Positions 1 to 64,000 of a DNA stretch of 64,000 nt are shown piece by piece. A model generated the notes under the pieces. That model saw only the letters and a program-made list of their open reading frames with translations, was not told where the DNA came from and did not search any database. Location of the stretch: positions 1-64,000 of the IMG/VR virus record IMGVR_UViG_3300022935_000005; one strand, written 5' to 3'. The translations under genes and the position numbers were made by a program. The stretch comes from a virus. Every line of letters begins with the position of its first letter. The first letter of the stretch is position 1.

Positions 1-276
1 TTTCGGAGACGCGCGTTTCCTCCAGTTCTCGCGTAGAGTTCCCCACTATTCACTTTGCCCCTCTGTACACGAGAGACTTGGTCGCCCCGCTGCTGATCGC
101 GTTTTTGTTCCCGCTTTCTCGGCCCAACTCCCCGCCAGAACACAAGAGAACACATGGGCTCTCCGACTATACAAAACTCCACGAGCCGCCTCTGTACACT
201 TTCCACGACAGCGCGCGCAGCGAGGAATCGAGAGGGCTTTTCCCCGGGGCTGAAGTGAAAAAAAGTTCCGCCGATT
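1..276. other. GC-rich leader region without a convincing gene
   Basis: No start codon with a ribosome-binding site opens a plausible reading frame here, and the long minus-strand frame that crosses it also crosses known promoters and genes. It holds two copies of a CCTCTGTAC motif (GCCCCTCTGTAC at 57-68 and GCCTCTGTAC near 190) which recurs inverted at 8513. The first recognisable regulatory signal is the promoter at its right edge. Confidence 0.5.
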
Positions 277-332
277 CATGAACACTCGGACCGCGGCGTC
301 TATAATCTAAATGTTGGTAGGGAATACCAAAC
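277..332 (+). promoter_or_regulatory. Early promoter P1 with 5' hairpin
   Basis: TATAAT at 301-306 is the -10 box. The -35 position holds CATGAA, a weak match to the GTGCAA of the other copies. Six bases downstream, GTTGGTA (313-319) and TACCAAAC (325-332) can pair around a GGGAA loop, so the predicted transcript begins at the foot of a hairpin. Drives the gene at 362. Confidence 0.6.
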
Positions 333-361
333 GCATGCTGAGAAAAAAGGAGAAAGCATAC

Positions 362-589
362 ATGAATTATGAGAAGCAGTATCAGACTAGTCGCTTCACT
401 TTCGGAGTGAACCGTAACACCACGAGCAAGCAGGCCGGCAGCAATGTCGTCACAATCGCGACGAACGCGGGGGATGGATTCTACTCCACGCCGACCACGC
501 AGCTCTCCATGACTGTAAAGGAAGCCCGCGCTCTTCAGGGTTTCCTTAACTCGACTCTCGGAACTAACGACACCGCGGTCAACAGTTAG
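362..589 (+). CDS. Small hypothetical early protein (75 aa)
   Basis: Not recognised. Start chosen at 362 because AAAGGAGAAA lies just upstream; an in-frame ATG at 311 lies on the predicted transcription start and inside the 5' hairpin, so it is unlikely to be used. The protein is polar, rich in Thr, Asn and Ser, with a C-terminal stretch (MTVKEARALQGFLN) that looks helical. It is the first gene of the array of tiny early genes and is followed by a strong terminator at 627, so it is probably monocistronic. Confidence 0.65.
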   Translation: MNYEKQYQTSRFTFGVNRNTTSKQAGSNVVTIATNAGDGFYSTPTTQLSMTVKEARALQGFLNSTLGTNDTAVNS

Positions 590-626
590 GATCAAGCTCT
601 CACCAGCAGGTGACGGGAAACTCCGG

Positions 627-661
627 GCCGGCGGCTCATTACGGGTCGCCGGCTTTTTTTT
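627..661 (+). terminator. Rho-independent terminator
   Basis: GCCGGCG (627-633) pairs perfectly with CGCCGGC (647-653), followed by eight T residues. It closes the transcription unit of the gene at 362. Confidence 0.9.
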
Positions 662-683
662 GTAATCTTCTAGGGAGGTGTGT

Positions 684-767
684 ATGAGAGGTATCGACGT
701 CACAGAAGTCATCGGCATTGCTGCGGTGCTGGCGTTTATCGTCTTCGCGATTGTTGTCACGGCATAA
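684..767 (+). CDS. 27-aa single-span membrane peptide
   Basis: Begins 4-5 bases after a GGGAGGTG ribosome-binding site. The short peptide MRGIDVTEVIG... is followed by an unbroken hydrophobic run (IAAVLAFIVFAIVVTA) that ends at the stop, so it is a one-helix membrane peptide. It has no promoter of its own between the terminator and the start that I can see. Function unknown; tiny membrane peptides of this kind are common in early phage regions. Confidence 0.55.
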   Translation: MRGIDVTEVIGIAAVLAFIVFAIVVTA

Positions 768-789
768 AACAAAAAAAAGAGAAAAAAGC

Positions 790-845
790 GTGCAAAGCGC
801 CGGCGGTTTGTGGTATAATATTGATGTTGGTCGGGGTAGACCAAC
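790..845 (+). promoter_or_regulatory. Early promoter P2 with perfect 5' hairpin
   Basis: GTGCAA (790-795), 18 bases, TATAAT (814-819) in the context TGTGGTATAAT. Seven bases after the -10, GTTGGTC (826-832) pairs perfectly with GACCAAC (839-845) around GGGGTA. The ribosome-binding site AAAGGAGA follows directly after the stem. Confidence 0.85.
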
Positions 846-857
846 AAAGGAGACCGC

Positions 858-1088
858 ATGCCCACCGCCGAATACAACACCGCTTTCGCCGCCCAGCTCG
901 GCGACACCCGCCGGGACCTGGCCATTATGGGTTGCGTTGTCGAGGAACAGCGCTTCCAGATCATCCGTGACGGAGCGTTCCTGACCATGACCGAGCTTGA
1001 GTATGTCGACGCCGACGGCATGACCACCCAGCTCCTGTTCGCGGGTACCGGTGACGGCGCTCCCCTTGAACGGTTCAAGCGTTTCTGA
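858..1088 (+). CDS. Small hypothetical early protein (76 aa)
   Basis: Well-placed AAAGGAGA upstream and a dedicated promoter at 790-819 support it. Sequence contains an acidic N-terminal half and a likely small beta-rich C-terminal part (FLTMTELEYVDADGMTTQLLFAG). No family recognised. A 31-aa membrane peptide and a 49-aa SH3-like protein follow closely and may be co-transcribed. Confidence 0.75.
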   Translation: MPTAEYNTAFAAQLGDTRRDLAIMGCVVEEQRFQIIRDGAFLTMTELEYVDADGMTTQLLFAGTGDGAPLERFKRF

Positions 1089-1096
1089 GATTGACC

Positions 1097-1192
1097 ATGA
1101 AGACAAATACCGATATCATCATTGGCGCGCTGTTGAAGGGCGTCATCATCATGTGTGTTGTTAAGCTCTTGATTGGAGGTGTCCATGTTTGA
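1097..1192 (+). CDS. 31-aa single-span membrane peptide
   Basis: ATG at 1097 opens MKTNTDIIIGALLKGVIIMCVVKLLIGGVHV, written here only to show the long hydrophobic core. Its end overlaps the start of the next gene by 8 bases, a typical translational coupling. The ribosome-binding site is weak (GAGATTGACC). Function unknown. Confidence 0.45.
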   Translation: MKTNTDIIIGALLKGVIIMCVVKLLIGGVHV

Positions 1193-1334
1193 TGTTCAGT
1201 TGCGGGCCGTGCACCCCAAGCTGGGTGAGGGAATTGTCCGGCCGCTCAACGGTATGTACTGCGGTCGAGTCCTTGTCGAGTTTGAGGGGTTCGTCCGGTG
1301 GGTAGAGATTGATGACTTGGAATTTCTTGACTGA
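1185..1334 (+). CDS. 49-aa SH3/Tudor-like protein with HPKLGEG motif
   Basis: Starts after TTGGAGGTG. The motif HPKLGEGIV followed by GRVLVEFEGFVRWVEIDDL is the pattern of a small beta-barrel of the kind found as the C-terminal Tudor-like tail of UvrD/PcrA helicases (HPxFGxGxV ... VxF). Here it is the entire protein. Related small proteins lie at 1344, 9023-10575 and 11361. In the bacterial helicases such barrels contact RNA polymerase; a similar target here is inference only. Confidence 0.6.
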   Translation: MFDVQLRAVHPKLGEGIVRPLNGMYCGRVLVEFEGFVRWVEIDDLEFLD

Positions 1335-1343
1335 GAGGTAGAC

Positions 1344-1544
1344 ATGTTTGCCGGCGATCTCGTTGCACACTGGAACTGGGGTACGGGTCTTGTCCTTAAT
1401 GCTGCACCCACCCGGGAAGAGGTTCCAGAGGAGTGGCAGCACGACTGGCAGAGCGTTGTCCTTGTCCAGTTTCCTGAGTGGCACAACGCATGTGTGTGGG
1501 TCCTTGCCGCCTTCCTTGACCCGATCACCGACGAGTGTGAATAA
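1344..1544 (+). CDS. 66-aa SH3/Tudor-like protein
   Basis: GAGAGGT ribosome-binding site 6 bases upstream. The opening FAGDLVAHWNWGTGLVLN matches the GDxV ... GxGLV pattern of the family, followed by a VVLVQF strand and a Trp-rich end. Ten bases after the preceding family member, so the two are probably co-translated. Function unknown. Confidence 0.6.
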   Translation: MFAGDLVAHWNWGTGLVLNAAPTREEVPEEWQHDWQSVVLVQFPEWHNACVWVLAAFLDPITDECE

Positions 1545-1557
1545 ACTTCAGATAATC

Positions 1558-1615
1558 GTGCAAAGTACCAGCCCTCTATGGTATAATCTAGATGTTGGTC
1601 GGGGTAACTCGGCAA
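1558..1615 (+). promoter_or_regulatory. Early promoter P3 with imperfect 5' hairpin
   Basis: GTGCAA (1558-1563), 18 bases, TATAAT (1582-1587), again in GGTATAATCTAGATGTTGGTCGGGG. An imperfect stem (TTG/CAA plus CGGG/CTCG, 1595-1615) begins where transcription should start. It drives the gene at 1626. Confidence 0.8.
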
Positions 1616-1625
1616 AGGAGAGCGA

Positions 1626-1862
1626 ATGAAGGTCGGCACTGTCACCATCCCGGACTGGGCACCCGAGACTCTGGCCACTGTCCGCGAGGACCTCACCATT
1701 GCCGATGTGGCCTGGGTTGAAAAGCAGTGGTGCGACGTCGACGACGAGAACCGGATGCGGTGGATGACCGAGGTCCTTGTCCCCATGGGACCGTGGGACG
1801 ATCTCAAGTTCTGGTTCGAGGGCCGGGGCGCTGACGCTCGGCTTGTGTGGGCCAACTTCTAG
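1626..1862 (+). CDS. Small hypothetical early protein (78 aa)
   Basis: Supported by promoter P3 and an AAAGGAGA site. Rich in Trp and Asp (VAWVEKQWCDVDDENRMRWM, GPWDDLKFWFEG), probably a compact alpha/beta fold. No family recognised. Followed after 25 bases by the next small gene. Confidence 0.75.
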   Translation: MKVGTVTIPDWAPETLATVREDLTIADVAWVEKQWCDVDDENRMRWMTEVLVPMGPWDDLKFWFEGRGADARLVWANF

Positions 1863-1887
1863 AGACACTGACTGAGAGGGAGAGATA

Positions 1888-2076
1888 ATGGGAAAGCACC
1901 TTTACCGCTGGAACTGGAACGAGGGTGGATACAACCAGTGCTACGCCGATACGAAGGCTCAGGCACGGAAGCTGGGTAACGCCATTGTGCCCGGTAAGCT
2001 GACCATCGACGAGAAGACTTTCCGACGGGTGAAGAACCAGGATCGCTTCTGGAAGAACTACCCCATCTTTGATTAA
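1888..2076 (+). CDS. Small basic hypothetical protein (62 aa)
   Basis: GAGGGAGAGA lies upstream. The protein is basic and aromatic (KHLYRWNWNEGGYNQCYADTK) and ends in KNYPIFD. Not recognised. It precedes the tRNA-like RNA by about ten bases. Confidence 0.7.
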   Translation: MGKHLYRWNWNEGGYNQCYADTKAQARKLGNAIVPGKLTIDEKTFRRVKNQDRFWKNYPIFD

Positions 2077-2086
2077 GGAATCTATT

Positions 2087-2241
2087 CGGGAGCCAGTAAG
2101 GCCGCGCCCACGGTAACGCTGGAGAGTTAGAGCACAGGGATGGGCGTCCCTGGCGAGCGGACTGGGTCTGCACGGATCGCATCGAAAGCCGCAGGGTGAG
2201 TAGGCACCGTTTCTGTGGGTTCGAATCCCACCTCCCGCACC
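2087..2241 (+). ncRNA. tRNA-like RNA with large insert (possible tRNA or tmRNA-like RNA)
   Basis: The 3' end is a textbook tRNA half: T stem GTGGG/CCCAC around TTCGAAT (2215-2231), acceptor strand CTCCCGC (2232-2238), discriminator A and CC. Its pairing partner CGGGAG lies at 2087-2092, about 150 bases upstream, so the ends close as in a tRNA or tmRNA. I cannot draw a normal D arm or anticodon arm at normal distance. Between the ends lie a perfect CAGGGA/TCCCTG hairpin (loop TGGGCG) and a TTAGAGCAC box resembling a D-arm half. It could be a tRNA with an inserted segment, a decayed tRNA, or a novel tRNA-like RNA. Confidence 0.45.
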
Positions 2242-2280
2242 CTTTGTTTTTGCCAATAAAATCAACAGCTTGGAGAGCAC

Positions 2281-2445
2281 ATGTGGCGTGAAATTGCAGA
2301 CCTGATTCGTGAGCGTTACGAGGAGCAGACCCGAGACCCCGATGAGGACATCATTGTCTGGGGCGATGAGTATTGGGAGGAGCCGCATTACGGCTTTGAT
2401 GCAGAGTACGATCCTCCAGAGTTTGATGTCGACATGCCGTTCTAA
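2281..2445 (+). CDS. 54-aa strongly acidic protein
   Basis: Starts 8 bases after TTGGAGAG. The protein is very rich in Asp and Glu (RERYEEQTRDPDEDIIVWGDEYWEE...), a composition seen in DNA-mimic or inhibitor proteins of phages, but this is only a suggestion. It has no recognised domain. Its promoter is not obvious; it may be read through from the tRNA-like RNA. Confidence 0.6.
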   Translation: MWREIADLIRERYEEQTRDPDEDIIVWGDEYWEEPHYGFDAEYDPPEFDVDMPF

Positions 2446-2481
2446 AATAATCACAAAAAAATAAAATAATTTTGTACATTC

Positions 2482-2510
2482 GTGCAAAGGGCTGACCACT
2501 GTGGTATAAT
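2482..2510 (+). promoter_or_regulatory. Early promoter P4
   Basis: GTGCAA (2482-2487), 17 bases, TATAAT (2505-2510) with the TGTGG extension. Unlike the other copies the downstream sequence (ATGTAAGCAAGGTTGG) has no clear hairpin. It drives the gene at 2556. Confidence 0.8.
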
Positions 2511-2555
2511 CATAATGTAAGCAAGGTTGGTTAATAAGGAACACGGAGGTTCAGC

Positions 2556-2975
2556 ATGGCAAAGGTAGGATTCGGTAAGGGCGACATCGTTAAGGTTCGG
2601 GACGACGCGTTCGGCGACCGCTGGGACAACACGGTACGGGACTATGTGCCGGAGACTACCGTCCGCGCCAAGTACTACTACACTGCTGCTGACAAGGAGC
2701 GTATGCGGGAAGAACGCCGGAAGGCAATCGCAGAGGCTCAGGCGGCGGGTGAAGACACGTTCGGTATGTGCTTTGATGATGCGGGTGAGCCGCGGTTGAT
2801 GGGTGATGATGGCATTACCTACCTCAAGAAGGGTATCGGATACCGAGTCCTCAGAGCTCGATGCCGTCAGAACTTCAACTACCACACCACTGGCGGCTGG
2901 ACAAAGCTCCTTGACCTTGACACGGGCCGGGAAGTCTTCATCAAGACTGAGAAGCTCGAGCGCGTGGAAGCCTAA
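2556..2975 (+). CDS. Hypothetical protein (139 aa) with GDIVKV opening
   Basis: Start follows ACGGAGGT. The opening FGKGDIVKVRDDAFGDRWDN resembles a small SH3-like barrel; a charged helical stretch (residues about 50-68) interrupts it, and the C-terminal half returns to short beta segments (TKLLDLDTGREVFIKTEKLERVE). It may be a larger relative of the small GDxV proteins nearby. Function unknown. Confidence 0.75.
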   Translation: MAKVGFGKGDIVKVRDDAFGDRWDNTVRDYVPETTVRAKYYYTAADKERMREERRKAIAEAQAAGEDTFGMCFDDAGEPRLMGDDGITYLKKGIGYRVLRARCRQNFNYHTTGGWTKLLDLDTGREVFIKTEKLERVEA

Positions 2976-3009
2976 AAAGTTTAATCATTTCAATCACTTG
3001 GGGGGTCTC

Positions 3010-3321
3010 ATGGAAAACGTAATCAAGATCAAGGTCGAACCTTATAACCCACGACGCTCTTATGGGTATCGCGACTACGATATGGAGTGCGGTTGTTGTC
3101 AGCGACCGATCCGGAACCGTGAGACTGCGACTGTGGTCGTGCGGCGCTCTTGTGATGAGCCTGGGTTTGCAGAGTTCCTTCCGATCCCAGAGCATGAGCT
3201 GCCTAACGATCCCGTTGAGTGGGGTACCTTCATCGGTAGTCACTGTGCGAAGGCTCTGCCAAAGACCCACAAGATCACTTACCGAAAGCTTTGGAAGAAC
3301 CACAGCGATACGTGGGTCTAA
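3010..3321 (+). CDS. Hypothetical protein (103 aa), possible zinc site
   Basis: ATG at 3010 follows a GGGGGG tract. MECGCCQRPI near residue 24 gives three clustered cysteines, and SHCAK near residue 80 adds a His-Cys pair, so a small zinc site is possible. The rest is mixed charge. No family recognised. It lies 34 bases after the gene at 2556 and shares its promoter. Confidence 0.7.
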   Translation: MENVIKIKVEPYNPRRSYGYRDYDMECGCCQRPIRNRETATVVVRRSCDEPGFAEFLPIPEHELPNDPVEWGTFIGSHCAKALPKTHKITYRKLWKNHSDTWV

Positions 3322-3376
3322 AAACACGCGTTACTCGGATCATAAAAAAATATAACTTGAATAACTCGTGAAAATC

Positions 3377-3442
3377 GTGCAAATGTGACCCCCTCTGTGG
3401 TATTATATAAATGAAGGTGGGGAAAGGGTTTGAACCCCCGCC
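3377..3442 (+). promoter_or_regulatory. Early promoter P5 with 5' hairpin
   Basis: GTGCAA (3377-3382), 18 bases, TATTAT (3401-3406). GGTGGGG (3416-3422) pairs with the CCCCGCC part of 3435-3442. The stem bases differ from P2 but pairing is kept, which argues for structure rather than sequence conservation. Confidence 0.8.
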
Positions 3443-3467
3443 ACAGTAAACGTCACAAGGAGACACC

Positions 3468-4268
3468 ATGAACCTCAAGACCTTCCGACTCCTCCAGCAG
3501 GAAAACCCCCACGCCGCGATGATCTTCGATCTCTCCGAGCGGTTCCCACGTGGACCGAAGGGTAAGCTCCGGAAGAAGCACTATCGTCGTGCGGATACGT
3601 GGTCCGACACTTGGGTCTCTGATGAACTGCTGGGTGGTGAGCTCGGCTACGACATCTTTGAGCTCTACAAGGTTGCCAAAGCCGGGATCGGTACGTGGGA
3701 GCTCGCTGATCTTTCAACGACAATCGAAGCAGCTGGTATGGGCTACCACCAGTATATGCCCTCCGCGGACGGAACGGAGAGAGTGTTTGTAAGCCGTAAG
3801 CTCTTCAAGGCCGGGGCTCAGAGTACTCGCCGTCTCAACCGACTGAACGAACGGTTCACTCAGGTGCGGAAGATGGTCGCCGAAAAGAGCAAGAAGAACC
3901 TCTACAACATCCGTATTGGTCATGAATCCAATGAGGTTGTGGTCTTCGGTGACAGCGAGCAGCACGCTCGGATGCAGTATGAAATGATGCTGAAGGCTGG
4001 TTTTGATGCCGGCACTCGTGCGGGATTCATCAACGCGGGCTGGGGTGAGCGTGATGAAGCGCCGATCCGAGTCGTGTACCGCGGACCGAGTCACGGTGTC
4101 CATGAGATCATGGCAGCCAACCAGGAGTACTCGAAGGGAATCGATGATGCCGTCAGCAAGATGGAGCTCCAGATCAAGCAGCTACAGGGCAAGATCGCTG
4201 CCGCTCGGGACATCCAGCAGATGGTCGATATGTTCACCCTTCAGTCCTGTGCCGCGGCGGCTGAATAA
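3468..4268 (+). CDS. Hypothetical early protein (266 aa)
   Basis: One of the larger genes of the early region, with AAGGAGA upstream and its own promoter P5. The N-terminal part is basic (RFPRGPKGKLRKKHYRR, residues 26-42). The middle contains FVSRKLFKAGAQSTRRLNRLNERF, and the C-terminal 35 residues form a probable coiled coil (MELQIKQLQGKIAAARDIQQMVDMF). No domain recognised. The basic N-terminus and coiled coil would suit an oligomeric nucleic-acid-binding protein; this is inference. Confidence 0.8.
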   Translation: MNLKTFRLLQQENPHAAMIFDLSERFPRGPKGKLRKKHYRRADTWSDTWVSDELLGGELGYDIFELYKVAKAGIGTWELADLSTTIEAAGMGYHQYMPSADGTERVFVSRKLFKAGAQSTRRLNRLNERFTQVRKMVAEKSKKNLYNIRIGHESNEVVVFGDSEQHARMQYEMMLKAGFDAGTRAGFINAGWGERDEAPIRVVYRGPSHGVHEIMAANQEYSKGIDDAVSKMELQIKQLQGKIAAARDIQQMVDMFTLQSCAAAAE

Positions 4269-4294
4269 GCCAACGATATCAACCACTTAGAAGT

Positions 4295-4323
4295 TTGTAC
4301 ATTTCACAAAGTTGAGGTATAAT
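4295..4323 (+). promoter_or_regulatory. Promoter overlapping a start codon
   Basis: TTGTAC (4295-4300), 17 bases, TATAAT (4318-4323). The -10 box overlaps the first ATG of the following gene, so the transcript must start within or just upstream of the second ATG at 4328. The mRNA would be leaderless. Confidence 0.5.
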
Positions 4324-4327
4324 GAAA

Positions 4328-4615
4328 ATGAATGGTTTGGTAGAAGCGCTTAAGACCGGATGTCTTGTCTTGACTGATGATGAGTTGAACATCGCTTTCA
4401 AGATTCTGTCAGATGAGATGCTGGTTCGGCGGGAGAGACGAGAGGCAGCGACAAAGAGCAAGCTGTATCAAGGACAGGCTGTGAAGTTCTTTCATAGCGA
4501 GCAGGGAGACATCCACGGAACAATTCATAGGGTAAAGTACAAGAAGGCATTGGTCAAGGATCTCAATAGTGGTGTGGTTTGGGATGTTCCATTCCACATG
4601 CTAACGATCGTTTAG
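4328..4615 (+). CDS. Hypothetical protein (95 aa), likely leaderless
   Basis: The frame is open from an ATG at 4322, but that codon lies in the -10 box; ATG 4328 is the first usable one and no ribosome-binding site precedes it. The N-terminal half is helical and charged. The C-terminal half (QGQAVKFFHSEQGDIHGTIHRVKYKKALVKDLNSGVVWDVP) reads as a small SH3-like barrel similar in style to the GDxV family. Function unknown. Confidence 0.65.
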   Translation: MNGLVEALKTGCLVLTDDELNIAFKILSDEMLVRRERREAATKSKLYQGQAVKFFHSEQGDIHGTIHRVKYKKALVKDLNSGVVWDVPFHMLTIV

Positions 4616-4651
4616 TTTGAGTTGATCACCAAGATTACGAAGGAGACGGTG

Positions 4652-4846
4652 ATGGATAAGAACAAGAAGTACAGTCATAACAACCCCAACCCCCACCTCG
4701 ACCCAGATATGCGAGACTACGTTATGGACCTCTGGTTCCGTGGTGTCGATCCAGAAGCTATTTCTCGAATGGTCCGACGCAAGATCGCTCGAGAGCGTGG
4801 GTATGAAAACAGTAAGCGCGAAAAGAATGACAAAAATGTTGCATAA
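4652..4846 (+). CDS. Small basic protein with possible HTH (64 aa)
   Basis: Start at 4652 is favoured over an upstream in-frame ATG (4622) because AAGGAGACGGTG sits directly before it. The segment VDPEAISRMVRRKIARERGY looks like a helix-turn-helix recognition unit with basic tail, so a DNA-binding role is plausible. It is followed by promoter P6. Confidence 0.65.
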   Translation: MDKNKKYSHNNPNPHLDPDMRDYVMDLWFRGVDPEAISRMVRRKIARERGYENSKREKNDKNVA

Positions 4847-4858
4847 GTTTTGACAATC

Positions 4859-4923
4859 GTGCAAACAGCATAGGAACTGTGGTATTATTTATATGTTGGT
4901 GGGGATAAGGAATGGCCGCCAAC
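4859..4923 (+). promoter_or_regulatory. Early promoter P6 with 5' hairpin
   Basis: GTGCAA (4859-4864), 18 bases, TATTAT (4883-4888). GTTGGTGG (4895-4902) pairs with CCGCCAAC (4916-4923), eight pairs with one G-T. It drives the AAA+ ATPase gene. Confidence 0.85.
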
Positions 4924-4948
4924 GTTAACCCAACCAAGGAGAGTTCAC

Positions 4949-6034
4949 ATGGACATCAAGACCATCAAGACCATCGTTCCCAACCTTCCCGCCAACATTG
5001 CTGTTCTCATGCGAGGACCGACAGGTGTGGGTAAGTCTCACGTAGCCCGGGCTTTCGCTGATGAGCTCGGTCTGCCCTTCATCGATGTCCGTGGTTCCAC
5101 CATGGATGAGGCGAAGGTCGGTGGTCTGCCGGATATGCGGGCTGTCGATGAGAAGAAGGTTGCCACCTTCGTGGTCCCTAGCTGGTTCAAGACCGCTTGT
5201 GACCGCCCCTGTGTCATCATGCTGGACGAGCTTAACCGCTCCATGCCGACCGTGATGCAGGCCTTCTTCCAGATTGTCCTGGACCGTGAGCTCGGTAACG
5301 ATGAGGACGGTGTCCCCTACCGACTCCACCCGGAAACCCGGGTCATCGCGGCCATCAACGCCGGTAACGAGTACGACGTCAACGAGATGGACCCCGCTCT
5401 GCTCCGCCGCTTCTGGGTCTGCGATGTTGAGCCCACAGTGGCTGACTGGACCGATTGGGCTGCCGGTGCTGGTGTGGACAAGGTCATGGTCGAGTTCATC
5501 AAGCAGGAGCCTGCGCACTGGCGTGTTGACCCGGCCTCGGTTGAGCCCGGTACGGTTGTCCCGACTCCGGCCAGCTGGCACCGTCTCAGCGACTCGCTGG
5601 TTCACATGGGTCTGGCACCGGAGAAGCTGGCTGGTAACGATGTTCCGGCTCACTTCTACCCCGTCCTGACTGGGTTCGTCGGAGTTGAGGCAGCTATTGC
5701 CTTCCGCGACTTCGTCAAGAACTACGAGCTCCAGATCACCGCTGAAGACATCCTCGAGGGTAAGATCAAGGCTGCAGACATCAAGGATGCTCCTGCTAGC
5801 CAGCTCGCCTCGGTGGTTGAGAAGATCACGGCTCACGCCGCGGACAACAACTGGAAGCCGGCTCAGGTGAAGCGGATTGCCAAGTTCGCGGAAGAGGTTG
5901 GTGGTGAGTTCCTCATCCAGGTCTTCACCGGAGTTCAGAAGGCAGGGAACATGAAGAACCTGCTGCCCCTGAACCAGGCCATCGGCATGAAGGTGGTCGA
6001 GCTGGTTAACGCCGCTCGCGCTACTCAGAAGTAA
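4949..6034 (+). CDS. MoxR-type AAA+ ATPase (361 aa)
   Basis: Walker A GPTGVGKS at residues 23-30, Walker B VIMLDE at 89-94, sensor-1 region RVIAAINAGN at 131-140 and a double Arg (LLRRF, 151-155) near the expected Arg finger identify a MoxR/midasin-like AAA+ ATPase. Family members remodel complexes together with a VWA-domain partner. Here the partner is the gene at 6421, separated only by a terminator and one small gene, each with the same promoter type. The C-terminal 130 residues are helical and unassigned. Comparable MoxR-VWA pairs occur in several actinobacteriophages as far as I recall. The cellular target is unknown. Confidence 0.85.
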   Translation: MDIKTIKTIVPNLPANIAVLMRGPTGVGKSHVARAFADELGLPFIDVRGSTMDEAKVGGLPDMRAVDEKKVATFVVPSWFKTACDRPCVIMLDELNRSMPTVMQAFFQIVLDRELGNDEDGVPYRLHPETRVIAAINAGNEYDVNEMDPALLRRFWVCDVEPTVADWTDWAAGAGVDKVMVEFIKQEPAHWRVDPASVEPGTVVPTPASWHRLSDSLVHMGLAPEKLAGNDVPAHFYPVLTGFVGVEAAIAFRDFVKNYELQITAEDILEGKIKAADIKDAPASQLASVVEKITAHAADNNWKPAQVKRIAKFAEEVGGEFLIQVFTGVQKAGNMKNLLPLNQAIGMKVVELVNAARATQK

Positions 6035-6036
6035 AC

Positions 6037-6096
6037 GGGAGTTTGCTCCCTAAGGGGGACCGGGGTTTTTGGGTTAACTCGGTCCCCCTTCTTTAT
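6037..6096 (+). terminator. Strong terminator after AAA+ gene
   Basis: A small GGGAG/CTCCC hairpin (6037-6050) is followed by an 11-bp perfect stem AAGGGGGACCG (6052-6062) with CGGTCCCCCTT (6080-6090) and a short CTTTA tail. Confidence 0.8.
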
Positions 6097-6124
6097 ACAA
6101 TCCTCTATAGACAGGAGGTAACCC

Positions 6125-6331
6125 GTGGCCGAAAAGAAAGTAACTCTTAACGAGATGATCGCTCAGATTCGAGAGTGGCATACTGAAGCTCTTAACATGC
6201 GTAACGATGGATGGACACAGCAGGCTTTTAAGGATCGACTAGAGTTCCTACATGCCCGTATGACAGCTGTGGTAGAGTCAATCAACCCTCCTCAGACGGC
6301 GCCGACAGAGAATAATAACGACAAAGAGTAG
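6125..6331 (+). CDS. Small helical protein (68 aa)
   Basis: GTG start five bases after CAGGAGGT. The sequence is predicted mainly helical (LNEMIAQIREWHTEALNMRNDGW ... FLHARMTAVVESI) with an acidic polar tail. It lies between the AAA+ ATPase and the VWA protein and could be a small accessory subunit, but nothing in the sequence proves this. Confidence 0.7.
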   Translation: MAEKKVTLNEMIAQIREWHTEALNMRNDGWTQQAFKDRLEFLHARMTAVVESINPPQTAPTENNNDKE

Positions 6332-6337
6332 ACATTC

Positions 6338-6403
6338 GTGCAATAGTGCTTTAACCTGTGGTATTATATAAATGATGGTGGGGAAGGAATAGAGCTTCTC
6401 CCA
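6338..6403 (+). promoter_or_regulatory. Early promoter P7 with bulged 5' hairpin
   Basis: GTGCAA (6338-6343), 18 bases, TATTAT (6362-6367). TGGGGAAG (6379-6386) pairs with CTTCTCCCA (6395-6403) with one bulge. It drives the VWA protein gene. Confidence 0.8.
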
Positions 6404-6420
6404 AAACTACAGGAGTCCAC

Positions 6421-7821
6421 ATGGCAGACAAGACGACCGCAACAGACGCTCCCTTTGAGCACGCCTCTGAAGAGGTAGCCAAGGCATTTGACCTTCAGCC
6501 TCACCTCGTTGGTATGATGCTGGAGGAGCCGTTCTACACTAAGGTCCTTCGAATCCTGACCAAGACCCGGACTCGGAAGATCCCGACCGCCGGAGTTATT
6601 GCGAAGGACGGGGACCTGCAGATGTACTGGAACGACCGGTTCATGGCGGCTCTGCCCGGTAAGCAGATTCGGGGAGTCCTCAAGCATGAGATGCTCCACC
6701 TCATCCTCGAACACACCACCACTCGTAAGTACGAGCCTCACAAGGTTTGGAACTACGCCACTGACTTGGCGATCAACAGCCACCTCATGGACGAGCTTCC
6801 TGAGTTTGGTCTCTTCCCGGGTAAGGCGTTTAAGCCGCTGACTGAGGAACAACAGGAGCGAATGGGTGAGGCAGCTGTCAAGCAGTACGAGGCAGTGTCC
6901 AAGAAGATTGAAAGCTTCCCAGCTGGGCAGGCTGCTGAGTGGTACTTCGCGCGGCTCATGGAAGATGATGAAGTCAAGGAAGCCATTGAGAACCCGAAGC
7001 AGAACGGTAAGAGTCTGGCTGATGCTCTCCGCGATGGTGATGTGACCATCAACGAGAACGGTCAGATTTGTGATGCTGACGGTAACCCTCTCCCCACTGT
7101 CCCTGGTACGCTGGATGACCATGACGGCTGGGGCGAAATGAGCGATGAAGACCGTGAGTACATCAAGGCCAAGGTCAAGCAGGCTGCTGGTGACGCTGCC
7201 AAGGAGTGCGACCAGAAGGGTAGCTGGGGTTCGGTACCTGCAGAACTGCGGAAGCAGATCAAGGCAGCACTGGTCAACGAAGTTCCCTGGCAGAAGATCC
7301 TTGACCGCTTCTGTGGTTACAGCCGACGGGCCAACCGGACCACGAGCTACAGCCGCCTTCACAGCACCATGGGTCGTTTGGTTCCCGGTGCCAAGCGTGG
7401 GTACACGAGCTCGGTGGCAGCTTACATTGACCAGTCCGGCTCAGTCAGCGATCGTGAGCTGGCCCTCTGCTTCGGCGAGCTGGCTAACCTGGCCAAGAAC
7501 ACTGAGTTCACCTGCTACCACTTCGACACCGAGGTGGATGAGAAGAGCAAGACGGTATGGAAGCGTAAGGGTCACCCTGCCAACCGGACTCGCTGCGGTG
7601 GTACGGACTTCGCTGCTCCGACCGAGCACGCTGGAAAGCACAAGCGGGAGTTCGACGGGTACATCATCCTGACCGACGGCTACGCTCCTGACCCGGGTCC
7701 GAGCCGGTTGCCCCGAGCTTGGGTGGTTACCCCTGACGGAGCAGTTCAGGACTGGATGTTCAACTACAAGAAGGACGTCATCGTAAAGATGACTTGGCCA
7801 AAGAGTCTGCAGGAGGCGTAA
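6421..7821 (+). CDS. DUF2201-type metallopeptidase/VWA protein, partner of the AAA+ ATPase
   Basis: The N-terminal domain carries a zincin motif HEMLH (residues 89-93, with H98 nearby), typical of the putative metallopeptidase domain of DUF2201 proteins. The C-terminal domain contains a VWA MIDAS motif DQSGS (337-341) and a later ILTDGY strand. The middle 180 residues are charged linker with helices. In bacteria this architecture is encoded next to a MoxR-type ATPase, as here (4949). The expected role is metal-dependent binding or cleavage of a protein partner driven by the ATPase; the target is unknown. Start is supported by CAGGAG and promoter P7. The stop overlaps the next start by one base. 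Confidence 0.85.
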   Translation: MADKTTATDAPFEHASEEVAKAFDLQPHLVGMMLEEPFYTKVLRILTKTRTRKIPTAGVIAKDGDLQMYWNDRFMAALPGKQIRGVLKHEMLHLILEHTTTRKYEPHKVWNYATDLAINSHLMDELPEFGLFPGKAFKPLTEEQQERMGEAAVKQYEAVSKKIESFPAGQAAEWYFARLMEDDEVKEAIENPKQNGKSLADALRDGDVTINENGQICDADGNPLPTVPGTLDDHDGWGEMSDEDREYIKAKVKQAAGDAAKECDQKGSWGSVPAELRKQIKAALVNEVPWQKILDRFCGYSRRANRTTSYSRLHSTMGRLVPGAKRGYTSSVAAYIDQSGSVSDRELALCFGELANLAKNTEFTCYHFDTEVDEKSKTVWKRKGHPANRTRCGGTDFAAPTEHAGKHKREFDGYIILTDGYAPDPGPSRLPRAWVVTPDGAVQDWMFNYKKDVIVKMTWPKSLQEA

Positions 7822-8129
7822 TGAAGTTTAAGAAGGCAAATGAACGAGTGGAATGTGCTGATGGATTCTCCATGAGTGTACAGGCAAGTGAACGCAGCTA
7901 CTGTACTCCACGTGACGACCAGGGACCCTATACTGCGGTAGAGGTAGGTTTCCCCTCCTCATATGATTACTACCTCCACGAATACGCTGAGACCCCGGAG
8001 GATCCAACGGGGACAGTATACGGTTGGGTACCAGCTGATACAGTTATGATGTGTATTGAAGCACATGGCGGCATGATCAGTGGAGAGCTTCCGCCGCTAG
8101 TAAAAACAGATTTTGAGAGCATCACATGA
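7821..8129 (+). CDS. Hypothetical protein (102 aa)
   Basis: Starts on the last base of the upstream stop (TAATG) after AGGAGG, so translation is coupled to the VWA protein. Contains several aromatic residues (SSYDYYLHEYAE) and a GWVPADTV segment. No family recognised. Its stop overlaps the next start as ATGA. Confidence 0.75.
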   Translation: MKFKKANERVECADGFSMSVQASERSYCTPRDDQGPYTAVEVGFPSSYDYYLHEYAETPEDPTGTVYGWVPADTVMMCIEAHGGMISGELPPLVKTDFESIT

Positions 8130-8470
8130 AAGTAGACGAAGAAAAAGTAGACATTGCCAGAATGTTCTGGATAGAGGACTGGGACAAGATGTCTGCCTTT
8201 GATACAGATATAGAGAACGTAGAGTGGCACGTCACAAACTGCATGACGTATCTCATCCAGCTCAGCGAAGAAGTGGTACCTCTATACAAGCCTCCGCCGA
8301 ACATAGAGCTAGAGGGAGACTGGAACGAGAGAGAGATGCTGACTCTATATAGAGACCTGCTTGAAGCGGCAGAGCGTCGGGGGTACGAACCAGATGCCGG
8401 GATGATCACCCGGATTCGGAAAGCTCTACCCCCGAAGCGTGTCCGGGTCCGGAGAGTTGTTCGGCCTTGA
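8126..8470 (+). CDS. Hypothetical acidic protein (114 aa)
   Basis: Coupled to the previous gene by an ATGA overlap. The N-terminal two-thirds are acidic and helical; the C-terminus is basic (RIRKALPPKRVRVRRVVRP), a bipolar charge pattern. No family recognised. Last gene of the VWA operon before a repeat-rich non-coding stretch. Confidence 0.7.
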   Translation: MKVDEEKVDIARMFWIEDWDKMSAFDTDIENVEWHVTNCMTYLIQLSEEVVPLYKPPPNIELEGDWNEREMLTLYRDLLEAAERRGYEPDAGMITRIRKALPPKRVRVRRVVRP

Positions 8471-8796
8471 GTTCCTGTATAGAGGGGGGCTGGTAAACAG
8501 GCCTGGTAAAATGTACAGAGGGGCCCCACTCCGAGCGAGAAAAAGTGGCCCAGATGGCCCCATCGGGGGCCCCTGAAAACAGGCCCCTTTTGGCCCCTTC
8601 TGGTGGCCCCCTGGAGCCTACTCAGTGGGCCTTTCTGGAGGGCATATGCCTAAGCGCGGTAAAAAATTTTTTCGGAGCGATTTTGAAAACCAAAAGCCCA
8701 AAATCCCAAAAAAAATTCTCGGGAAATTTTGAAAACGAAAAGGGTACCCCAAGAGAGAGACTCAACGCGGTACTAAAGAAAACGAAAGAAGAGCAC
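8471..8796. repeat. Repeat-rich stretch: seven GGCCC boxes and an A/T low-complexity tract
   Basis: GGCCC[CA] occurs at 8522, 8547, 8556, 8568, 8582, 8592 and 8605. Upstream lie two GTAnAGAGGGG boxes (near 8477 and at 8513). Downstream, 8661-8745 is a run of A and T tracts with a 17-base near-repeat, ATTTTGAAAACnAAAAG, at 8680 and 8726. A frame is open from 8545 into the next gene, but its composition here follows the repeats, so I treat the stretch as non-coding, possibly a protein-binding or replication-associated site. Confidence 0.5.
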
Positions 8797-9036
8797 ATGA
8801 ACAATCTCCACATCATTGCCAACTATCTATTCGATAACCCAGGAGCGCGGTACACGGATGTCACAAAGCACTTGTGCCAGGAGCGCGGAAAGGTATGGAG
8901 CAAAGGGCACTATACTCGGTACTTCACCAACCCGATCTACAGCTCAGGTCGCCGGTACGCTCACCACCTCTGGTGCAAGACCCCATGCGGTGGATGGATG
9001 TTGACATTGGAAGGATATGGATATGTCCGCAAGTAA
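8797..9036 (+). CDS. Hypothetical protein (79 aa), possibly DNA-binding
   Basis: ATG 8797 follows AAAGAAGAG. The same frame is open back to a GTG at 8545 and the protein may be longer. The core NYLFDNPGARYTDVTKHLCQERG resembles a winged-helix opening (helix, turn, recognition helix), followed by KGHYTRYFTNPIY and two cysteines. DNA-binding is a guess. Its end overlaps the next gene. Confidence 0.55.
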   Translation: MNNLHIIANYLFDNPGARYTDVTKHLCQERGKVWSKGHYTRYFTNPIYSSGRRYAHHLWCKTPCGGWMLTLEGYGYVRK

Positions 9037-9298
9037 GCTCATAGAGGTCGGAGATCTGGTCCGGTGGGGCTGGCCCCGCTTCCACAGCGATTCTCGCGTG
9101 GGAATCGTGACGCGAGTAGATATCAAACCTCGAGGCGCCGGATTCAGAGTGCCCAACCCGCGAGTCCGCTATGTTGTGCAGTGGTTCTACCCAGATGGAC
9201 AACCCAGCATCACTCAAGAGCACGTCTTCAACAATGAGATAACACGAGTCACAGAGGATCGAAATCCATGGCAAGACAAAACAGAGACTTCAAAGTAG
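9023..9298 (+). CDS. SH3/Tudor-like small protein A (91 aa)
   Basis: ATG 9023 has the better spacing from GGAAGG than the in-frame ATG 9017. The pattern is EVGDLVRWGW ... VGIVTRVDI ... YVVQWFYPDG, repeated in the next five genes: a first strand GDxV, a turn, GxVTxV, then VxW and Gly. This is the signature of a small SH3-like barrel. First of a tandem set of six such genes overlapping or abutting one another. Function unknown. Confidence 0.7.
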   Translation: MSASKLIEVGDLVRWGWPRFHSDSRVGIVTRVDIKPRGAGFRVPNPRVRYVVQWFYPDGQPSITQEHVFNNEITRVTEDRNPWQDKTETSK

Positions 9299-9534
9299 GA
9301 GACATTGTCCAGTGGGCTCCACCGATCGGCGGCGCCAACTCCGGTCACGTCTTTAGAGATGCAGTGGGTCTTATTGTAGGTGTCAAGTACCCAGACCCCG
9401 ACTCACAGCGTAACGAATGGGCAGACCCTCACATGTGGTACACAGTCCAGTGGTTCAGAGACGGCATTGCATCGGGTCGACCAGATCACATCGTTGAACA
9501 CCACATTCAGAGAGTTCGAGATGACGCACCATAG
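9268..9534 (+). CDS. SH3/Tudor-like small protein B (88 aa)
   Basis: Overlaps the previous gene by 31 bases. Contains KVGDIVQWAPP ... VGLIVGVKYP ... YTVQWFRDG and a final EHHIQRVRDD. The same ordered pattern as protein A, so the two are probably paralogues. No catalytic residues seen. Confidence 0.7.
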   Translation: MARQNRDFKVGDIVQWAPPIGGANSGHVFRDAVGLIVGVKYPDPDSQRNEWADPHMWYTVQWFRDGIASGRPDHIVEHHIQRVRDDAP

Positions 9535-9817
9535 CAAGCTCAGCATCGGCGCGGGAGACACAGTGGTCCGGGTTCATGAGCAGGAAGACACCGATCCCTA
9601 CCCAGGACTCGTTATCAGGCGGGTAGAACCTCGTGAACTCTTGAGTATGGTGTTTGGAGAGGGAGATGACTTCGAAATGGGGGAAGCTCTATGGATGCGA
9701 GATGCAGCATCTGGTCTAGAGGAGTATTCGGGTGAATGGGTCCGCTATGAAGTCCTTTGGCCGGATGGTCGGTTCTCGATCGAATCGATCGCCCAAATCA
9801 GGAAGGCATATTCGTGA
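9521..9817 (+). CDS. SH3/Tudor-like small protein C (98 aa)
   Basis: ATG 9521 lies inside the end of protein B (14-base overlap). Contains GAGDTVVRVHE ... YPGLVIRRVEP ... VRYEVLWPDGRFSIESI. An acidic insert (LSMVFGEGDDFEMGEALW) separates the strands. Third tandem family member. Confidence 0.7.
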   Translation: MTHHSKLSIGAGDTVVRVHEQEDTDPYPGLVIRRVEPRELLSMVFGEGDDFEMGEALWMRDAASGLEEYSGEWVRYEVLWPDGRFSIESIAQIRKAYS

Positions 9818-10017
9818 TCGGTGTGGGAGACATTGTCTGCGTTGACGGAGATCTACTGGGTACAGCAATGGGACTCGGTCTTGTTACCCGGGTTTGTGAG
9901 TCTCGCTTTTCTAATTCATGTACTCGGTTTGTAGACGTCCTCTGGGCCTCGGGTGATATGTTCAAGGATGTTGATATGAACGTGCTGTTGCTTGTGCATT
10001 CTGCCGGCAGCCCGTGA
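9814..10017 (+). CDS. SH3/Tudor-like small protein D (67 aa)
   Basis: GTG 9814 overlaps the upstream stop as GTGA and is preceded by AGGAAGG at 7 bases; an upstream ATG at 9757 in the same frame has no site. Contains VGDIVCVDGD ... GLGLVTRVCE ... FVDVLWASGD, matching the family in order and spacing. Confidence 0.7.
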   Translation: MIGVGDIVCVDGDLLGTAMGLGLVTRVCESRFSNSCTRFVDVLWASGDMFKDVDMNVLLLVHSAGSP

Positions 10018-10039
10018 CCTGCTAGTATACTTAAATGTT

Positions 10040-10276
10040 ATGGACACCGACTCACGCTATTCTGATGTTATCATTGGCTCACTTGTTGACCATCCGGTCT
10101 ACGGCCCGGGGCTGATCACTGCTGTCACGACCGAACCCGCATTTGCGACGCGCCAAAGCACGCATCGTCCCGATTACATCATTGTCTGTAGCGTCCTATG
10201 GAACACGGGTGAGTTGCAAACTGGCTGGCCCGCCAACCGGCTCGTCGATTACCTTGTGTTAACGTCGATTATCTAG
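10040..10276 (+). CDS. SH3/Tudor-like small protein E (78 aa), leaderless
   Basis: TATACT at 10026-10031 ends eight bases before this ATG and no ribosome-binding site is present, so the mRNA is probably leaderless. The protein has IIGSLVDHPVYGPGLITAV followed by VCSVLWNTGEL: here the first strand carries the HPxxGxG motif of UvrD-type Tudor tails. Confidence 0.65.
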   Translation: MDTDSRYSDVIIGSLVDHPVYGPGLITAVTTEPAFATRQSTHRPDYIIVCSVLWNTGELQTGWPANRLVDYLVLTSII

Positions 10277-10293
10277 AGCGTATACTTAACGAT

Positions 10294-10575
10294 ATGGCAA
10301 AGGAAACTGTATTCTCCCCGCGCGGTGCTCTGCACCGGAACCTTGTTGGGTGCATCATCGTTCATCCGCACTTGGGTCACGGGCTCGTCACGAGCACGGA
10401 TCGCTACTGGACTGAAGTCCGGCAACAGCGACGTCAAGTCTGGACTGTTCTCTGGTCTGAGACCGGTACCGCTGAAGATGTTGACGAACGCATCATGCAA
10501 CACTGCATGATCATTGACGACGGAGACGGCGCTAAAGAGTGGGGTTCATGGGCCGAGGTTGTAGGTCACAAGTGA
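10294..10575 (+). CDS. SH3/Tudor-like small protein F (93 aa), leaderless
   Basis: TATACT at 10281-10286 lies seven bases before the ATG, the same arrangement as protein E. The protein contains GCIIVHPHLGHGLVTS ... VWTVLWSETG, then an acidic C-terminal helix. Last of the tandem family, followed by a hairpin. Confidence 0.65.
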   Translation: MAKETVFSPRGALHRNLVGCIIVHPHLGHGLVTSTDRYWTEVRQQRRQVWTVLWSETGTAEDVDERIMQHCMIIDDGDGAKEWGSWAEVVGHK

Positions 10576-10581
10576 CCCTCT

Positions 10582-10596
10582 GAGACCCGCGGTCTC
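10582..10596. terminator. Short hairpin between convergent genes
   Basis: GAGACC and GGTCTC pair perfectly around CGC. There is no T run on either side, so this is a weak or factor-dependent terminator at best. It separates the + strand array from the convergent gene at 10612-10890. Confidence 0.35.
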
Positions 10597-10611
10597 GAGA
10601 CATGATTGAGT

Positions 10612-10890
10612 CTAAGGTCGGCGAGTCCCGGGACGACTGGAGATGACTCTGAAGCGTGCCTTGGCACGGAGCTTCTCACCTGTTCGCGGGTGAGTCAAGT
10701 CAATTTCTCCCTTGAGTTCCGAGTCTCTATCTGGATCTGACATCATGATTCTGGATATCTGCGCCTGTATTTCACTCATTTGCTTTTTGAGCGCCTTGTC
10801 AATTGTGATGACGCTCCGCACTACGAAGGCAAGTCCCCCGGTGATCATGATGGCAATAGCATAGACCGTTAATTCAAAACCCATATCCAT
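10612..10890 (-). CDS. Small membrane protein (92 aa)
   Basis: Start at 10890 preceded on the minus strand by AAAGGATACCCT; longer upstream frames lack a site. One hydrophobic segment near residues 5-25 (ELTVYAIAIMITGGLAFVV) is followed by a helical cytoplasmic part and a basic C-terminus ending RPGTRRP. First of only three minus-strand genes in the window. CATACT near 10926 on this strand may be its -10. Function unknown. Confidence 0.6.
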   Translation of the reverse strand: MDMGFELTVYAIAIMITGGLAFVVRSVITIDKALKKQMSEIQAQISRIMMSDPDRDSELKGEIDLTHPRTGEKLRAKARFRVISSRPGTRRP

Positions 10891-11205
10891 AGGGTATCCT
10901 TTCACAACCGATCTACCTTTAAGTATGGTGACTGGATGTATTGTGATTTCTCTTGGAGTGCGATCCGAGCAAGAAGGCACGCCTTCGGCGCGAGGATGCA
11001 CCCATGAAACGCAAAAAGTGGGTGTGCCGAAAACGCGTCCCGCGTTATTCACTGTTTCCAAAAAAACGCGTGTGTCCGGCGCCGACGCGCCGATAAATGA
11101 GAAAACCCACTTCACTCTCCGGCGGTGCCATTGTATGAGGGTGGGAAAGGTAACAACGTGGGTTTGACTATTATAATAGAGCTGTAATCGTTGAGGAGGA
11201 GGCGG
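10891..11205. other. Intergenic stretch at the GC transition
   Basis: No convincing gene. It holds a 30-codon, very basic frame at 11004-11096 with a weak GAGG site, an inverted repeat AAACCCAC (11103-11110)/GTGGGTTT (11157-11164), and a 12-base palindrome CTATTATAATAG at 11168-11179 that may be a -10 region for the next gene. G+C content falls sharply across this stretch. Confidence 0.4.
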
Positions 11206-11212
11206 ATGGGTC

Positions 11213-11419
11213 GTGTTGGAGCGAATCAAGAAGATCAACAAGACGTTCGCTGTAATATCTATAATAGTTGCTGTCTGGTTGCACATGTACGTAAAATCAA
11301 TCAAGCAACAGAGCGATGATGCTGTATATTTAGAAAAACAACCAGGATGGAGAAATCAAAATGTCCAACAAAATCAATGCAACCCAGTTGAGAAATCTGA
11401 TCATGGAAGTGCTAAATGA
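11213..11419 (+). CDS. Possible small membrane protein (68 aa)
   Basis: GTG start ten bases after GAGGAGGAGG. The segment TFAVISIIVAVWLHMYV is a clear membrane span. The last 19 residues overlap the start of the next gene in another frame and look unstructured, so the frame might be accidental at its end. No family recognised. Confidence 0.4.
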   Translation: MLERIKKINKTFAVISIIVAVWLHMYVKSIKQQSDDAVYLEKQPGWRNQNVQQNQCNPVEKSDHGSAK

Positions 11420-11726
11420 AGAAGCACACGAAGAAGGCGAGCACAATGAGCTAGACGAGATGGACGCTGCCATGCCCATGCCAAAGGGCGATGCTGAGCG
11501 ACTACCTGTCGGCACTCGTGTTACGCACCCTGAATGGGGCGCCGGTGAAGTCGTCGGTCATGGAGACCATGAGTTCGATCACCTTGTTCGATGGGACAAG
11601 CTTCCTAACCGCGATCGTCTTGCTCACAGATTCCAGCTTATTCCTGAGAGCGTTGGTAATGATGATTTGAATGAGTCAGCTGACCTTGCACGTTGGCGTA
11701 AGCTAGCAGGCATTCTAGTAGATTGA
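11361..11726 (+). CDS. Tagged protein with Tudor-like domain (121 aa)
   Basis: The N-terminus INATQLRNLIMEVLNEE is a divergent copy of the MKITKxQLRRIIxE tag seen at 12976, 13399 and 13678. After an acidic, His-rich linker comes a Tudor/SH3-like unit: VGTRVTHPEWGAGEVVGHG ... HLVRWDKLP ... FQLIPE (residues about 49-95), the same HPxxGxG pattern as the early-region proteins at 1185, 10040 and 10294. The C-terminus is helical. I infer a virion-internal protein carrying a nucleic-acid or polymerase-binding barrel; not proven. Confidence 0.75.
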   Translation: MSNKINATQLRNLIMEVLNEEAHEEGEHNELDEMDAAMPMPKGDAERLPVGTRVTHPEWGAGEVVGHGDHEFDHLVRWDKLPNRDRLAHRFQLIPESVGNDDLNESADLARWRKLAGILVD

Positions 11727-11977
11727 TGGTCTCGTCTTTCTATTGCGTCTGGTACAAAGATGCCAGTGTCAATAAGGAGACGTGCGTCGGAGCATGCTCT
11801 ACTTGGGATGAGGCAAGAAGTCTCGCTGGGCGCCTCTACACGGTAAAGAAAAAGATAGACGATTCAGAAAATCTCTCTACTGGTATTTTTCTCTTCTCTC
11901 CCGGCGAACTTTATACAGCGCGATCTCCCAAAAGGTGGCAGATAATGCCGCTGCTGACCAGCAATACACAGCCTTAG
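11726..11977 (+). CDS. Hypothetical protein (83 aa)
   Basis: ATG overlaps the previous stop (TGATG). Contains FYCVWYKDASVNKETCVGACSTWDEARSLAGRLYTVKKK, a strand-helix-strand layout with four cysteines. No family recognised; no N-terminal tag. Confidence 0.6.
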   Translation: MVSSFYCVWYKDASVNKETCVGACSTWDEARSLAGRLYTVKKKIDDSENLSTGIFLFSPGELYTARSPKRWQIMPLLTSNTQP

Positions 11978-12019
11978 ATTATATTTACTATTAGTATCTA
12001 CGCACGGGAGATTTTTTAT

Positions 12020-12973
12020 ATGCGCAACTCAAGAGACAAGATTCGAAAGATCATTGCTGAACAGCTCGAGATTGAGCTTGAAAAGCTTGAAGACTTAGAG
12101 GCTACGGAAGATGCCTGGGCCGGCGGAGAAAACCTCGTCCACGACCTCGACCATTCTAAGATCACTGGTGGTGAATCGAACGTTGCGAGTCCAGAGACTC
12201 TAGAGATTATTGTCGCAGAGGTCCGGCGGCGTATCCAAGAGATGCAGGCTCATTCAAGGCCTGGAGATCTAAAACAGCCCCGGCCAGAAGAGACTGAATT
12301 TCCTGTTGTGGTTGGTTACTCCATCAACGGTCAACCCCAGTCAGAGATCGCATATGACGACGAAGAGTTAACTCAAATTTTAGATTACCTCGCGCCGTTA
12401 AGTCCTGGCGCAAAGCAGATCCCCTACAGTATAGATTCACTCAGCGATGTAGAAGCAGCTGACGTTCCTGTTGGTTCTAGAATTGAGCGCTATTCAGAGG
12501 CAAAGGATCAGAACAAGGACGGCAAGAACGATTTCGAAGATGTCAAGATTGCCAGAATGCGTGCTTCTGGTATGTCCGACGCCGAGATCAAGAAGAAACA
12601 TCCAGAGCTCTTTGAGGAAAGTGTTGTGCACAAACAACTTAGAAAGATCATCAGGGAAGCTATCATGGCAGAAAGTGGTATAGACGCAAATAAGCGAGCC
12701 GTTGAATTGTTAAATAGAGACTATGACGTTATTTCTGATGACACTAGCTACCCTTATGGTCGCTACCGCGGGGATGTTAGGCAGAAGACTGTATACGCCA
12801 GAAAAGACGGGCAGCCTGTTCCAGAAGCAGATATTAATCTTCTTAAAACCCGGGATGCTAAGGTTCGGGAAGCAGGTGGCTCAATGGCAGCTCTATCTGG
12901 AGTCTACACATCGAAAGTCTCCAGTGATGGACTCCAGATTATTGTAGATTATTATAGACACACGGCGGGGTAA
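12020..12973 (+). CDS. Two-unit tagged protein (317 aa)
   Basis: Two copies of the tag occur: MRNSRDKIRKIIAEQLEIE at the N-terminus and VVHKQLRKIIREAIMAES at about residue 209. Between them lies an acidic region, then a calcium-loop-like DQNKDGKNDFEDVKIARMRASGMSDAEIKKKHPELF (about 168-203). The part after the second tag (about 95 residues) reads as an independent beta-alpha unit (DDTSYPYGRYRGDVRQKTVYARKDGQPV). The internal tag contains IIRE followed by A, a good match to a T4-type prohead-protease site, so the protein may be cut in two. Start chosen at 12020 with GGGAG upstream. Confidence 0.75.
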   Translation: MRNSRDKIRKIIAEQLEIELEKLEDLEATEDAWAGGENLVHDLDHSKITGGESNVASPETLEIIVAEVRRRIQEMQAHSRPGDLKQPRPEETEFPVVVGYSINGQPQSEIAYDDEELTQILDYLAPLSPGAKQIPYSIDSLSDVEAADVPVGSRIERYSEAKDQNKDGKNDFEDVKIARMRASGMSDAEIKKKHPELFEESVVHKQLRKIIREAIMAESGIDANKRAVELLNRDYDVISDDTSYPYGRYRGDVRQKTVYARKDGQPVPEADINLLKTRDAKVREAGGSMAALSGVYTSKVSSDGLQIIVDYYRHTAG

Positions 12974-12975
12974 TC

Positions 12976-13395
12976 ATGAAGATCACAAGAACACAGATTA
13001 GAAATATTCTACAAGAAGCAATGGGTCAAGATGGAGTGTTTCCTGATCTAAGCCACCCTCTGATTGCTCCCTATGCTGACAAAATGCAGGGTCCTATTAA
13101 GGGCCGAGAAGGTAAGTGGTTCGTAGAATACCAGAGCTACAAGTACAATGCTGGTGGTCAAAGCGATCAAGGTATTACTGTATACCTCCTCCCTGATGGT
13201 AAATACACTGCTCGAGTTGGGGGTAACTTTAACAATACGATCTCTGGTCGTATAGGGAAGGATTTTGACGATCCAGAAAGTGCTATCGAAGCTGCCCTTA
13301 ACTCAGGCCCTTCAGCTACCGGCCCAACAGCCGCAGAGCTTCTCAAGAAGGTCGGCGAAAAAGTCTCCACTCGCGGATACATAGGACAGGATTAA
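12976..13395 (+). CDS. Tagged virion-type protein (139 aa)
   Basis: Begins MKITRTQIRNILQEAM: the tag, ending LQE-A like a T4 prohead-protease cleavage site. The rest is a mixed fold with WFVEYQSYKYN ... GITVYLLPDGKYTARVGG and a C-terminal helix. Two bases separate it from the preceding gene. No known domain. Confidence 0.75.
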   Translation: MKITRTQIRNILQEAMGQDGVFPDLSHPLIAPYADKMQGPIKGREGKWFVEYQSYKYNAGGQSDQGITVYLLPDGKYTARVGGNFNNTISGRIGKDFDDPESAIEAALNSGPSATGPTAAELLKKVGEKVSTRGYIGQD

Positions 13396-13398
13396 ATC

Positions 13399-13668
13399 AT
13401 GAAAATCACCAAGAGACAACTTAGAAGAATCATCAAAGAATCGTTCGACGAATTTGGTATGAGTGAGTACGGTCTTTACAACGATGCTGGATCGTCAGTA
13501 GAAGCAGAGTTTGACGCATTGCTTGACGAAGTTGCCTTGTTTATGAGTGATGCAAGAAAAAGGCTAAATGCCCTAATGGAGAAACACTCGGACGTCGGGG
13601 CTTCTGATAGTGAAGCGGTCGATTTGATAAGCGCAGCTTTTGAAGACGCAAAGTCTGGCATGCGATAG
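13399..13668 (+). CDS. Tagged helical protein (89 aa)
   Basis: Begins MKITKRQLRRIIKESF, the clearest copy of the tag, with IIKE-S at the predicted cut. The remainder is acidic and helical (EAEFDALLDEVALFMSDARKRLNALMEKH). Three bases after the previous gene. Unknown function. Confidence 0.75.
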   Translation: MKITKRQLRRIIKESFDEFGMSEYGLYNDAGSSVEAEFDALLDEVALFMSDARKRLNALMEKHSDVGASDSEAVDLISAAFEDAKSGMR

Positions 13669-13677
13669 GGAGAAATC

Positions 13678-13980
13678 ATGAAGATCACAAAACAACAACT
13701 TAGAAGAATTATCTCAGAGCAGCTTACACTAGATGATCTTGTGGTTGGACCTGAACAGCCTCGACAACTCGGTTACGGTGAAGGTGAGGGTCGCATGTCA
13801 AAATCTCAACTTGACAAGATCGCTCGTTATTCTCAATCACTGCATGATAAACTGCTTGACGATGATGATCTACCAGAATGGGTACAATCAAAGATCGCTG
13901 TCGCTGCAGATAACATCGGTAAAGTATACCACTATCTTGATTACAAAATTAGACGTATGGAACAAGGAGATGAATCATGA
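13678..13980 (+). CDS. Tagged helical protein (100 aa)
   Basis: Begins MKITKQQLRRIISEQL. The remainder is helical with an acidic patch (LLDDDDLPEWVQSKIAVAADNIGKVYHYLDYKIRRM). Preceded by GGGAGAAATC. The stop overlaps the next start as ATGA. Unknown function. Confidence 0.75.
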   Translation: MKITKQQLRRIISEQLTLDDLVVGPEQPRQLGYGEGEGRMSKSQLDKIARYSQSLHDKLLDDDDLPEWVQSKIAVAADNIGKVYHYLDYKIRRMEQGDES

Positions 13981-14522
13981 GACTGAAAGAATGCTGCGGT
14001 TCGTGTGGCGCTGAACTAGACAATGTTGAAGTTGATGCTCACGTAGAGCTTGATGATCTTATGATGCCGGCACCATCCGAAGTACTTGGTGCGTATGTTG
14101 GGTTCCTTAGAGCTTACCATCTTTGGATGCACGGCGCGCACAATGTAGTTAGTGGTCCGTCCTTTGCTGGTGACCATGTAGAGCTTTATGGTAAGATCTA
14201 TGAAGAGGTACAAGGCTCCGTCGACGGAGTGGTAGAGAAGGGTCTCGGAGTACTTCAGGATGAGTCTATTGCTTGCCCTATGAAGATTATGGGAGACGCT
14301 ATGCTTATTCTTGGTGAGTGGGAATCTCCTGTAGGTCTACCAGCTGAGAGGCTTGCTGCTCTCGCTCTTGAATATACTAAGGCTTTAGTCCAGATAACTG
14401 AAGGAACCGCACAAGTTCTAGAAGATATGGGAGTACTTAGCTATGGTATGGACAATATGCTCGGAGGACTGGCTGATACTCACGAGAACTATGTCTATCT
14501 TCTTCAGCAGCGTAATGGGTGA
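13977..14522 (+). CDS. Dps/ferritin-like protein (181 aa)
   Basis: The N-terminus has a CCGSCG cysteine cluster. The core follows the Dps pattern: an N-terminal helix FLRAYHLWMHGAHNVVSGPSF (compare the WNVKGxNF of Dps), then FAGDHVELYGKIYEEVQGSVDGVVEKGLG with the D and E residues at ferroxidase positions, and further helices. Dps proteins form dodecamers that store iron, consume peroxide and bind DNA. I infer protection or condensation of DNA in the infected cell or virion. The Cys cluster is unusual for Dps. No capsid tag, but translationally coupled to a tagged gene. Confidence 0.7.
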   Translation: MRLKECCGSCGAELDNVEVDAHVELDDLMMPAPSEVLGAYVGFLRAYHLWMHGAHNVVSGPSFAGDHVELYGKIYEEVQGSVDGVVEKGLGVLQDESIACPMKIMGDAMLILGEWESPVGLPAERLAALALEYTKALVQITEGTAQVLEDMGVLSYGMDNMLGGLADTHENYVYLLQQRNG

Positions 14523-14540
14523 ACAATATCTTACTACTCG

Positions 14541-14556
14541 TTAGAATTATATCTAA
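14541..14556 (+). promoter_or_regulatory. Short AT-loop hairpin or promoter
   Basis: TTAGA and TCTAA flank ATTATA, 18 bases before the start codon at 14574. It may be a -10 box inside an inverted repeat or a 5' hairpin. Similar small hairpins stand before 17092 and 29519. Confidence 0.3.
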
Positions 14557-14573
14557 ATGAGGAGTGAGTTGAT

Positions 14574-14837
14574 ATGAGAGACATCGCGAGCATTTTGGGA
14601 GCAAAGGAGGTTACCTTGACCCCATTTGAGGAAGCAGATTATAATCTTCTCATGTTCGCCGAGCATGCTGTTTTTCATTCGCAGCTTCGTAGATTGCTTG
14701 ATAGAATCAAGGTTGTTGATACTCAACTAGAGCACTCTAAAGAAAGCGACCCTCGACTTATTGCAGAAAAAGAGTTACTAAACATGACTCTGATCACGTT
14801 TTTAGATTCATATGATGTGTTTGTATATGAGGCCTGA
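14574..14837 (+). CDS. Hypothetical helical protein (87 aa)
   Basis: GAGGAG lies upstream. The protein is almost entirely helical (EEADYNLLMFAEHAVFHSQLRRLLDRIKVVDTQLEHS) and ends in an acidic segment. Could form a coiled coil. Not recognised. Confidence 0.7.
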   Translation: MRDIASILGAKEVTLTPFEEADYNLLMFAEHAVFHSQLRRLLDRIKVVDTQLEHSKESDPRLIAEKELLNMTLITFLDSYDVFVYEA

Positions 14838-15115
14838 TGACACATATACCTGATACCCACTATGATAGTGTTGTTGTTACCGTGAAGGGATGGGATGGCT
14901 CAAGAATTATTGGGGCATTTGCTAATTTAGACTGCGCAAAAACTGCTATTAAGAGTTATTACGAGAACACATGTGATACAGGAAGCTTTAAGGAAGAAGT
15001 AATTATTGACTTTCTTAAGCTGAACAAGGTAAGTAAGGTAATGACCGTACAGTTTGCGCGGGATAGTGATCTTCCTTATGAAGACTTGACTCTTCGCTAC
15101 CATGATTATGTTTAA
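14837..15115 (+). CDS. Hypothetical protein (92 aa)
   Basis: Overlaps the previous stop by one base (TGATG). Strand-helix-strand layout with VVVTVKGWDGSRIIGAFANLDCAKTAIKSYYENT. Not recognised. Confidence 0.65.
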   Translation: MTHIPDTHYDSVVVTVKGWDGSRIIGAFANLDCAKTAIKSYYENTCDTGSFKEEVIIDFLKLNKVSKVMTVQFARDSDLPYEDLTLRYHDYV

Positions 15116-15136
15116 AGTAGCGTAATAATTAAAGTC

Positions 15137-15427
15137 ATGGCCAAAGTAAATGAAAATGGGATAGGAAGCAACTATAAGACTCTTGACCCAAACCCTATAA
15201 CTCACTTTAACGATCCAAGAATCAGTGTTGAGATTTATCCCGGGGCTTGGGGAGATGTGCACGCAAACGTTTCGTGTAAAGAGTTGAGTTATGACTCAGG
15301 CCTTAAGACATTTAAGACCGACCAAGAGGCAAGAACGTTTGCTCTAAACCTACACGATCAGCTTGTTACCAAACTTGATTCGTTAATAGAAAACGTTATG
15401 TTAAGAATCATCAGGGAGATGAGCTAA
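15137..15427 (+). CDS. Hypothetical protein (96 aa)
   Basis: Weak ribosome-binding site. A beta part (ISVEIYPGAWGDVHANVSCKEL) is followed by a C-terminal helix ending NVMLRIIREMS, which resembles the LRRIIxE core of the tag but sits at the C-terminus. Its last 27 bases overlap the convergent protease gene. Confidence 0.6.
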   Translation: MAKVNENGIGSNYKTLDPNPITHFNDPRISVEIYPGAWGDVHANVSCKELSYDSGLKTFKTDQEARTFALNLHDQLVTKLDSLIENVMLRIIREMS

Positions 15428-16195
15428 TAGAAATTCTCTTATTGATCTAGTCTTTGGTCCAATAGCGTATTCATCAAACCTAACAGCTGCCGCTGACACA
15501 ATGGAGACAACTTCATTTTTGTGGTTCATTATCGGAGAACCACTTGAGCCACCTACCGCCGGCACTGTGAATAGACTTATCATCGATATATCACCGATAT
15601 AGTAACCATCGAAAACAGGAACTGCTAACGGAGAAGATAGCCCAGCTGGGTTGGCCATGTTGTATACTTTGGAATGGAGCATCATGTCCTTTTGTGCTAT
15701 CTCTAAACCGGGTCCTAAGTCCTTGTTCGCTTTGAGGAGACATATGTCATTGTTTGTATCGATCGCAACAATCTCTCCTCGTCCTTCTCTGCCAAATCCT
15801 GTAGTCAAGCTTATCCTGTAAGCCACCCTGAGATTTGACGCTAATGGCCCGGGTACCATTGGCATCTTTGGAGGCATGCATATATGACCTGCTGTAACGA
15901 TATATTCATCTTTACTTGAGGTCTCTAAAATAAACCCTGAACCCATGCTGGTTTGACTTCCCAAGATTCCTTCTACACACCCTTCGCTTTTATCATTTTC
16001 GCATGAGATTGAAAAAACAAACTCTTGTGTTGTCATGACAAATGACTCTATGGGGAAGTATGAGTTCTCTTTTTTGATTACAGTATTGTCTGTTGTTCTT
16101 ATAATTTTATTCGGAACTTTAATGTTGAGACAACCAGACAGCAGAAAGAATAAAGCCGTAATCGAGAGTAGCAGCTGAATGATTAACTTTCTCAT
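15401..16195 (-). CDS. Secreted lipoprotein, trypsin-like serine protease (264 aa)
   Basis: Signal peptide MRKLIIQLLLSITALFFLL with lipobox LSGC (Cys22) predicts a lipid-anchored envelope protein. The catalytic triad of a chymotrypsin-fold (S1) protease is visible: TAGHIC (His104), NNDICLLKA (Asp150) and GGSSGSP (Ser218). Additional cysteines (65, 73, 106, 152) may form disulfides. It is a lone minus-strand gene, with its own GGAG site, convergent with the gene at 15137 and divergent from 16259. A phage-made envelope protease could act in superinfection exclusion or host conversion; this is inference. Confidence 0.8.
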   Translation of the reverse strand: MRKLIIQLLLSITALFFLLSGCLNIKVPNKIIRTTDNTVIKKENSYFPIESFVMTTQEFVFSISCENDKSEGCVEGILGSQTSMGSGFILETSSKDEYIVTAGHICMPPKMPMVPGPLASNLRVAYRISLTTGFGREGRGEIVAIDTNNDICLLKANKDLGPGLEIAQKDMMLHSKVYNMANPAGLSSPLAVPVFDGYYIGDISMISLFTVPAVGGSSGSPIMNHKNEVVSIVSAAAVRFDEYAIGPKTRSIREFLLAHLPDDS

Positions 16196-16258
16196 TTGTC
16201 AAATGCTCCGCAATGGGATCTTTATTAATAATAAGTATAGAAGGAAGCATAATAAACG

Positions 16259-17047
16259 ATGACTGCGAAACAAAAAATTGTCTTGTTTGACATGGACGGT
16301 ACTCTGACACCAGCTAGAGAGCCAATAGAAGATGATATGATAGCTGCTTTAATACGTCTCACCAAGCACTCTAGAGTTGGTATCGTGACCGGATCAGACA
16401 TGGATTACGTAATGCAGCAGATGGGAAGAGCGTTTGATATCGGTGGGGTTCCAGTCAATAGGCTAGATGTTCTACCTTGCAACGGTACAAAATTCTATTC
16501 GTCAAACAGCTCCAACAATTACGTACTTGTCTCTGAAGCTGATATGCTTAAGGAAATTGGTCAGGCTGTATACAATAAGATTATTTCTAGATGTATGAGC
16601 TGGCAGACTGCTATCACTACCGACTATCCGAACCTTCCTTTTACCGGTACATTCTTTCAATACAGGGGCTCGTTATTAAACTGGTGTCCAATAGGGAGAT
16701 TAGCCGGCCAAGAACAAAGAAGCGCGTGGACCTCTTTGGATCAGCAAGAAGGAATAAGAGAGAAGTATTGTTCACAATTGTCTTCCCTACTTAAAGAAGA
16801 TGGTATCGACGTGACTGTTGCTCTTGGGGGTACAACTAGTTTTGATATATACCCGACTGGATGGGATAAAACATACGCTCTAAAGCACTACCCTGATCAT
16901 GATATATGGTTCGCCGGCGACCGCTGTGATCCAGGGGGGAACGATTGGCACATCTATGAGAAGCTAATTTCTGACAATCGGTCCTTTAAAGTTGAAAGCA
17001 CCTCGGAAACCATCGAACTTATCGATTCTCTAATCCTGACTTTCTGA
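16259..17047 (+). CDS. Phosphomannomutase, eukaryotic-type HAD family (262 aa)
   Basis: HAD motif FDMDGT (residues 10-15; nucleophile Asp11, acid Asp13), GTKFY in the cap, GGTTSFDIYPTGWDKTYAL and AGDRCDPGGNDWHIYEK near the end match eukaryotic-type phosphomannomutase (PMM), which converts mannose-6-P to mannose-1-P. This supplies the GDP-mannose route used by the dehydratase and fucose synthase 30 kb downstream. Length fits PMM (about 250 aa). PMM differs from the AlgC/ManB type usual in bacteria. It is divergently arranged with the protease gene. Confidence 0.8.
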   Translation: MTAKQKIVLFDMDGTLTPAREPIEDDMIAALIRLTKHSRVGIVTGSDMDYVMQQMGRAFDIGGVPVNRLDVLPCNGTKFYSSNSSNNYVLVSEADMLKEIGQAVYNKIISRCMSWQTAITTDYPNLPFTGTFFQYRGSLLNWCPIGRLAGQEQRSAWTSLDQQEGIREKYCSQLSSLLKEDGIDVTVALGGTTSFDIYPTGWDKTYALKHYPDHDIWFAGDRCDPGGNDWHIYEKLISDNRSFKVESTSETIELIDSLILTF

Positions 17048-17060
17048 ACATGCTTTGCCC

Positions 17061-17078
17061 TGCTATTACAATATAGCA
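17061..17078 (+). promoter_or_regulatory. Short AT-loop hairpin before helicase gene
   Basis: TGCTAT and ATAGCA pair perfectly around TACAAT, just ahead of the AGGAG site of the helicase gene. Possible 5' hairpin or promoter-associated palindrome. Confidence 0.3.
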
Positions 17079-17091
17079 TCAGGAGTAGTGC

Positions 17092-18717
17092 ATGAATCAA
17101 GAAATTATTTCTAAATTTCCGTATAAGTCAATTAGAGATCAGCAGCTTCAAGCTATAGAATTTTCAATCGACGCTATAAAGTCACAAGGCAAGAAGTTTG
17201 TGGTTATCGAGGCTGGTACCGGTGTCGGGAAATCAGCTATTGGATTAACAGTGGCAAGACTTCTTAGCGATGGAAGTTCAGAAAAGCATGCGCCCGGTGC
17301 ATACTTTTTAACCACTCAAAAAATTCTACAAGAACAGTATGTCAAAGACTTTGGTGGATTTAGCGGACCCATGAAGTCGATTAAATCTTCGTCTAACTAC
17401 TGTTGCAACTTCAATAAGGGAACTTCTTGTGGAGAAAGCTTAAGAGCTCTAAAGACAGCAGACAAATCGAGCAGGTTCTTTAAGTCATGCGCGTTTAATT
17501 GTGTATATAAGAAAGCCAAAGAATCTTTTGTCAATGGAACAGAGGGAGTTACTAACTTCCCTTACTTTCTAGCAGAGACACAATACTCTGGCAAAATTAC
17601 GCCAAGAGATGTTCTGGTAATTGATGAGGCCCACAATATCGATTCAGAGTTGAGCAAATTTATTGAGATCACCATCTCTGATAAGTTTTGCATGTCATTC
17701 TTGAATATGTCTATCCCGAATGGGATGACGCAACTACAGTACATTAAATGGATCAGTGATGTATATTTGAAGACAACAGTTTCAAAACTTACTCATCTTG
17801 AGAAGATGATGGAAAAATACATTGGGTTGAAGGAGAAAATTCGATCAGGCGAATTTGCATCAATTGCAAAAAAGTTTGAGATGCTTGATAAGCATGTGTG
17901 TAAGCTAAGAAGGTTCTTAGATTTGTATGACGGAAATAATTGGGTTATGAATGACATACCAAAAGACAATATGTCAAGTAGAAAACTACAATTTAAACCA
18001 ATTGATGTAGCACCGTATGCAAATGAAATGCTATATGATCATGGTCGTTACGTCGTATTAATGTCTGCGACAATTCTTGATAGAGATGCGTTTGCTTTGT
18101 CGGTCGGTATCCCTTCTCAGGATATGGCTTTTATATCTCTCGAGTCGCCGTTTCCTGTTGAGAATATGCCGATCATCTACGCCGGTATCGGAAAGATGAC
18201 GTACTCTGCTATTGACGGTACTTTGCCTAAGATGGTACAAGCTATTAAGCAGATCATTGATGAACACAAGAATGAAAAAGGCATCATACATTGTCATTCG
18301 TATAAGGTCGCTAGCTATATTAAGAAGAATATCAGAAGCACGAGAATCTTGATCCATGGATCTGATAACCGGGACGAAGTCTTGGAAAAGCACAAGAAGT
18401 CTAAAAAACCGACTGTTCTAATTTCTCCTTCAATGACAGAGGGTGTTGATCTAAAGGGAGAGTTAAGTAGATTTCAAGTTATCTGTAAAGTACCGTACCC
18501 TTACCTCGGTGACAAACTAATTAAAAAGAAGATGAATAAGTGGCAGTGGTGGTATCCGCTTCAGACTGCTAAGACCATCGTACAGTCTGTTGGAAGGTCA
18601 GTCAGGTCTAACGAGGATAGAGCAGTGACGTATATTCTGGATTCAGATTTCGAGAGGTTCTACAAATCTAATTCATCTCTTTTTCCAGCTAAGTTTAGGG
18701 AGTGTTTAAAATTATGA
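17092..18717 (+). CDS. DinG/XPD-type Fe-S superfamily 2 helicase (541 aa)
   Basis: Walker A AGTGVGKS (41-48), DEAH box (178-181), LMSATIL, a late motif SMTEGVDLKGE and QSVGRSVRS identify an XPD/DinG-like 5'-3' helicase. Four positions of cysteine (104/105, 113, 133, 137) between the first motifs form the expected iron-sulfur cluster site. Such helicases unwind DNA and DNA-RNA structures during replication and repair. The stop overlaps the next start. It lies among nucleotide-sugar genes, so its position gives no extra functional hint. Confidence 0.85.
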   Translation: MNQEIISKFPYKSIRDQQLQAIEFSIDAIKSQGKKFVVIEAGTGVGKSAIGLTVARLLSDGSSEKHAPGAYFLTTQKILQEQYVKDFGGFSGPMKSIKSSSNYCCNFNKGTSCGESLRALKTADKSSRFFKSCAFNCVYKKAKESFVNGTEGVTNFPYFLAETQYSGKITPRDVLVIDEAHNIDSELSKFIEITISDKFCMSFLNMSIPNGMTQLQYIKWISDVYLKTTVSKLTHLEKMMEKYIGLKEKIRSGEFASIAKKFEMLDKHVCKLRRFLDLYDGNNWVMNDIPKDNMSSRKLQFKPIDVAPYANEMLYDHGRYVVLMSATILDRDAFALSVGIPSQDMAFISLESPFPVENMPIIYAGIGKMTYSAIDGTLPKMVQAIKQIIDEHKNEKGIIHCHSYKVASYIKKNIRSTRILIHGSDNRDEVLEKHKKSKKPTVLISPSMTEGVDLKGELSRFQVICKVPYPYLGDKLIKKKMNKWQWWYPLQTAKTIVQSVGRSVRSNEDRAVTYILDSDFERFYKSNSSLFPAKFRECLKL

Positions 18718-19217
18718 AAGTCTACAACAACATAGAAGATTTCTTGAAAGAGTCATGGGTACAAACAGAAAACCCTATATACATGACATCTGGTGGGTTT
18801 GATCCTTTACATATCGGACATCTTAGATGTATTTTAGAGACCGCTGACATGGCAGATCTTGATGGCGGACATGTCGTCGTCATTGTCAACGGTGACGGTT
18901 TCCTAAACAGAAAAAAAGGAAAGCCGTTCATGAATGAGGCAGAACGTGCTGAAATTATTGCTGGTATTCGTGGTGTTGATGCTGCTATCATTTGGGATGA
19001 TGGTGGCCAAACAGTAATTGGTGCCATTGAAAAACTTAAACCGACATTTTTTACCAAGGGTGGAGATAGAGCGGCACCTGAGGACATTCCTGAATGGGAC
19101 ATTTGTCAACAAGTCGGATGTGAAGTGTTGTTTAACATTGGTGGAGAGAAAATCCAGAGCTCTTCTTGGTTAATTGAAAACGCAGCTAACGAGGAAAATG
19201 ATGAGAAAAAAGATTGA
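18714..19217 (+). CDS. Cytidylyltransferase-like nucleotidyltransferase (167 aa)
   Basis: GGFDPLHIGH (residues 27-36) is the nucleotide-binding HxGH motif of the cytidylyltransferase superfamily; NRKKGKPFMNEAERAEII and FFTKGGDR match the RfaE C-terminal/HldE-like branch, which joins a nucleotide to a sugar phosphate. Start 18714 overlaps the helicase stop as ATGA; GTG 18702 is an alternative. It sits directly before the phosphomannose isomerase, so a sugar-1-phosphate substrate is likely, but which one is unknown. Confidence 0.75.
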   Translation: MKVYNNIEDFLKESWVQTENPIYMTSGGFDPLHIGHLRCILETADMADLDGGHVVVIVNGDGFLNRKKGKPFMNEAERAEIIAGIRGVDAAIIWDDGGQTVIGAIEKLKPTFFTKGGDRAAPEDIPEWDICQQVGCEVLFNIGGEKIQSSSWLIENAANEENDEKKD

Positions 19218-19542
19218 TAAGCCCTGGGGATTTGAGTTAATTTGGGCCCAGACAGAAGATTATGTAGCCAAGCTTATTGTTATCGAAGCCGGCCAACGGC
19301 TTTCGAAGCAATACCACGAAAAAAAGACAGAGACAGTGTATGTCATGGAAGGTGTGTTGTTGAATTATGACAAAGATGATAATGAAACAAGACTGATGCA
19401 AGGTGAAACGTTACATGTAGAACCTGGACAAGTTCACAGATTCTGTGCACCAGAAGATCGATATGTGAAAGTGATCGAAGTAAGTACGAACCACTTAGAT
19501 GATGTTGTCCGAATTAGCGATGATTACGGCAGGGGAGAATGA
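19201..19542 (+). CDS. Type II mannose-6-phosphate isomerase, cupin domain (113 aa)
   Basis: DKPWGFELIW opens a cupin like the C-terminal domain of ManC/AlgA proteins, followed by LSKQYHEKKTETVYVMEGV (metal ligands H and E), GETLHVEPGQVHRF (third His). This stand-alone domain interconverts fructose-6-P and mannose-6-P. With the mutase at 16259 it would give mannose-1-P. The start overlaps the previous gene by 17 bases; ATG 19198 is equally possible. Confidence 0.8.
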   Translation: MRKKIDKPWGFELIWAQTEDYVAKLIVIEAGQRLSKQYHEKKTETVYVMEGVLLNYDKDDNETRLMQGETLHVEPGQVHRFCAPEDRYVKVIEVSTNHLDDVVRISDDYGRGE

Positions 19543-19545
19543 ATA

Positions 19546-19953
19546 ATGGCTGGATCGGGATTCGTGCTATTTCGAGAAGACACTATTAGCAGCCCCTCGC
19601 CGCTGATGTTAGCATTAATTCGGAAAGATGGCATATTCGATATACCGAAAGGTCACAAGGAAAAGGGGGAGGATGATATTACTACAGCCACCAGAGAGTG
19701 CTTCGAGGAGTGTTCAGTGATGGTTAGGAGTGGTGATATTCTCTACAGCCCTTTCACCAACGGTGAGCTAACTTCATTTTGTGCTAGCACAAATCAAACT
19801 CCGACCATCACAAAAAACCCATCATCAGGTTTAGTTGAGCATGCAGGCTGGCGGTGGGTTACAAAGGATGAGTTTGTACAAAACTGCTTAAGCTACCTGA
19901 GACCTGGCGTTGAATATTTTTATTCAGAGCACTCTAGGAAATATAATCCATAG
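19546..19953 (+). CDS. Nudix hydrolase (135 aa)
   Basis: Nudix box from Gly36: GHKEKGEDDITTATRECFEE, with E42, R50, E51, E54 and E55 in place; the Gly expected two positions after the last Glu is Ser. N-terminal AGSGFVLFRED and IPKGHKE fit Ap4A- or sugar-nucleotide-cleaving Nudix enzymes. Adjacent to sugar-phosphate genes, so a nucleotide sugar or dinucleoside polyphosphate may be the substrate. Confidence 0.85.
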   Translation: MAGSGFVLFREDTISSPSPLMLALIRKDGIFDIPKGHKEKGEDDITTATRECFEECSVMVRSGDILYSPFTNGELTSFCASTNQTPTITKNPSSGLVEHAGWRWVTKDEFVQNCLSYLRPGVEYFYSEHSRKYNP

Positions 19954-19996
19954 TTAGTAATATGTAGAATGGTTTAGGATCCAAGGATACAAAAGA

Positions 19997-21166
19997 ATGT
20001 CGATATTCAAGAAGCATAAAACTATCGCAGACCGATCAGCTAGCGACAGAGCACGTCATAGAAAAAAGATCGAAAAAGCGATAAAAGACGGCATTCACAA
20101 TATCGTAGCAGAAGAATCTATCATCGGAGAAAGTGGAAAAAAGAAGTTTAAGATTCCAGTTAGGGGAATCAAAGAACATCGCTTTGTCTATGGAGACAAC
20201 GGATCCAGAAGAGCTGGTTCTGGTGAAGGCAACGATATTAGTCGCGGTCAAACAATCGGAAAAAAGAAGAAGCAAAAAGGTCAAGGAAACCCTGATAAAC
20301 CTGGTAACGAAAAAGGCGAAGAGTTCTACGAAGTAGAGTTAACTCTTGATCAAGTCGCAGAATATCTCTTTAAAGACTTAAAGCTTCCAAACTTTGAAGA
20401 CAAGAAGAATGCTCAAGTAATAACCAAGAAAATCAGAAGGAAAGGTTACAGGACAAAAGGCATCAGACCAAGACTAGATAAAAAGAAGTCTGCAATTCAA
20501 CGTATTAAGAGAATGAAGAAAGATGAGTTCGCGGGCAAAAGAGACTCCGACTCTGATGAGAACTTTAGTTTCTTGGAAAAGGATTTACGTTACAAGCACT
20601 TTAAAGTTACCGAAAAGCGTACTTCGAATGCTGCTATCTTCTTTTTGATGGATATATCTGGGTCTATGACTACTGAAAAGAAGTTCCTGTCGAGAAGCTT
20701 TTTCTTCCTACTTTATCATTTCATCCGTTCAAGATACGACACCGTTGAAATAAATTTTGTCGCATATGAATCTCAAGCTTATGAAGTGGATGAAAAAAGC
20801 TTCTTTGAACGTGGCTCATCTGGAGGTACGATCACATCAACTGGTGTCAAGATGGTGAACGAGATCATTGACTCCCGATACCATCCATCATCATGGAATA
20901 TATATACTTTTCACGCGTCTGACGGCGATAACTGGCCAAGTGATAATGAGGCTTTGCTAAGCCAAATTGATGAGATGATCCCGAAGGTTCAATTCTATGG
21001 CTATTGTGAAATTGAGCCAAGCGCAGACAGGATACAGTTTTTAAGAGATAAAAGCTTAGGAGTACTCTTTGAAGGTTTAGTGTATGACAAGTTTAAGTCT
21101 TCCTCTATTACTTGTAAGGAAGATATATGGGAGGCATTCAATAGTTTCTTTGGGGGTGAGTTGTGA
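19997..21166 (+). CDS. yeaH: YeaH/YhbH-type DUF444 VWA protein (389 aa)
   Basis: Basic, Gly-rich N-terminal half (GRRAGSGEGND..., KKKKQKGQGNPDKPG) and a VWA domain with MIDAS motif DISGSM (219-224), then GGTITSTG and HASDGDNW. This is the architecture of UPF0229/DUF444 (YeaH in E. coli, YhbH in Bacillus). In bacteria it is encoded with PrkA/YeaG kinase and SpoVR/YcgB, as here; the set is linked to stationary phase and sporulation and its biochemistry is poorly known. Four-base overlap with the SpoVR gene shows co-translation. Confidence 0.85.
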   Translation: MSIFKKHKTIADRSASDRARHRKKIEKAIKDGIHNIVAEESIIGESGKKKFKIPVRGIKEHRFVYGDNGSRRAGSGEGNDISRGQTIGKKKKQKGQGNPDKPGNEKGEEFYEVELTLDQVAEYLFKDLKLPNFEDKKNAQVITKKIRRKGYRTKGIRPRLDKKKSAIQRIKRMKKDEFAGKRDSDSDENFSFLEKDLRYKHFKVTEKRTSNAAIFFLMDISGSMTTEKKFLSRSFFFLLYHFIRSRYDTVEINFVAYESQAYEVDEKSFFERGSSGGTITSTGVKMVNEIIDSRYHPSSWNIYTFHASDGDNWPSDNEALLSQIDEMIPKVQFYGYCEIEPSADRIQFLRDKSLGVLFEGLVYDKFKSSSITCKEDIWEAFNSFFGGEL

Positions 21167-22467
21167 ACTTCTTTGATGAACTAGCAGAGTGGGATGAAAA
21201 GCTTTGTAAGATGGCAAAAGAGCACGGACTAGATTGGTTTCCGCTTGCTTACGAGACTTGTGATTACTACGAAATGATTGGAGCTATGGCTTATCACGGC
21301 ATGCCGTCGCATTACAGTCACTGGAGCTTCGGTAAGTCTTTTGAAAGAAACCATACGATGTATGGAATGGGAATGCAGGGGTTACCTTATGAGATGATCA
21401 TCAATAGTAATCCATCGCTAGCTTATCTCATGGAAGAAAATCCGATGTACCTACAGGTTCTAATCATGGCTCACTGTATTGGACACTCCGACTTCTTTAA
21501 GAATAACATTACCTTTAAGCATACACACCCAGAAAACATTATATTAAGGATGAGAAATGCTAAGAGGTTTATCGATAAACTGATCGAAGATCCAAGCATA
21601 GGGATCGATGCAGTAGAAGATATTCTAGATTCAGCGCACGCTTTATCAATGAATGTTCCTCACAGGTATGTACCGTATGTTTCACAGAAGGACCAAAAGC
21701 GACAGTTAGTCAGTGACATCAAGGGTGGTTTATACGATAACTCTTTCCATGTTCCTGATCCGGAAAAAGTTCCAGTCTCTAATGAAATAAATATTCTAGC
21801 ATTCTTGGCAGACCAAAGCCCGATCTTGGAAGAGTGGCAAAGAGACCTACTGTTGATTGTAGAAGAAGAAGCTCACTACTTCATGCCACAGATAAGAACT
21901 AAGATTATGAACGAAGGATGGGCGAGTTATTGGCACTATCGTCTTATGCATGAGCTCGAGCTTCCTTCGTCGATGCATATACCTTTTCTTAAAACTCACA
22001 ATGAGGTTGTAAGACCTCATCCAGCATCCATTAACCCATATCATCTAGGGTTTCATTTATTTAGAAAGATAGAAGAAAGACATGGGTTAGAGGAATGCTT
22101 TATTGCCAGAGAATCTTTAAATGATGAAAGCTTCATAAGGCAGTATTTAACACAAGAAGACTGCGAAGAGTTAGAGCTGTTTAGCTTTTCGCTAAAAAAA
22201 GATGAATACGTTGTTGACGATGTCTCTGATGATGAGGGGTGGAAAAATATCAAGGAAGACCTAATCAAACAGGTCGGAGGTAATAGTATACCAATAATAG
22301 AGATTGACAATGTGGACGAATCTAATGTGCTTTGCTTAATTCATGAACATGATGGAAGGGACCTAGAGCTAGACTACGCAGATGCAGTTGTGCACCATAT
22401 TAGCAAGCTATGGGGCGATGTAGTAAAGCTTGATACCATCATTGAAGACGAACCTTTTGAGATCTAA
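21163..22467 (+). CDS. spoVR: SpoVR/YcgB family protein (434 aa)
   Basis: GTG start overlapping the previous stop. Characteristic SpoVR segments: the start FFDELAEWDEKLCKMAKEHGLDWFPLAYE, HYSHWSFGKSFE, and MNEGWASYWHYRLMHELELP followed by NPYHLGFHLFRKIEERHG. Length is close to the family (about 470-510 aa), a little short at the C-terminus. Named for spore cortex formation in Bacillus but widespread in non-sporulating bacteria together with PrkA and YeaH. Its role in a phage is unknown. Confidence 0.85.
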   Translation: MNFFDELAEWDEKLCKMAKEHGLDWFPLAYETCDYYEMIGAMAYHGMPSHYSHWSFGKSFERNHTMYGMGMQGLPYEMIINSNPSLAYLMEENPMYLQVLIMAHCIGHSDFFKNNITFKHTHPENIILRMRNAKRFIDKLIEDPSIGIDAVEDILDSAHALSMNVPHRYVPYVSQKDQKRQLVSDIKGGLYDNSFHVPDPEKVPVSNEINILAFLADQSPILEEWQRDLLLIVEEEAHYFMPQIRTKIMNEGWASYWHYRLMHELELPSSMHIPFLKTHNEVVRPHPASINPYHLGFHLFRKIEERHGLEECFIARESLNDESFIRQYLTQEDCEELELFSFSLKKDEYVVDDVSDDEGWKNIKEDLIKQVGGNSIPIIEIDNVDESNVLCLIHEHDGRDLELDYADAVVHHISKLWGDVVKLDTIIEDEPFEI

Positions 22468-22479
22468 CCCGGGGAAAAC

Positions 22480-24408
22480 ATGTCTGATAAAAACTTTCTA
22501 GAAATCATTAAGAGCCAAAGAGAAGAGAAGAAGCGCGAGAAGTTCGCCGGTACTTTTCTTGAATATCTTTCTTTAGTAGAGGAAGATCCAAGTATTACTG
22601 ACCACGCGCATAAGCGTCTGTATGACGCTGTAGTTTCTCACGGGACAGGGGTGATGGAAGACTCTGATCCTCGAAAGCACAAATTGTTTGATGGTGATAA
22701 CGTAAAAACCTACGAATACTTTCAATCAGAATTTTTTGGAATGGAATCAGTTATCGCGAAGCTTATGAGGTTTATGCGCTCTGCTGCTCTTAAGGGTGAA
22801 GAAAGTCGACAAGTTCTATTGTTGATGGGTCCTGTAGGAGCTGGTAAGTCTGCGCTAACAGAGCACATTAAGAAGTCTTTGGATGGGCAACCATACTATC
22901 ACCTTGTAGGAGACCCTCAGCGAGGAGAGCCACTTCAGTTGTTACCTCGTTCCCTAAGAGACCGATTTAATGAAATGCTGGGTGTCAGTATCGAGGGTGA
23001 CCTTTCCCCAGTCGCTAGACATCTACTATTTGAAGAATACGATGGTCAATACGAAAAGTTTAAAGTAAAAGAAACTACATTCTCCCAACGGGCTCGTCGA
23101 GGTGTTGCATCTGTTCCGCCAATGGACGCAAACTCACAAGATGTATCAGTGTTGATCGGTTCAGAAGATATTTCGAAACTTGATAGGTATTCAGAAGACG
23201 ACCCACGAGCGTTATCTCTAAATGGCGCCTTCAACGTAGGTAATAGAGGTATTGTTGAGCTTGTGGAGGTCTTTAAGAATGAAATTGAGTTTCTCCACAC
23301 AATCATTACAGCGACCCAGGAGAAGAGAGTTCCTGCCCCTGGAAAGCACGACATGATTTACTTCGATGGAGTCATTCTCGCGCATTGTAATGAAGCTGAA
23401 TGGAATCGATTCCAGAGCGAGCACACTAACGAGGCTATCTTAGACCGTATTGTTAAGATTGATGTGCCATACGTTTTGGAGCTAGAGCAAGAAATTAAGA
23501 TTTATGAAAAGATTCTTTCTCGCTCTAACTTTAAAGCCCACATTGCTCCTCATACGATTAGAATTGCTTCGATGTTTTCCGTGCTTAGCCGGCTTAAGGA
23601 AAGTCAAAAGTGCGATCTTCTTACGAAGCTTAAGCTTTACAACGGCGAAGAAGTTGTTGAAAAGGGTAGAGTTAAGAAGATCGATATTAAAGACCTTCGT
23701 GATGAAGCACCGAATGAGGGTATGAATGGTATTTCTACAAGATTTATTATGAAAGCCGTCGATAATGCATTGAGCGATTCTGATAAAGACTTCATCACTC
23801 CAATCTCAATATTAGATTCTCTCGTCAAGCAGGTCAAGGATCAGATTATAGATAGAGAGTTCCAGAGTCGTTGTCTTGAGTTGATAAGGAACGTAGTAAG
23901 AGGTGAATACCTCAAGATGCTTGAAAAAGAAATTGCTAAGGCGTTCATCACAGCATATGAGCCGCAAGCGCAGTCTATCTTTGAAAACTATATGGATCAT
24001 GCAGAGGCTTACACAACGAAGAGCAGGCTTAAGGATCGTATCACAAAAGAAGAGATGCAGCCTGATGAGAACTTTATGAGGTCTATTGAGTCAACAATCG
24101 GAGTCAGTGGTTCGGGTAAGGATGGCTTTAGAGCTGACGTGACTGCTTACATGTTCTCTAAGATGAGAAGAGGGGAGAAGGTAGACTATACTTCCTATGA
24201 GCCTCTTAAGGAAGCTATCGAGACCTATCTAATCACGTCAGTAAAAGACTTGGCCAGGATTGTTACTAAGTCTAGAGCAAGAGATGAAGAACAGCAACAG
24301 AAATATTCAGAGATGGTTCAGACGCTAATTGATGAATATGGATACACTGCTGACTCTGCAGAAGAAGTTCTAACTTACGCCAGTAATAATCTCTGGAGAG
24401 ACAGTTAA
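22480..24408 (+). CDS. prkA: PrkA/YeaG-type AAA+ serine protein kinase (642 aa)
   Basis: Opens with FLEIIKSQREEKKREKFAGTFLEYL and continues with FFGMESVIAKLMRFMRSAA, then Walker A GPVGAGKS (117-124). A long AAA domain and the PrkA-specific C-terminal domain follow (LVKQVKDQIIDREFQSRCLELI, KSRLKDRITKEEMQPDENFMRSIE). Full-length for the family (about 640 aa). Known homologues bind ATP and were described as a serine kinase or, more recently, an AAA+ protease-like protein. Third gene of a YeaH-SpoVR-PrkA operon with 12 bases between genes. Confidence 0.9.
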   Translation: MSDKNFLEIIKSQREEKKREKFAGTFLEYLSLVEEDPSITDHAHKRLYDAVVSHGTGVMEDSDPRKHKLFDGDNVKTYEYFQSEFFGMESVIAKLMRFMRSAALKGEESRQVLLLMGPVGAGKSALTEHIKKSLDGQPYYHLVGDPQRGEPLQLLPRSLRDRFNEMLGVSIEGDLSPVARHLLFEEYDGQYEKFKVKETTFSQRARRGVASVPPMDANSQDVSVLIGSEDISKLDRYSEDDPRALSLNGAFNVGNRGIVELVEVFKNEIEFLHTIITATQEKRVPAPGKHDMIYFDGVILAHCNEAEWNRFQSEHTNEAILDRIVKIDVPYVLELEQEIKIYEKILSRSNFKAHIAPHTIRIASMFSVLSRLKESQKCDLLTKLKLYNGEEVVEKGRVKKIDIKDLRDEAPNEGMNGISTRFIMKAVDNALSDSDKDFITPISILDSLVKQVKDQIIDREFQSRCLELIRNVVRGEYLKMLEKEIAKAFITAYEPQAQSIFENYMDHAEAYTTKSRLKDRITKEEMQPDENFMRSIESTIGVSGSGKDGFRADVTAYMFSKMRRGEKVDYTSYEPLKEAIETYLITSVKDLARIVTKSRARDEEQQQKYSEMVQTLIDEYGYTADSAEEVLTYASNNLWRDS

Positions 24409-24480
24409 TACTAGTCTTGAAAATTAACTGCTGTCTCGATTACAATTATCATTATCCATTAGACATAAGGGAGTAATGAG

Positions 24481-24759
24481 ATGAAGATCGGTTATGCTGA
24501 AACACTATTGGCTTTTGCGGCTGTTACAACGTACCACAGTCTAACGTGGGGCCTTTCAATTGCAGCGTTAAGCTTGTTCATAGCATTTTGTAGATTTGCA
24601 ATCAGCTTTCAAGAAAAGAAAGAAGAAAAAGAAAAGCTACAAAACGCAACAAAGGTATTGAATGAACAAGCAGAAGAGCTTGGTAGCGCACTATCAAAAC
24701 TATTTAACAATGTAACGACGGATATCAACCAAAAGAACAGCAATAAGAAGTATCACTGA
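24481..24759 (+). CDS. Small membrane protein with coiled coil (92 aa)
   Basis: Two short hydrophobic stretches (ETLLAFAAVTTYHS, WGLSIAALSLFIAFCRFAISF) followed by a charged coiled coil (EKKEEKEKLQNATKVLNEQAEELGSALSKLF). GGGAG upstream. Topology suggests a membrane anchor for a cytoplasmic helix. No family recognised. Confidence 0.65.
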   Translation: MKIGYAETLLAFAAVTTYHSLTWGLSIAALSLFIAFCRFAISFQEKKEEKEKLQNATKVLNEQAEELGSALSKLFNNVTTDINQKNSNKKYH

Positions 24760-24776
24760 ACATGTAGGGGTACGTT

Positions 24777-26033
24777 ATGAAAAACAAAGTTATTGCTGGT
24801 ACCTCACTTGATCGAATTAATTCTGATCTACTAGATCATATCAAGTCATTTGTTGAATCTATAGATAGCAAGAGTTATTCGCTTGTTGCGGAAGGCGGCC
24901 TATATTCATTAGGGTGGCTTGATTCATTTCGTTTGTTTTTAGAGCAGTATAAAGATAACGACTCTCCTCAAAAGAAGATGATTGTCTCATCTTTGCACAA
25001 CCTTAACAAGACATGCCCATGGGCAATACCTTTATACTTCGAAGAATTTTTTAGTTGTAATAAGGGGTTTGGCGTCCCAAAGAGAATTAGCTCTTTAGAG
25101 TTGTTTAATGGTATGAATAGAGTTAATGATGAGTTCATAACAGCCAATTCATCTACGCTCTATGACGCAATTCTACAATCAGGCTCATCAGGAAGTTTAA
25201 CTCTTAAGCACCACGATGATGCATCTCCTTTTGTAGAAACCCACTTGGGATTTAAAACCCTAGTATCTCTAAATGAGTTTTTTCATGGTTATGTTGGTTC
25301 CAGAGAAATAAAGGACTGTAAAGTACTTGTTGTAAACGGGGCTATTATAGATGTCAGTGAAATACATCATATCCTAGAATATGCATACGACACCAAAGAC
25401 AACATTATCATAGTGTCCAGCGCGTTTTCAGATGATGTTTCAAATACACTCTACGTAAACTGGAGCTCTGGTAAGACTCATATCATACCTTTTGTGTTAC
25501 CAGATTCAATAGAAACGATAAATGAAGCAAAAGATATATGCACAGCTTTGGGTATAGTTCCAGTTGATAAAGCAAATGGACTAAGACTTAGTAACATCGA
25601 CTTGAAAGAGCACAAGGGAATAGATGTGTATTATGACAGTAGCAAAGATACGCTTAGACTTTTACTAGATGATGTTGGCAGTTTACGAATCCACAAAGCA
25701 AAAATGAGTCTACAGGACCAGTACGAAAACGAAGAAGTTGATGATGTGAAAAGTATACTCTCAGAAAGAATAAGCAGAATGTCTGCTAGAAATACTGTCA
25801 TCTACACGAGACTTTCTAACACGAGCAAAGGCCTGCTAGAGGATCGAGCAGGAGCAGTGTTCTCGTACTTTTCAAGATGTGCTAAGCAGAATGTAGTAGA
25901 AATGAATGACGAATATTTCGTAAAATATCTACCAGCTAATGATGCTGCTAAAGCAGTCAACATGGCAAAATCTGATCGTAGATCCTTAAGTAGTATTAAG
26001 GCCATCTTAAGGATAGATGATGAAGCATGTTGA
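24777..26033 (+). CDS. Shortened GroEL-like chaperonin (418 aa)
   Basis: The middle resembles a GroEL apical domain: LTLKHHDDASPFVETHLGFKTLVSL, KDCKVLVVNGAIIDVSEIHHILEYA, NIIIVSSAFSDDVSNTLYVNW and IIPFVLP run parallel to the GroEL segments that end in the LLIIAEDVEGEAL region. Later, VKSILSERISRMSARNTVIY followed by a Gly/Lys-rich stretch matches the intermediate domain (LQERLAKLSGGVAVI). The protein is about 120 residues shorter than GroEL and I see no GDGTTT ATP motif, so it may lack ATPase activity. Phage chaperonins exist in jumbo phages, but usually full-length. Alternative: convergent fold. Confidence 0.55.
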   Translation: MKNKVIAGTSLDRINSDLLDHIKSFVESIDSKSYSLVAEGGLYSLGWLDSFRLFLEQYKDNDSPQKKMIVSSLHNLNKTCPWAIPLYFEEFFSCNKGFGVPKRISSLELFNGMNRVNDEFITANSSTLYDAILQSGSSGSLTLKHHDDASPFVETHLGFKTLVSLNEFFHGYVGSREIKDCKVLVVNGAIIDVSEIHHILEYAYDTKDNIIIVSSAFSDDVSNTLYVNWSSGKTHIIPFVLPDSIETINEAKDICTALGIVPVDKANGLRLSNIDLKEHKGIDVYYDSSKDTLRLLLDDVGSLRIHKAKMSLQDQYENEEVDDVKSILSERISRMSARNTVIYTRLSNTSKGLLEDRAGAVFSYFSRCAKQNVVEMNDEYFVKYLPANDAAKAVNMAKSDRRSLSSIKAILRIDDEAC

Positions 26034-26493
26034 TTTAACACAGCTTACTTGGTGTAATGCAAGTTCTGACGTGGTTGAATTTAACGAAGTTCTAAGTGCT
26101 GTTGAGCTATCAAGAGGAAAAAAAGAACTACATGTTGGATGTGATTCACACTTCATAGGAAATCGATGTATTTTTGCTGTTGTGGTAGCGCTATACGAAA
26201 AGGGAAAAGGCGGGACCTACTTTTTTGCTAGAATCAAGAAAGATAGAAAGCTGTTCCACAATTTGAAGATCAGACTCTTGAAAGAGACGGAATACTCGAT
26301 CTCTTTGGCGGGACTTATAGGTGATACCCAAAGTGATGTTAATGTTCACTTAGATATCAACCCTAATGAAGCCTTTAAATCTAATGTAGTTTTTACTTCT
26401 GCGACGGCATGGGTAAAATCACTAGGTTACCAGTGTATTGTAAAGCCTGATTCTTGGGCCTCATCATGGTTAGCAGATGCGTACGCTAAGTAG
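26017..26493 (+). CDS. RNase-H-like DUF458/YkuK family protein (158 aa)
   Basis: KKELHVGCDSHFIGNRCIFAVVVALYEKGKGGTYFFARIKK at residues 34-76 is the DUF458 opening with the first acidic residue of an RNase-H fold; DVNVHLDINPNEAFKSN supplies the second. Members such as YkuK are of unknown function. Overlaps the chaperonin-like gene by 17 bases. Confidence 0.7.
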   Translation: MMKHVDLTQLTWCNASSDVVEFNEVLSAVELSRGKKELHVGCDSHFIGNRCIFAVVVALYEKGKGGTYFFARIKKDRKLFHNLKIRLLKETEYSISLAGLIGDTQSDVNVHLDINPNEAFKSNVVFTSATAWVKSLGYQCIVKPDSWASSWLADAYAK

Positions 26494-26530
26494 AAAAGAT
26501 AAATGCATCGATTTTTTTAGGAGAATATTC

Positions 26531-26758
26531 ATGCCAAGAAAAAATTCAGCACCATCAGTGCCTGTTATTGAAAAGTCAAAAGTCAAAGAAGCATTCTTAG
26601 ACTGTAAAGCTCTCTGTGAAGACTCTGTTTCCAGAGCAGTTGCAGAGATGGTTGCTCAAGAGCAAATAACTAGAGAACAGGCCGAAAGAATCTCAGCAGT
26701 CCTTCAGCCCGTCCTTGCAGACTCTATATTCAGAACGATGAGTAATAGAGGCTTCTAG
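26531..26758 (+). CDS. Small helical protein (75 aa)
   Basis: TTAGGAGAAT upstream of ATG 26531; an upstream in-frame start at 26477 lacks a site. Basic start MPRKNSAPSVPV, then two helices (SKVKEAFLDCKALCEDSVSRAVAEM, EQAERISAVLQPVLADSIF). Not recognised. Stop overlaps the next GTG by one base. Confidence 0.65.
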   Translation: MPRKNSAPSVPVIEKSKVKEAFLDCKALCEDSVSRAVAEMVAQEQITREQAERISAVLQPVLADSIFRTMSNRGF

Positions 26759-27237
26759 TGCAAAAGCAAGGGATCAAGCATCTTATAAAATGCAGATGCA
26801 TACTTCCAACGATGAAAAGACTCAGTGATCCGCCGGCTCACTCATTTGTTGTATTTTCTGTTGTGGGAGAAGATGGGGTGATGATCCCAAAAAAAGCTAG
26901 TTGTAATAATTGTGGTATCATGCACGAAGTTATAGAGGCATGTACGTCCAAGATTATTACCAGTGCCGAAGGTTCTGCTTCTGAAATGTCTCTCGAAGAC
27001 GTGGCAGTTTTTTTACCTGAGAGCGTCCGAAATGTATTATCATCTTACAATCTAGAGTTGCCAGACTACGAATACGTTAGGTTTATGATCGAAGAAAATA
27101 AGGTCGGAGAATGGTTAATTTTAGGTAGCGAATTAAACGATACAAGAAGGTCAGGTAAAATCCTAAAGTATAAAGGTGATAACCGGTTTGAGGTTGAGCC
27201 ATTTTCTAGGGAAGAATTTTTTGGTAATAGCAAATGA
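26758..27237 (+). CDS. Hypothetical protein with zinc-finger-like Cys sites (159 aa)
   Basis: GTG start on the last base of the upstream stop. IKCRCILPT and SCNNCGIMHEV give four cysteines typical of a small zinc ribbon near the N-terminus. The C-terminal half is LSSYNLELPDYEYVRFMIEENKVGEWLILGSE. Not recognised; may be conserved in related phages. Confidence 0.65.
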   Translation: MQKQGIKHLIKCRCILPTMKRLSDPPAHSFVVFSVVGEDGVMIPKKASCNNCGIMHEVIEACTSKIITSAEGSASEMSLEDVAVFLPESVRNVLSSYNLELPDYEYVRFMIEENKVGEWLILGSELNDTRRSGKILKYKGDNRFEVEPFSREEFFGNSK

Positions 27238-27518
27238 ACGCTAACAAGAATATGAATAATGACAAGCTTCATAATGAAGATGTCAATTGGTTAAACGACA
27301 CTAAGAAATCTAGAGAAATTGTTACTGAGATTTTAAGGTTTGGTGTGACACAAACACAAATGAAGAAGATTATTGGTTTACTAGCATTAGAGCTAGAAGA
27401 TAGATCTCTGATGATTGGCATTAGAAATCTAGTAGAGCCTTCCGAAGAATCTGAAAGCTCTGATAGTGAAAATTCACAAACAAAATTGATATACCCAGGA
27501 GGAATGGAAGATGAGTGA
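27234..27518 (+). CDS. Hypothetical protein (94 aa)
   Basis: Four-base overlap with the preceding gene. Helical part TKKSREIVTEILRFGVTQTQMKKIIGLLALELED, then an acidic Ser-rich tail (EPSEESESSDSENSQ). Not recognised. It overlaps the histone-like gene by 8 bases. Confidence 0.65.
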   Translation: MNANKNMNNDKLHNEDVNWLNDTKKSREIVTEILRFGVTQTQMKKIIGLLALELEDRSLMIGIRNLVEPSEESESSDSENSQTKLIYPGGMEDE

Positions 27519-27702
27519 ATCTACTAGCATTTTAGAGAGTTGGGAGTCTCTTAAGACTCTAGTCGAAGAGCTTGAGCTTGACGTGCATAAAAACGCTCAT
27601 GGCAATAAGTCAGCCGGTGTGCGAGCTAGAAAGGGTCTTCGGGCTCTTAAGTCAGCAGCTGGAGATCTTGTTAAGCTAACTCTCGAAGCCCAGAAAGATT
27701 AA
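27511..27702 (+). CDS. Hc1-like histone H1 homologue (63 aa)
   Basis: Sequence VEELELDVHKNAHGNKSAGVRARKGLRALKSAAGDLVKLTLEAQK matches the helical GNKAAGxRARKALxxLKKxxKxxRKxxxEA pattern of chlamydial/Bacteroidota Hc1-like histone proteins. These are small DNA-binding proteins. Expected role: condensing phage or host DNA. The usual Lys-rich C-terminal tail is absent here, so only the globular segment is present. Followed by a strong terminator. Confidence 0.65.
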   Translation: MSESTSILESWESLKTLVEELELDVHKNAHGNKSAGVRARKGLRALKSAAGDLVKLTLEAQKD

Positions 27703-27730
27703 GTTTTTAAAGTCATTTTGGCAACATAAA

Positions 27731-27755
27731 AGAGAGGCATCGCCTCTCTTTTTTT
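27731..27755 (+). terminator. Rho-independent terminator
   Basis: AGAGAGGC and GCCTCTCT pair around ATC, followed by seven T. Ends the operon that finishes with the histone-like gene. Confidence 0.9.
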
Positions 27756-27775
27756 GTGTTCGAAGATAGTTAATA

Positions 27776-28090
27776 CTAGCAAGGATTGTCAACTGTCTCT
27801 ATTGAGGTTTTTAAGATTTGTTTAGCTATTTTCTCTATTTGACATATCCTCATCCTGGTCACATCAAAAATGTCACCAACCTCTTGAAGAGTAAGCGGTC
27901 CTTGCTCAGAAGCGTTGATGATACAATTTTGAAAATTTCCAGCCATATCTTGGAAATAACGGCATTCAGAAACAACACAACTTACATCAAAGTTTTTGCA
28001 TGCAGAAAAACATGTCTCTCCTTTTATTGGTTGAGCATTGTCTCTTAAATTTATTAATGATGGTTCTTTCTTATTTGTTTTCTTACCCAC
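27776..28090 (-). CDS. Cys-rich protein with sigma-region-4 HTH (104 aa)
   Basis: GTG start with GGAGG nine bases upstream on the minus strand. C-terminal half LTLQEVGDIFDVTRMRICQIEKIAKQIL is nearly the region 4.2 helix-turn-helix of sigma-70 factors. The N-terminal half has CFSACKNFDVSCVVSEC, a likely metal-binding cluster. A stand-alone region 4 could bind the -35 element or the RNA polymerase flap and act as co-activator or anti-sigma. Third minus-strand gene; lies between a terminator and phoH. Confidence 0.65.
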   Translation of the reverse strand: MGKKTNKKEPSLINLRDNAQPIKGETCFSACKNFDVSCVVSECRYFQDMAGNFQNCIINASEQGPLTLQEVGDIFDVTRMRICQIEKIAKQILKTSIETVDNPC

Positions 28091-28160
28091 TAACGAAGTC
28101 CTCCATGAGGTTTATTGATTATTTTAAGTTGGAACTACCGGATTTTTCAAGGAGTTTATT

Positions 28161-29480
28161 TTGAGTAACGTCAGAAAAAGGTTCGTATTAGATACTAGCG
28201 TTCTGTTATATGACAAAACAGCAATACATTCTTTTCCCGGAAATGATGTCATCTTGCCGCTCCAAGTGATGGATGAGATTGATAAATTCAAGGAAAAGCC
28301 GGGAGTTATTGGAGAGTCAGCCAGATACGTTAACAGGTTTCTAGATGAAATGCGAGATTTTGGTAGACTAGATGTGGGAGTAGAAGTTCCAGAAGAATTC
28401 GCGGTCTCGCAAACTGTTATGATTAAGATTGAGGATAGAGTTGATTCTCTACCTAACGGATTAAAGGCCGACCGCCCCGACAACAAGATACTAGCAACTT
28501 GTCTCAACGAGGCTCAGAATGACGATCAGAGGCCCCTTGTCGTAATTACCAAAGACATTAACCTCCGAGTTAAGTGCGATGCACTGGGGATAGCTTCAGA
28601 GGACTACTATAAGGACCATATCGAGCAGGACAGCGCTGCCTTTACGGGGAGGAGAGAAATAGAGGTTACCAAGTCACAGCTTGACCTGTTTTTCCTTGAA
28701 GGAGAAGTAAAACTCACCGACCCGGCGCTCATCTTAATGCCTAATGAGTTTGTTGTGCTTAAGTCTGCTGAGAGTGGTGGATCTGGCTTAGGCATGTTTG
28801 ATGGAAACCAGATTGTTAAACTTAGACATGAGCCAGGAAAAGCAATGTCTGATTTTCAATCAAAAAATAAAGAGCAGAGATTTGCCGTAGAAGCATTGTT
28901 AGATAGTGACATAGAGCTGGTAACACTGACAGGCTTAGCTGGTTCAGGAAAGACTTACGTTGCGCTGATGGCTGGCCTTGACGGATTACAAGAGGGAAGG
29001 TACAACAGAATCGTAATCAGTAGGTCCATTCAACCTGTTGGTCGCGATTTAGGTTATTTACCCGGTGACGTCGACGAAAAAATGGCACCGTGGTTAGCTC
29101 CTATTATGGATAACTTTAGAACCATGATGGGTGATAAGGACTTTACGTATTTCAATATCATGATGGACAAGGGAGAGCTTGAAGTTGCTCCTCTATCATT
29201 TATTCGCGGTCGGACTTTCAATGATGCCTATGTAATAGTCGACGAGGCTCAAAACGCCACAATCCATGAGCTAAAGACTATCATCACCCGTGTTGGCAAG
29301 AATTCTAAAATCGTTCTTCTTGGAGATACAGATCAAATTGACACTCCGTACATCGACAGGCTAAGCAACGGATTGTCAATCGTTATCGATAAATTCAAGG
29401 ACAGAAAAGAACACGCGCATGTTCAGCTCGCCAAGGGACAGCGCTCCAATATAGCTTCAATTGCCTCAGAAATTCTTTAA
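28161..29480 (+). CDS. phoH: PIN-PhoH fusion protein, PhoH2 type (439 aa)
   Basis: TTG start after AAGGAG. Residues 1-140 form a PIN nuclease domain (RKRFVLDTSVLLYDK, QVMDEIDKFKE, RPDNKILATCL). Residues 230-439 are the PhoH ATPase with Walker A GLAGSGKT (258-265) and DEAQN (361-365). PhoH2 proteins couple RNA unwinding to PIN RNase activity. PhoH is among the commonest genes in marine phages. Confidence 0.9.
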   Translation: MSNVRKRFVLDTSVLLYDKTAIHSFPGNDVILPLQVMDEIDKFKEKPGVIGESARYVNRFLDEMRDFGRLDVGVEVPEEFAVSQTVMIKIEDRVDSLPNGLKADRPDNKILATCLNEAQNDDQRPLVVITKDINLRVKCDALGIASEDYYKDHIEQDSAAFTGRREIEVTKSQLDLFFLEGEVKLTDPALILMPNEFVVLKSAESGGSGLGMFDGNQIVKLRHEPGKAMSDFQSKNKEQRFAVEALLDSDIELVTLTGLAGSGKTYVALMAGLDGLQEGRYNRIVISRSIQPVGRDLGYLPGDVDEKMAPWLAPIMDNFRTMMGDKDFTYFNIMMDKGELEVAPLSFIRGRTFNDAYVIVDEAQNATIHELKTIITRVGKNSKIVLLGDTDQIDTPYIDRLSNGLSIVIDKFKDRKEHAHVQLAKGQRSNIASIASEIL

Positions 29481-29485
29481 ACGCT

Positions 29486-29508
29486 TCTTGCTACATATTT
29501 AAGCAAGA
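29486..29508 (+). promoter_or_regulatory. Perfect 7-bp hairpin before structural genes
   Basis: TCTTGCT pairs with AGCAAGA around ACATATTTA, immediately upstream of the ribosome-binding site of the gene at 29519. It may be a 5' hairpin, a promoter-associated palindrome or an attenuator between phoH and the fibre genes. Confidence 0.35.
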
Positions 29509-29518
29509 GGTGTAAATT

Positions 29519-29869
29519 ATGGCTGTTAGAACAAAGTCTATAGACAGAAACCGATGGCGTAAGACGTACCCGAGGTTTCGCAAAGAGCCCAAGCCTGGTC
29601 TTCAAGCGGATGGGCATGTCGTGCTAGATGGTATATTGGTCGACTTTAATAACGAAGATTCCAAGACAGCAACTTTCAAGGGATACTATAAGAACGAAAT
29701 ACCAACAGTCACTTTAACACCATACGGCGATATAAACAACGTAAATCTCTTCATAACGGGTATAGTTTTATCGGGTGTACCTTCCAGCGGAGGGCGTGAA
29801 GTTACAGTAACTATAGAGGCTAGTGCACCATTCACGGGACAAGTCCATGTGCAGGTGGTGCAAGTATGA
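29519..29869 (+). CDS. Small putative virion protein (116 aa)
   Basis: Basic start (RNRWRKTYPRFRKEPKPG) followed by a beta-rich body (PTVTLTPYGDINNVNLFITGIVLSGV, REVTVTIEASAPFTGQVHVQVVQV) that reads like an Ig- or H-type beta-sandwich. It begins a run of structural genes leading to the tail fibres, with a four-base overlap to the next. Likely a fibre- or capsid-associated decoration protein; not recognised by name. Confidence 0.6.
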   Translation: MAVRTKSIDRNRWRKTYPRFRKEPKPGLQADGHVVLDGILVDFNNEDSKTATFKGYYKNEIPTVTLTPYGDINNVNLFITGIVLSGVPSSGGREVTVTIEASAPFTGQVHVQVVQV

Positions 29870-30225
29870 TAGGAGATAGCATCTACATAGCTTCTGGAGT
29901 CGGTGTCATACCAGCAGGACAGGAAGACTTACTGGATCCTGTAGAGTTAGATTTCCCGTCAGACTATTTTCCGGTTATAACTGTAATTCCGTACAGGCCT
30001 GCAGTGGGCGCAGACTACGAAGATGATAATGCAAACATCAACATTCATTTATTCACGAGACTTGAATTTGATACTTCTGACGACAAGTGGAAATTCAATG
30101 TAAGAAGAAGTGTTGGGGAAAATCTTGTAGATGACGGTGGCATAGAAACCATGTCTTTTATGTGGAAAGCTATTGGGGTCAAAAACAAGACGCTAAGCAC
30201 GACAACAGTTACTGAGAATGCGTGA
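29866..30225 (+). CDS. Small putative virion protein (119 aa)
   Basis: ATGA overlap with the preceding gene. Beta-rich (SIYIASGVGVIPAG, YFPVITVIPYRP, MWKAIGVKNKTLSTTTVTENA). It probably partners the protein at 29519 or the fibre. Not recognised. Confidence 0.6.
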   Translation: MIGDSIYIASGVGVIPAGQEDLLDPVELDFPSDYFPVITVIPYRPAVGADYEDDNANINIHLFTRLEFDTSDDKWKFNVRRSVGENLVDDGGIETMSFMWKAIGVKNKTLSTTTVTENA

Positions 30226-30254
30226 AGATATAAGACAATTGGAGCTTTTAAGAT

Positions 30255-33200
30255 ATGGCAAAAGACTTTAGAGCAGACAGAATTAGAATAAAAGCTATTG
30301 TGGGCACAGGCTCTATTGCTAGCACAAAACCCCACCTCGGCTTGCTAATATACAGCTCCTCCATAGCATCTGACTGGAGAGGTAACGTCACTGATTCCGC
30401 CATACTATCTAATGTTGGTGATGACGTTTGGATGTTTGTAAGCGGAGCTGCCAATCCAGGACTTACAAGAGCTGATGGTTCTTCTGTTCTTTTCGGTGGA
30501 GATGTTGTTGTCAGTGGTACTCTTTGGGCTGAAAGAAGTGTCATTGAAGTGTCAGATACTGTTGTCGGTGACTTTAAGGTACCTAATAAGATCATACAGG
30601 GATACACTACGGATCCAACTACAGGTAAAGCGTTATTTCTCGCAGATCCCACAACCAGTAATAACGGAAGCAGCAACGGTGCTGGAAACATATCTTTTAA
30701 GATCGTCGACGGCGTAGCCGGAGCGTTCGCGTATCCCGACGACGGGTCAACGAACACAGACGTCTTTTTCCACGTGTCTGGTTCACGAGGAGTTAAGGGA
30801 ACGGATGATCGTGGTCTCGCTCTTTTCGATGGTGATGTCTTTATTTCTGGTAACTTTGAGCTGTCTCCAGAGTCTGCTTTCTCACTGGCGGGGGACTTCA
30901 CAATTGGTGGTGACCTAACCGTTGGTGGAAATGACATTCTCGGGTCCGCTGGTAATGCTCTGAGCTTCGGAGCCGTAGATCCTGATGTCACCATTACCAG
31001 AGGACTTAAAATAGGAAACGACGCCCTTACAGGGTCTGATGGTACGGTTTTTCTTGTTCACACTGGAGCGGGAAATACCGGAATATACGGTATGCTGCAA
31101 GTAGCTGGTAACGAAATCAAGAACTCTCAATGGGACACGGTCTTGAGGTTCTCAGAATATAGTGGAACTCCAGGTACTATATATGGTCAAGGGGTGGGAG
31201 GAAAGCCAGGGCCCTTATTGGGAGAAGTGTATATAACCGGTTCAGGAGTAGGGTATGGCGCCGCAGAGCTCTTCATTGATGGTGATCGAAAGCAGGGCGT
31301 TTTAAATCTTTCGAATATCAACGCTGGTATTTCAAGCGAGGACCCACTCGGAGTAATCAAGTTTGGCTCCAATAATGGAGGCTCAGGTCGTTCCGATGCA
31401 GCTTACATAGGTGCACGAGCAAAATCAACCTGGAGTACTGTACCAGATTTTAACACAGCGATTGAATTCTGGACAAGAGGAACTTCTGACAGCGGATTTG
31501 GACCCCCTAAGCTAAGAGCAACTATAGAAAACAACCCCAACGTCTCAGACAGGATTCAGCTCACGATTAGCGGAAACCTTAAGCTAGCTGACGGCCTCTC
31601 CCCTGGCGGTGGGAGTAGTTTTGGATCTAGTGTTCTTAGTGCTGATGATGTTGTTTCGTTCAGCGTTTTAGACAACGGAACAGTCCGCTTTTTTGAGGAC
31701 GCTATTATAGATAGTGATGTTTACATCGGCGGAAATCTAGACGTTAACGGTACGTTGACAACGATAGATACTGTAAACCTGCAAGTTAAGGATGCCCTAA
31801 TCGAGCTAGCTAGCGCTGGCGGAGGCGGTTCAAATAACACAAATGGCGGTATTGCAATTGCCAGTGGTTCTAGTATAAATGATGTATCTCTGGTGTTCGG
31901 GCGAGGTAGCGCAAATGATACGTGGCGCGCTGGTATAAAAGATACCGTTGAAGGAACTATAACTGATGTATCCGATTCTGAACCTGTTAGGGTAGAAATG
32001 GCTGGCGTCAGTATCCCAGCGACTGCACCCGGAGTTGGTTACCTGCTAATAACAGGTTCTGACAATGCTCTCGGTACCGTAACTCACTTAACAGCGTCGA
32101 CAGGAAACGGACTAGGTAGAGGCGGTATTCTGTTTAATCCAGGACCTAGCTATGGTACAACATTCAAAAATCAGATCAACTTAGACCCGGGTAATCAAAT
32201 CAATGCCGGTGACAATCCATTGATGGTTACCTCTGATGGAAATGATTTAAGCTTCTACGCTCCAGCCGGTTCATTCCAGGTACGGAATGTTCAGAGTCAA
32301 CTTGCGGGAGCAACTCCCGCTGATGATGACACTGATCTCCAGATTGGTATTCCCACAACTAAATTGAGGTCTGAGAGACTTGGATCTACATGGTTCTATG
32401 GTTCACAGCTTTTCGTTTCCGGTACTCATATTAACATAATAGCAGACAGACCAGCCGACGGCGGCGGGGGAAGTTACTTGAATAATATACCGGCACAAAG
32501 CATCGTTCTTAGTGCGTCTTCAGATGAGCAAGCCGGTGGAGCAGTTATAATTCTTAGCTCCAGTCAAGAATATGCTGGTGGACCGGGTAGCGGATTCGAA
32601 GGATTCATATCTATCGGTGGGAACCAAGCAGACGTCGATCGTGACTTTACCATGCTTCGACATCGGGACGTAAGGACACTATTGAGTGGAGCTGTTGGTA
32701 CAACCAACTCTAACACAAGAGGGGTTACCTTAGTCGGAGGTGACTTGGTTGTCTCTGGTAACACTGATTTTAAAGGCGCTGTTGCTATTGGTTCAATCTC
32801 TTCAGATAACTTGACACTCGCATCCGTGAGCTCAAATGAACCATATCTCAGATTTAGAGACAGTACTGTACAAATCAATAGAAGAACCGGAGATGACGCT
32901 TTAGTGTTTCTTGATGGTGACTTAGGTATATCTAAATCTCTTAGAGATCTGGCTTCCTTATCTGTCACTGACAATACTGACGTCTTTACAATCAGTGGTG
33001 GTGAACCATCGTACATAAAGACGACTGGCTCGTTCTCATTCGATTCAGATGATCAGTATACGACCGCTGTGAATGGCGGTAACTCAGATACATATTTCTA
33101 CGTTAGTGGATCAATAGGTTCTGCCGTCAAATCCTACCGACCAGCCAGCAACTTGGATAGAGGAACAGCAGTGTTCGGTGGTGATGTACACATATCTGGT

Positions 33201-33884
33201 TCAATATTCACTGACAATCCTCAATTCTATATGACACTCCACACTGCATATAATACGCCTGGCTATGGTTATCCGGTACCGTTTTCCGGGCTCATGGCAG
33301 GTGCTGGTGCAGTAATTGATACGGACGGATCAGGAATTCCAGTTCAGGTGAGAGGTGCAAATGCAGGTAATGAACACCTGTTAGCTCTCACAGGAAGTAT
33401 GGCATTTGCGTATCCGGGTAGCGGTGATAATGTCAAGATAGAGATGAAGACAGACAACCGGCTCGAATTTCACAACAGCGCCGGCGAAGTTTTCAGGATG
33501 ACAGGCGCGAGTGGCGGACAAGCTGTCTGGTTTACGGGTAACAACAGAATCTATTTTGAGGATACATCTAGATATGTTTATGGCGTCACGCAAGACTCAG
33601 TCAAGAAGTTGAAACTTGAAAACACTGATTCAGGCGGAACAGTCGCTGTCTCCACAAATTCAGGACGAATGGAAGTCACCGGGAGTCTTTACCCGGGTGC
33701 AGACAACACCTACGATCTTGGGTCCAATGATTACAGGTGGGCAAACATCTATACAGGCGACTTACACCTGCAAAATGAACGTGGCGATTGGACTGTGATC
33801 GAGGAAGAAGACTTTCTCACTTTGCGAAACAATAAGAACGGCAAGAGATACAAGCTCTTGATGGAACTTATGGACGAGGAATAA
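30255..33884 (+). CDS. Giant tail-fibre protein (1209 aa)
   Basis: Beta-rich and Gly/Ser-rich with a recurring segment [FG]GDVxxSG at about residues 80, 192, 827 and 974, plus GGNLDVNGTLTTIDTVNLQVKDALIELAS near 492, a module common in T4-like marine phage fibres. The C-terminus (GADNTYDLGSNDYRWANIYTGDLHLQNERGDWTVIEEEDFL, shown in part) is a conserved fibre end module. Forms trimeric fibres that recognise the host surface. Followed after 4 bases by a second fibre gene. Confidence 0.85.
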   Translation: MAKDFRADRIRIKAIVGTGSIASTKPHLGLLIYSSSIASDWRGNVTDSAILSNVGDDVWMFVSGAANPGLTRADGSSVLFGGDVVVSGTLWAERSVIEVSDTVVGDFKVPNKIIQGYTTDPTTGKALFLADPTTSNNGSSNGAGNISFKIVDGVAGAFAYPDDGSTNTDVFFHVSGSRGVKGTDDRGLALFDGDVFISGNFELSPESAFSLAGDFTIGGDLTVGGNDILGSAGNALSFGAVDPDVTITRGLKIGNDALTGSDGTVFLVHTGAGNTGIYGMLQVAGNEIKNSQWDTVLRFSEYSGTPGTIYGQGVGGKPGPLLGEVYITGSGVGYGAAELFIDGDRKQGVLNLSNINAGISSEDPLGVIKFGSNNGGSGRSDAAYIGARAKSTWSTVPDFNTAIEFWTRGTSDSGFGPPKLRATIENNPNVSDRIQLTISGNLKLADGLSPGGGSSFGSSVLSADDVVSFSVLDNGTVRFFEDAIIDSDVYIGGNLDVNGTLTTIDTVNLQVKDALIELASAGGGGSNNTNGGIAIASGSSINDVSLVFGRGSANDTWRAGIKDTVEGTITDVSDSEPVRVEMAGVSIPATAPGVGYLLITGSDNALGTVTHLTASTGNGLGRGGILFNPGPSYGTTFKNQINLDPGNQINAGDNPLMVTSDGNDLSFYAPAGSFQVRNVQSQLAGATPADDDTDLQIGIPTTKLRSERLGSTWFYGSQLFVSGTHINIIADRPADGGGGSYLNNIPAQSIVLSASSDEQAGGAVIILSSSQEYAGGPGSGFEGFISIGGNQADVDRDFTMLRHRDVRTLLSGAVGTTNSNTRGVTLVGGDLVVSGNTDFKGAVAIGSISSDNLTLASVSSNEPYLRFRDSTVQINRRTGDDALVFLDGDLGISKSLRDLASLSVTDNTDVFTISGGEPSYIKTTGSFSFDSDDQYTTAVNGGNSDTYFYVSGSIGSAVKSYRPASNLDRGTAVFGGDVHISGSIFTDNPQFYMTLHTAYNTPGYGYPVPFSGLMAGAGAVIDTDGSGIPVQVRGANAGNEHLLALTGSMAFAYPGSGDNVKIEMKTDNRLEFHNSAGEVFRMTGASGGQAVWFTGNNRIYFEDTSRYVYGVTQDSVKKLKLENTDSGGTVAVSTNSGRMEVTGSLYPGADNTYDLGSNDYRWANIYTGDLHLQNERGDWTVIEEEDFLTLRNNKNGKRYKLLMELMDEE

Positions 33885-33888
33885 GAAT

Positions 33889-36573
33889 ATGTCAATTTGG
33901 GTAACAGGATCTTTAGAAGTCAGAAACACATCAGGTGACCTCGTTTTCCAAGTAGGGGACAGCGCCGTTGCTAATCCAGATCCCACTCCTATGAACTTTA
34001 GATCCTCTATTGTCGAAGGGTCTTTTGAGGTTATTGGTGATCAGAATGTCAGCCATAAAATCCTTACAGCATCTTATGCTGGTGGCACTAACGGTGCCCG
34101 GGTTGGAGTAGGTGTAAGCGCAGAAACAAACGTAGCTTTCGCGGTAGGTGGAGACTTAGGATTAAGCGATACTTCTAGTGATCGCAGGATTGTAGTAGAG
34201 TCAGCTAGCGCTTTAGGAGATGCTTATATAAACGCTGGGTATGATAACAGTAACCGTCTTTTCATAATGTGGGAAGGTCAAGAAAAACGCATACGGATGG
34301 GTACCAGGGAAAGTGGTAGTACGTACTTCAGCTCTTTTATTATTAAATCTGGAAGCGCTGATTTACAAAACACTTTTACGGCCGGCGGAGATATAAAGGC
34401 TGGTGGTTCATTACAAGTCGGCGGTAATGTTATTCAAGCTTCAGACGGTGGAAACACCATCATCATGGATACGGATGATAACGTTACAATACGTGGTGAC
34501 TTAACAGTCAATGGTGGAGACATTCTTGGACCCACTGCCGGCCAATTAGCAATCAAGTCAGATGGTAATGCTATCATACAGGTTGATGCAGATAGCACCG
34601 GTGGAACCCCTGTTTTTGCTGTTTGGGATGAGTCTCAAAATCCCCAGTTTAGAGTACAGCTAAATGCTGCTGACGGCGGCACTAATAGCGTGACAACCAC
34701 ATATGGGCACGCCCATGTGGGAGAGAACTTAAACGTTACCGGATCTTTTGAGATGGGTAGTAGCGCAGTAGCCAACTTCGGCGCGGGTTCGACCCTAAAC
34801 TTTGGAGCGAACTCTTCTATTGATTGTGCTGCTTTCACTATTGACTCCACGTCAAACATAACGCTAGATTCTGACTTAAGTCAAATATACATCAAGGATA
34901 ACGGTGCTGATCGTTTCTCTTTCACCGCTGCTAACTTAAAAATACATAATGAGAGCAATACTTCAGACTATTTTGCTATTGATGTTGGAGCAAATGGGGC
35001 GACTACGCTGTCTACTGTCGATGATGGTGTCACTGCTACTGGTCACCTTTATGTAAATCCAGACGGTATCATACAACTACAACCGATCGGTGGAGTCAGG
35101 ATCGTTGGAACCAACCCTTACTTGAGAATTGGTGATGGTGGGGCAGAAGACGTTAAGGTTGAGTTTTATTATCAAGCAGCTGGTACTCTTTACTACCATG
35201 CCGGTGTGGATAATACTGACAGTATCTTCAAGATTGGACATGGGAATGTTCTTGGTACAGATTCAGCTATAGAGGTTGACACAACAACATCTGTTAACGT
35301 GAATCTTCCCATGACAGTTAATGACACGATCACTCTAGAGAATGGCGCAACAATAGGTAATGGAGTCTCAGGACGGATTGATCTTGCCGCCGCCACGACA
35401 CGCTTGAGTGGTGACTTACAAATTGCAGGAAACGACATCTTGAACAGCGGTGGTACCGCTGTGATGTCTATTAGCACTGGTAATGTCGTTGCCACCGCGG
35501 ATGTTGAGGCCCAGAACGTTCTAGCTGGAGGCTTGACTAGTACTAATTTGACTAGGGATAGAGTTGTGATTGCTGGGACTGGTGGTTTGCTAGATGATAG
35601 TGCTAACCTAACTTATACTACTAACAGACTAGCCATGGAGGGTGGCGGAACTCCATCAGTAGTGCTCATGTCAGATAGTACAAGTATGAATAATGGCGCC
35701 GGTTTGTACCTAAAGAGATATGTACCAAGTTCTACGACGCCTGCAGCAGGATATAACGTTGGTGAGCTAAACTTCCAAGCCTCCACCGATGATATTACAT
35801 ATCATGACGTCGCAAACGTTATAGTAGAGTTTTCTGAAACCTTCCAGCCAGCTACGGCGGAAGGAACTAGAATTGTTTTCAACTCCACGGCCAACGGAGC
35901 GACGTCGACCACTCAACACTTACAGGTCGGAGGTATGGATAATGCTCATGTTGCTGTTGGGTCTAATCCCCTAACAAATGGTGGTGGAAACGCAGGACTT
36001 TTAATTGGTGTTGGTTCCGGTAATGAAGCTAGATTAGACTTGATTGAGAACACTATTTCTACAACAGAAGGCTTTGGAACCGTTGGAGCTTACGGCTTCA
36101 GGGTGATGTACGATGGGACTGCTAATGACCTTATAATACAAAGCGGAGAGGCGACGAGCGTCGTCAATCGGATCATAGTTGATCGAGCCAGTGGGCTATT
36201 ACAGGTACCGTCGGTGTACACTTTATCCACCGCCTCCTCCGCGAATGTCAATGTCGATGTCGCCGGACAGATTAGAAGATCTACTTCCGACCGTAGAGTA
36301 AAGAAAGATATATCTGATTTGTCTGCTAGTCTCGATCAGGTGACAAGTCTTTTACCACGTCTGTTCTATGACATATCCGATGATACCAATAGTGTACATA
36401 TACCTGGGTTTGTAGCTGACGAAGTTGTTGATATTTTTCCAGAACTAGTCCCAGAAAGAAATGAGCCTGTAGAGATCACGAGGTCAGTATCTTATGACAG
36501 AGTGACAGCTTACATAGTTTCAGCGCTAAAAGAAGTAAAAGATAGATTAGAGGCTTTAGAAAGCTCTAACTAA
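33889..36573 (+). CDS. Tail-fibre protein with S74 chaperone domain (894 aa)
   Basis: Beta-rich fibre body with modules shared with the preceding protein (GGDIKAGGSLQVGGN, RGDLTVNGGDILG). Residues about 798-894 form a peptidase S74 intramolecular chaperone: SDRRVKKDISDLSASL with Ser800 and Lys805 as the self-cleavage dyad, then GFVADEV, VSYDRVTAYIVSALKEV and a final coiled coil. The domain directs trimer folding and then cuts itself off. Confidence 0.88.
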   Translation: MSIWVTGSLEVRNTSGDLVFQVGDSAVANPDPTPMNFRSSIVEGSFEVIGDQNVSHKILTASYAGGTNGARVGVGVSAETNVAFAVGGDLGLSDTSSDRRIVVESASALGDAYINAGYDNSNRLFIMWEGQEKRIRMGTRESGSTYFSSFIIKSGSADLQNTFTAGGDIKAGGSLQVGGNVIQASDGGNTIIMDTDDNVTIRGDLTVNGGDILGPTAGQLAIKSDGNAIIQVDADSTGGTPVFAVWDESQNPQFRVQLNAADGGTNSVTTTYGHAHVGENLNVTGSFEMGSSAVANFGAGSTLNFGANSSIDCAAFTIDSTSNITLDSDLSQIYIKDNGADRFSFTAANLKIHNESNTSDYFAIDVGANGATTLSTVDDGVTATGHLYVNPDGIIQLQPIGGVRIVGTNPYLRIGDGGAEDVKVEFYYQAAGTLYYHAGVDNTDSIFKIGHGNVLGTDSAIEVDTTTSVNVNLPMTVNDTITLENGATIGNGVSGRIDLAAATTRLSGDLQIAGNDILNSGGTAVMSISTGNVVATADVEAQNVLAGGLTSTNLTRDRVVIAGTGGLLDDSANLTYTTNRLAMEGGGTPSVVLMSDSTSMNNGAGLYLKRYVPSSTTPAAGYNVGELNFQASTDDITYHDVANVIVEFSETFQPATAEGTRIVFNSTANGATSTTQHLQVGGMDNAHVAVGSNPLTNGGGNAGLLIGVGSGNEARLDLIENTISTTEGFGTVGAYGFRVMYDGTANDLIIQSGEATSVVNRIIVDRASGLLQVPSVYTLSTASSANVNVDVAGQIRRSTSDRRVKKDISDLSASLDQVTSLLPRLFYDISDDTNSVHIPGFVADEVVDIFPELVPERNEPVEITRSVSYDRVTAYIVSALKEVKDRLEALESSN

Positions 36574-36770
36574 GAATTAACTTATATAATATATAGATTA
36601 ATAGTATTTAATAAGTAATAAGATTCAGTAATACAGTAGTTCAGTTATTCAGTTACAGAAATATATTAGCAGTCTTTCCAGAATTTGTACAAGCACTTTT
36701 CGAAAAAAACTTGACGTATACAACCTCAGACCCCTCTCTATTATTGATGGAGTAAGGTTAGAGGTCGTAT
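36574..36770. other. AT-rich intergenic stretch between fibre and glycan genes
   Basis: No gene. Contains TATATAATATATAGATTAAT-like AT-rich sequence (from about 36586) and TTGACGTATAC near 36710 with TATTAT further downstream, at a spacing too long for a normal promoter. Probably a promoter region for the glycan island, but the exact elements are not clear. Confidence 0.35.
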
Positions 36771-38720
36771 ATGTCAGTATTCAAAAGTCCATTTGAGCAA
36801 CAGCAGCCTTCTGTCAATTTGATCGATGACAGTACAGATGTGGTTGTAGTTGCAGATTTATTTGTAGAAGATTATGTCGGTGGTGCTGAGCTAACAACCG
36901 AAGCTCTAATTCAAGCCGCAAGTGATGTCAAGGTACAGAAGGTTTATGCTAGAGATGTAAGCATGGCAATGCTAAAGTCCGGGCATGGGAAGCATTGGGT
37001 TTTTTGTAACTCGACTTCTATGAATCCATCTCTTATTCCGACCATCATCGCTAACATGGAATATTCAATAATCGAATATGACTACAAGTTCTGTAAATTC
37101 AGAAGCATAGAGAAGCATGAGTTAGAGACTGGTACTCAATGCGACTGTCATGAAGATCTTCACGGTAAGATGATATCAGCTTTCTTCCATGGCGCAAAGA
37201 GCCTATGGTGGATGAGTGAAGATCAAGAAGCAAGATACTTAGCACGTTTTCCTTTCCTAAGAGAAAATGATTCAGTTGTGCTTAGCAGCGTTTTCGATGA
37301 TAGCTTCTTTGCATATGTCAACTCCGTGAAGTATGAAAATGAGAATCAAGACCGTCAGGGGTGGATTGTTCTCGGCTCAAATTCTTGGATCAAGGGGTTT
37401 GAAGATGCCGAGCAGCACTGTAAAGATAACGACTTGGAATACGAAGTCGTGTGGGGAGTTCCTCATGAAGAACTGCTTCAAAAGCTTTCTGCTGCTGAGG
37501 GTTTTGTGTATCTGCCTAAGGGAGGAGACACATGTCCAAGAATGGTTATCGAAGCCAAGGCTTTAGGATGCGAACTGGTCTTAAATGAGAACGTTCAGCA
37601 CGCTAATGAGGAGTGGTTCACTGGATCTGATATCGACATGCTGTCATATCTCTATGCAGCCCGCGAAAGATTTTGGAACGCAATCAAGTCTATCATGAAT
37701 TATACTCCTACACTTTCTGGCTATACCACTGTTAGGAACGCAAATCGTATGAAGTACCCTTGGCAGGCGACTGTAAGGTCCATGCTTGGCTTCTGTGATG
37801 AGGTAGTTGTTGTCGATGGTGGTTCCGATGACGATACATGGGAAGAACTACAGACCATGGCTCAGGGTCAGGAAGACGGACGTCTTAAAGTATACCAGCA
37901 TTCTGTTCCGAATGATCACCCCTCATTTGCGTATGAGACAGACGGTAAGCTAAAAGCTACAGCTAGAAGCTATTGTACAGGTGATTTCTGCTGGCAGATG
38001 GATGCCGATGAGATAGTCCACGAAAATGACTATCAAAAAGCTAGAAATGTCATGAAGGCTTTCCCACCACAGTTTGACATCATGTCGTTACCAGTTATCG
38101 AGTACTGGGGCGGTGACGAAAAAGTTCGTATGGATATCAATCCATGGAAGTGGCGGATAAGCAGAAACAAACCATATGTTACGCAAGGTATCCCGAGTGA
38201 ACTTCGAAGATGGGATGAAGAAGGTAACATATATGCTGCTTTAGGGACAGACACATGTGATTACATACACTCTGAGACAGGTGAAAGAATACCCCACGTC
38301 GGCTTCTACACTGAGGATGCGCATAGGGTTAGGCTAGCTGCTTTGATGGGTAATGATGAAGCGATGTCCGCATATCAAAACTGGTTCCAGCAGGTTGTAG
38401 ATCAGATTCCATCAGTTCACCACTATTCATGGTATGATATTTCTAAGAAGATTAAGCAGTACAAGCTTCATTGGGCATCATTCTGGAAAAGCCAGTATCG
38501 TCATGATGCAGAGGATACCACAGAGAACAATGTCATGTTTGATAAGCCGTGGAGCGAAGTAACTGATGAAGACATCGAAGCTTTAAGCAAAAGGTTGGCT
38601 TCTGAGTTAGGGGGGTGGATATTCCACACTAAAGTTGACTTCTCTGCGAATGTTCCTCATGTAACTCTTAATACAACTCATCCTGTAGAGTTCTTAAATT
38701 TACGAGAGAAAAATGAATAG
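36771..38720 (+). CDS. Two-domain glycosyltransferase, GT4-like plus GT2 (649 aa)
   Basis: N-terminal 300 residues resemble a GT-B transferase (DLFVEDYVGGAELTTEALI, WIVLGSNSWIKGFEDAEQ, FVYLPKGGDTCPRMVIEAKALGCELV with the conserved Glu). The C-terminal half is a GT-A/GT2 domain (NAN...YPWQATVRSMLGFCDEVVVVDGGSDDDT, DFCWQMDADEIV with the DxD-like motif). Opens the glycan island. Confidence 0.85.
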   Translation: MSVFKSPFEQQQPSVNLIDDSTDVVVVADLFVEDYVGGAELTTEALIQAASDVKVQKVYARDVSMAMLKSGHGKHWVFCNSTSMNPSLIPTIIANMEYSIIEYDYKFCKFRSIEKHELETGTQCDCHEDLHGKMISAFFHGAKSLWWMSEDQEARYLARFPFLRENDSVVLSSVFDDSFFAYVNSVKYENENQDRQGWIVLGSNSWIKGFEDAEQHCKDNDLEYEVVWGVPHEELLQKLSAAEGFVYLPKGGDTCPRMVIEAKALGCELVLNENVQHANEEWFTGSDIDMLSYLYAARERFWNAIKSIMNYTPTLSGYTTVRNANRMKYPWQATVRSMLGFCDEVVVVDGGSDDDTWEELQTMAQGQEDGRLKVYQHSVPNDHPSFAYETDGKLKATARSYCTGDFCWQMDADEIVHENDYQKARNVMKAFPPQFDIMSLPVIEYWGGDEKVRMDINPWKWRISRNKPYVTQGIPSELRRWDEEGNIYAALGTDTCDYIHSETGERIPHVGFYTEDAHRVRLAALMGNDEAMSAYQNWFQQVVDQIPSVHHYSWYDISKKIKQYKLHWASFWKSQYRHDAEDTTENNVMFDKPWSEVTDEDIEALSKRLASELGGWIFHTKVDFSANVPHVTLNTTHPVEFLNLREKNE

Positions 38721-39495
38721 AGTTTCCGTATTGATACCCTTATACAACTGCGAATCGACAGTTCGTAGAGCATTAGTATCAGTAAAAAATCAGACCTACA
38801 AAGACTTTGAAGTCATCGCCGTCGACAATAACTGTACAGATAGCACTATCGAAATAGTCGAAGAATTTATTGACGATATGGACATAAAGATAGTGAGCTG
38901 TAAAGAGCCGGGTATTGTTCCTGCCCTCAATGCAGGTCTTAAACATTGCCATCTTGAGTTTGTGGCGCGCCAGGACGGAGATGATTACTGGTATCCTGAA
39001 AAGCTAGAAAAGCAAGTTGCTTTTATGGACGAAAATCCTGAAGTGTCAGTCTTGGGAACGCAGATACAGTTACTTGACGAAGAAGGTAACTTACAAGAAA
39101 TGGGTACGATGGGAAGAAAAGTTGATTACCCAACTGATGACAATACAATTAAGGCGTTTTTTCTTTATGGTCAAAATTCAATATGTCACCCATCTGTGCT
39201 GATAAGAAACAAAATGTTTGGTATAGTCGGAGGCTATGAGCAGCTTTTTCCAAAAGCTGAAGACTTACATCTCTGGCTTAAGCTTTTACCACATACAGAT
39301 TTTGCTAACTTAGAAGATGTTCTTGTTGATTATACTCAAAGAAAAGACCCTGACTATGACGCTAGAATACCGATTTTTATGAGCGATACATACTACACGA
39401 TGTATAAGACAGCAGGTATTGTTCATGGAGAAAGAGAGAAAAAGATTTATGATTGGCAACTCGATCCTACTGCACATGGTAACAAGAGGGTGTGA
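38713..39495 (+). CDS. GT2 glycosyltransferase (260 aa)
   Basis: SVLIPLYNCESTVRRALVSVKNQTYKDFEVIAVDNNCTDST is the GT2 nucleotide-binding start; FVARQDGDDYW supplies the DxD metal site. Overlaps the previous gene by 8 bases. Acceptor and donor unknown. Confidence 0.88.
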   Translation: MNRVSVLIPLYNCESTVRRALVSVKNQTYKDFEVIAVDNNCTDSTIEIVEEFIDDMDIKIVSCKEPGIVPALNAGLKHCHLEFVARQDGDDYWYPEKLEKQVAFMDENPEVSVLGTQIQLLDEEGNLQEMGTMGRKVDYPTDDNTIKAFFLYGQNSICHPSVLIRNKMFGIVGGYEQLFPKAEDLHLWLKLLPHTDFANLEDVLVDYTQRKDPDYDARIPIFMSDTYYTMYKTAGIVHGEREKKIYDWQLDPTAHGNKRV

Positions 39496-39497
39496 CT

Positions 39498-40250
39498 ATG
39501 CAAAAAATGAAGATAGTGGTTCCCACCTACAATACAGAGAACTGGATAGAGCGTTGTCTTAAGTCTATTTCTACTCAGACTTTTGTGAATTGGGAGTGTG
39601 TCATAATAAACGATGCTAGCACTGACAAGACAGGAGAAGTTATCGATAGCCTTCCCTTTGTGAAAGATGACAAAAGGTTTAAAGTCGTTCACAACCAAGA
39701 GAATGTTAAAGCGCTTAAGAATATAGTCGACGGTTTTAATATACTGAAGTGCCATGAAGATCCGGATAACATCATGATGGTAATCGATGGAGACGATTTT
39801 CTGTATTCAGATTCTAGCCTGTCTATAATAGAAGCAGTGTATACGCAAAACCCTTCTTTCTTGTTGACTTACGGTGACTGGATTGGCCACCCCTATGGTG
39901 ATCGTAGCAATTGCAGACCCTATGCAAGAGAAGTGGTTATTGGAAATGACTATAGAAACGTCCCTTTTTGCGCTTCGCACTTAAGAACATTCAAGAGCCG
40001 ATTGTGGTACTCGATTAAAGATGAAGATCTACGTGACAACAGTGGAAAGTACTTTTCGGCTGGCTGGGATGTTGCATTCATGGTACCAATGTTAGAAATG
40101 GCTCAAGAGCGTCATGCGTTCTTACCGTATGTTATGTATTGCTATAATAAGGAAAACCCTTTGTCGGATTATAAGGTAAACTCCAAAGAGCAAAATGATG
40201 CAGTCACGCTAACGAAAAGTCGTAAAAAGTACGAAAGACTTTCTTGGTAA
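39498..40250 (+). CDS. GT2 glycosyltransferase (250 aa)
   Basis: MKIVVPTYNTENWIERCLKSISTQTFVNWECVIINDASTDKT and MMVIDGDDFLY are GT2 hallmarks. GAGGG precedes ATG 39498; the GTG at 39492 is possible. Part of a run of three GT2-type genes. Confidence 0.85.
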   Translation: MQKMKIVVPTYNTENWIERCLKSISTQTFVNWECVIINDASTDKTGEVIDSLPFVKDDKRFKVVHNQENVKALKNIVDGFNILKCHEDPDNIMMVIDGDDFLYSDSSLSIIEAVYTQNPSFLLTYGDWIGHPYGDRSNCRPYAREVVIGNDYRNVPFCASHLRTFKSRLWYSIKDEDLRDNSGKYFSAGWDVAFMVPMLEMAQERHAFLPYVMYCYNKENPLSDYKVNSKEQNDAVTLTKSRKKYERLSW

Positions 40251-40273
40251 AAAAAGAATAACGGAAGAAGAAT

Positions 40274-41476
40274 ATGGAAGATAATCAACTACTGCAACTA
40301 TATAGAAGATCTTTGGTGCATCTATCAACTTCAAATATTAATTCTACTAGGGTCCACACTCTCAAATCACTTGAAAAAGACAAATTTCGATTGTATGAAG
40401 AAGATCAAAGCTGCGAGTTGCTAATAATAGTGCCTGTCCATAAAAGAGGTAACCACTTAAAAGCAACAGTTAGATGTCTAAAGTCTCAAATAAATAATTT
40501 GGAAGATCCAACCGCTGTTGGGTTGATAGTGTCCGAGATGGATGATGAGCCCTTACATAACATTTTCTGTACAGAGGAGAAAACAAGCTATCACTTTATG
40601 AGAAAAGTGAAGGGTGAATTTAATAAATCTGTTACGATGAACGCCGCAGTAAATCACTTTATTGGAGACACTAGTCATATCCCTTCCTACATTTTGTTTC
40701 ATGATGTAGACATTGTTACAGACGATGGGTGGGTTAAAAGTTGCTTGGACAATGCTAGAAATTTTCAAGCATCACTACCTGCTGGTGAAGGATGGATATG
40801 CCAAACTATAAAAGACAGAAAGCTAGAATACGTTTCAAAAGAAAATACAGAAAAATACTTTTCGAATGAATTGAGTACCAAAGACTTGAGTCAGATATCA
40901 CATAACATAAGCAGCAGGTGGTATGAACAAGTGTATCCACCTGGTGGTAGTATAATGGTGAACGCTCTCCTTCTATATGCTAGTGGTGGTTATGATGAAG
41001 CTTTGTTCTGGGGTTACAGTCCAGAAGATAAGCACTTTTTAGATATATGTCAAATCTTGGCCCCCAACTGTTTTTTTACGTTTGAAAGTGAGAAGAGGTC
41101 TTATCATTTGCACCATGAAAACCTAGAGCTCACCAACAATAGTTTGGAACACATGGTCGCGATAAGTGGCATGATAAAAGCAGATATATCTGTATTTTGC
41201 TATCACCAAGCTATGAAATTAGCCGCGCACATTATTTTTCCCAAAATCAACCACATCGCTTTCTATAGTTTGCTAGACACATCTGGAAAGGATGGGTACC
41301 TAGATTTCTATAAAAACGCTTTTTCTGATATCGATGGCGAGACTTTTGTTCTTGTTCACCGTGCGAACAGGCCTCTTGCTAGGTTTATATTAACTTACTT
41401 GGCTCAAATTATACCAGACCATAAGTTGGTCCAACAATTTAACACAAGCGCCGGCCCAAAGCCCGGTGTTCAGTGA
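40274..41476 (+). CDS. GT2/galactosyltransferase-like glycosyltransferase (400 aa)
   Basis: LLIIVPVHKRGNHLKATVRCLKSQ, YILFHDVDIVTDDGW (DxD) and a C-terminal galactosyltransferase-type motif GGSIMVNALLLYASGGYDEALFWGYSPEDKHFL (about residues 228-258). The last 120 residues are unassigned. The end overlaps the oxygenase gene by four bases. Confidence 0.75.
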   Translation: MEDNQLLQLYRRSLVHLSTSNINSTRVHTLKSLEKDKFRLYEEDQSCELLIIVPVHKRGNHLKATVRCLKSQINNLEDPTAVGLIVSEMDDEPLHNIFCTEEKTSYHFMRKVKGEFNKSVTMNAAVNHFIGDTSHIPSYILFHDVDIVTDDGWVKSCLDNARNFQASLPAGEGWICQTIKDRKLEYVSKENTEKYFSNELSTKDLSQISHNISSRWYEQVYPPGGSIMVNALLLYASGGYDEALFWGYSPEDKHFLDICQILAPNCFFTFESEKRSYHLHHENLELTNNSLEHMVAISGMIKADISVFCYHQAMKLAAHIIFPKINHIAFYSLLDTSGKDGYLDFYKNAFSDIDGETFVLVHRANRPLARFILTYLAQIIPDHKLVQQFNTSAGPKPGVQ

Positions 41477-42159
41477 GGACGATTTTGCAACACAAGATTA
41501 AATACAACAGTGAAAAATACAATTTTGTAGGCCTTATATCAGATCTGTTTGAAGCTGAAGATTTGCAGGTCTTGCATAATCACCTTGAAGAGATTTATGT
41601 AGCCCCAGATGGAAATACTGGTTTGGGAAATGATACACACAGTAAATACCACAAACTGTTTTATGATAAATTGAGATCTGGATGGGACGAGTTTTTGAGT
41701 TCTTACAAATCATTCATAAAAGATGAAGTTGCTTCTAAGTTTAAAGACGAGAAAAGAATCATATATCAAACATTACCGTCATTTCGAATACAGTATCCCA
41801 CAGGAAAAGCCGTTACTACCTGGCATTGTGACAATGATGAAAGACACAAGCATCCGCTGGGTGAATTGAACATATTATTACCTTTGACACAGATGAGAGA
41901 TGAAAGTGCTGTCTGGGCTGAGTCGTTACCAGGATTAGGTGATTTTTCTCCGATGAACTGTGAGTATGGCGAGTTTATAATCTGGAATGGAAACAGGTGC
42001 CGCCACGGAAATAAGCCAAACACTACTGGGCTAACTCGCGTTAGTCTTGATTTTCGTGTGCTTCCTGAAATGTACTACAACGAAGATTATGACTTATCAA
42101 CTGCCACTACAAATATGAAGTTTAAAATTGGTGAATACTATTCCGCCTTAGGAGTTTGA
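41473..42159 (+). CDS. StrG-like Fe(II)/2-oxoglutarate oxygenase (228 aa)
   Basis: GTG start. The iron ligands are visible as WHCD (His118, Asp120) and CRHG (His178); TGLTRVSLDFRV near 183-194 provides the 2-oxoglutarate Arg. HPLGELNILLPLT and WAESLPGLGDFSP complete a signature I associate with proteins annotated as streptomycin biosynthesis StrG-like in phages. Probably hydroxylates a sugar or small molecule of the glycan pathway. Confidence 0.7.
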   Translation: MRTILQHKIKYNSEKYNFVGLISDLFEAEDLQVLHNHLEEIYVAPDGNTGLGNDTHSKYHKLFYDKLRSGWDEFLSSYKSFIKDEVASKFKDEKRIIYQTLPSFRIQYPTGKAVTTWHCDNDERHKHPLGELNILLPLTQMRDESAVWAESLPGLGDFSPMNCEYGEFIIWNGNRCRHGNKPNTTGLTRVSLDFRVLPEMYYNEDYDLSTATTNMKFKIGEYYSALGV

Positions 42160-42160
42160 G

Positions 42161-42826
42161 ATGTTTGTTTCTTTAGAAGATGTGATACCGTACCTGAAGA
42201 AAAAAGGGTTTACTATCAATGATCCATGGGACGTTGTTGATGCCTTCGAAAAAATGGTAGCAGAATACGCAGGAAGTAAATTTGCAGTATCAGTAGATAA
42301 CTGCACAGATGCTATGTTTCTTTGTCTAAAGTATCTCGACGCAAAAGGTACCATTACTGTTCCGTCTAAGACTTACGTTTCCGTCCCACAGACTATTATA
42401 CATGCTGGGTGTAGGGTAAAGTTTGAAGATGTTGAGTGGTCTGGTGCATACCAACTTCACCCGTATCCAGTAATTGATGGTGCAACAAGGTTTACTAAAG
42501 GAATGTATGTTCCAGGGACATATCAGTGTTTGTCATTTCATATAAAGAAAATCCTGAATATTGGTAAAGGTGGTATGATTCTAACAGATGATCCAGAAGC
42601 AGCAAGGTGGTTCAAGGTTGCGCGTTACGAAGGCCGTCACATAGACGTACCGTATGACAAAGATGAGATAGAGATGCTAGGTTGGAATATGTACATGCCA
42701 CCTGAGCAAGCTGCAAGAGGAATTCAAATCTTTAAAGACTTACCAGAAGAAAATAAAGACTGTGGTGGCTCATGGAAGTATCATGATGTCTCTAACTTGA
42801 GCGTATTCAAGGGGTTCGTAGACTAG
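42161..42826 (+). CDS. Short DegT/StrS-family aminotransferase (221 aa)
   Basis: SVDNCTDAMFLCLKYL, VPSKTYVSVPQTIIHAGCRVKFEDV and CLSFHIKKILNIGKGGMILTDD match DegT/DnrJ/EryC1/StrS enzymes; the second Lys of HIKK is at the PLP position. At 221 aa it is much shorter than the usual 370 and lacks the C-terminal domain, so it may be a compact phage form or need a partner. One base after the oxygenase. Confidence 0.7.
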   Translation: MFVSLEDVIPYLKKKGFTINDPWDVVDAFEKMVAEYAGSKFAVSVDNCTDAMFLCLKYLDAKGTITVPSKTYVSVPQTIIHAGCRVKFEDVEWSGAYQLHPYPVIDGATRFTKGMYVPGTYQCLSFHIKKILNIGKGGMILTDDPEAARWFKVARYEGRHIDVPYDKDEIEMLGWNMYMPPEQAARGIQIFKDLPEENKDCGGSWKYHDVSNLSVFKGFVD

Positions 42827-42852
42827 AATGAGTCTAATGAAAGTGGTTTAAT

Positions 42853-43449
42853 ATGAATGATAGCGAAAGAAAGTTCTATAACGAAGACTATTGGTTTAAG
42901 AACACTCATCTTCATGGAGAAGTTAACGGATACGGCTTAGAATATTATGTCTGTAAGATCTACAGAGATGTCATATTCAAGATTAATGACATTCCCGATA
43001 ACGGATACATAGTGGTTCTTGGAAGCAATAATTGCGTTTCTTTTAACTTGCTTTGTGAAAGATATGGTAAAGAAAGATGCATCGGGTATGACATAGCTAA
43101 TCCGACCAACCACGAAAAAGTGATAGTCAAGAATGTCTTAGATTTCAATTCTAGTGATGACATACCCATAGCTTTTGTTCATAACGATATTGGCTCTTTT
43201 CCGACCACGCCGATAGCAAAGTTCGCAGCGCAAGACTGGGCAGCCAGAAATGTCGTAGAAGGAGGTTATTTTTTAAGCAGAAATAATTTTAACGCAGCGA
43301 AATATCCACTTGAGCAGCACTTAGAGAGGCATGGCTTCATAAACACTCACTTTCTAGGTTTACAACCCTTCATGGACTTGAGCTCTTTGGACTCTGCTTG
43401 CGTAGAGGGTCATATGATATCAAAGAAGAATCGGCCGAAACTAAGATAG
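42853..43449 (+). CDS. Putative methyltransferase-like protein (198 aa)
   Basis: GYIVVLGSNNCVSFNLLCERYGKERCIGYDIANP resembles motif I and II of class I methyltransferases, and IPIAFVHNDIGSF the post-motif; the catalytic part is not clear. In the glycan island this could modify a sugar. Alternative: another Rossmann enzyme. Confidence 0.45.
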   Translation: MNDSERKFYNEDYWFKNTHLHGEVNGYGLEYYVCKIYRDVIFKINDIPDNGYIVVLGSNNCVSFNLLCERYGKERCIGYDIANPTNHEKVIVKNVLDFNSSDDIPIAFVHNDIGSFPTTPIAKFAAQDWAARNVVEGGYFLSRNNFNAAKYPLEQHLERHGFINTHFLGLQPFMDLSSLDSACVEGHMISKKNRPKLR

Positions 43450-43459
43450 AGGATACAAC

Positions 43460-44332
43460 ATGGGTTCTAATAAAGATAATGATGTGCTTGAAGTCAACTT
43501 GTTTGACTATAATATTGCCCACGCTACTAGCTATGACGACTCTTTAGAGAAGGGAAGGATAGAGCCCGGTATCAAATACATTAGAGATTATGACCCTCAA
43601 AGAGTAAGCGTATTTACCGATAATATGCTGAGTCAAGTTGATAACAAACCGGGAATTATTAACGTAGCTTGGATAATGGAACCCATAGACTTCGCTCCAA
43701 CTTCTTATAAGTACCTTTCGCAAAATTACAAGAAGTTTGATTTAATCTTAACCCATAACCTAGATGTTATTGATAAACACTTATCAGAAGTTGACTGTCG
43801 ATACGTAACAGCAGATGGTATTTTTTTAGACACTCCTGCTCTTGATAAAGCAAACCACAATAAAAGCCGACTTTGCTCACATATTTTCTCTAGCAAAAGG
43901 TCTCTTCCTGGGCATAGGTTAAGACACGACATCGCCACGATGTTACCTAATTCTTTTGATATGTTCGGATCAGGAACAGGAAAATGGCTAGAAAAAAAGT
44001 CGGATGCTCTAAGAGATTACTATTTTTCTGTTTCAATAGAAAACAGCAGGTCTAGAGGCTACTTTACAGAGAAGATTATGGATTGTTTTGCAACAAGGAC
44101 GGTGCCTATCTATTGGGGAGATGCTCATGTGTGGGAGTATTTCAATAAAGATGGAGCAATCAGGTTTGATACCCTAGAGCAGCTAAAAGACATAATCAAT
44201 GGTATCAATAAAGAGATGTATGATGAGATGCTACCGGCTATTGAGCAGAACTACGAGCTATGTATTAAGTCGTGTTATAGCGTAGACCGTCAAGTAAAGC
44301 AACACATACAAGAATTTATTAAGTCTAGATAA
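43460..44332 (+). CDS. GT10 alpha-1,3-fucosyltransferase-like protein (290 aa)
   Basis: YFSVSIENSRSRGYFTEKIMDCFATRTVPIYWG (about residues 190-222) is the GT10 donor-binding signature (FEN...TEKL...TVPVxxG). N-terminal GIINVAWIMEPIDFAP and the segment after it form the acceptor half. Members transfer fucose from GDP-fucose to glycan. The neighbouring genes make GDP-fucose. Confidence 0.8.
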   Translation: MGSNKDNDVLEVNLFDYNIAHATSYDDSLEKGRIEPGIKYIRDYDPQRVSVFTDNMLSQVDNKPGIINVAWIMEPIDFAPTSYKYLSQNYKKFDLILTHNLDVIDKHLSEVDCRYVTADGIFLDTPALDKANHNKSRLCSHIFSSKRSLPGHRLRHDIATMLPNSFDMFGSGTGKWLEKKSDALRDYYFSVSIENSRSRGYFTEKIMDCFATRTVPIYWGDAHVWEYFNKDGAIRFDTLEQLKDIINGINKEMYDEMLPAIEQNYELCIKSCYSVDRQVKQHIQEFIKSR

Positions 44333-44347
44333 ACAAAGGAAAATAGC

Positions 44348-45061
44348 ATGTATGACATAACGCAACAGTTAGAGGATAGAAACATATTCGATGATATGTC
44401 TTTTCCAAGATTGGTTTCCTACCCAAGAACAGGCTCACACTGGCTAAGGATGATGCTGGAGGTCCACCTGGGCATGCCTTCTTACGTTCAAAGTTTTTTT
44501 GATCCGAATCCCGTTAAATGCTGGGGATTTCATATCCATAATAGGTTGATAAAAGAACCACACCATACAGAGGGTCCTGTTATAGGACTAAAGAATGTGT
44601 TATACCTTTACAGGGATCCAATAGACACGATATTCTCACAACTTAGGTACGAAAAAAATCTACTACCTTCCTGGGACGGCAAGACTAATGAACGTTTAGA
44701 CCAGGACGTTGAAAAGATATCACAAGAATACTACGCTCATCTTAAGCGTTGGTTATCCAATAACAGTGATGTCAAGAATTTTATGTCATTGACGTACGAG
44801 GATTTGAAAGACGATCCTGTTGGAAAGCTGATGGCAATATCTACTTTTTTGGGAATGGGCGGTACTGTTGATACGGCTAGCGAGGCAGTGAGAAGATGTG
44901 ATAAGTCTTTGACAAAAAAACTTACACCACATGACAATAGCGCTTTGAACGACCAGTCTTTAAATCGTCCAGATCAATATGCTGACCAAAAACGGCTCTT
45001 TGCGTCCAGATATGGAAGCGCAATAACTGAGAAGTTCAAGGGTGTATATTATGTCAAGTAA
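44348..45061 (+). CDS. PAPS-dependent sulfotransferase (237 aa)
   Basis: 5' phosphosulfate loop SYPRTGSHWLRMML (24-37) and 3' phosphate-binding LYLYRDPIDTIFSQLRYE near residue 85. Typical P-loop sulfotransferase of about 230 residues. It would place sulfate on a sugar or protein. Ten residues of the C-terminus overlap the next sulfotransferase if that starts at 45051. Confidence 0.8.
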   Translation: MYDITQQLEDRNIFDDMSFPRLVSYPRTGSHWLRMMLEVHLGMPSYVQSFFDPNPVKCWGFHIHNRLIKEPHHTEGPVIGLKNVLYLYRDPIDTIFSQLRYEKNLLPSWDGKTNERLDQDVEKISQEYYAHLKRWLSNNSDVKNFMSLTYEDLKDDPVGKLMAISTFLGMGGTVDTASEAVRRCDKSLTKKLTPHDNSALNDQSLNRPDQYADQKRLFASRYGSAITEKFKGVYYVK

Positions 45062-45719
45062 ACTAGAGCATAATGAACACTGGAATTTAGAGCAAGGTAT
45101 ATCGGAAAGTAATAGCTTATTTTTTGTAGGTGTGCCGAAAACAGGTAGTCAGACTTTCGCTTCTATCCTCGGCGCAGGAGGACCTAACAAGATAAATTCC
45201 GGTAACTTTACGTTAGAAGACTTTTGCTTAATGCACGGAATAGAAAAAGTAAGAAGGTTTAAGAAGGTAGCCTCGATCAGAAATCCGTATGATAGAATAT
45301 ATTCGTGTTGGACATACGCCGCAAAACCGAGAGGCATTAGCTTCAAAGAATTCACCAACCTCTTGAAATCACACTCTAATAGAATAAAGAATTTAGACGA
45401 GCTTTCGTCTATATCTTCTCTAGACTTGATAAGAGAGAACTTTCCTTTTGGGAACTGGACGATGCATGGGTTGGCTTCAATGCACAACTTTATTAAGCAT
45501 CCTGAGATTGGCATAGATCTAATCGTTTCGATTGACGATATGGATCATTCTATAGAGGGAATAAAGGGCTTACTAAAAAAAGACGTCAGCCCTATACATG
45601 TTAATAAGAGTAGTAAACCAGTAGACTCTAGCTCTATGAAACGCGACCCTGAATTTATTTCAATAGTGAACGAAATATATGAGAGAGATTTTGCAGAGTT
45701 TGGTTATGAAATGCTGTGA
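45051..45719 (+). CDS. Second sulfotransferase-like protein (222 aa)
   Basis: FFVGVPKTGSQTFASILG (about 24-41) and KVASIRNPYDRIYSCW match the P-loop and 3' phosphate motifs of sulfotransferases. Divergent from the gene at 44348, hence probably a different acceptor. ATG 45051 preferred over the in-frame GTG at 45042. Confidence 0.78.
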   Translation: MSSKLEHNEHWNLEQGISESNSLFFVGVPKTGSQTFASILGAGGPNKINSGNFTLEDFCLMHGIEKVRRFKKVASIRNPYDRIYSCWTYAAKPRGISFKEFTNLLKSHSNRIKNLDELSSISSLDLIRENFPFGNWTMHGLASMHNFIKHPEIGIDLIVSIDDMDHSIEGIKGLLKKDVSPIHVNKSSKPVDSSSMKRDPEFISIVNEIYERDFAEFGYEML

Positions 45720-45786
45720 GTAGCTATACAGACAGCTTTACAACTATCTAGAGTGTTGTATTTCACTATTCCTTCGTTTTTCTTAA

Positions 45787-45794
45787 TATAAATA
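45787..45794 (+). promoter_or_regulatory. T4-type late promoter TATAAATA
   Basis: An exact TATAAATA, the T4 late -10 box recognised by gp55-type sigma, 56 bases before the GDP-fucose synthase gene and in the only sizeable gap of the island. A gp55 homologue is encoded at 54037. Confidence 0.55.
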
Positions 45795-45849
45795 GAAGTA
45801 GTACGTAGCGTAATGTGTAAACATGTCGTTCCGCAAATAAGGTTTATCT

Positions 45850-46779
45850 ATGAAGATACTAGTTACAGGTGGGCATGGGATGGTTGGATCTGCATTTAAC
45901 CGTGTAGACACCACTCACACAATCATCACTATAGGCCGCCAAGATGCGGATTTAGCAAATCGGTCCGAAGTATTATCAGTGATTGATAAAGTGGAGCCTG
46001 ATGCCGTTATACATCTTGCTGCAAAGGTGGGTGGTGTCAAGGGTAACACTGATTTCGTCGCAGACTTTTATACCGAGAATACCTTGATGAATACCAATAT
46101 CCTTGACTGTTGTCACGAGGCTGGTGTAACAAAAGTGCTATCGCTACTTTCTACGTGTATATATCCAGATGACGCAGTTTACCCATTAACTGAAGATCAA
46201 ATTCATCTTGGTCCACCTCATGTAAGCAACTTTGGATATGCGTATGCAAAGAGGATGCTAGATGTACACTCTAGAGCACTTCGAAGACAATATGATAGAA
46301 ACTACATCTGCGCCGTGCCAAACAATCTGTATGGCCCTTATGACAACTTTGATCTTGAGAATAGTCATGTGATTCCAGCCATCATAAGAAAGATATGGGA
46401 AGCGAAAATTAATAATAGCACACCAATTTTCTGGGGAGACGGTAGTCCCTTAAGAGAGTTTACTTTCTCTGACGATATAGCTAAGTGTTTGATTTTTTTA
46501 CTTGAAAAGTATGAAGATGCCGACCCTGTGAACGTAGGAAACATAGGGGAGGTTAGTATCAAACAAATCGTGGAAAAGACATGCGATATTTTAGATTACA
46601 AGGGTAGTATAGAGTGGGATCCAACAAAGCCTGCTGGACAGTTTAGAAAGCCAAGCGACAACTCTAAATTCATAGGTTTAGGCTGGTCTAACGATATGTA
46701 TACAGACTTCGATACAGGACTGAAGGTAACAATCGATTGGTTTAAGAAAAACTACCCAAATATAAGGGGAGTTAGATGA
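45850..46779 (+). CDS. fcl: GDP-L-fucose synthase-type epimerase/reductase (309 aa)
   Basis: Rossmann start VTGGHGMVGSAF, LLSTCIYP and the catalytic YxxxK in YAYAKRM; NNLYGPYDNF and PAIIRKIWEAK also fit WcaG/Fcl. It would convert GDP-4-keto-6-deoxymannose to GDP-L-fucose. The same fold is used by the colitose synthase ColC, which cannot be ruled out. Overlaps the next gene by four bases. Confidence 0.85.
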   Translation: MKILVTGGHGMVGSAFNRVDTTHTIITIGRQDADLANRSEVLSVIDKVEPDAVIHLAAKVGGVKGNTDFVADFYTENTLMNTNILDCCHEAGVTKVLSLLSTCIYPDDAVYPLTEDQIHLGPPHVSNFGYAYAKRMLDVHSRALRRQYDRNYICAVPNNLYGPYDNFDLENSHVIPAIIRKIWEAKINNSTPIFWGDGSPLREFTFSDDIAKCLIFLLEKYEDADPVNVGNIGEVSIKQIVEKTCDILDYKGSIEWDPTKPAGQFRKPSDNSKFIGLGWSNDMYTDFDTGLKVTIDWFKKNYPNIRGVR

Positions 46780-47552
46780 TCACATGTAATCTAAAGGGAA
46801 GGCTGGGAAACCAGTTGTTTCAGATCGCAACAGCACACGCTCTCGCTCTAGATAATGGTGACAGATGCATATTCCCACTTGGCATTGAGGGTGCTACACC
46901 CAATATCTATGAAAGAACCTTTTACGCAAATACTGTATTAAGAAACATTGTGTATGGATATGACTTTTCGTGGATAAAAAGTATCTATAGAGAACCTGGA
47001 TTCCATTACAGCAAGATAGGCTATCAAGACGGACTACTATTAGACGGGTACTTTCAAAGTGAAAAGTATTTTGTACACCAGAGGGATAGAATACTGGAGC
47101 TTTTTTCGCCCTCTGAATATATCACTGAAAGAGTGGAAAGATATACTGAAGTTATTAACTTTGGTGAGTGTGTAGCGGTTCACGTAAGAAGAGGTGATTA
47201 TGTGAAGTTGTCTGATGTCCACACAAATCTTGCTGAAAACTCACCGTACTACACAGATGCATTAAGTAAATTTTCTAATAAGAAAAAAGTGTTCTTTAGC
47301 GACGATATACAGTGGTGCAAGCAGAAGTTCGGAGACCAACACACATATGTTGCTAATGAAAACGATGTAGTTGAGTTGTTTCTATTTTCGAAGATGTCGA
47401 GTAAGATAATCGCAAATTCATCGTTCAGCTGGTGGGGAGCATGGCTAGGAAGTTTTGACGATGAAGTTATAGCTCCAAAGCAGTGGTTTGGTCAAAATAA
47501 TTCTCACTTAAACACTGAAGATGTGATACCGCAAAGATGGAAAAGAATATGA
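46776..47552 (+). CDS. GT11 alpha-1,2-fucosyltransferase (258 aa)
   Basis: GRLGNQLFQIATAHAL (8-23) and VHVRRGDYV (about 134-142) are the GT11 signatures; SSFSWWGAWLG near the end is the third conserved block. Transfers L-fucose in alpha-1,2 linkage from GDP-fucose. Overlaps genes on both sides by 4 bases. Confidence 0.9.
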   Translation: MITCNLKGRLGNQLFQIATAHALALDNGDRCIFPLGIEGATPNIYERTFYANTVLRNIVYGYDFSWIKSIYREPGFHYSKIGYQDGLLLDGYFQSEKYFVHQRDRILELFSPSEYITERVERYTEVINFGECVAVHVRRGDYVKLSDVHTNLAENSPYYTDALSKFSNKKKVFFSDDIQWCKQKFGDQHTYVANENDVVELFLFSKMSSKIIANSSFSWWGAWLGSFDDEVIAPKQWFGQNNSHLNTEDVIPQRWKRI

Positions 47553-48715
47553 GCATTAGATATCCTCTGGTGAAAGATACCATTGATAATTCCGACATCG
47601 ATGAGCTAATCGAGTGGTTGAAGACGTATCCTAGACTAACAAAGGGACCTTTGACCAAAGAATTCGAATCAAGGTGGGCTTCTTGGCTTGGGTCAAAAAG
47701 AGCAATTTATGTAAATTCAGGAAGCTCAGCGAATCTTCTTATGTTGTATTCCTTGATAGTCGATGGAAAAATAAACCACGGCGATTCGATTATCGTTCCG
47801 GCAATATCATGGGCTACAGACTTATCTCCCGTAATGCAGTTTGGATTGAGACCGATCCTTTGCGATTGTAACATGGAAGACCTGTCTGTGGATCTAGAAC
47901 ACCTTGAGCAATTAATTAAGGATAAAAAACCGAAAGCTCTTATGCTAGTCTCTGTACTTGGACTTGTTCCAGATATGGATAAGCTCATGAAGCTCTGCGA
48001 TGATAATAACGTGATTGTCTTAGAAGACACATGCGAATCATTAGGTTCTATGTTCAGCGGCCGGAAGCTTGGTACATTCGGAACGATGTCGAGTTTCTCT
48101 CTTTATTTTGGTCACCACATATCTACCATAGAGGGTGGTATGATATGCACAGATGATGATAATTTAGCAGATATATTGTTAAGTATAAGGAACCACGGTT
48201 GGGATCGCGACTGGAGCGAAGACAGAAAAGAAAGATACAGGAAAGAGTACAACGTTAAAGAGTTTGACGCTCTTTACAAATTTTATTATCCTGGATTCAA
48301 TGTAAGAGCCACAGATCTTCAAGCAAAGTTGGGCTTTCGACAACTAGAAAAATTAGACGAAGTTTGCAAAATTAGAGAAAGAAATTTTCAACTGTACATG
48401 TCAAACTTAAGTGAATCAGGGATTTGGTTGCCTAAAAACAGTCCAGAGAATTTCACATCTAATTTTTGCTTCCCCATCATCCATGAAAATAGAGATAAGA
48501 TTGCAGGTTCTTTGATATCTGCGGGAGTTGAGTGTCGGCCACTTATCGCTGGTTCAATGGGCACTCAACCCATGTACACTCGTAAGTATGGCGTTTTGCA
48601 TCTCAAGAATGCAAGTGTGGTGGACAACAGCGGAATGTATGTTCCAAACAATCAATCTTTCAAAGAAGAAGACATAGACAGAATTTGTGAAATCATCATT
48701 GGTTCTGTAAACTAG
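47549..48715 (+). CDS. DegT-fold PLP enzyme, ColD-like 3-dehydratase candidate (388 aa)
   Basis: Full-length DegT/StrS fold (VNSGSSANLLMLYSL, VPAISWATDLSPVMQFG, VLEDTCESLGSMFSGRKLGTFGTMSSFSLYF). Where aminotransferases carry the PLP lysine it has His-His (residues 189-190, in FGHHIST-EGGM). Replacement of Lys by His is the hallmark of sugar 3-dehydratases such as ColD, which acts on GDP-4-keto-6-deoxymannose, the product of the next gene. I infer a step toward a 3,6-dideoxy sugar (colitose-like). ATG 47549 overlaps the upstream stop. Confidence 0.75.
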   Translation: MSIRYPLVKDTIDNSDIDELIEWLKTYPRLTKGPLTKEFESRWASWLGSKRAIYVNSGSSANLLMLYSLIVDGKINHGDSIIVPAISWATDLSPVMQFGLRPILCDCNMEDLSVDLEHLEQLIKDKKPKALMLVSVLGLVPDMDKLMKLCDDNNVIVLEDTCESLGSMFSGRKLGTFGTMSSFSLYFGHHISTIEGGMICTDDDNLADILLSIRNHGWDRDWSEDRKERYRKEYNVKEFDALYKFYYPGFNVRATDLQAKLGFRQLEKLDEVCKIRERNFQLYMSNLSESGIWLPKNSPENFTSNFCFPIIHENRDKIAGSLISAGVECRPLIAGSMGTQPMYTRKYGVLHLKNASVVDNSGMYVPNNQSFKEEDIDRICEIIIGSVN

Positions 48716-48753
48716 ACTTTGAAAAACTAAATTTATTATTTAGGGAGTACTTT

Positions 48754-49734
48754 ATGAAGACAGCGATGGTAACTGGTATAACAGGACAGGATGGCTCTTA
48801 CTTAGCAGAACTGTTACTAAACAAAGGTTACAGAGTGGTTGGTCTCAAGAGAAGAACAAGTATCCTGTCGACTGATAGAATAGACCACTTGTTCGATAAC
48901 CCGATGTTATCACTGGAATATTATTCTCTTCACGACGCCACAACGTTATACAGGCTGATTGAGAAATATAAACCACAAGAGTTTTACAACTTAGCTGCTC
49001 AATCGCACGTTAAGGTTTCATTTGATGTACCTGTCGAGACCGTTGATACTATCGTGATGGGTACTTTAAAGATTCTAGAAGCAGTTAGACACGTCGATCC
49101 AACAATAAAGGTTTACCAAGCAAGTTCTTCAGAGATGTTTGGAGACAATCCGACTGTGCCGCAGTCAGAGACAACAGCTCTGCAACCAGCAAGCCCATAC
49201 GCATGTGCAAAAGTATTTGCCCACAATCTCTGTAGGAACTATAGAGAGTCTTACGGAATGCATATATCTAGCGGTATCTTGTTTAATCATGAAAGCCCTC
49301 GACGTGGCGAAACATTTGTCACGAGAAAAATTACGCTGGCTGCTGCGAGAATAAAGCTCGGGCTCCAAGACAAGCTTTATCTTGGAAATCTAGACGCAAA
49401 AAGAGACTGGGGTTTTGCTGGTGATTATGTGGAGGCAATGTGGAGAATGCTGCAGCAGGAATCGCCAGATGACTATGTAATTGCTACAGGCGAAACGTCG
49501 ACAGTCAAGGAGTTTCTGCACAAAGTCTTTGAGATAGCAGGTCTTGATGTAGAAAAATATGTAGAAATAGACTCTCGTCTGTTCAGACCTCATGAGGTTC
49601 CTCTTCTTTTGGGAGACGCTACAAAGGCAACAGAAAGGCTTGGGTGGAAAGCAACAGTTGATTTAGACGGACTAGCTAGGATGATGTATGAGTCAGACCT
49701 AAAGATGTTAAGCAAAGAACAAGGAAGACAATAA
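48754..49734 (+). CDS. gmd: GDP-mannose 4,6-dehydratase (326 aa)
   Basis: TGITGQDGSYLAELLLNKGYRVVGLKRRTS, YNLAAQSHVKVSFDVP, SSSEMFG, the YxxxK motif in YACAKVFAHN, and NHESPRRGETFVTRKI are diagnostic of GMD. It converts GDP-mannose to GDP-4-keto-6-deoxymannose, the branch point to GDP-fucose (45850) or a dideoxy sugar (47549). Slightly shorter than the usual 345-370 aa. Confidence 0.92.
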   Translation: MKTAMVTGITGQDGSYLAELLLNKGYRVVGLKRRTSILSTDRIDHLFDNPMLSLEYYSLHDATTLYRLIEKYKPQEFYNLAAQSHVKVSFDVPVETVDTIVMGTLKILEAVRHVDPTIKVYQASSSEMFGDNPTVPQSETTALQPASPYACAKVFAHNLCRNYRESYGMHISSGILFNHESPRRGETFVTRKITLAAARIKLGLQDKLYLGNLDAKRDWGFAGDYVEAMWRMLQQESPDDYVIATGETSTVKEFLHKVFEIAGLDVEKYVEIDSRLFRPHEVPLLLGDATKATERLGWKATVDLDGLARMMYESDLKMLSKEQGRQ

Positions 49735-50297
49735 TGGCAATACCTGAGCAACTTTTAAAAGAAGTAAAGGAAAAACACAACTGTACTGTCTTTTTTGAGA
49801 CTGGATTATATCATGGGTATTCTGCGAGGATTGCTCTCGACATGGGTTTTGAAAAAGTGGTGTCTATTGAGCTGTTGCAAAGATTCGTAGACAGGGGAAA
49901 AGACACGTTTAAAAAAGAGATTGCTGAAAATAGATACTTTGTGATACCTGATGACAGTGCGAATTTAGGCAACCACTTAAGCTCTATATTGGATGACAAG
50001 GTTGTTTTTTGGCTGGATGCCCACATAGACAATCCACTAAATGGAGCTGTTTGTCAACCACTCGAGACGTGTCCAGTTGTGCAAGAGATTAACTCCCTTA
50101 GCGTGATGAGGCAAAAGCCAGTGATCTTGGTTGATGACATAAGCATAATAGAAGGTTCAGCACCGTGGGGTGATAGATCACCTGATGCCATAAATCTTGA
50201 AAAAATAATCTCAGCAATAAACAACTTACCGTTTGACTATAGCATATCCTATTGGCCATCTGTTTCTTCTGAGAAAGATATATTGGTGGCTGTGTAA
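49734..50297 (+). CDS. Rossmann-fold methyltransferase-like protein (187 aa)
   Basis: VFFETGLYHGYSARIALDMGFEKVVSIELL is a class I methyltransferase motif I/II; VFWLDAH and ILVDDISI follow. Similar small proteins occur in phage and bacterial glycan loci as putative FkbM-like methyltransferases. One-base overlap with gmd. Confidence 0.6.
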   Translation: MAIPEQLLKEVKEKHNCTVFFETGLYHGYSARIALDMGFEKVVSIELLQRFVDRGKDTFKKEIAENRYFVIPDDSANLGNHLSSILDDKVVFWLDAHIDNPLNGAVCQPLETCPVVQEINSLSVMRQKPVILVDDISIIEGSAPWGDRSPDAINLEKIISAINNLPFDYSISYWPSVSSEKDILVAV

Positions 50298-50325
50298 AGT
50301 CACAAAATAAAGTATAATATTCTTT
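50294..50325 (+). promoter_or_regulatory. Promoter of leaderless nuclease gene
   Basis: TATAAT at 50313-50318 lies seven bases before ATG 50326, with no ribosome-binding site between. A GTGTAA at 50294-50299 resembles the early -35 box but the 13-base spacing is short. The mRNA is probably leaderless. Confidence 0.4.
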
Positions 50326-51204
50326 ATGAGTGATGAATTAGATAACAGAGTTGCCTTAGTGCAATTTCCGACTAGTAAACCCCACGTTTCATACTCTGAG
50401 ATTCGTACATGGAAAGAGTGTCCGTATAGACACAAACTTACTTACATAGACAAGATCTCTGTTGATGAGCCAAGTCCGTATCTTTCTTATGGTACAGCGG
50501 TCCATGCTGCGCTAGAGGATTTTTTAAAGACCCGCTCTATGGACGTTTCTATAGCTCTTGATCAGATTAAAGCAGAGTGGGAAAAGCACGGCTTCGATTC
50601 TGATGTATGGATAAAGGCTCAAGCCGACTATCGCTCTTCACAAGGGTGGAAGCCTAAGCCGCACAATTATTTAAGTGAATGGCTTGAGTGGGCTGAAAAC
50701 TGTCTTAATGAAATCCCACAATTTCTAGATTCTGAATTTGATGAGTGGGAAACAGTATCAGCAGAAGAAGAACTCTATGAGTTTGTGGAAGGTTATGACA
50801 TTTTCTTCAAGGGCTTTATCGATGCTCTTCTTAAGGTAAAGATTAAGGGGAAAGAATTCTATTATGTTCTTGACTGGAAGACCGCCGGTGATAAAGGGTG
50901 GTACGCGTCCAAGAGAAGAGACATACTAACATGGGCTCAAATTGCTTTATACAAGTCATTCTGGATGAGAAAGAATGATTTAGATACAAAGCAAGTTAAA
51001 TGCGGGTTTGTACTTCTCAAACGAGGTGCCAAGAAAGGCAACACTTGTGAGCTAGTAAAAGTGTCTGTTGGTCCTAAAGCGGAAGAGAATGCTCTATCGA
51101 TTATGAGAAGTATGGTAAAGACAGTCCGCCGCGGCATTTTTCTGAAGAATAGAGACTCATGCTTGTTCTGTGAGTTCAAGGGGACAACGAACTGTCCAGG
51201 ATAG
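50326..51204 (+). CDS. Cas4/AddB-like Fe-S PD-(D/E)XK exonuclease (292 aa)
   Basis: SYSEIRTWKECPYRHKLTYID with Cys32, then SYGTAVHAALEDFL, GFIDALLKV and VLDWKTAG (the D...DWK nuclease core, about 165-192), and C-terminal Cys279, Cys282 and Cys290 form the four-Cys iron-sulfur site of Cas4/AddB. Such nucleases process DNA ends in recombination or replication. It is the only DNA enzyme within the glycan island. Confidence 0.85.
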   Translation: MSDELDNRVALVQFPTSKPHVSYSEIRTWKECPYRHKLTYIDKISVDEPSPYLSYGTAVHAALEDFLKTRSMDVSIALDQIKAEWEKHGFDSDVWIKAQADYRSSQGWKPKPHNYLSEWLEWAENCLNEIPQFLDSEFDEWETVSAEEELYEFVEGYDIFFKGFIDALLKVKIKGKEFYYVLDWKTAGDKGWYASKRRDILTWAQIALYKSFWMRKNDLDTKQVKCGFVLLKRGAKKGNTCELVKVSVGPKAEENALSIMRSMVKTVRRGIFLKNRDSCLFCEFKGTTNCPG

Positions 51205-51212
51205 TCTCATTA

Positions 51213-51220
51213 GATAAATA
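51213..51220 (+). promoter_or_regulatory. T4-type late promoter variant GATAAATA
   Basis: GATAAATA, one base from TATAAATA, 64 bases before the GT4 gene and after the nuclease gene. A plausible gp55-dependent -10 box; unproven. Confidence 0.35.
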
Positions 51221-51283
51221 TACTTCTGAAATCGTTTTGATATGATTACTCACAAGGTACCCAACATTTAGACAGGGCTTACA

Positions 51284-52549
51284 ATGAGTGAAAATCAAAA
51301 CAAAAAATTAAAAATACTTCTAATATCAGACCACGCCTTGAGCACATCTGGTGTAGGTTGTCAGTCACGATTCTTGATGAATGGACTGATAGAAAAGGGA
51401 AATTGGACAGTCAGGCAGCTAGGTGCCGCAATGAAGCACAGCAGTTATGACGTCCAAGCACCGCACCCAGAGTTTATCATAAAGCCCATTGACGGGTTCG
51501 GTAACCCAGATATGATACGAGTTCTTCTTGCAACAGAGAAGCCAGATGTACTCATGATCTTTACCGACCCGCGCTTTTATACTTGGCTGTGGGCAATGGA
51601 AGACGAAATCCACCAAGTTTGTCCTATCGCTTATTGGCACGTTTGGGACAACTATCCGTCTCCTGATTTTAATGACGACTTTTATGCATCAACAGACTTA
51701 ATAAATTGTCACTCGTACCTGACTTATGGAATAGTCAAAGAAAAGTTTCCTGATAGAACAAACTTCATACCTCATGCTCTACCAGATGAATTGTTCTTTA
51801 AGCTCCCTGAGAATCAAAAAAAGAGCTTTAGGCAACAACTGCTTGGTCCAAATTCTGAAGACAAGTTTGTTCTTTTTTGGGTCAACAGGAATGCTAAGAG
51901 AAAAAGACCAAATGACGTACTATGGTCTTGGAAGTTGTTTCTAGATAAGCTAGATGGGGAACAGCGCAAGAACGTGATGTTACTGATGCACACTGACCCT
52001 CATGATCAAGAAGGACCGAATTTGATGGCTACTTCTCAAAAGCTGGGTATCTTGGATACTGTGAAATTTTCAAGAGAGCGTGTTGGATTTGAACAGATGA
52101 ATGTTCTTCACAACATATCAGATGCATGTATTAATATAGCTTTTGCAGAAGGTTTTGGTCTTGCAACTTTAGAGGCAATGAAGGTCGGGAATCCAATTAT
52201 CGCTTGTAAGACGGGTGGATTGACAAGACAAGTTGTTGATCATCGTGACGGGTCTGAAAATGGTGTGGCTCTTGACATTGTAACAAAGACTCTCGTGGGG
52301 TCTCAAAATGTTCCGTACATATACGAAGACTATTGCTCTGTCGAAGATACTGCTGAGGCGATAAATAAGCTGTACTCTATGTCTAAGCAAGAAAGAGAGC
52401 AGCTCGGCCAGAAAGCTATGGAATATGTTCAAGAAGAGTTTGCGATGCAAAAAACTATTGACTTGTGGCATGATTCTCTTCTTAAACTCGTAGAAGACTG
52501 GAAAGAAGGAAAGAGGGTTGTCCCACGTTATGAGATCAAGGAGTTGTAA
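51284..52549 (+). CDS. GT4 glycosyltransferase (421 aa)
   Basis: GT-B fold: ISDHALSTSGVGCQSRFLMNGL at the start and the donor motif NIAFAEGFGLATLEAMKVGNPIIACKTGGLTRQV (Glu-x7-Glu) near residue 285. Transfers a sugar from a nucleotide donor. Two bases separate it from a second GT4. Confidence 0.88.
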   Translation: MSENQNKKLKILLISDHALSTSGVGCQSRFLMNGLIEKGNWTVRQLGAAMKHSSYDVQAPHPEFIIKPIDGFGNPDMIRVLLATEKPDVLMIFTDPRFYTWLWAMEDEIHQVCPIAYWHVWDNYPSPDFNDDFYASTDLINCHSYLTYGIVKEKFPDRTNFIPHALPDELFFKLPENQKKSFRQQLLGPNSEDKFVLFWVNRNAKRKRPNDVLWSWKLFLDKLDGEQRKNVMLLMHTDPHDQEGPNLMATSQKLGILDTVKFSRERVGFEQMNVLHNISDACINIAFAEGFGLATLEAMKVGNPIIACKTGGLTRQVVDHRDGSENGVALDIVTKTLVGSQNVPYIYEDYCSVEDTAEAINKLYSMSKQEREQLGQKAMEYVQEEFAMQKTIDLWHDSLLKLVEDWKEGKRVVPRYEIKEL

Positions 52550-52551
52550 GG

Positions 52552-53727
52552 ATGATTGTTTTAATTAGAGGTCCATTGCTCAGCGTAACTGGATATGGAT
52601 GCCATACTAGGCAGATATGGAAGTGGGCGAGATCGAAACCCGGTTGGCAAGTGTATGCCAACATCGTCCCTTGGGGAACGTGCACTTATTACGTAGATCC
52701 TGAAGCTGAGGATGGGGTCATCGGCGATGTGATGGCAAATTCCAGTCCACCCACTACGAAACCAGATTTAACGATTCAAGTGCAGCTGCCAGATGAGTGG
52801 GACCCTACCTTGGGCAAGGTTAATATCGGTGTAACAGCAGGAATAGAGGCAGACAAGTGTAGCATGAAGTGGATTTCTGCTTGCGAAAAAATGGACAGGG
52901 TAGTCGTTCCGAGTGAGTACTCAAAAGTGGCTTTGCTTAACGGCGGACTAGCGAAGGACAAACTTGTAAATATTCCAGAGGCTACTACATGTGGATTTGA
53001 ACAGACACCCGGTTCCATTGAGGTTACTAAAAGGCTCGACAAAATTAGCACTGATTTTAATTTTCTGATGTTCGGTCAGATAACAGCACATAATGCGGAA
53101 ACAGACAGAAAAAACACTTTTAATTGTCTAAAGTGGTTGTGCGAAGAATTTGAGGGAAGAGAAGACGTGGGGATTATCATAAAGACTAACCTGGGAAGAA
53201 TGACTGTCCAGGATCGGTCATATGCAACATCTACAATCACTCAAGTTCTATCTATGGTCCGAAAAGGTGAGTACCCTCGCATTCATATTGTCCATGGGCT
53301 CATGGATCCTAACGAAATCGGTGCTGTATACAGGCATGATAAGGTAAAGGCGCTTGTAGCTCCCACTAGAGGAGAAGGATGGGGACTTCCAATTCTTGAT
53401 GCCGCCGCCAATGGTTTACCTGTTATTGCAACAGGACACTCTGGTCATCTAGATTTCCTAAAACACACGAAGTTCTTAGATATTAAATTTTCCTTAAGGG
53501 AAATACCGGAAGCCATGCAAGACGGAAGAATATGGGTAAAAGGCGCAAGATGGGCTGAGCCTAGCGAAAAGCACTTTAAGAGTCGTGTGAGAAAATTTAA
53601 AGACTCTCATCGACCACCCACGGAATGGGCAAGCAATAGCGCAAGCAAGATTAGAGAACTTTTTTCTATTGAGTCTGTGTTTACGAAATATGATGAAGCG
53701 CTAGGTGACTTAATTGACTTATCTTGA
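52552..53727 (+). CDS. GT4 glycosyltransferase (391 aa)
   Basis: VAPTRGEGWGLPILDAAANGLPVIATGHSGHLDFL is the GT4 donor-binding motif near residue 265; MFGQITAHNAETDRKN starts the C-terminal half. Its end overlaps the membrane protein gene by 14 bases. Confidence 0.85.
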   Translation: MIVLIRGPLLSVTGYGCHTRQIWKWARSKPGWQVYANIVPWGTCTYYVDPEAEDGVIGDVMANSSPPTTKPDLTIQVQLPDEWDPTLGKVNIGVTAGIEADKCSMKWISACEKMDRVVVPSEYSKVALLNGGLAKDKLVNIPEATTCGFEQTPGSIEVTKRLDKISTDFNFLMFGQITAHNAETDRKNTFNCLKWLCEEFEGREDVGIIIKTNLGRMTVQDRSYATSTITQVLSMVRKGEYPRIHIVHGLMDPNEIGAVYRHDKVKALVAPTRGEGWGLPILDAAANGLPVIATGHSGHLDFLKHTKFLDIKFSLREIPEAMQDGRIWVKGARWAEPSEKHFKSRVRKFKDSHRPPTEWASNSASKIRELFSIESVFTKYDEALGDLIDLS

Positions 53728-54040
53728 GATAATACTTCTTTTTGTTCTGGCTATCCTCTTATGTTTATTAGGATGGATGGGATTTAAACTGTACACCCTG
53801 GGTGTAACGATACTTAACGTACAGGACACTCTGGAAGACAGTATAGAAGTACTTGATAGCAAGGTCGAGTCAATGGAGAGAATTCTCGCAATTCCTTTAT
53901 TTTCTGACAGTCCAGAGATAAAGTCGCTACAAAGGGACATGATAGCGTGTAGGGACGCAACACTGGACATTGCGTATTCGCTTTCAAATTCTCTGAAAAG
54001 AGAAATTGCTGAAGAAGAAGTCGTTGGAGAACAACAGTGA
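53714..54040 (+). CDS. Membrane-anchored coiled-coil protein (108 aa)
   Basis: TTG start in the end of the previous gene with TAGGTGA upstream. One membrane span (LEIILLFVLAILLCLLGWMGFKLY) followed by a coiled coil (VQDTLEDSIEVLDSKVESMERIL). Function unknown; it is coupled to the late sigma gene. Confidence 0.6.
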   Translation: MTYLEIILLFVLAILLCLLGWMGFKLYTLGVTILNVQDTLEDSIEVLDSKVESMERILAIPLFSDSPEIKSLQRDMIACRDATLDIAYSLSNSLKREIAEEEVVGEQQ

Positions 54041-54771
54041 CAATAAAGAAGAAGAAGATTATAAGAAGAAAACCTGGTCAAAAAAGAAATATGTATTTCA
54101 CCAAAGACACTCAGGTTTCAATAGAGTCATACCAGCAAGAGGAAGATAAAGACGCCAGAGAAGTCATCTACAAAAAAGAGATAGCTCCCGCGTTTGAGCA
54201 GCTTGCTGAGAGTCTTATATACGTATACGGGTTTAATTCTCCATATGAGACTGTTGCTTCGATGAAAGATGATTGCGTGGCTTTCCTTTACGAGACAATA
54301 CATAAGTGGGATCCAGAAAGAGGAACGAAAGCATTTTCTTATTTTAATGTAGTAGCCAAAAACTGGCTAATCATAAGATGTAGAAATGCTAAAAAGAATT
54401 TCCACCGTCACGTTTCAATGTCAGATATGTCAGTATTGAACTCAAACGATAAGCACACTATTGCTAGCCATCAAGTTGTACCCTCACCTGAAGATATATT
54501 AGAACAAGCAAATTACAAGAATGAGCTATTTAGTGTAATCACAGAAATAGAAAACAGAGTTAAAAAGCAGAATGAGGTCACATGTGTAAAAGCAATCCGA
54601 ACAGTCTTTGAGAATATAGACAATCTGGATTTCTTAAATAAACGTGCAATATACGTTTATATCCGAGAGATATCTGGCTTAAATTCAAAACAACTATCTG
54701 TTGCGATGTCTAGGATTCGAAAGCACTACAAGGACATAGTGAAAGACGAAAGATTGGTAGATTTATTCTGA
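54037..54771 (+). CDS. 55: T4 gp55-like late sigma factor (244 aa)
   Basis: GTG start overlapping the upstream stop. Basic N-terminal extension (KKKKIIRRKPGQKR), then a region-2-like block VAFLYETIHKWDPERGTKAFSYFNVVAKNWLI (81-112). The C-terminal part ends in a helix-rich stretch (GLNSKQLSVAMSRIRKHYKDIV). Longer than T4 gp55 (185 aa). It should direct host polymerase to TATAAATA-type late promoters; candidates are at 45787 and 51213. Stands directly before the baseplate genes. Confidence 0.85.
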   Translation: MTIKKKKIIRRKPGQKRNMYFTKDTQVSIESYQQEEDKDAREVIYKKEIAPAFEQLAESLIYVYGFNSPYETVASMKDDCVAFLYETIHKWDPERGTKAFSYFNVVAKNWLIIRCRNAKKNFHRHVSMSDMSVLNSNDKHTIASHQVVPSPEDILEQANYKNELFSVITEIENRVKKQNEVTCVKAIRTVFENIDNLDFLNKRAIYVYIREISGLNSKQLSVAMSRIRKHYKDIVKDERLVDLF

Positions 54772-54778
54772 GGTACGT

Positions 54779-55147
54779 ATGAGTTTAGATAAAGTTTCAA
54801 ATGCTCTACAAGATTTTGATGAGCTAAAAAAGAAGGTCAAAGATTTTTCTGAAGTACTTCAGAAATTAGAGCATGCTGATGCAAAGAAGAAGATTCTCTG
54901 GAAAGAGATTTATGAGAATGCGATAACAGACAGACAAAATGCTCACGTTCTATTTGTAGAGGCATATACAACGATGAGCCAAGGTACAACTGAGCATGCG
55001 ACGCTGGGATCGACTTTGAGTAAATACCTGGAAAGAATGAACAAAGCGAACGATCAATTACTTAAGCTAGCGGAAATAATGGCGCGCTCTGAAGATGACT
55101 TCAATAAGATTAACGCTGACGATTTGTTCGATCAAATTCAAGGATAG
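54779..55147 (+). CDS. Helical coiled-coil protein (122 aa)
   Basis: Strongly helical (ALQDFDELKKKVKDFSEVLQKLEHADAKKK, LERMNKANDQLLKLAEIMARSEDDF). Located between the late sigma factor and the hub gene, hence a candidate late-transcription cofactor or baseplate-assembly protein. Nothing in the sequence decides between them. Confidence 0.65.
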   Translation: MSLDKVSNALQDFDELKKKVKDFSEVLQKLEHADAKKKILWKEIYENAITDRQNAHVLFVEAYTTMSQGTTEHATLGSTLSKYLERMNKANDQLLKLAEIMARSEDDFNKINADDLFDQIQG

Positions 55148-55153
55148 TTTTAG

Positions 55154-56995
55154 ATGGCTAGCAACGTAGGAAAAGATGCGGTATCGGAATCGTTAGAGAC
55201 AAGATCTAGCGTAGCTGACGTCGTCCAACAGCAGGCCACGGCCAGTCCTACACAGACCTTACTTCGAGCTGTAGTGGTGGAAGTACTTTACGATTTAGCT
55301 GCCATACCAGATGAGGACATAGAGGAGCTCAAATCGCTAGTTAATGTTCCTGACTTGGTCGCCTCAGCACCACGAAATTCAATCATTGCGAGAGTTACCA
55401 CTGCCGGCGCTGACAAGAAAGCAGAAGTCGCGAGAGAACAAGTCACAGAGGAAGAACAGCAAAAAGCTGACGAAAACAAAGAGCCGGTTGAGGAAAAAGA
55501 CGCGATAGGGAAGGTAGGTATACTGGCTTATCCGTTCTTTCCACCTCATCTCTGCATGCCTCTCAAACCTGGAGAGCAAGTCTGGCTGGTCACTGAGTCT
55601 CCTGATACACCTTCTAAGATAATGTACTGGATGTGCAGAGTTACAGAGCCAGATCATATAGACGACATTAACTACACTCACTCAGACAGAAAATTTTCTG
55701 GATCACTCGCTCCAAAAACATCAAAGGAAAAAGCTGACGCAGCAACTGGTTCATCTGAAAAAACGGACACTTCACCATCAAGCTCTACAGGACAAGCTGA
55801 GGGAAAAAAAGAAACATTCGATAAGAATGAAGACGGAATAGATGATCGTATTTTTGGCTTTCCCAATGGAACCGGCGAGGCTGATGGTTACACTTTAGCA
55901 GAAGAGTTTGCTTACGAAGAGATTGTCAACTTGGCTTCCGCCTATAATCAGTTTCGTACTCAAGATGTGCCAAGATATACGAAACGTCCTGGTGACCTAG
56001 TGCTGCAAGGTTCAAACAATACTCTTATATGCTTAGGCGAAGAAAGAGGATGGCGCCACGATGACAGTCCGGCAGATAGCGAGACCTCAAACGCGACAGA
56101 GACAGAAGATCAGCTTACTGAGAAAAAAGATCACGTATGGGGAGCAATCGATATTGTTGCCGGACGTGGCAGGTACAACTGGAGAATGCTGGGTGAAGAA
56201 GTCGAAACTTCAACAAGCTCAGAGCCTCTAAGTCCATCCGCTCGCGTCATACTGAACTCTCCAGATGCAGACCAAGGCCGTGAAGCGTGGGTTGAAGTAA
56301 ACAAGAATCCTCAAGAGTCTGATAACGCAGAGGAGAACAGAAAGGATAACCCGACTGAAGGCGACCCGGATTTCTTTAGCGACGCTGCAAGAATAATAAT
56401 TTCTCATGGCTCTAAGACGGACGAAAACTTTAATATTGCGGAGATCGGTGCAACTCTTCCGACTCCTATCGGCGAATCGTTCGGTCAATACGATTTGGTG
56501 AACAAGGAAGGGGAGTATCCTTCTGCGATCACAACAAAGGCTGATGAGATAAGAGTCATAGCTCGTAAGCTTGAAGCAGGTTCACCTGTAGAAGGAGCAC
56601 CAGAAATTAATGGTTCTATACGGCTGGTTAAAGAGGGGACACCAGATGGTGATCTCGCCACCATCATGTTACTTCCTGACGGTACTGTACAGATAACTGG
56701 CTCTAGAATAGTACTAGGTCGGCATCCTGATGATGGTGGACTGGGTGCCGATAACAAGGGTCCAGGAGAGGGTAATTCTCAACCTTATGTGAAGTACCAG
56801 CAGCTAGAAGACTTGTTAACTGCGATGATGAAAGACGTGCAAACATTTTGTGATACAGTGTTGACTCACACAACACCTGGGTATGGTGCTCCATCAGTTC
56901 AATTGAATTCAGCTGCAAACGCATTAAAGGCTGCAATGTCTTCCCGTATAGGCGAAATACCAGACTTACAGTCTGAAAGAATATTCGGAGAATAG
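55154..56995 (+). CDS. Baseplate hub protein, gp5/gpV-like (613 aa)
   Basis: An OB-fold-like segment KVGILAYPFFPPHLCMPLKPGEQVWLVTE follows an acidic Glu-rich linker. A C-terminal spike region (RLVKEGTPDGDLATIMLLPDGTVQITGSRIVLGR) resembles the beta-helix of gp5/gpV proteins. No lysozyme motif is seen, unlike T4 gp5. The long acidic linker (residues about 185-225, Ser/Glu/Lys-rich) is unusual. Followed by gp25-like and gp6-like genes. Confidence 0.7.
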   Translation: MASNVGKDAVSESLETRSSVADVVQQQATASPTQTLLRAVVVEVLYDLAAIPDEDIEELKSLVNVPDLVASAPRNSIIARVTTAGADKKAEVAREQVTEEEQQKADENKEPVEEKDAIGKVGILAYPFFPPHLCMPLKPGEQVWLVTESPDTPSKIMYWMCRVTEPDHIDDINYTHSDRKFSGSLAPKTSKEKADAATGSSEKTDTSPSSSTGQAEGKKETFDKNEDGIDDRIFGFPNGTGEADGYTLAEEFAYEEIVNLASAYNQFRTQDVPRYTKRPGDLVLQGSNNTLICLGEERGWRHDDSPADSETSNATETEDQLTEKKDHVWGAIDIVAGRGRYNWRMLGEEVETSTSSEPLSPSARVILNSPDADQGREAWVEVNKNPQESDNAEENRKDNPTEGDPDFFSDAARIIISHGSKTDENFNIAEIGATLPTPIGESFGQYDLVNKEGEYPSAITTKADEIRVIARKLEAGSPVEGAPEINGSIRLVKEGTPDGDLATIMLLPDGTVQITGSRIVLGRHPDDGGLGADNKGPGEGNSQPYVKYQQLEDLLTAMMKDVQTFCDTVLTHTTPGYGAPSVQLNSAANALKAAMSSRIGEIPDLQSERIFGE

Positions 56996-57004
56996 GAGAG
57001 AGAA

Positions 57005-57274
57005 ATGCCATTATCAGTTGCAAAAGTACCGTTAGAGACTCAAATAGCCGCCGCTTTCAAGAGAGTTAGGAATGCTGGCAAAGAAGACGGTGCCAACCCC
57101 GACGCTATTATAGACCAGTTGGCTAACGATCTTGCTACAGCTATTAATGCTTATGTTACTCAAGCTGTCGTACAAGTTACACTAGTTAATACAGCTGTAG
57201 TCGGAGTAGGCGGTGGTGTTCCAGGACCTGTGGTAGGAACAGGCGTCGGAATAGGTTCTGGGATATTGATATGA
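57005..57274 (+). CDS. Small Gly/Val-rich baseplate-associated protein (89 aa)
   Basis: Helical start (PLETQIAAAFKRVRNAG) and a Gly/Val-rich hydrophobic C-terminus (VVGVGGGVPGPVVGTGVGIGSG). The position between hub and gp25 suggests a spike-associated or tip protein, but it lacks PAAR features. Not recognised. Confidence 0.6.
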   Translation: MPLSVAKVPLETQIAAAFKRVRNAGKEDGANPDAIIDQLANDLATAINAYVTQAVVQVTLVNTAVVGVGGGVPGPVVGTGVGIGSGILI

Positions 57275-57279
57275 CAAAA

Positions 57280-57323
57280 CATCACCACTATTTTTGAGCA
57301 ATGGATATTTATGAGTGGTGGTG
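57280..57323 (+). repeat. Inverted repeat upstream of the gp25 gene
   Basis: CATCACCACT (57280-57289) and AGTGGTGGTG (57314-57323) pair at nine of ten positions across 24 bases that contain TATTTATG, a late-promoter-like sequence on the + strand only in part. May be an attenuator or folding element. Confidence 0.3.
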
Positions 57324-57332
57324 GAACAAGTT

Positions 57333-57830
57333 ATGTCAATTGAACGAAGAGTAAATACAAAAACTTACAGTTTCAAATCTGTAGGGAATACAGCCGAGCT
57401 AAAGAAGAAGCTCGCGAACTCCGACCTACAGCGTCCACCTGTGGGTATAAAGACTCCCGTTGCTTTGTCTGAAAAGGGCGGAGCTTTTCTGGAAATGCAT
57501 GATAATTTTCCAGATCAGATACATGACAACTTATTGAACTTGATACTTTGTAACCATGGAGAAAGATTGGGACTACCTGACTTTGGAGCTAACCTGATGG
57601 AACTGACGTTCGAACTACAGGAATCAGATACTCAATCTGAAGCGATGTCTAGAATCAACTCTGCTGTTTCAAAGTACATGCCCTACGTTTCTTTAGAGAC
57701 GTTTACACCGATTATTGATCTGTTTGACAACAAAGAAGTCGCAAAGATCGGAGTCAATTTAGGCTACACCATACCTAAGCTTCGTACCGACCTTCGTCAA
57801 ATTGAGGTAATTTTGTATAGTGCAGGATGA
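57333..57830 (+). CDS. 25: Baseplate wedge protein, gp25-like (165 aa)
   Basis: The gp25/lysozyme-like segment NLLNLILCNHGERLGLPDFGANLMELTFE (about residues 70-98) is diagnostic. Precedes the gp6-like gene as in other contractile phages. ATG 57333 chosen; GTG 57315 in frame is possible. Confidence 0.85.
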   Translation: MSIERRVNTKTYSFKSVGNTAELKKKLANSDLQRPPVGIKTPVALSEKGGAFLEMHDNFPDQIHDNLLNLILCNHGERLGLPDFGANLMELTFELQESDTQSEAMSRINSAVSKYMPYVSLETFTPIIDLFDNKEVAKIGVNLGYTIPKLRTDLRQIEVILYSAG

Positions 57831-57834
57831 TTGA

Positions 57835-59679
57835 ATGGCTATTGACGCAAAAAAACAATTAAAGAACGCGACGAAAAGAAATTATCTTGCAAGAGATTTT
57901 CAATCTTTTAGAAACGAGCTGTATTCACACGCAAAGCTTTTTTTCTCTGACAAGATACAGGACTTTACAGAGCCCGGGTTAGGGGGACTCTTACTAGACA
58001 TGGCTGCATATGTCGGCGACACCATGTCATTCTATCTAGATCATCAGTTCAACGAGTTAAACTGGTCAACAGCTATAGAGAATAGAAACATCAAGAGACA
58101 TCTTAGAAACGCAGGTGTTAAGGCTCGTGGCGCAAACCCAGCTGTCGCGATGATAAAGCTTTATTTTGAAGTGCCAGCAGAGACCGTCGACGACGAAATA
58201 ATACCTAAGAGAAATCTGCTTCCGATAGTCCAAGCGGCGACAACTTTCGTCTCTAAGGATGGTGTACCGTTTTCCCTAACTGCGGATGTTGATTTTTCTG
58301 AAAAAGATTCTGCTGGTAATTACCTGTATGACTCTATCGTTGTTGAAACAGATGATGACTCCAATCCTACTTCATTTGTGGTCGTAAGAAATGGTCTGGT
58401 GTTGTCTGGAATAAGAAAAGAGGAGCAATTTGCGATCTCTAACGTTTCTAAACCTTTTAGAAAGATTATCCTTCCTGATGAGAACATAACATCTATAATA
58501 AGCGTGAAAGATAGTGATGATAATCAATATTATGAAGTTGAATCGCTATCACAAGACACGGTATTTAAAAGAGTAGAAAACGTGTCTGTAGACCGAGACG
58601 ACGTTTCTCATAATTTAGAAGTCATACCAGCTCCCAGGAGATTTGTTTCATATTATGATTATGACACTAAGTTGACATCTTTACAATTCGGCTCCGGAGA
58701 CGCAACCACAACAGATAATGACTTGCTACCTGACCCATCTGAGTTAGCATTACCTCTTTACGGGAAGACTACTTTCACAAGATTTTCTTTAGATCCTAAC
58801 AAGCTAATGCAAACGCAGACCTTGGGAATATCACCGAGAAACACGACACTAACTGTAGCCTATAGAGCTGGTGGCGGATTAAAGCACAATGTAGCGGCAG
58901 ACATGATAAAGACTGTCACTAAGCTCTTCATAAAGTTTCCACAAAACGCAAGTGCCAGTGACTCCGCTCTTGTTAGGGCAAGTATAGATGTTACTAACCC
59001 TCTCCCGGCGATGGACGGAGATAGAGCGCCAACGCTTGAGGATTTGCGGTCGCAAATACCAGCTGCTAGAAACAGTCAGTCAAGAATCATTACAAAGCCT
59101 GATTTAATAGCGAGGATCTACACACTCCCCAATGAGTTTGGAAGAGTGTTTAGGGTCGGCATAAGACCCAACCCTATAAATTCTCTAGCCAGCCAGATCT
59201 TCGTGATTTCTAGATCAAGATCTGGAACTTTAAAAATGTCATCTGACACTTTGAAGAAAAACTTACGTACTTACTTAAACGAATTCCGAGCCGTTAGCGA
59301 TGCTTACGATATACTAGATGCTAGAATAATCAATTTTGGAGTACACATCGACGTAGTTGCCCATCCTGACTCAAACAAAGGTCAGGTTGCGCAAGGGATT
59401 ATATCAAACCTCACTAACCTTCTGGCACTGAAGAATATGCAAATAGATCAACCGATCGCATCTGCAGATATAATGAACTCAATATTAAACAGTGCCGGTG
59501 TGATATCGCTAATAGACTTTAGGGTGGTAAATCTTTCTGGCACGATAGAAGACAGAACTTATAGCGATGTCTCATTCAACGTCGACGCGAATACAATGCA
59601 ACGAATGGTGGTAGGTCAACCTGGATCGATATTTGAGCTGAAGTATCCAGCAAATGATATCGTGGTAACAGTGAGGTAA
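57835..59679 (+). CDS. 6: Baseplate wedge protein, gp6/gpJ-like (614 aa)
   Basis: Opens with ATKRNYLARDFQSFRNELYSHAK and GLGGLLLDMAAYVGDTMSFYLDHQFNELNWSTA (about 42-74), the gpJ/gp6 pattern; the C-terminal PADIMNSIL-like region (IASADIMNSILNSAGVISLIDF) also fits. Forms the wedge of the contractile baseplate. Four bases after gp25-like. Confidence 0.88.
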   Translation: MAIDAKKQLKNATKRNYLARDFQSFRNELYSHAKLFFSDKIQDFTEPGLGGLLLDMAAYVGDTMSFYLDHQFNELNWSTAIENRNIKRHLRNAGVKARGANPAVAMIKLYFEVPAETVDDEIIPKRNLLPIVQAATTFVSKDGVPFSLTADVDFSEKDSAGNYLYDSIVVETDDDSNPTSFVVVRNGLVLSGIRKEEQFAISNVSKPFRKIILPDENITSIISVKDSDDNQYYEVESLSQDTVFKRVENVSVDRDDVSHNLEVIPAPRRFVSYYDYDTKLTSLQFGSGDATTTDNDLLPDPSELALPLYGKTTFTRFSLDPNKLMQTQTLGISPRNTTLTVAYRAGGGLKHNVAADMIKTVTKLFIKFPQNASASDSALVRASIDVTNPLPAMDGDRAPTLEDLRSQIPAARNSQSRIITKPDLIARIYTLPNEFGRVFRVGIRPNPINSLASQIFVISRSRSGTLKMSSDTLKKNLRTYLNEFRAVSDAYDILDARIINFGVHIDVVAHPDSNKGQVAQGIISNLTNLLALKNMQIDQPIASADIMNSILNSAGVISLIDFRVVNLSGTIEDRTYSDVSFNVDANTMQRMVVGQPGSIFELKYPANDIVVTVR

Positions 59680-59686
59680 ATAAAAC

Positions 59687-61240
59687 ATGTTCTATATCAT
59701 TACAGCTAGCTCTGATACATACATCACTGACAAAATCTTACAAAATAAATTTAGAGCCACCGACGCAAACGTAGGTAGGGCTGGCACTCTGGATCTGTTT
59801 AAGTTATATGATGAGTCGATATTCACGCAGAATGGAACCATAGTGACTAGTTCTGTCAGTGAGTTATCGAGAATACTGATTAAGTTTGATTATGAAAACT
59901 TAGTCTCTCTTACTTCAAGCAGTCTAGATCTGAATAGCGATACTTTTAAAGCCGAACTTCAATTAACAGAAGTTAATTCAGGTGTGCCGGTCCCTAGAGA
60001 TTTTTCCGTCATTGCCAATCCTCTAGCGGTGAAGTTTGATGAAGGTTCTGGAAAGAGTACTTCACAGTTTTCTGATGTCGATGTTGCAAACTTTATAACT
60101 GCTTCCGTAACTGCTGGAACACCTTCTCTATGGAATGTGACGGGCTCAGGCCAGGGTGGATATCTTAATTCTTCTGGTATCGACTATATCACTAGTGGCT
60201 CAATAGGCTCGGCGGAGATTGACTTTGGAGCTTCCAAGACTTTTGTTGAAGGACCCGGTAATCTGGTGTTAGACGTGACCAAGCAGGTCTCTTCATCATT
60301 AGCGAATGATATGGTCAATCACGGCTTCAGAATAGCTTTTAGCGGCTCCTACGAAAGCGACACTAAAACACGATTTGTGAAGAGGTTTGCTTCTAGACAT
60401 TCAAGAAATAGACTTCTTGTTCCAAGACTACTTTTGACCTGGGACAACTCAATCCAAGATCGGCATTTAGACCTACAGTTTAATGTGTCATCATCTTTGT
60501 TTTTAAAGAACTTCATTTCAGGACGTCCTGCAAATCTCGTCAGTGGGTCAGCGCTGACTGAACTAACAGGACAGAACTGTTTGAACCTGAGGTTCGTATC
60601 AGGATCAGGTACGATTACAGAGACGACGTTCAACGTATCTGTGTCTCAACATACTGGGTCGACAGACGGTTCTGGTATGGTAGGCGTATATTCTGGAACT
60701 TTTAACTTAGATGAGTTTAACACAACCTTCTTCGGTAATTCTACGAAATACGTCGATGAGATAGAGCTAAAAGAAATTTGGTCCTCTAATGATTTGACTG
60801 TTTCATTCTTTAGCGGTTCTGTGAAGATCAGAAAGGGTTCTAGAAGCACAGCGGGATTTTCTAATAGAAGATTACATGTTTCTGTTGTGAATGCACAGAC
60901 GGCATACAGGGAAGGTGATGAAGCGAGTTTTAGACTATTCGTAGAGGACCTCGACAAGACACTAAATGAGAAAGCCTATAAGCTTCCTAGAAGAAGAACA
61001 AGCGAGGTATTTGATGTTGCTCATTATAGACTTGTAGACAAAGAAACAGGCACAATCATCGTTCCATTCGACAAGATAAGAAATTCAACTCGCGTTTCAA
61101 CAGACGCGGATGGAATGTATATTTCGTTCTTGACAGCTGGTCTTCCAAAGGGCCGGACGTACACTATACATCTTTTAGTAAATGACCGAGGTATCGAGAG
61201 GTTGTTCAGTCTAGATGATATATCTTTCACGGTGGTATAA
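59687..61240 (+). CDS. Baseplate or tail structural protein (517 aa)
   Basis: Starts FYIITASSDTYITDKIL and is beta-rich (Ser, Thr, Gly), with repeated short strands resembling DNRLRE-type extracellular domains. Seven bases after gp6-like. Probably a baseplate wedge or fibre-attachment protein; the family was not recognised. Confidence 0.7.
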   Translation: MFYIITASSDTYITDKILQNKFRATDANVGRAGTLDLFKLYDESIFTQNGTIVTSSVSELSRILIKFDYENLVSLTSSSLDLNSDTFKAELQLTEVNSGVPVPRDFSVIANPLAVKFDEGSGKSTSQFSDVDVANFITASVTAGTPSLWNVTGSGQGGYLNSSGIDYITSGSIGSAEIDFGASKTFVEGPGNLVLDVTKQVSSSLANDMVNHGFRIAFSGSYESDTKTRFVKRFASRHSRNRLLVPRLLLTWDNSIQDRHLDLQFNVSSSLFLKNFISGRPANLVSGSALTELTGQNCLNLRFVSGSGTITETTFNVSVSQHTGSTDGSGMVGVYSGTFNLDEFNTTFFGNSTKYVDEIELKEIWSSNDLTVSFFSGSVKIRKGSRSTAGFSNRRLHVSVVNAQTAYREGDEASFRLFVEDLDKTLNEKAYKLPRRRTSEVFDVAHYRLVDKETGTIIVPFDKIRNSTRVSTDADGMYISFLTAGLPKGRTYTIHLLVNDRGIERLFSLDDISFTVV

Positions 61241-61242
61241 GA

Positions 61243-64000
61243 ATGTCAAGAAAAAAGAACGTTTTCTCAAACCAAAAGTTGTTTACACCAGCTGTTGTAA
61301 GAAAATATACAAAATCGTCTGGAGTCTTAAAAGAACAGACATTGGGCTCTGTCTCTGGATCAAAGGAGGTTAATGATACTCCGTCTGGGTCATTCCGTTA
61401 TGATCCTCCAGGGTCTCCCCTTAAGTCATCGCAACAGCTTCCTTTAGATTTTTCGAAGTTTGAAAATCACACGTTCTTTTCTTCTGCTGAGGTAAACGTT
61501 AATTTAGCGTACGAAAAAATTATTAACAAGTTTCCGTTTGACGGAACAAAGAAAGAGTACGAAGACTGGCTTGATGACCTATCAGGATTTGAGAAGTACA
61601 TTTTAGATATATACCCATCATATACCGGCTATCTGACCTTTCATGGTAACAATGAGTATGTGGAAGTCATAGATAAAGCAGGTGTTATATTTCCTTCTAT
61701 CTCTAAGAAGGTATCTGCCAAGACTGTCTTGAACCCCCGCTCAAATCCAATTTTTATTGAGCTAGACTTGGCAATACCTAGCGAAGCATCTAATGACCAA
61801 TACATCTTATATCATAATTCGAATAATGATGTTGGGTATGCTGCATTCACAAGAGCATCAACATCGAGCTCTAAAGCTGATCTAACATTCACAGTCTTTA
61901 GTGGGTCGACTACTGCATCTGCAACAACTGAGATTGAAAAGGGTAGCTTTACCCACGTCTGTCTCTCTTATGATAACTCTATACAGGAGAAGAGAGCAAA
62001 GATATTGTCTGGAAGTGTTGTTGTCGCAACCTCGGATAGGGTATCTTTTGATTCAATTAGTACTGCGGGAAATTCGTTACTGATCGGATCAGGCTCAACT
62101 TTAGCAATCAGTAGCTTTACGCCAACTCAAACGTTTTCAGGGTCAATCAATAACTTTAGAGTATACCATAAGACAAGAACATCATCTGAAATTGACCGCT
62201 ATATAAAAAGGACTCTTTTTGCCGACAGTAACAGCATGAACGTCTTAAACTTAAGGTTTAATGAGGCAACGGGAAGCTATCAAAACAATTCAGTTGTTTT
62301 AGATTCTTCTGGTGAGAGTTTACACTCCAGGATTGTCAACTACGACGCCGGAATACGCTCTGAAAAGCCTTACGACAGTTTATGCTTATTTGAAAGTTCT
62401 GTATATCATCCTACGCTGTTTCCAAGTCATCCTGACGTCATTTCTTTAAACGAGCAGTTGTTGGTTAGCGCTTCTAACTATGATGCCAATAACCCTAACT
62501 TGATAACAAAGCTTATTCCTGATCATTACTTTGAAGTTGCAAAAGCCTCAACTGGACAAAGCGATTATGGCACAACCTTGAACGGTATAGAACAATCACC
62601 TGACGCATATTCTGTTCCTGGCGCAGCCAAGATGGGACAACCACAGATCATATCAGCTCTGTTGTTTATGTGGGCCAGAATGTTCGACGAATTAAAGCAA
62701 ATGATCGATCATGCATCTGAACTAGTTCATATAGACTATGAATCAGAGGAATCGATAGCGAACCAGCTTTTACCAATGTTATCTGAGTATTACGGTTTTG
62801 AGCTTTCTAGCATGTTTAGGAACGCAAGTTATGACCAATTCTTTGACGGTGAATCTATAGTTGCTGGGAAAGTACCGGGCCTTCTGGCACTACAGAACGA
62901 AATATGGCGTAGAATATTAATTAATCTACCTGAGATTGTACGATCGAAAGGGACACTGCATAGTATAAAATCCCTATTTAGATCCGCCGGTATCGATCCG
63001 GATAGGATGTTTCGATTCGTTGAGTACGGGAGTGAAAACCAACTTCGGCTCGGCCGGTCAAGAAAAAAGATAACAGAAATATCGACGTTACTAGATTTTT
63101 CGGGAAGTATCTCCTACACTCCCTCTGCTACAACAGACGTACAGGGATACAACAGCAACAAGCCAAACCTAATATCTTCTTTCTTGACTGGGTCTAGGAT
63201 AGAAGTCGGTTATCCTGACATTTCTGGAGTAATGATACAACAGGAAGAGTATTCTCCACACGGCATATCCAACTCTGAAAATGACGGCTTGTTCACATCC
63301 GGAAGCTGGTCGATAGAAAGTAGATTTAAGTTTCCTACAACTAGAAATTTTTATGATCCACAAAGTCTTTTACGACTACACACAACTGGATCGTCTGTAT
63401 CGCACAACGTGATTGTGAACTTGGTAGCAGACCCCAATATTGACGAAGATGCCGAGAATGGAATAGTGACGCTGTATTGCCGACCCGGCTTTGAAACCTC
63501 AGATGATCTATTAACTCTCTCTATTAATGATGTCAACATCTTCGACGGAAATAAATGGTACGTATCCGCGGGAAGAAAGAGAAATGATGAGATAGACAGC
63601 TATGTGTCATCAAGCTACTTTCTGACTCTTGCCAGACAAGAGAATGGCGAGATACTGGAATATTACACAACATCGTCTTTGTTCTTGGACTCAAATGTCG
63701 TTGGAGAAAATGCGTTCCAAAAGAAAGATTATCTTGGCACGACGCTGAACGCATCAGGCTCTTTCATAGTGGTTGGAAGCCAGACACTAGACGACTCTAT
63801 TTCTCGCCACTTAAATGATAGCACAATAGTTGAAAAAGCTAGAACAACAAACTTTTCTGGGCTAATGGGTCACACAAGGTTTTGGTCGAAAGCCTTGACA
63901 CAAGAAGAAATGAAAGAACACACGAGGAACTTTACTTCTTTGGGTGTAGAAGACCCTCTAAAGAACTTCGGTTTTTCTCATGAGATCACTGGTTCATTCG
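61243..64000 (+). CDS. Large baseplate protein with LamG-like domain (at least 919 aa, runs off the window)
   Basis: ATG 61243, three bases after the preceding stop codon; no stop before the window end. First part (residues about 155-310) resembles a LamG/concanavalin-type domain (GSFTHVCLSYDNS, FSGSINNFRVYHKTRTSSEI). The centre (MWARMFDELKQMIDHASELVHI, LLPMLSEYYGFEL, EIVRSKGTLHSIKSLFRSAGI) matches gpI/gp7-like wedge segments, and a second LamG-like part begins near residue 690. Probably a gp7-type wedge protein with sugar-binding domains. Confidence 0.7.
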   Translation, partial: MSRKKNVFSNQKLFTPAVVRKYTKSSGVLKEQTLGSVSGSKEVNDTPSGSFRYDPPGSPLKSSQQLPLDFSKFENHTFFSSAEVNVNLAYEKIINKFPFDGTKKEYEDWLDDLSGFEKYILDIYPSYTGYLTFHGNNEYVEVIDKAGVIFPSISKKVSAKTVLNPRSNPIFIELDLAIPSEASNDQYILYHNSNNDVGYAAFTRASTSSSKADLTFTVFSGSTTASATTEIEKGSFTHVCLSYDNSIQEKRAKILSGSVVVATSDRVSFDSISTAGNSLLIGSGSTLAISSFTPTQTFSGSINNFRVYHKTRTSSEIDRYIKRTLFADSNSMNVLNLRFNEATGSYQNNSVVLDSSGESLHSRIVNYDAGIRSEKPYDSLCLFESSVYHPTLFPSHPDVISLNEQLLVSASNYDANNPNLITKLIPDHYFEVAKASTGQSDYGTTLNGIEQSPDAYSVPGAAKMGQPQIISALLFMWARMFDELKQMIDHASELVHIDYESEESIANQLLPMLSEYYGFELSSMFRNASYDQFFDGESIVAGKVPGLLALQNEIWRRILINLPEIVRSKGTLHSIKSLFRSAGIDPDRMFRFVEYGSENQLRLGRSRKKITEISTLLDFSGSISYTPSATTDVQGYNSNKPNLISSFLTGSRIEVGYPDISGVMIQQEEYSPHGISNSENDGLFTSGSWSIESRFKFPTTRNFYDPQSLLRLHTTGSSVSHNVIVNLVADPNIDEDAENGIVTLYCRPGFETSDDLLTLSINDVNIFDGNKWYVSAGRKRNDEIDSYVSSSYFLTLARQENGEILEYYTTSSLFLDSNVVGENAFQKKDYLGTTLNASGSFIVVGSQTLDDSISRHLNDSTIVEKARTTNFSGLMGHTRFWSKALTQEEMKEHTRNFTSLGVEDPLKNFGFSHEITGSF

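Follow-up and report, generated by a model that had tools for sequence, protein, structure and literature searches.

Why should five consecutive or near-consecutive genes of a viral genome begin with variants of one short sequence, MKITKxQLRRIIxE? The question is raised by positions 11361-13980 of the window, i.e. bases 1-64000 of the virus record IMGVR_UViG_3300022935_000005, whose full length is 280,913 bases. A preliminary description of this stretch had proposed that the common N-terminus resembles a capsid-targeting signal cut by a prohead protease. Our analysis assigns a probability of about 0.84 to the reading that the tag is a capsid-targeting propeptide, similar in action to the T4 capsid-targeting sequence (CTS), from which the body would be freed in the head by a gp21-type protease. 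The features of the locus are as follows, with a slash marking the predicted cut.

11361-11726, plus strand: gene 1 (121 aa), N-terminal tag MSNKINATQLRNLIME at 11361-11408, profile match E = 7.9e-9
11670-11723, plus strand: scaffold-like C-terminal motif NESADLARWRKLAGILVD of gene 1
12020-12973, plus strand: gene 2 (317 aa), N-terminal tag MRNSRDKIRKIIAE/Q at 12020-12061
12110-12139, plus strand: motif DAWAGGENLV in gene 2, behind its tag
about 12623-12658, plus strand: internal second tag VHKQLRKIIRE/A in gene 2
12976-13395, plus strand: gene 3 (139 aa), tag MKITRTQIRNILQE/A at 12976-13017, profile match E = 8.8e-10
13399-13668, plus strand: gene 4 (89 aa), tag MKITKRQLRRIIKE/S at 13399-13440, profile match E = 1.2e-11
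13678-13980, plus strand: gene 5 (100 aa), tag MKITKQQLRRIISE/Q at 13678-13719, profile match E = 2.4e-10

The five ORFs, their coordinates and their N-termini are as given in the preliminary description, and the bodies behind the tag are indeed mutually unrelated, with no BLASTP match between them (best E 0.06). Its claim that three copies fit a T4-type cleavage site (LQE-A, IKE-S and IRE-A) holds for the first two; the third is not N-terminal and corresponds to the internal second tag of gene 2, from which the release of two proteins would be possible. The rule of A, G or S after the cut is too strict for this clade. Since the residue at this position is mostly A, Q, S or V in 61 distinct capsid-protein sites, all five window copies fit the cleavage site. 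In gene 1, a further LNE follows the tag and ends at 11420. The predicted structure of the gene 5 protein comprises a tag helix at residues 5-16 (low confidence), a disordered linker at residues 17-34 and then a helical hairpin. Among close matches, relatives of genes 1, 2 and 3 are found only on a near-identical contig.

Upstream of the cluster, at 9017-10575, several small ORFs in a row have similar V.W motifs and resemble by eye the body of gene 1; a Pfam search of this row gave no match, and if these ORFs and gene 1 are paralogs, the tag is present on just one of the row. On the minus strand, 15401-16195 encodes a protease of the trypsin type (Trypsin_2, E = 1e-10) that bears LLSGC, a lipoprotein-type signal; its neighbours are on the opposite strand.

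The tag cluster is real, but it is not special to the window, as tags are spread over the genome. The record is that of a giant T4-like phage in which about thirty proteins start with either of two short tags: about 19 N-termini are of the MKITKxQLRRIIxE kind (class I), and about 9-12 are of a second kind, MxLLREYIRELLxE (class II). Outside the window they are located as follows.

197222: class I
238278-241901: ten class I genes
247264, 277791 and 278050: class I
199402-205572: nine class II genes
137860, 139272 and 241902: class II look-alikes

Every ORF of the genome was scanned window by window with a position-specific score, shuffled ORFs serving as the control. Twenty windows exceed 16 bits, compared with 0.1 expected from the shuffled ORFs. 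Most of the N-termini above this threshold also trained the score, and we therefore place weight on the held-out hits, namely 277791, two internal copies, gene 2 and two genes of the head block, A and B, described below. Derivation of the class II tag from gene A or from class I is unsupported by the profile comparison (13-15% probability), which indicates a common shape only.

Two or more tags in series are seen in an 850-aa ORF (locus L234) and in ORFs at 239447 and 173482 of the genome, where xE/S often precedes the internal tag, in the manner of small polyproteins. At 199920-204059, three class II-tagged genes share the body KESVDPKIMSM.DR.E, and one gene of this region is GNAT-like and another carries HELVH (weak Tox-MPTase3 match).

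A gp21-type protease, for which the preliminary description had suggested a search, is present in the record outside the window, as a Peptidase_S77 gene (PF03420 match at 106790-107218, E = 1.3e-26) with T4-like H and S motifs. Its N-terminus has a site of its own, LLTE/W; T4 gp21 starts LLIE/T. The gene lies in a head block arranged in the following order.

before 106703: large terminase (TerL), portal (gp20) and a small gene
106703-107323: protease (gp21)
107320: small gene
107690: gene A
108187: gene B
between gene B and 109645: two small genes
109645-111162: scaffold (gp22)
111193: capsid (gp23)

Genes A and B, which we label small core proteins solely by position, are present in most relatives that show the head region. 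At the place of FLTE/A in T4 gp23, the major capsid proteins of about 40 relatives show ENQxxQ[LIV]L[RK]E/[ASQV] with hardly any variation. The T4 late promoter TATAAATA is absent upstream of the tag and head genes and thus lends no support to late expression; in the whole record this motif is rarer (6 occurrences) than expected from base composition (about 22). In the Microcystis phage Mel-JY01, a protein encoded between the protease and scaffold genes (L097:9356-10519) looks by eye like an ADP-ribosyltransferase and has no Pfam match; T4 Alt is an ADP-ribosyltransferase.

The tag seems to be related to proteins of this block. Outside the tag set and gene 2, the best windows in a tag-profile scan of all ORFs are the N-termini of genes A and B (11.2 and 10.2 bits, respectively), with 0.75 windows above 10 bits expected genome-wide. 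When profiles are compared with that of the tag, gene A is matched at E = 4.3e-7 and gene B at E = 3.7e-7, and 2000 column permutations produced no score as high. A second connection is provided by a DAWAGGxNLV-type motif. In the loci collected up to that point it occurred in five proteins, of which two are copies of gene B and three are tagged cargo. Viral contigs were then searched with a DNA pattern for DAWxGGxNLV, which yielded 26 stretches; gene B beside protease, scaffold or capsid genes accounts for most of them, and all others are tagged cargo, with gene 2 of the window as one of the latter. Homology of gene B or of the tag to T4 gp67, gp68, gp21 or gp22 was rejected, the matches being weak or not significant; for gene B, shuffled sequences scored as well in 19 of 300 trials against gp67 and in 240 of 300 against gp68. 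Genes A and B resemble gp67 and gp68 in being small, in lying in the head block beside the protease and in carrying [LI]xE sites, but they are placed after gp21 rather than before it and show no significant sequence match.

At the other end of the protein, the C-terminus RWxxLAGI is common to gene 1 (NESADLARWRKLAGILVD), the gp22 scaffold (NESAQTDRWARLAGIKSK) and the ORF at 169061-170494. The scaffold ends in RWxxLAG[IL] throughout the clade, including a Flavobacterium phage, with the variant RMKKLAGI in a Microcystis phage. In several relatives, the gene directly after the capsid gene ends like gp22, and in locus L036 it is also tagged N-terminally.

Whether the tag is cut can be judged from the residues around its conserved Glu. 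We collected 601 distinct tagged N-termini, in 549 of which the tag begins right at the start Met, and position 14 is Glu in 94%. In the short form (about 235 proteins, with a residue other than Glu at position 15), A makes up 43% and S 17% of the residues at this position; the set A/S/G/T/V/Q accounts for 84% and charged residues for 0.4%. The residue after the cut in the 61 capsid sites shows the same preference (97% and 1.6%), and residue 30 of the tagged proteins, taken as the control, gives 35% and 36%. In the long form (about 330 proteins, with Glu at position 15), 75% have a second [LIVM]xE at positions 20-24, versus 15% of the short form (Fisher p = 2e-47; p = 2e-22 with one protein per body cluster) and a background of 9-12% in equal-sized body slots. 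This second site lies 6-10 residues beyond position 14. Two features of the long tags count against head targeting: the Glu directly after E14 is avoided in capsid sites, and about a quarter have no second site. Three homologous zeta-type kinases, with leaders of 20, 34 and 37 residues, are alike exactly from the position after [IL]L[AST]E/G. P3 is I, L or V in both tags and capsid sites. As in T4-type internal head proteins, the leader closes with an [LI]xE site whose preferences follow those of the capsid-protein site of the phage itself. Taken as sequence patterns, the residue-15 rule, the second site and the kinase alignment are the traces expected of a cut that is required.

Looking for the tag in related phages, also suggested at the outset, gave a positive result, the tag profile detecting as many as 39 copies in a single genome among related viral records. 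An exact search with a degenerate DNA pattern for MKITKxQLRRII matched 87 stretches of viral contigs, whereas across 84,980 prokaryote genomes it matched no more than four contigs. Two of the four carry many tags: NHDW01000006.1, binned as Methylococcaceae, also has a gp21 protease gene, and PBIO01000025.1, binned as Halobacteriovorax, is equal in length to an IMG/VR record. Because of the protease and of this length, respectively, they seem to be phage contigs that were placed in bacterial bins, and at least two of the four are apparently phage. The PF03420 protease is present in 11 of 11 tagged records longer than 160 kb; the seven tagged records without it are all shorter than 135 kb and may be fragments. 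A tblastn search of the bare tag against named phages gave no match, the query being too short, and a search of open-access papers for the tag strings or for such a tag system returned nothing relevant.

As for the bodies, 581 tagged proteins fall into 295 clusters with a median length of 110 residues, most of them without a known domain. The domains recognised comprise a zeta-type kinase, an L,D-transpeptidase (YkuD) and DUF192, together with weak matches to GNAT and HAD. The preliminary description had named a tag on clearly non-virion enzymes as an outcome that would speak against it. No such case was found: none of the replication or nucleotide-metabolism genes identified in the genome is tagged, and none of the tagged proteins was recognised as an enzyme of either kind. 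One finding counts in the other direction, in that a HAD homolog is untagged in two relatives.

The domain that forms the body of gene 5 (pattern EGxMAKSQL...HDML..DDxLPEWVQSKIT..DYI..V..YL) occurs in more than 500 viral contigs and in many protein contexts; the copy in the window has no Pfam match above chance. In this clade the domain stands behind the MKITK tag, and in other T4-like phages it is found in proteins starting with MKTFKEYG or MKSFRQFCEE, which look like T4-type leaders. DUF192 is found here behind the class II tag and also in T4-GC119 of the cyanophage S-SM2, which holds a domain of the gene 5 type as well. Identical cargo under unrelated leaders would fit with an equal function of the leaders. 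For the cyanophage S-SM1, a virion proteome has been reported (PMC3037559).

The small size of many bodies and their lack of known domains would also suit expendable fillers of the prohead core or scaffold helpers, which enter the core through the tag, are largely degraded and leave, and are thus neither stable cargo nor ejected. T4 gp67, gp68 and gp22 behave in this manner: they enter the core and are then largely degraded and leave. The resemblance of the tag to the N-termini of genes A and B, together with the second gene B motif in gene 2, points in the same direction. However, the number of body clusters far exceeds the needs of a scaffold, enzyme-like bodies exist among them, and the kinase bodies are conserved directly from the predicted cut, so we regard the tagged proteins as improbable core fillers.

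Less probable still, and quite unlikely in our judgement, is a reading of the tag as an amphipathic helix that docks elsewhere than on the capsid, for instance on a membrane, a replication compartment or a host factor, and has come to resemble genes A and B by convergence. A predicted short helix on a flexible linker suits any docking role, but docking alone predicts neither the capsid-like residues after the Glu nor the compensation by a second site, and the genes that match the tag profile are located between the protease and the scaffold, with the DAWxGGxNLV motif common to gene B and tagged cargo. Where tag residues are identical, their codons differ in 37-50% of comparisons, so that conservation is to be sought in selection at the protein level and not in a recent DNA repeat. 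The idea that the tags are mere remains of gene duplication, a functionless leader of one small family that was copied, can be virtually dismissed, since this divergence at synonymous codons, the 295 body clusters and the coincidence of the conserved positions with the hydrophobic and Glu positions outweigh the tandem cluster at 238-241 kb and the codons that some tags share.

Returning to the capsid-targeting propeptide, we envisage the following course. The N-terminal amphipathic helix of the tag, in which P7, P4 and P3 ahead of the Glu are hydrophobic, would bind to the forming prohead core. When the prohead is complete, the gp21-type protease would cut the tag after [LI]xE and free the body inside the head, where it would remain with the DNA and probably be ejected with it. 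The RWxxLAGI motif at the C-terminus of some cargo probably makes a second contact to the core or shell. The tag itself appears to be derived from, or to have common ancestry with, the N-terminus of gene B, and would then have been placed before many unrelated small proteins. We infer that the tagged proteins are packaged, cleaved and ejected and serve as helpers or effectors; head targeting and cleavage are well supported by the sequence patterns, and ejection and effector function would be reasonable by analogy. More broadly, we would give even odds that widespread, undescribed environmental large T4-like phages fill their heads with a changing set of 20-40 small proteins, bearing interchangeable N-terminal tags from core proteins and C-terminal tags from the scaffold, which are delivered to the host at infection.

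The capsid-targeting sequence of the T4 internal proteins was reportedly treated by Mullaney and Black in 1996; it reads MKTYQEFIAE. This CTS is carried by the internal proteins IPI-IPIII, together with Alt, and is cut by gp21 (reviewed in PMC9026906 and PMC9958956). According to mutational data, residues 4 and 7 govern targeting and residue 8 processing, the P1 Glu being residue 10 (PMC9026906). The present tags resemble it as short N-terminal leaders on unrelated small proteins with a gp21-type [LI]xE end, in a genome that encodes a gp21-type protease, and the spacing of P7, P4, P3 and P1 equals that of T4 residues 4, 7, 8 and 10. By eye, however, they have no sequence identity to the T4 CTS beyond this hydrophobic and Glu spacing. 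Unlike in T4, there are two tag types, many genomes encode 20-40 tagged proteins rather than a handful, the genes to which the tag is related lie between gp21 and gp22, a cut site that precedes Glu is followed by a second one, and a C-terminal scaffold motif is optional. Moreover, the function of the T4 CTS is experimental, whereas that of the tags is read from sequence. We therefore describe the tag as functionally like the T4 CTS and not as a sequence member of the T4 CTS family.

In phiKZ-like phages and SPN3US, internal or ejected head proteins have N-terminal propeptides cut after Glu by gp175 and gp245, respectively (PMC10052503, PMC5694885). The cleavage motif in these phages is S/A-x-E or A-x-E, from which the tags differ in having I, L or V at P3; the propeptides are mostly long (111-254 aa), and no common tag over dozens of bodies has been described for them.

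How certain proteins localise in the scaffolding core is still considered mysterious in a review of the T4 head (PMC9958956). T4 has few tagged proteins, whereas hundreds of natural variants here show which residues matter; they tie the tag to specific head genes and allow a simple sequence-based prediction of head cargo. Should the cargo be ejected, the phages would possess a large repertoire of first-minute proteins, most of them unknown, and the tags could serve to load foreign proteins into large phage heads. The idea is directly testable since a cultured relative, the Flavobacterium phage vB_FspM_immuto_2-6A, whose host is Flavobacterium sp. LMO8, has gp21, a scaffold ending in RWQKLAGIIK and one such tagged protein, immuto26A_191 (MKKSQLRQIIKE/ALDASTPAPNEIPGG). 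In the same phage, a further protein (L141:3676-4140) starts with MKKQILSEQFRRMQKLAGIITE/SQ, i.e. with the LAGI motif of the scaffold at its N-terminus followed by [LI]xE/S, which is perhaps another head-targeting leader.
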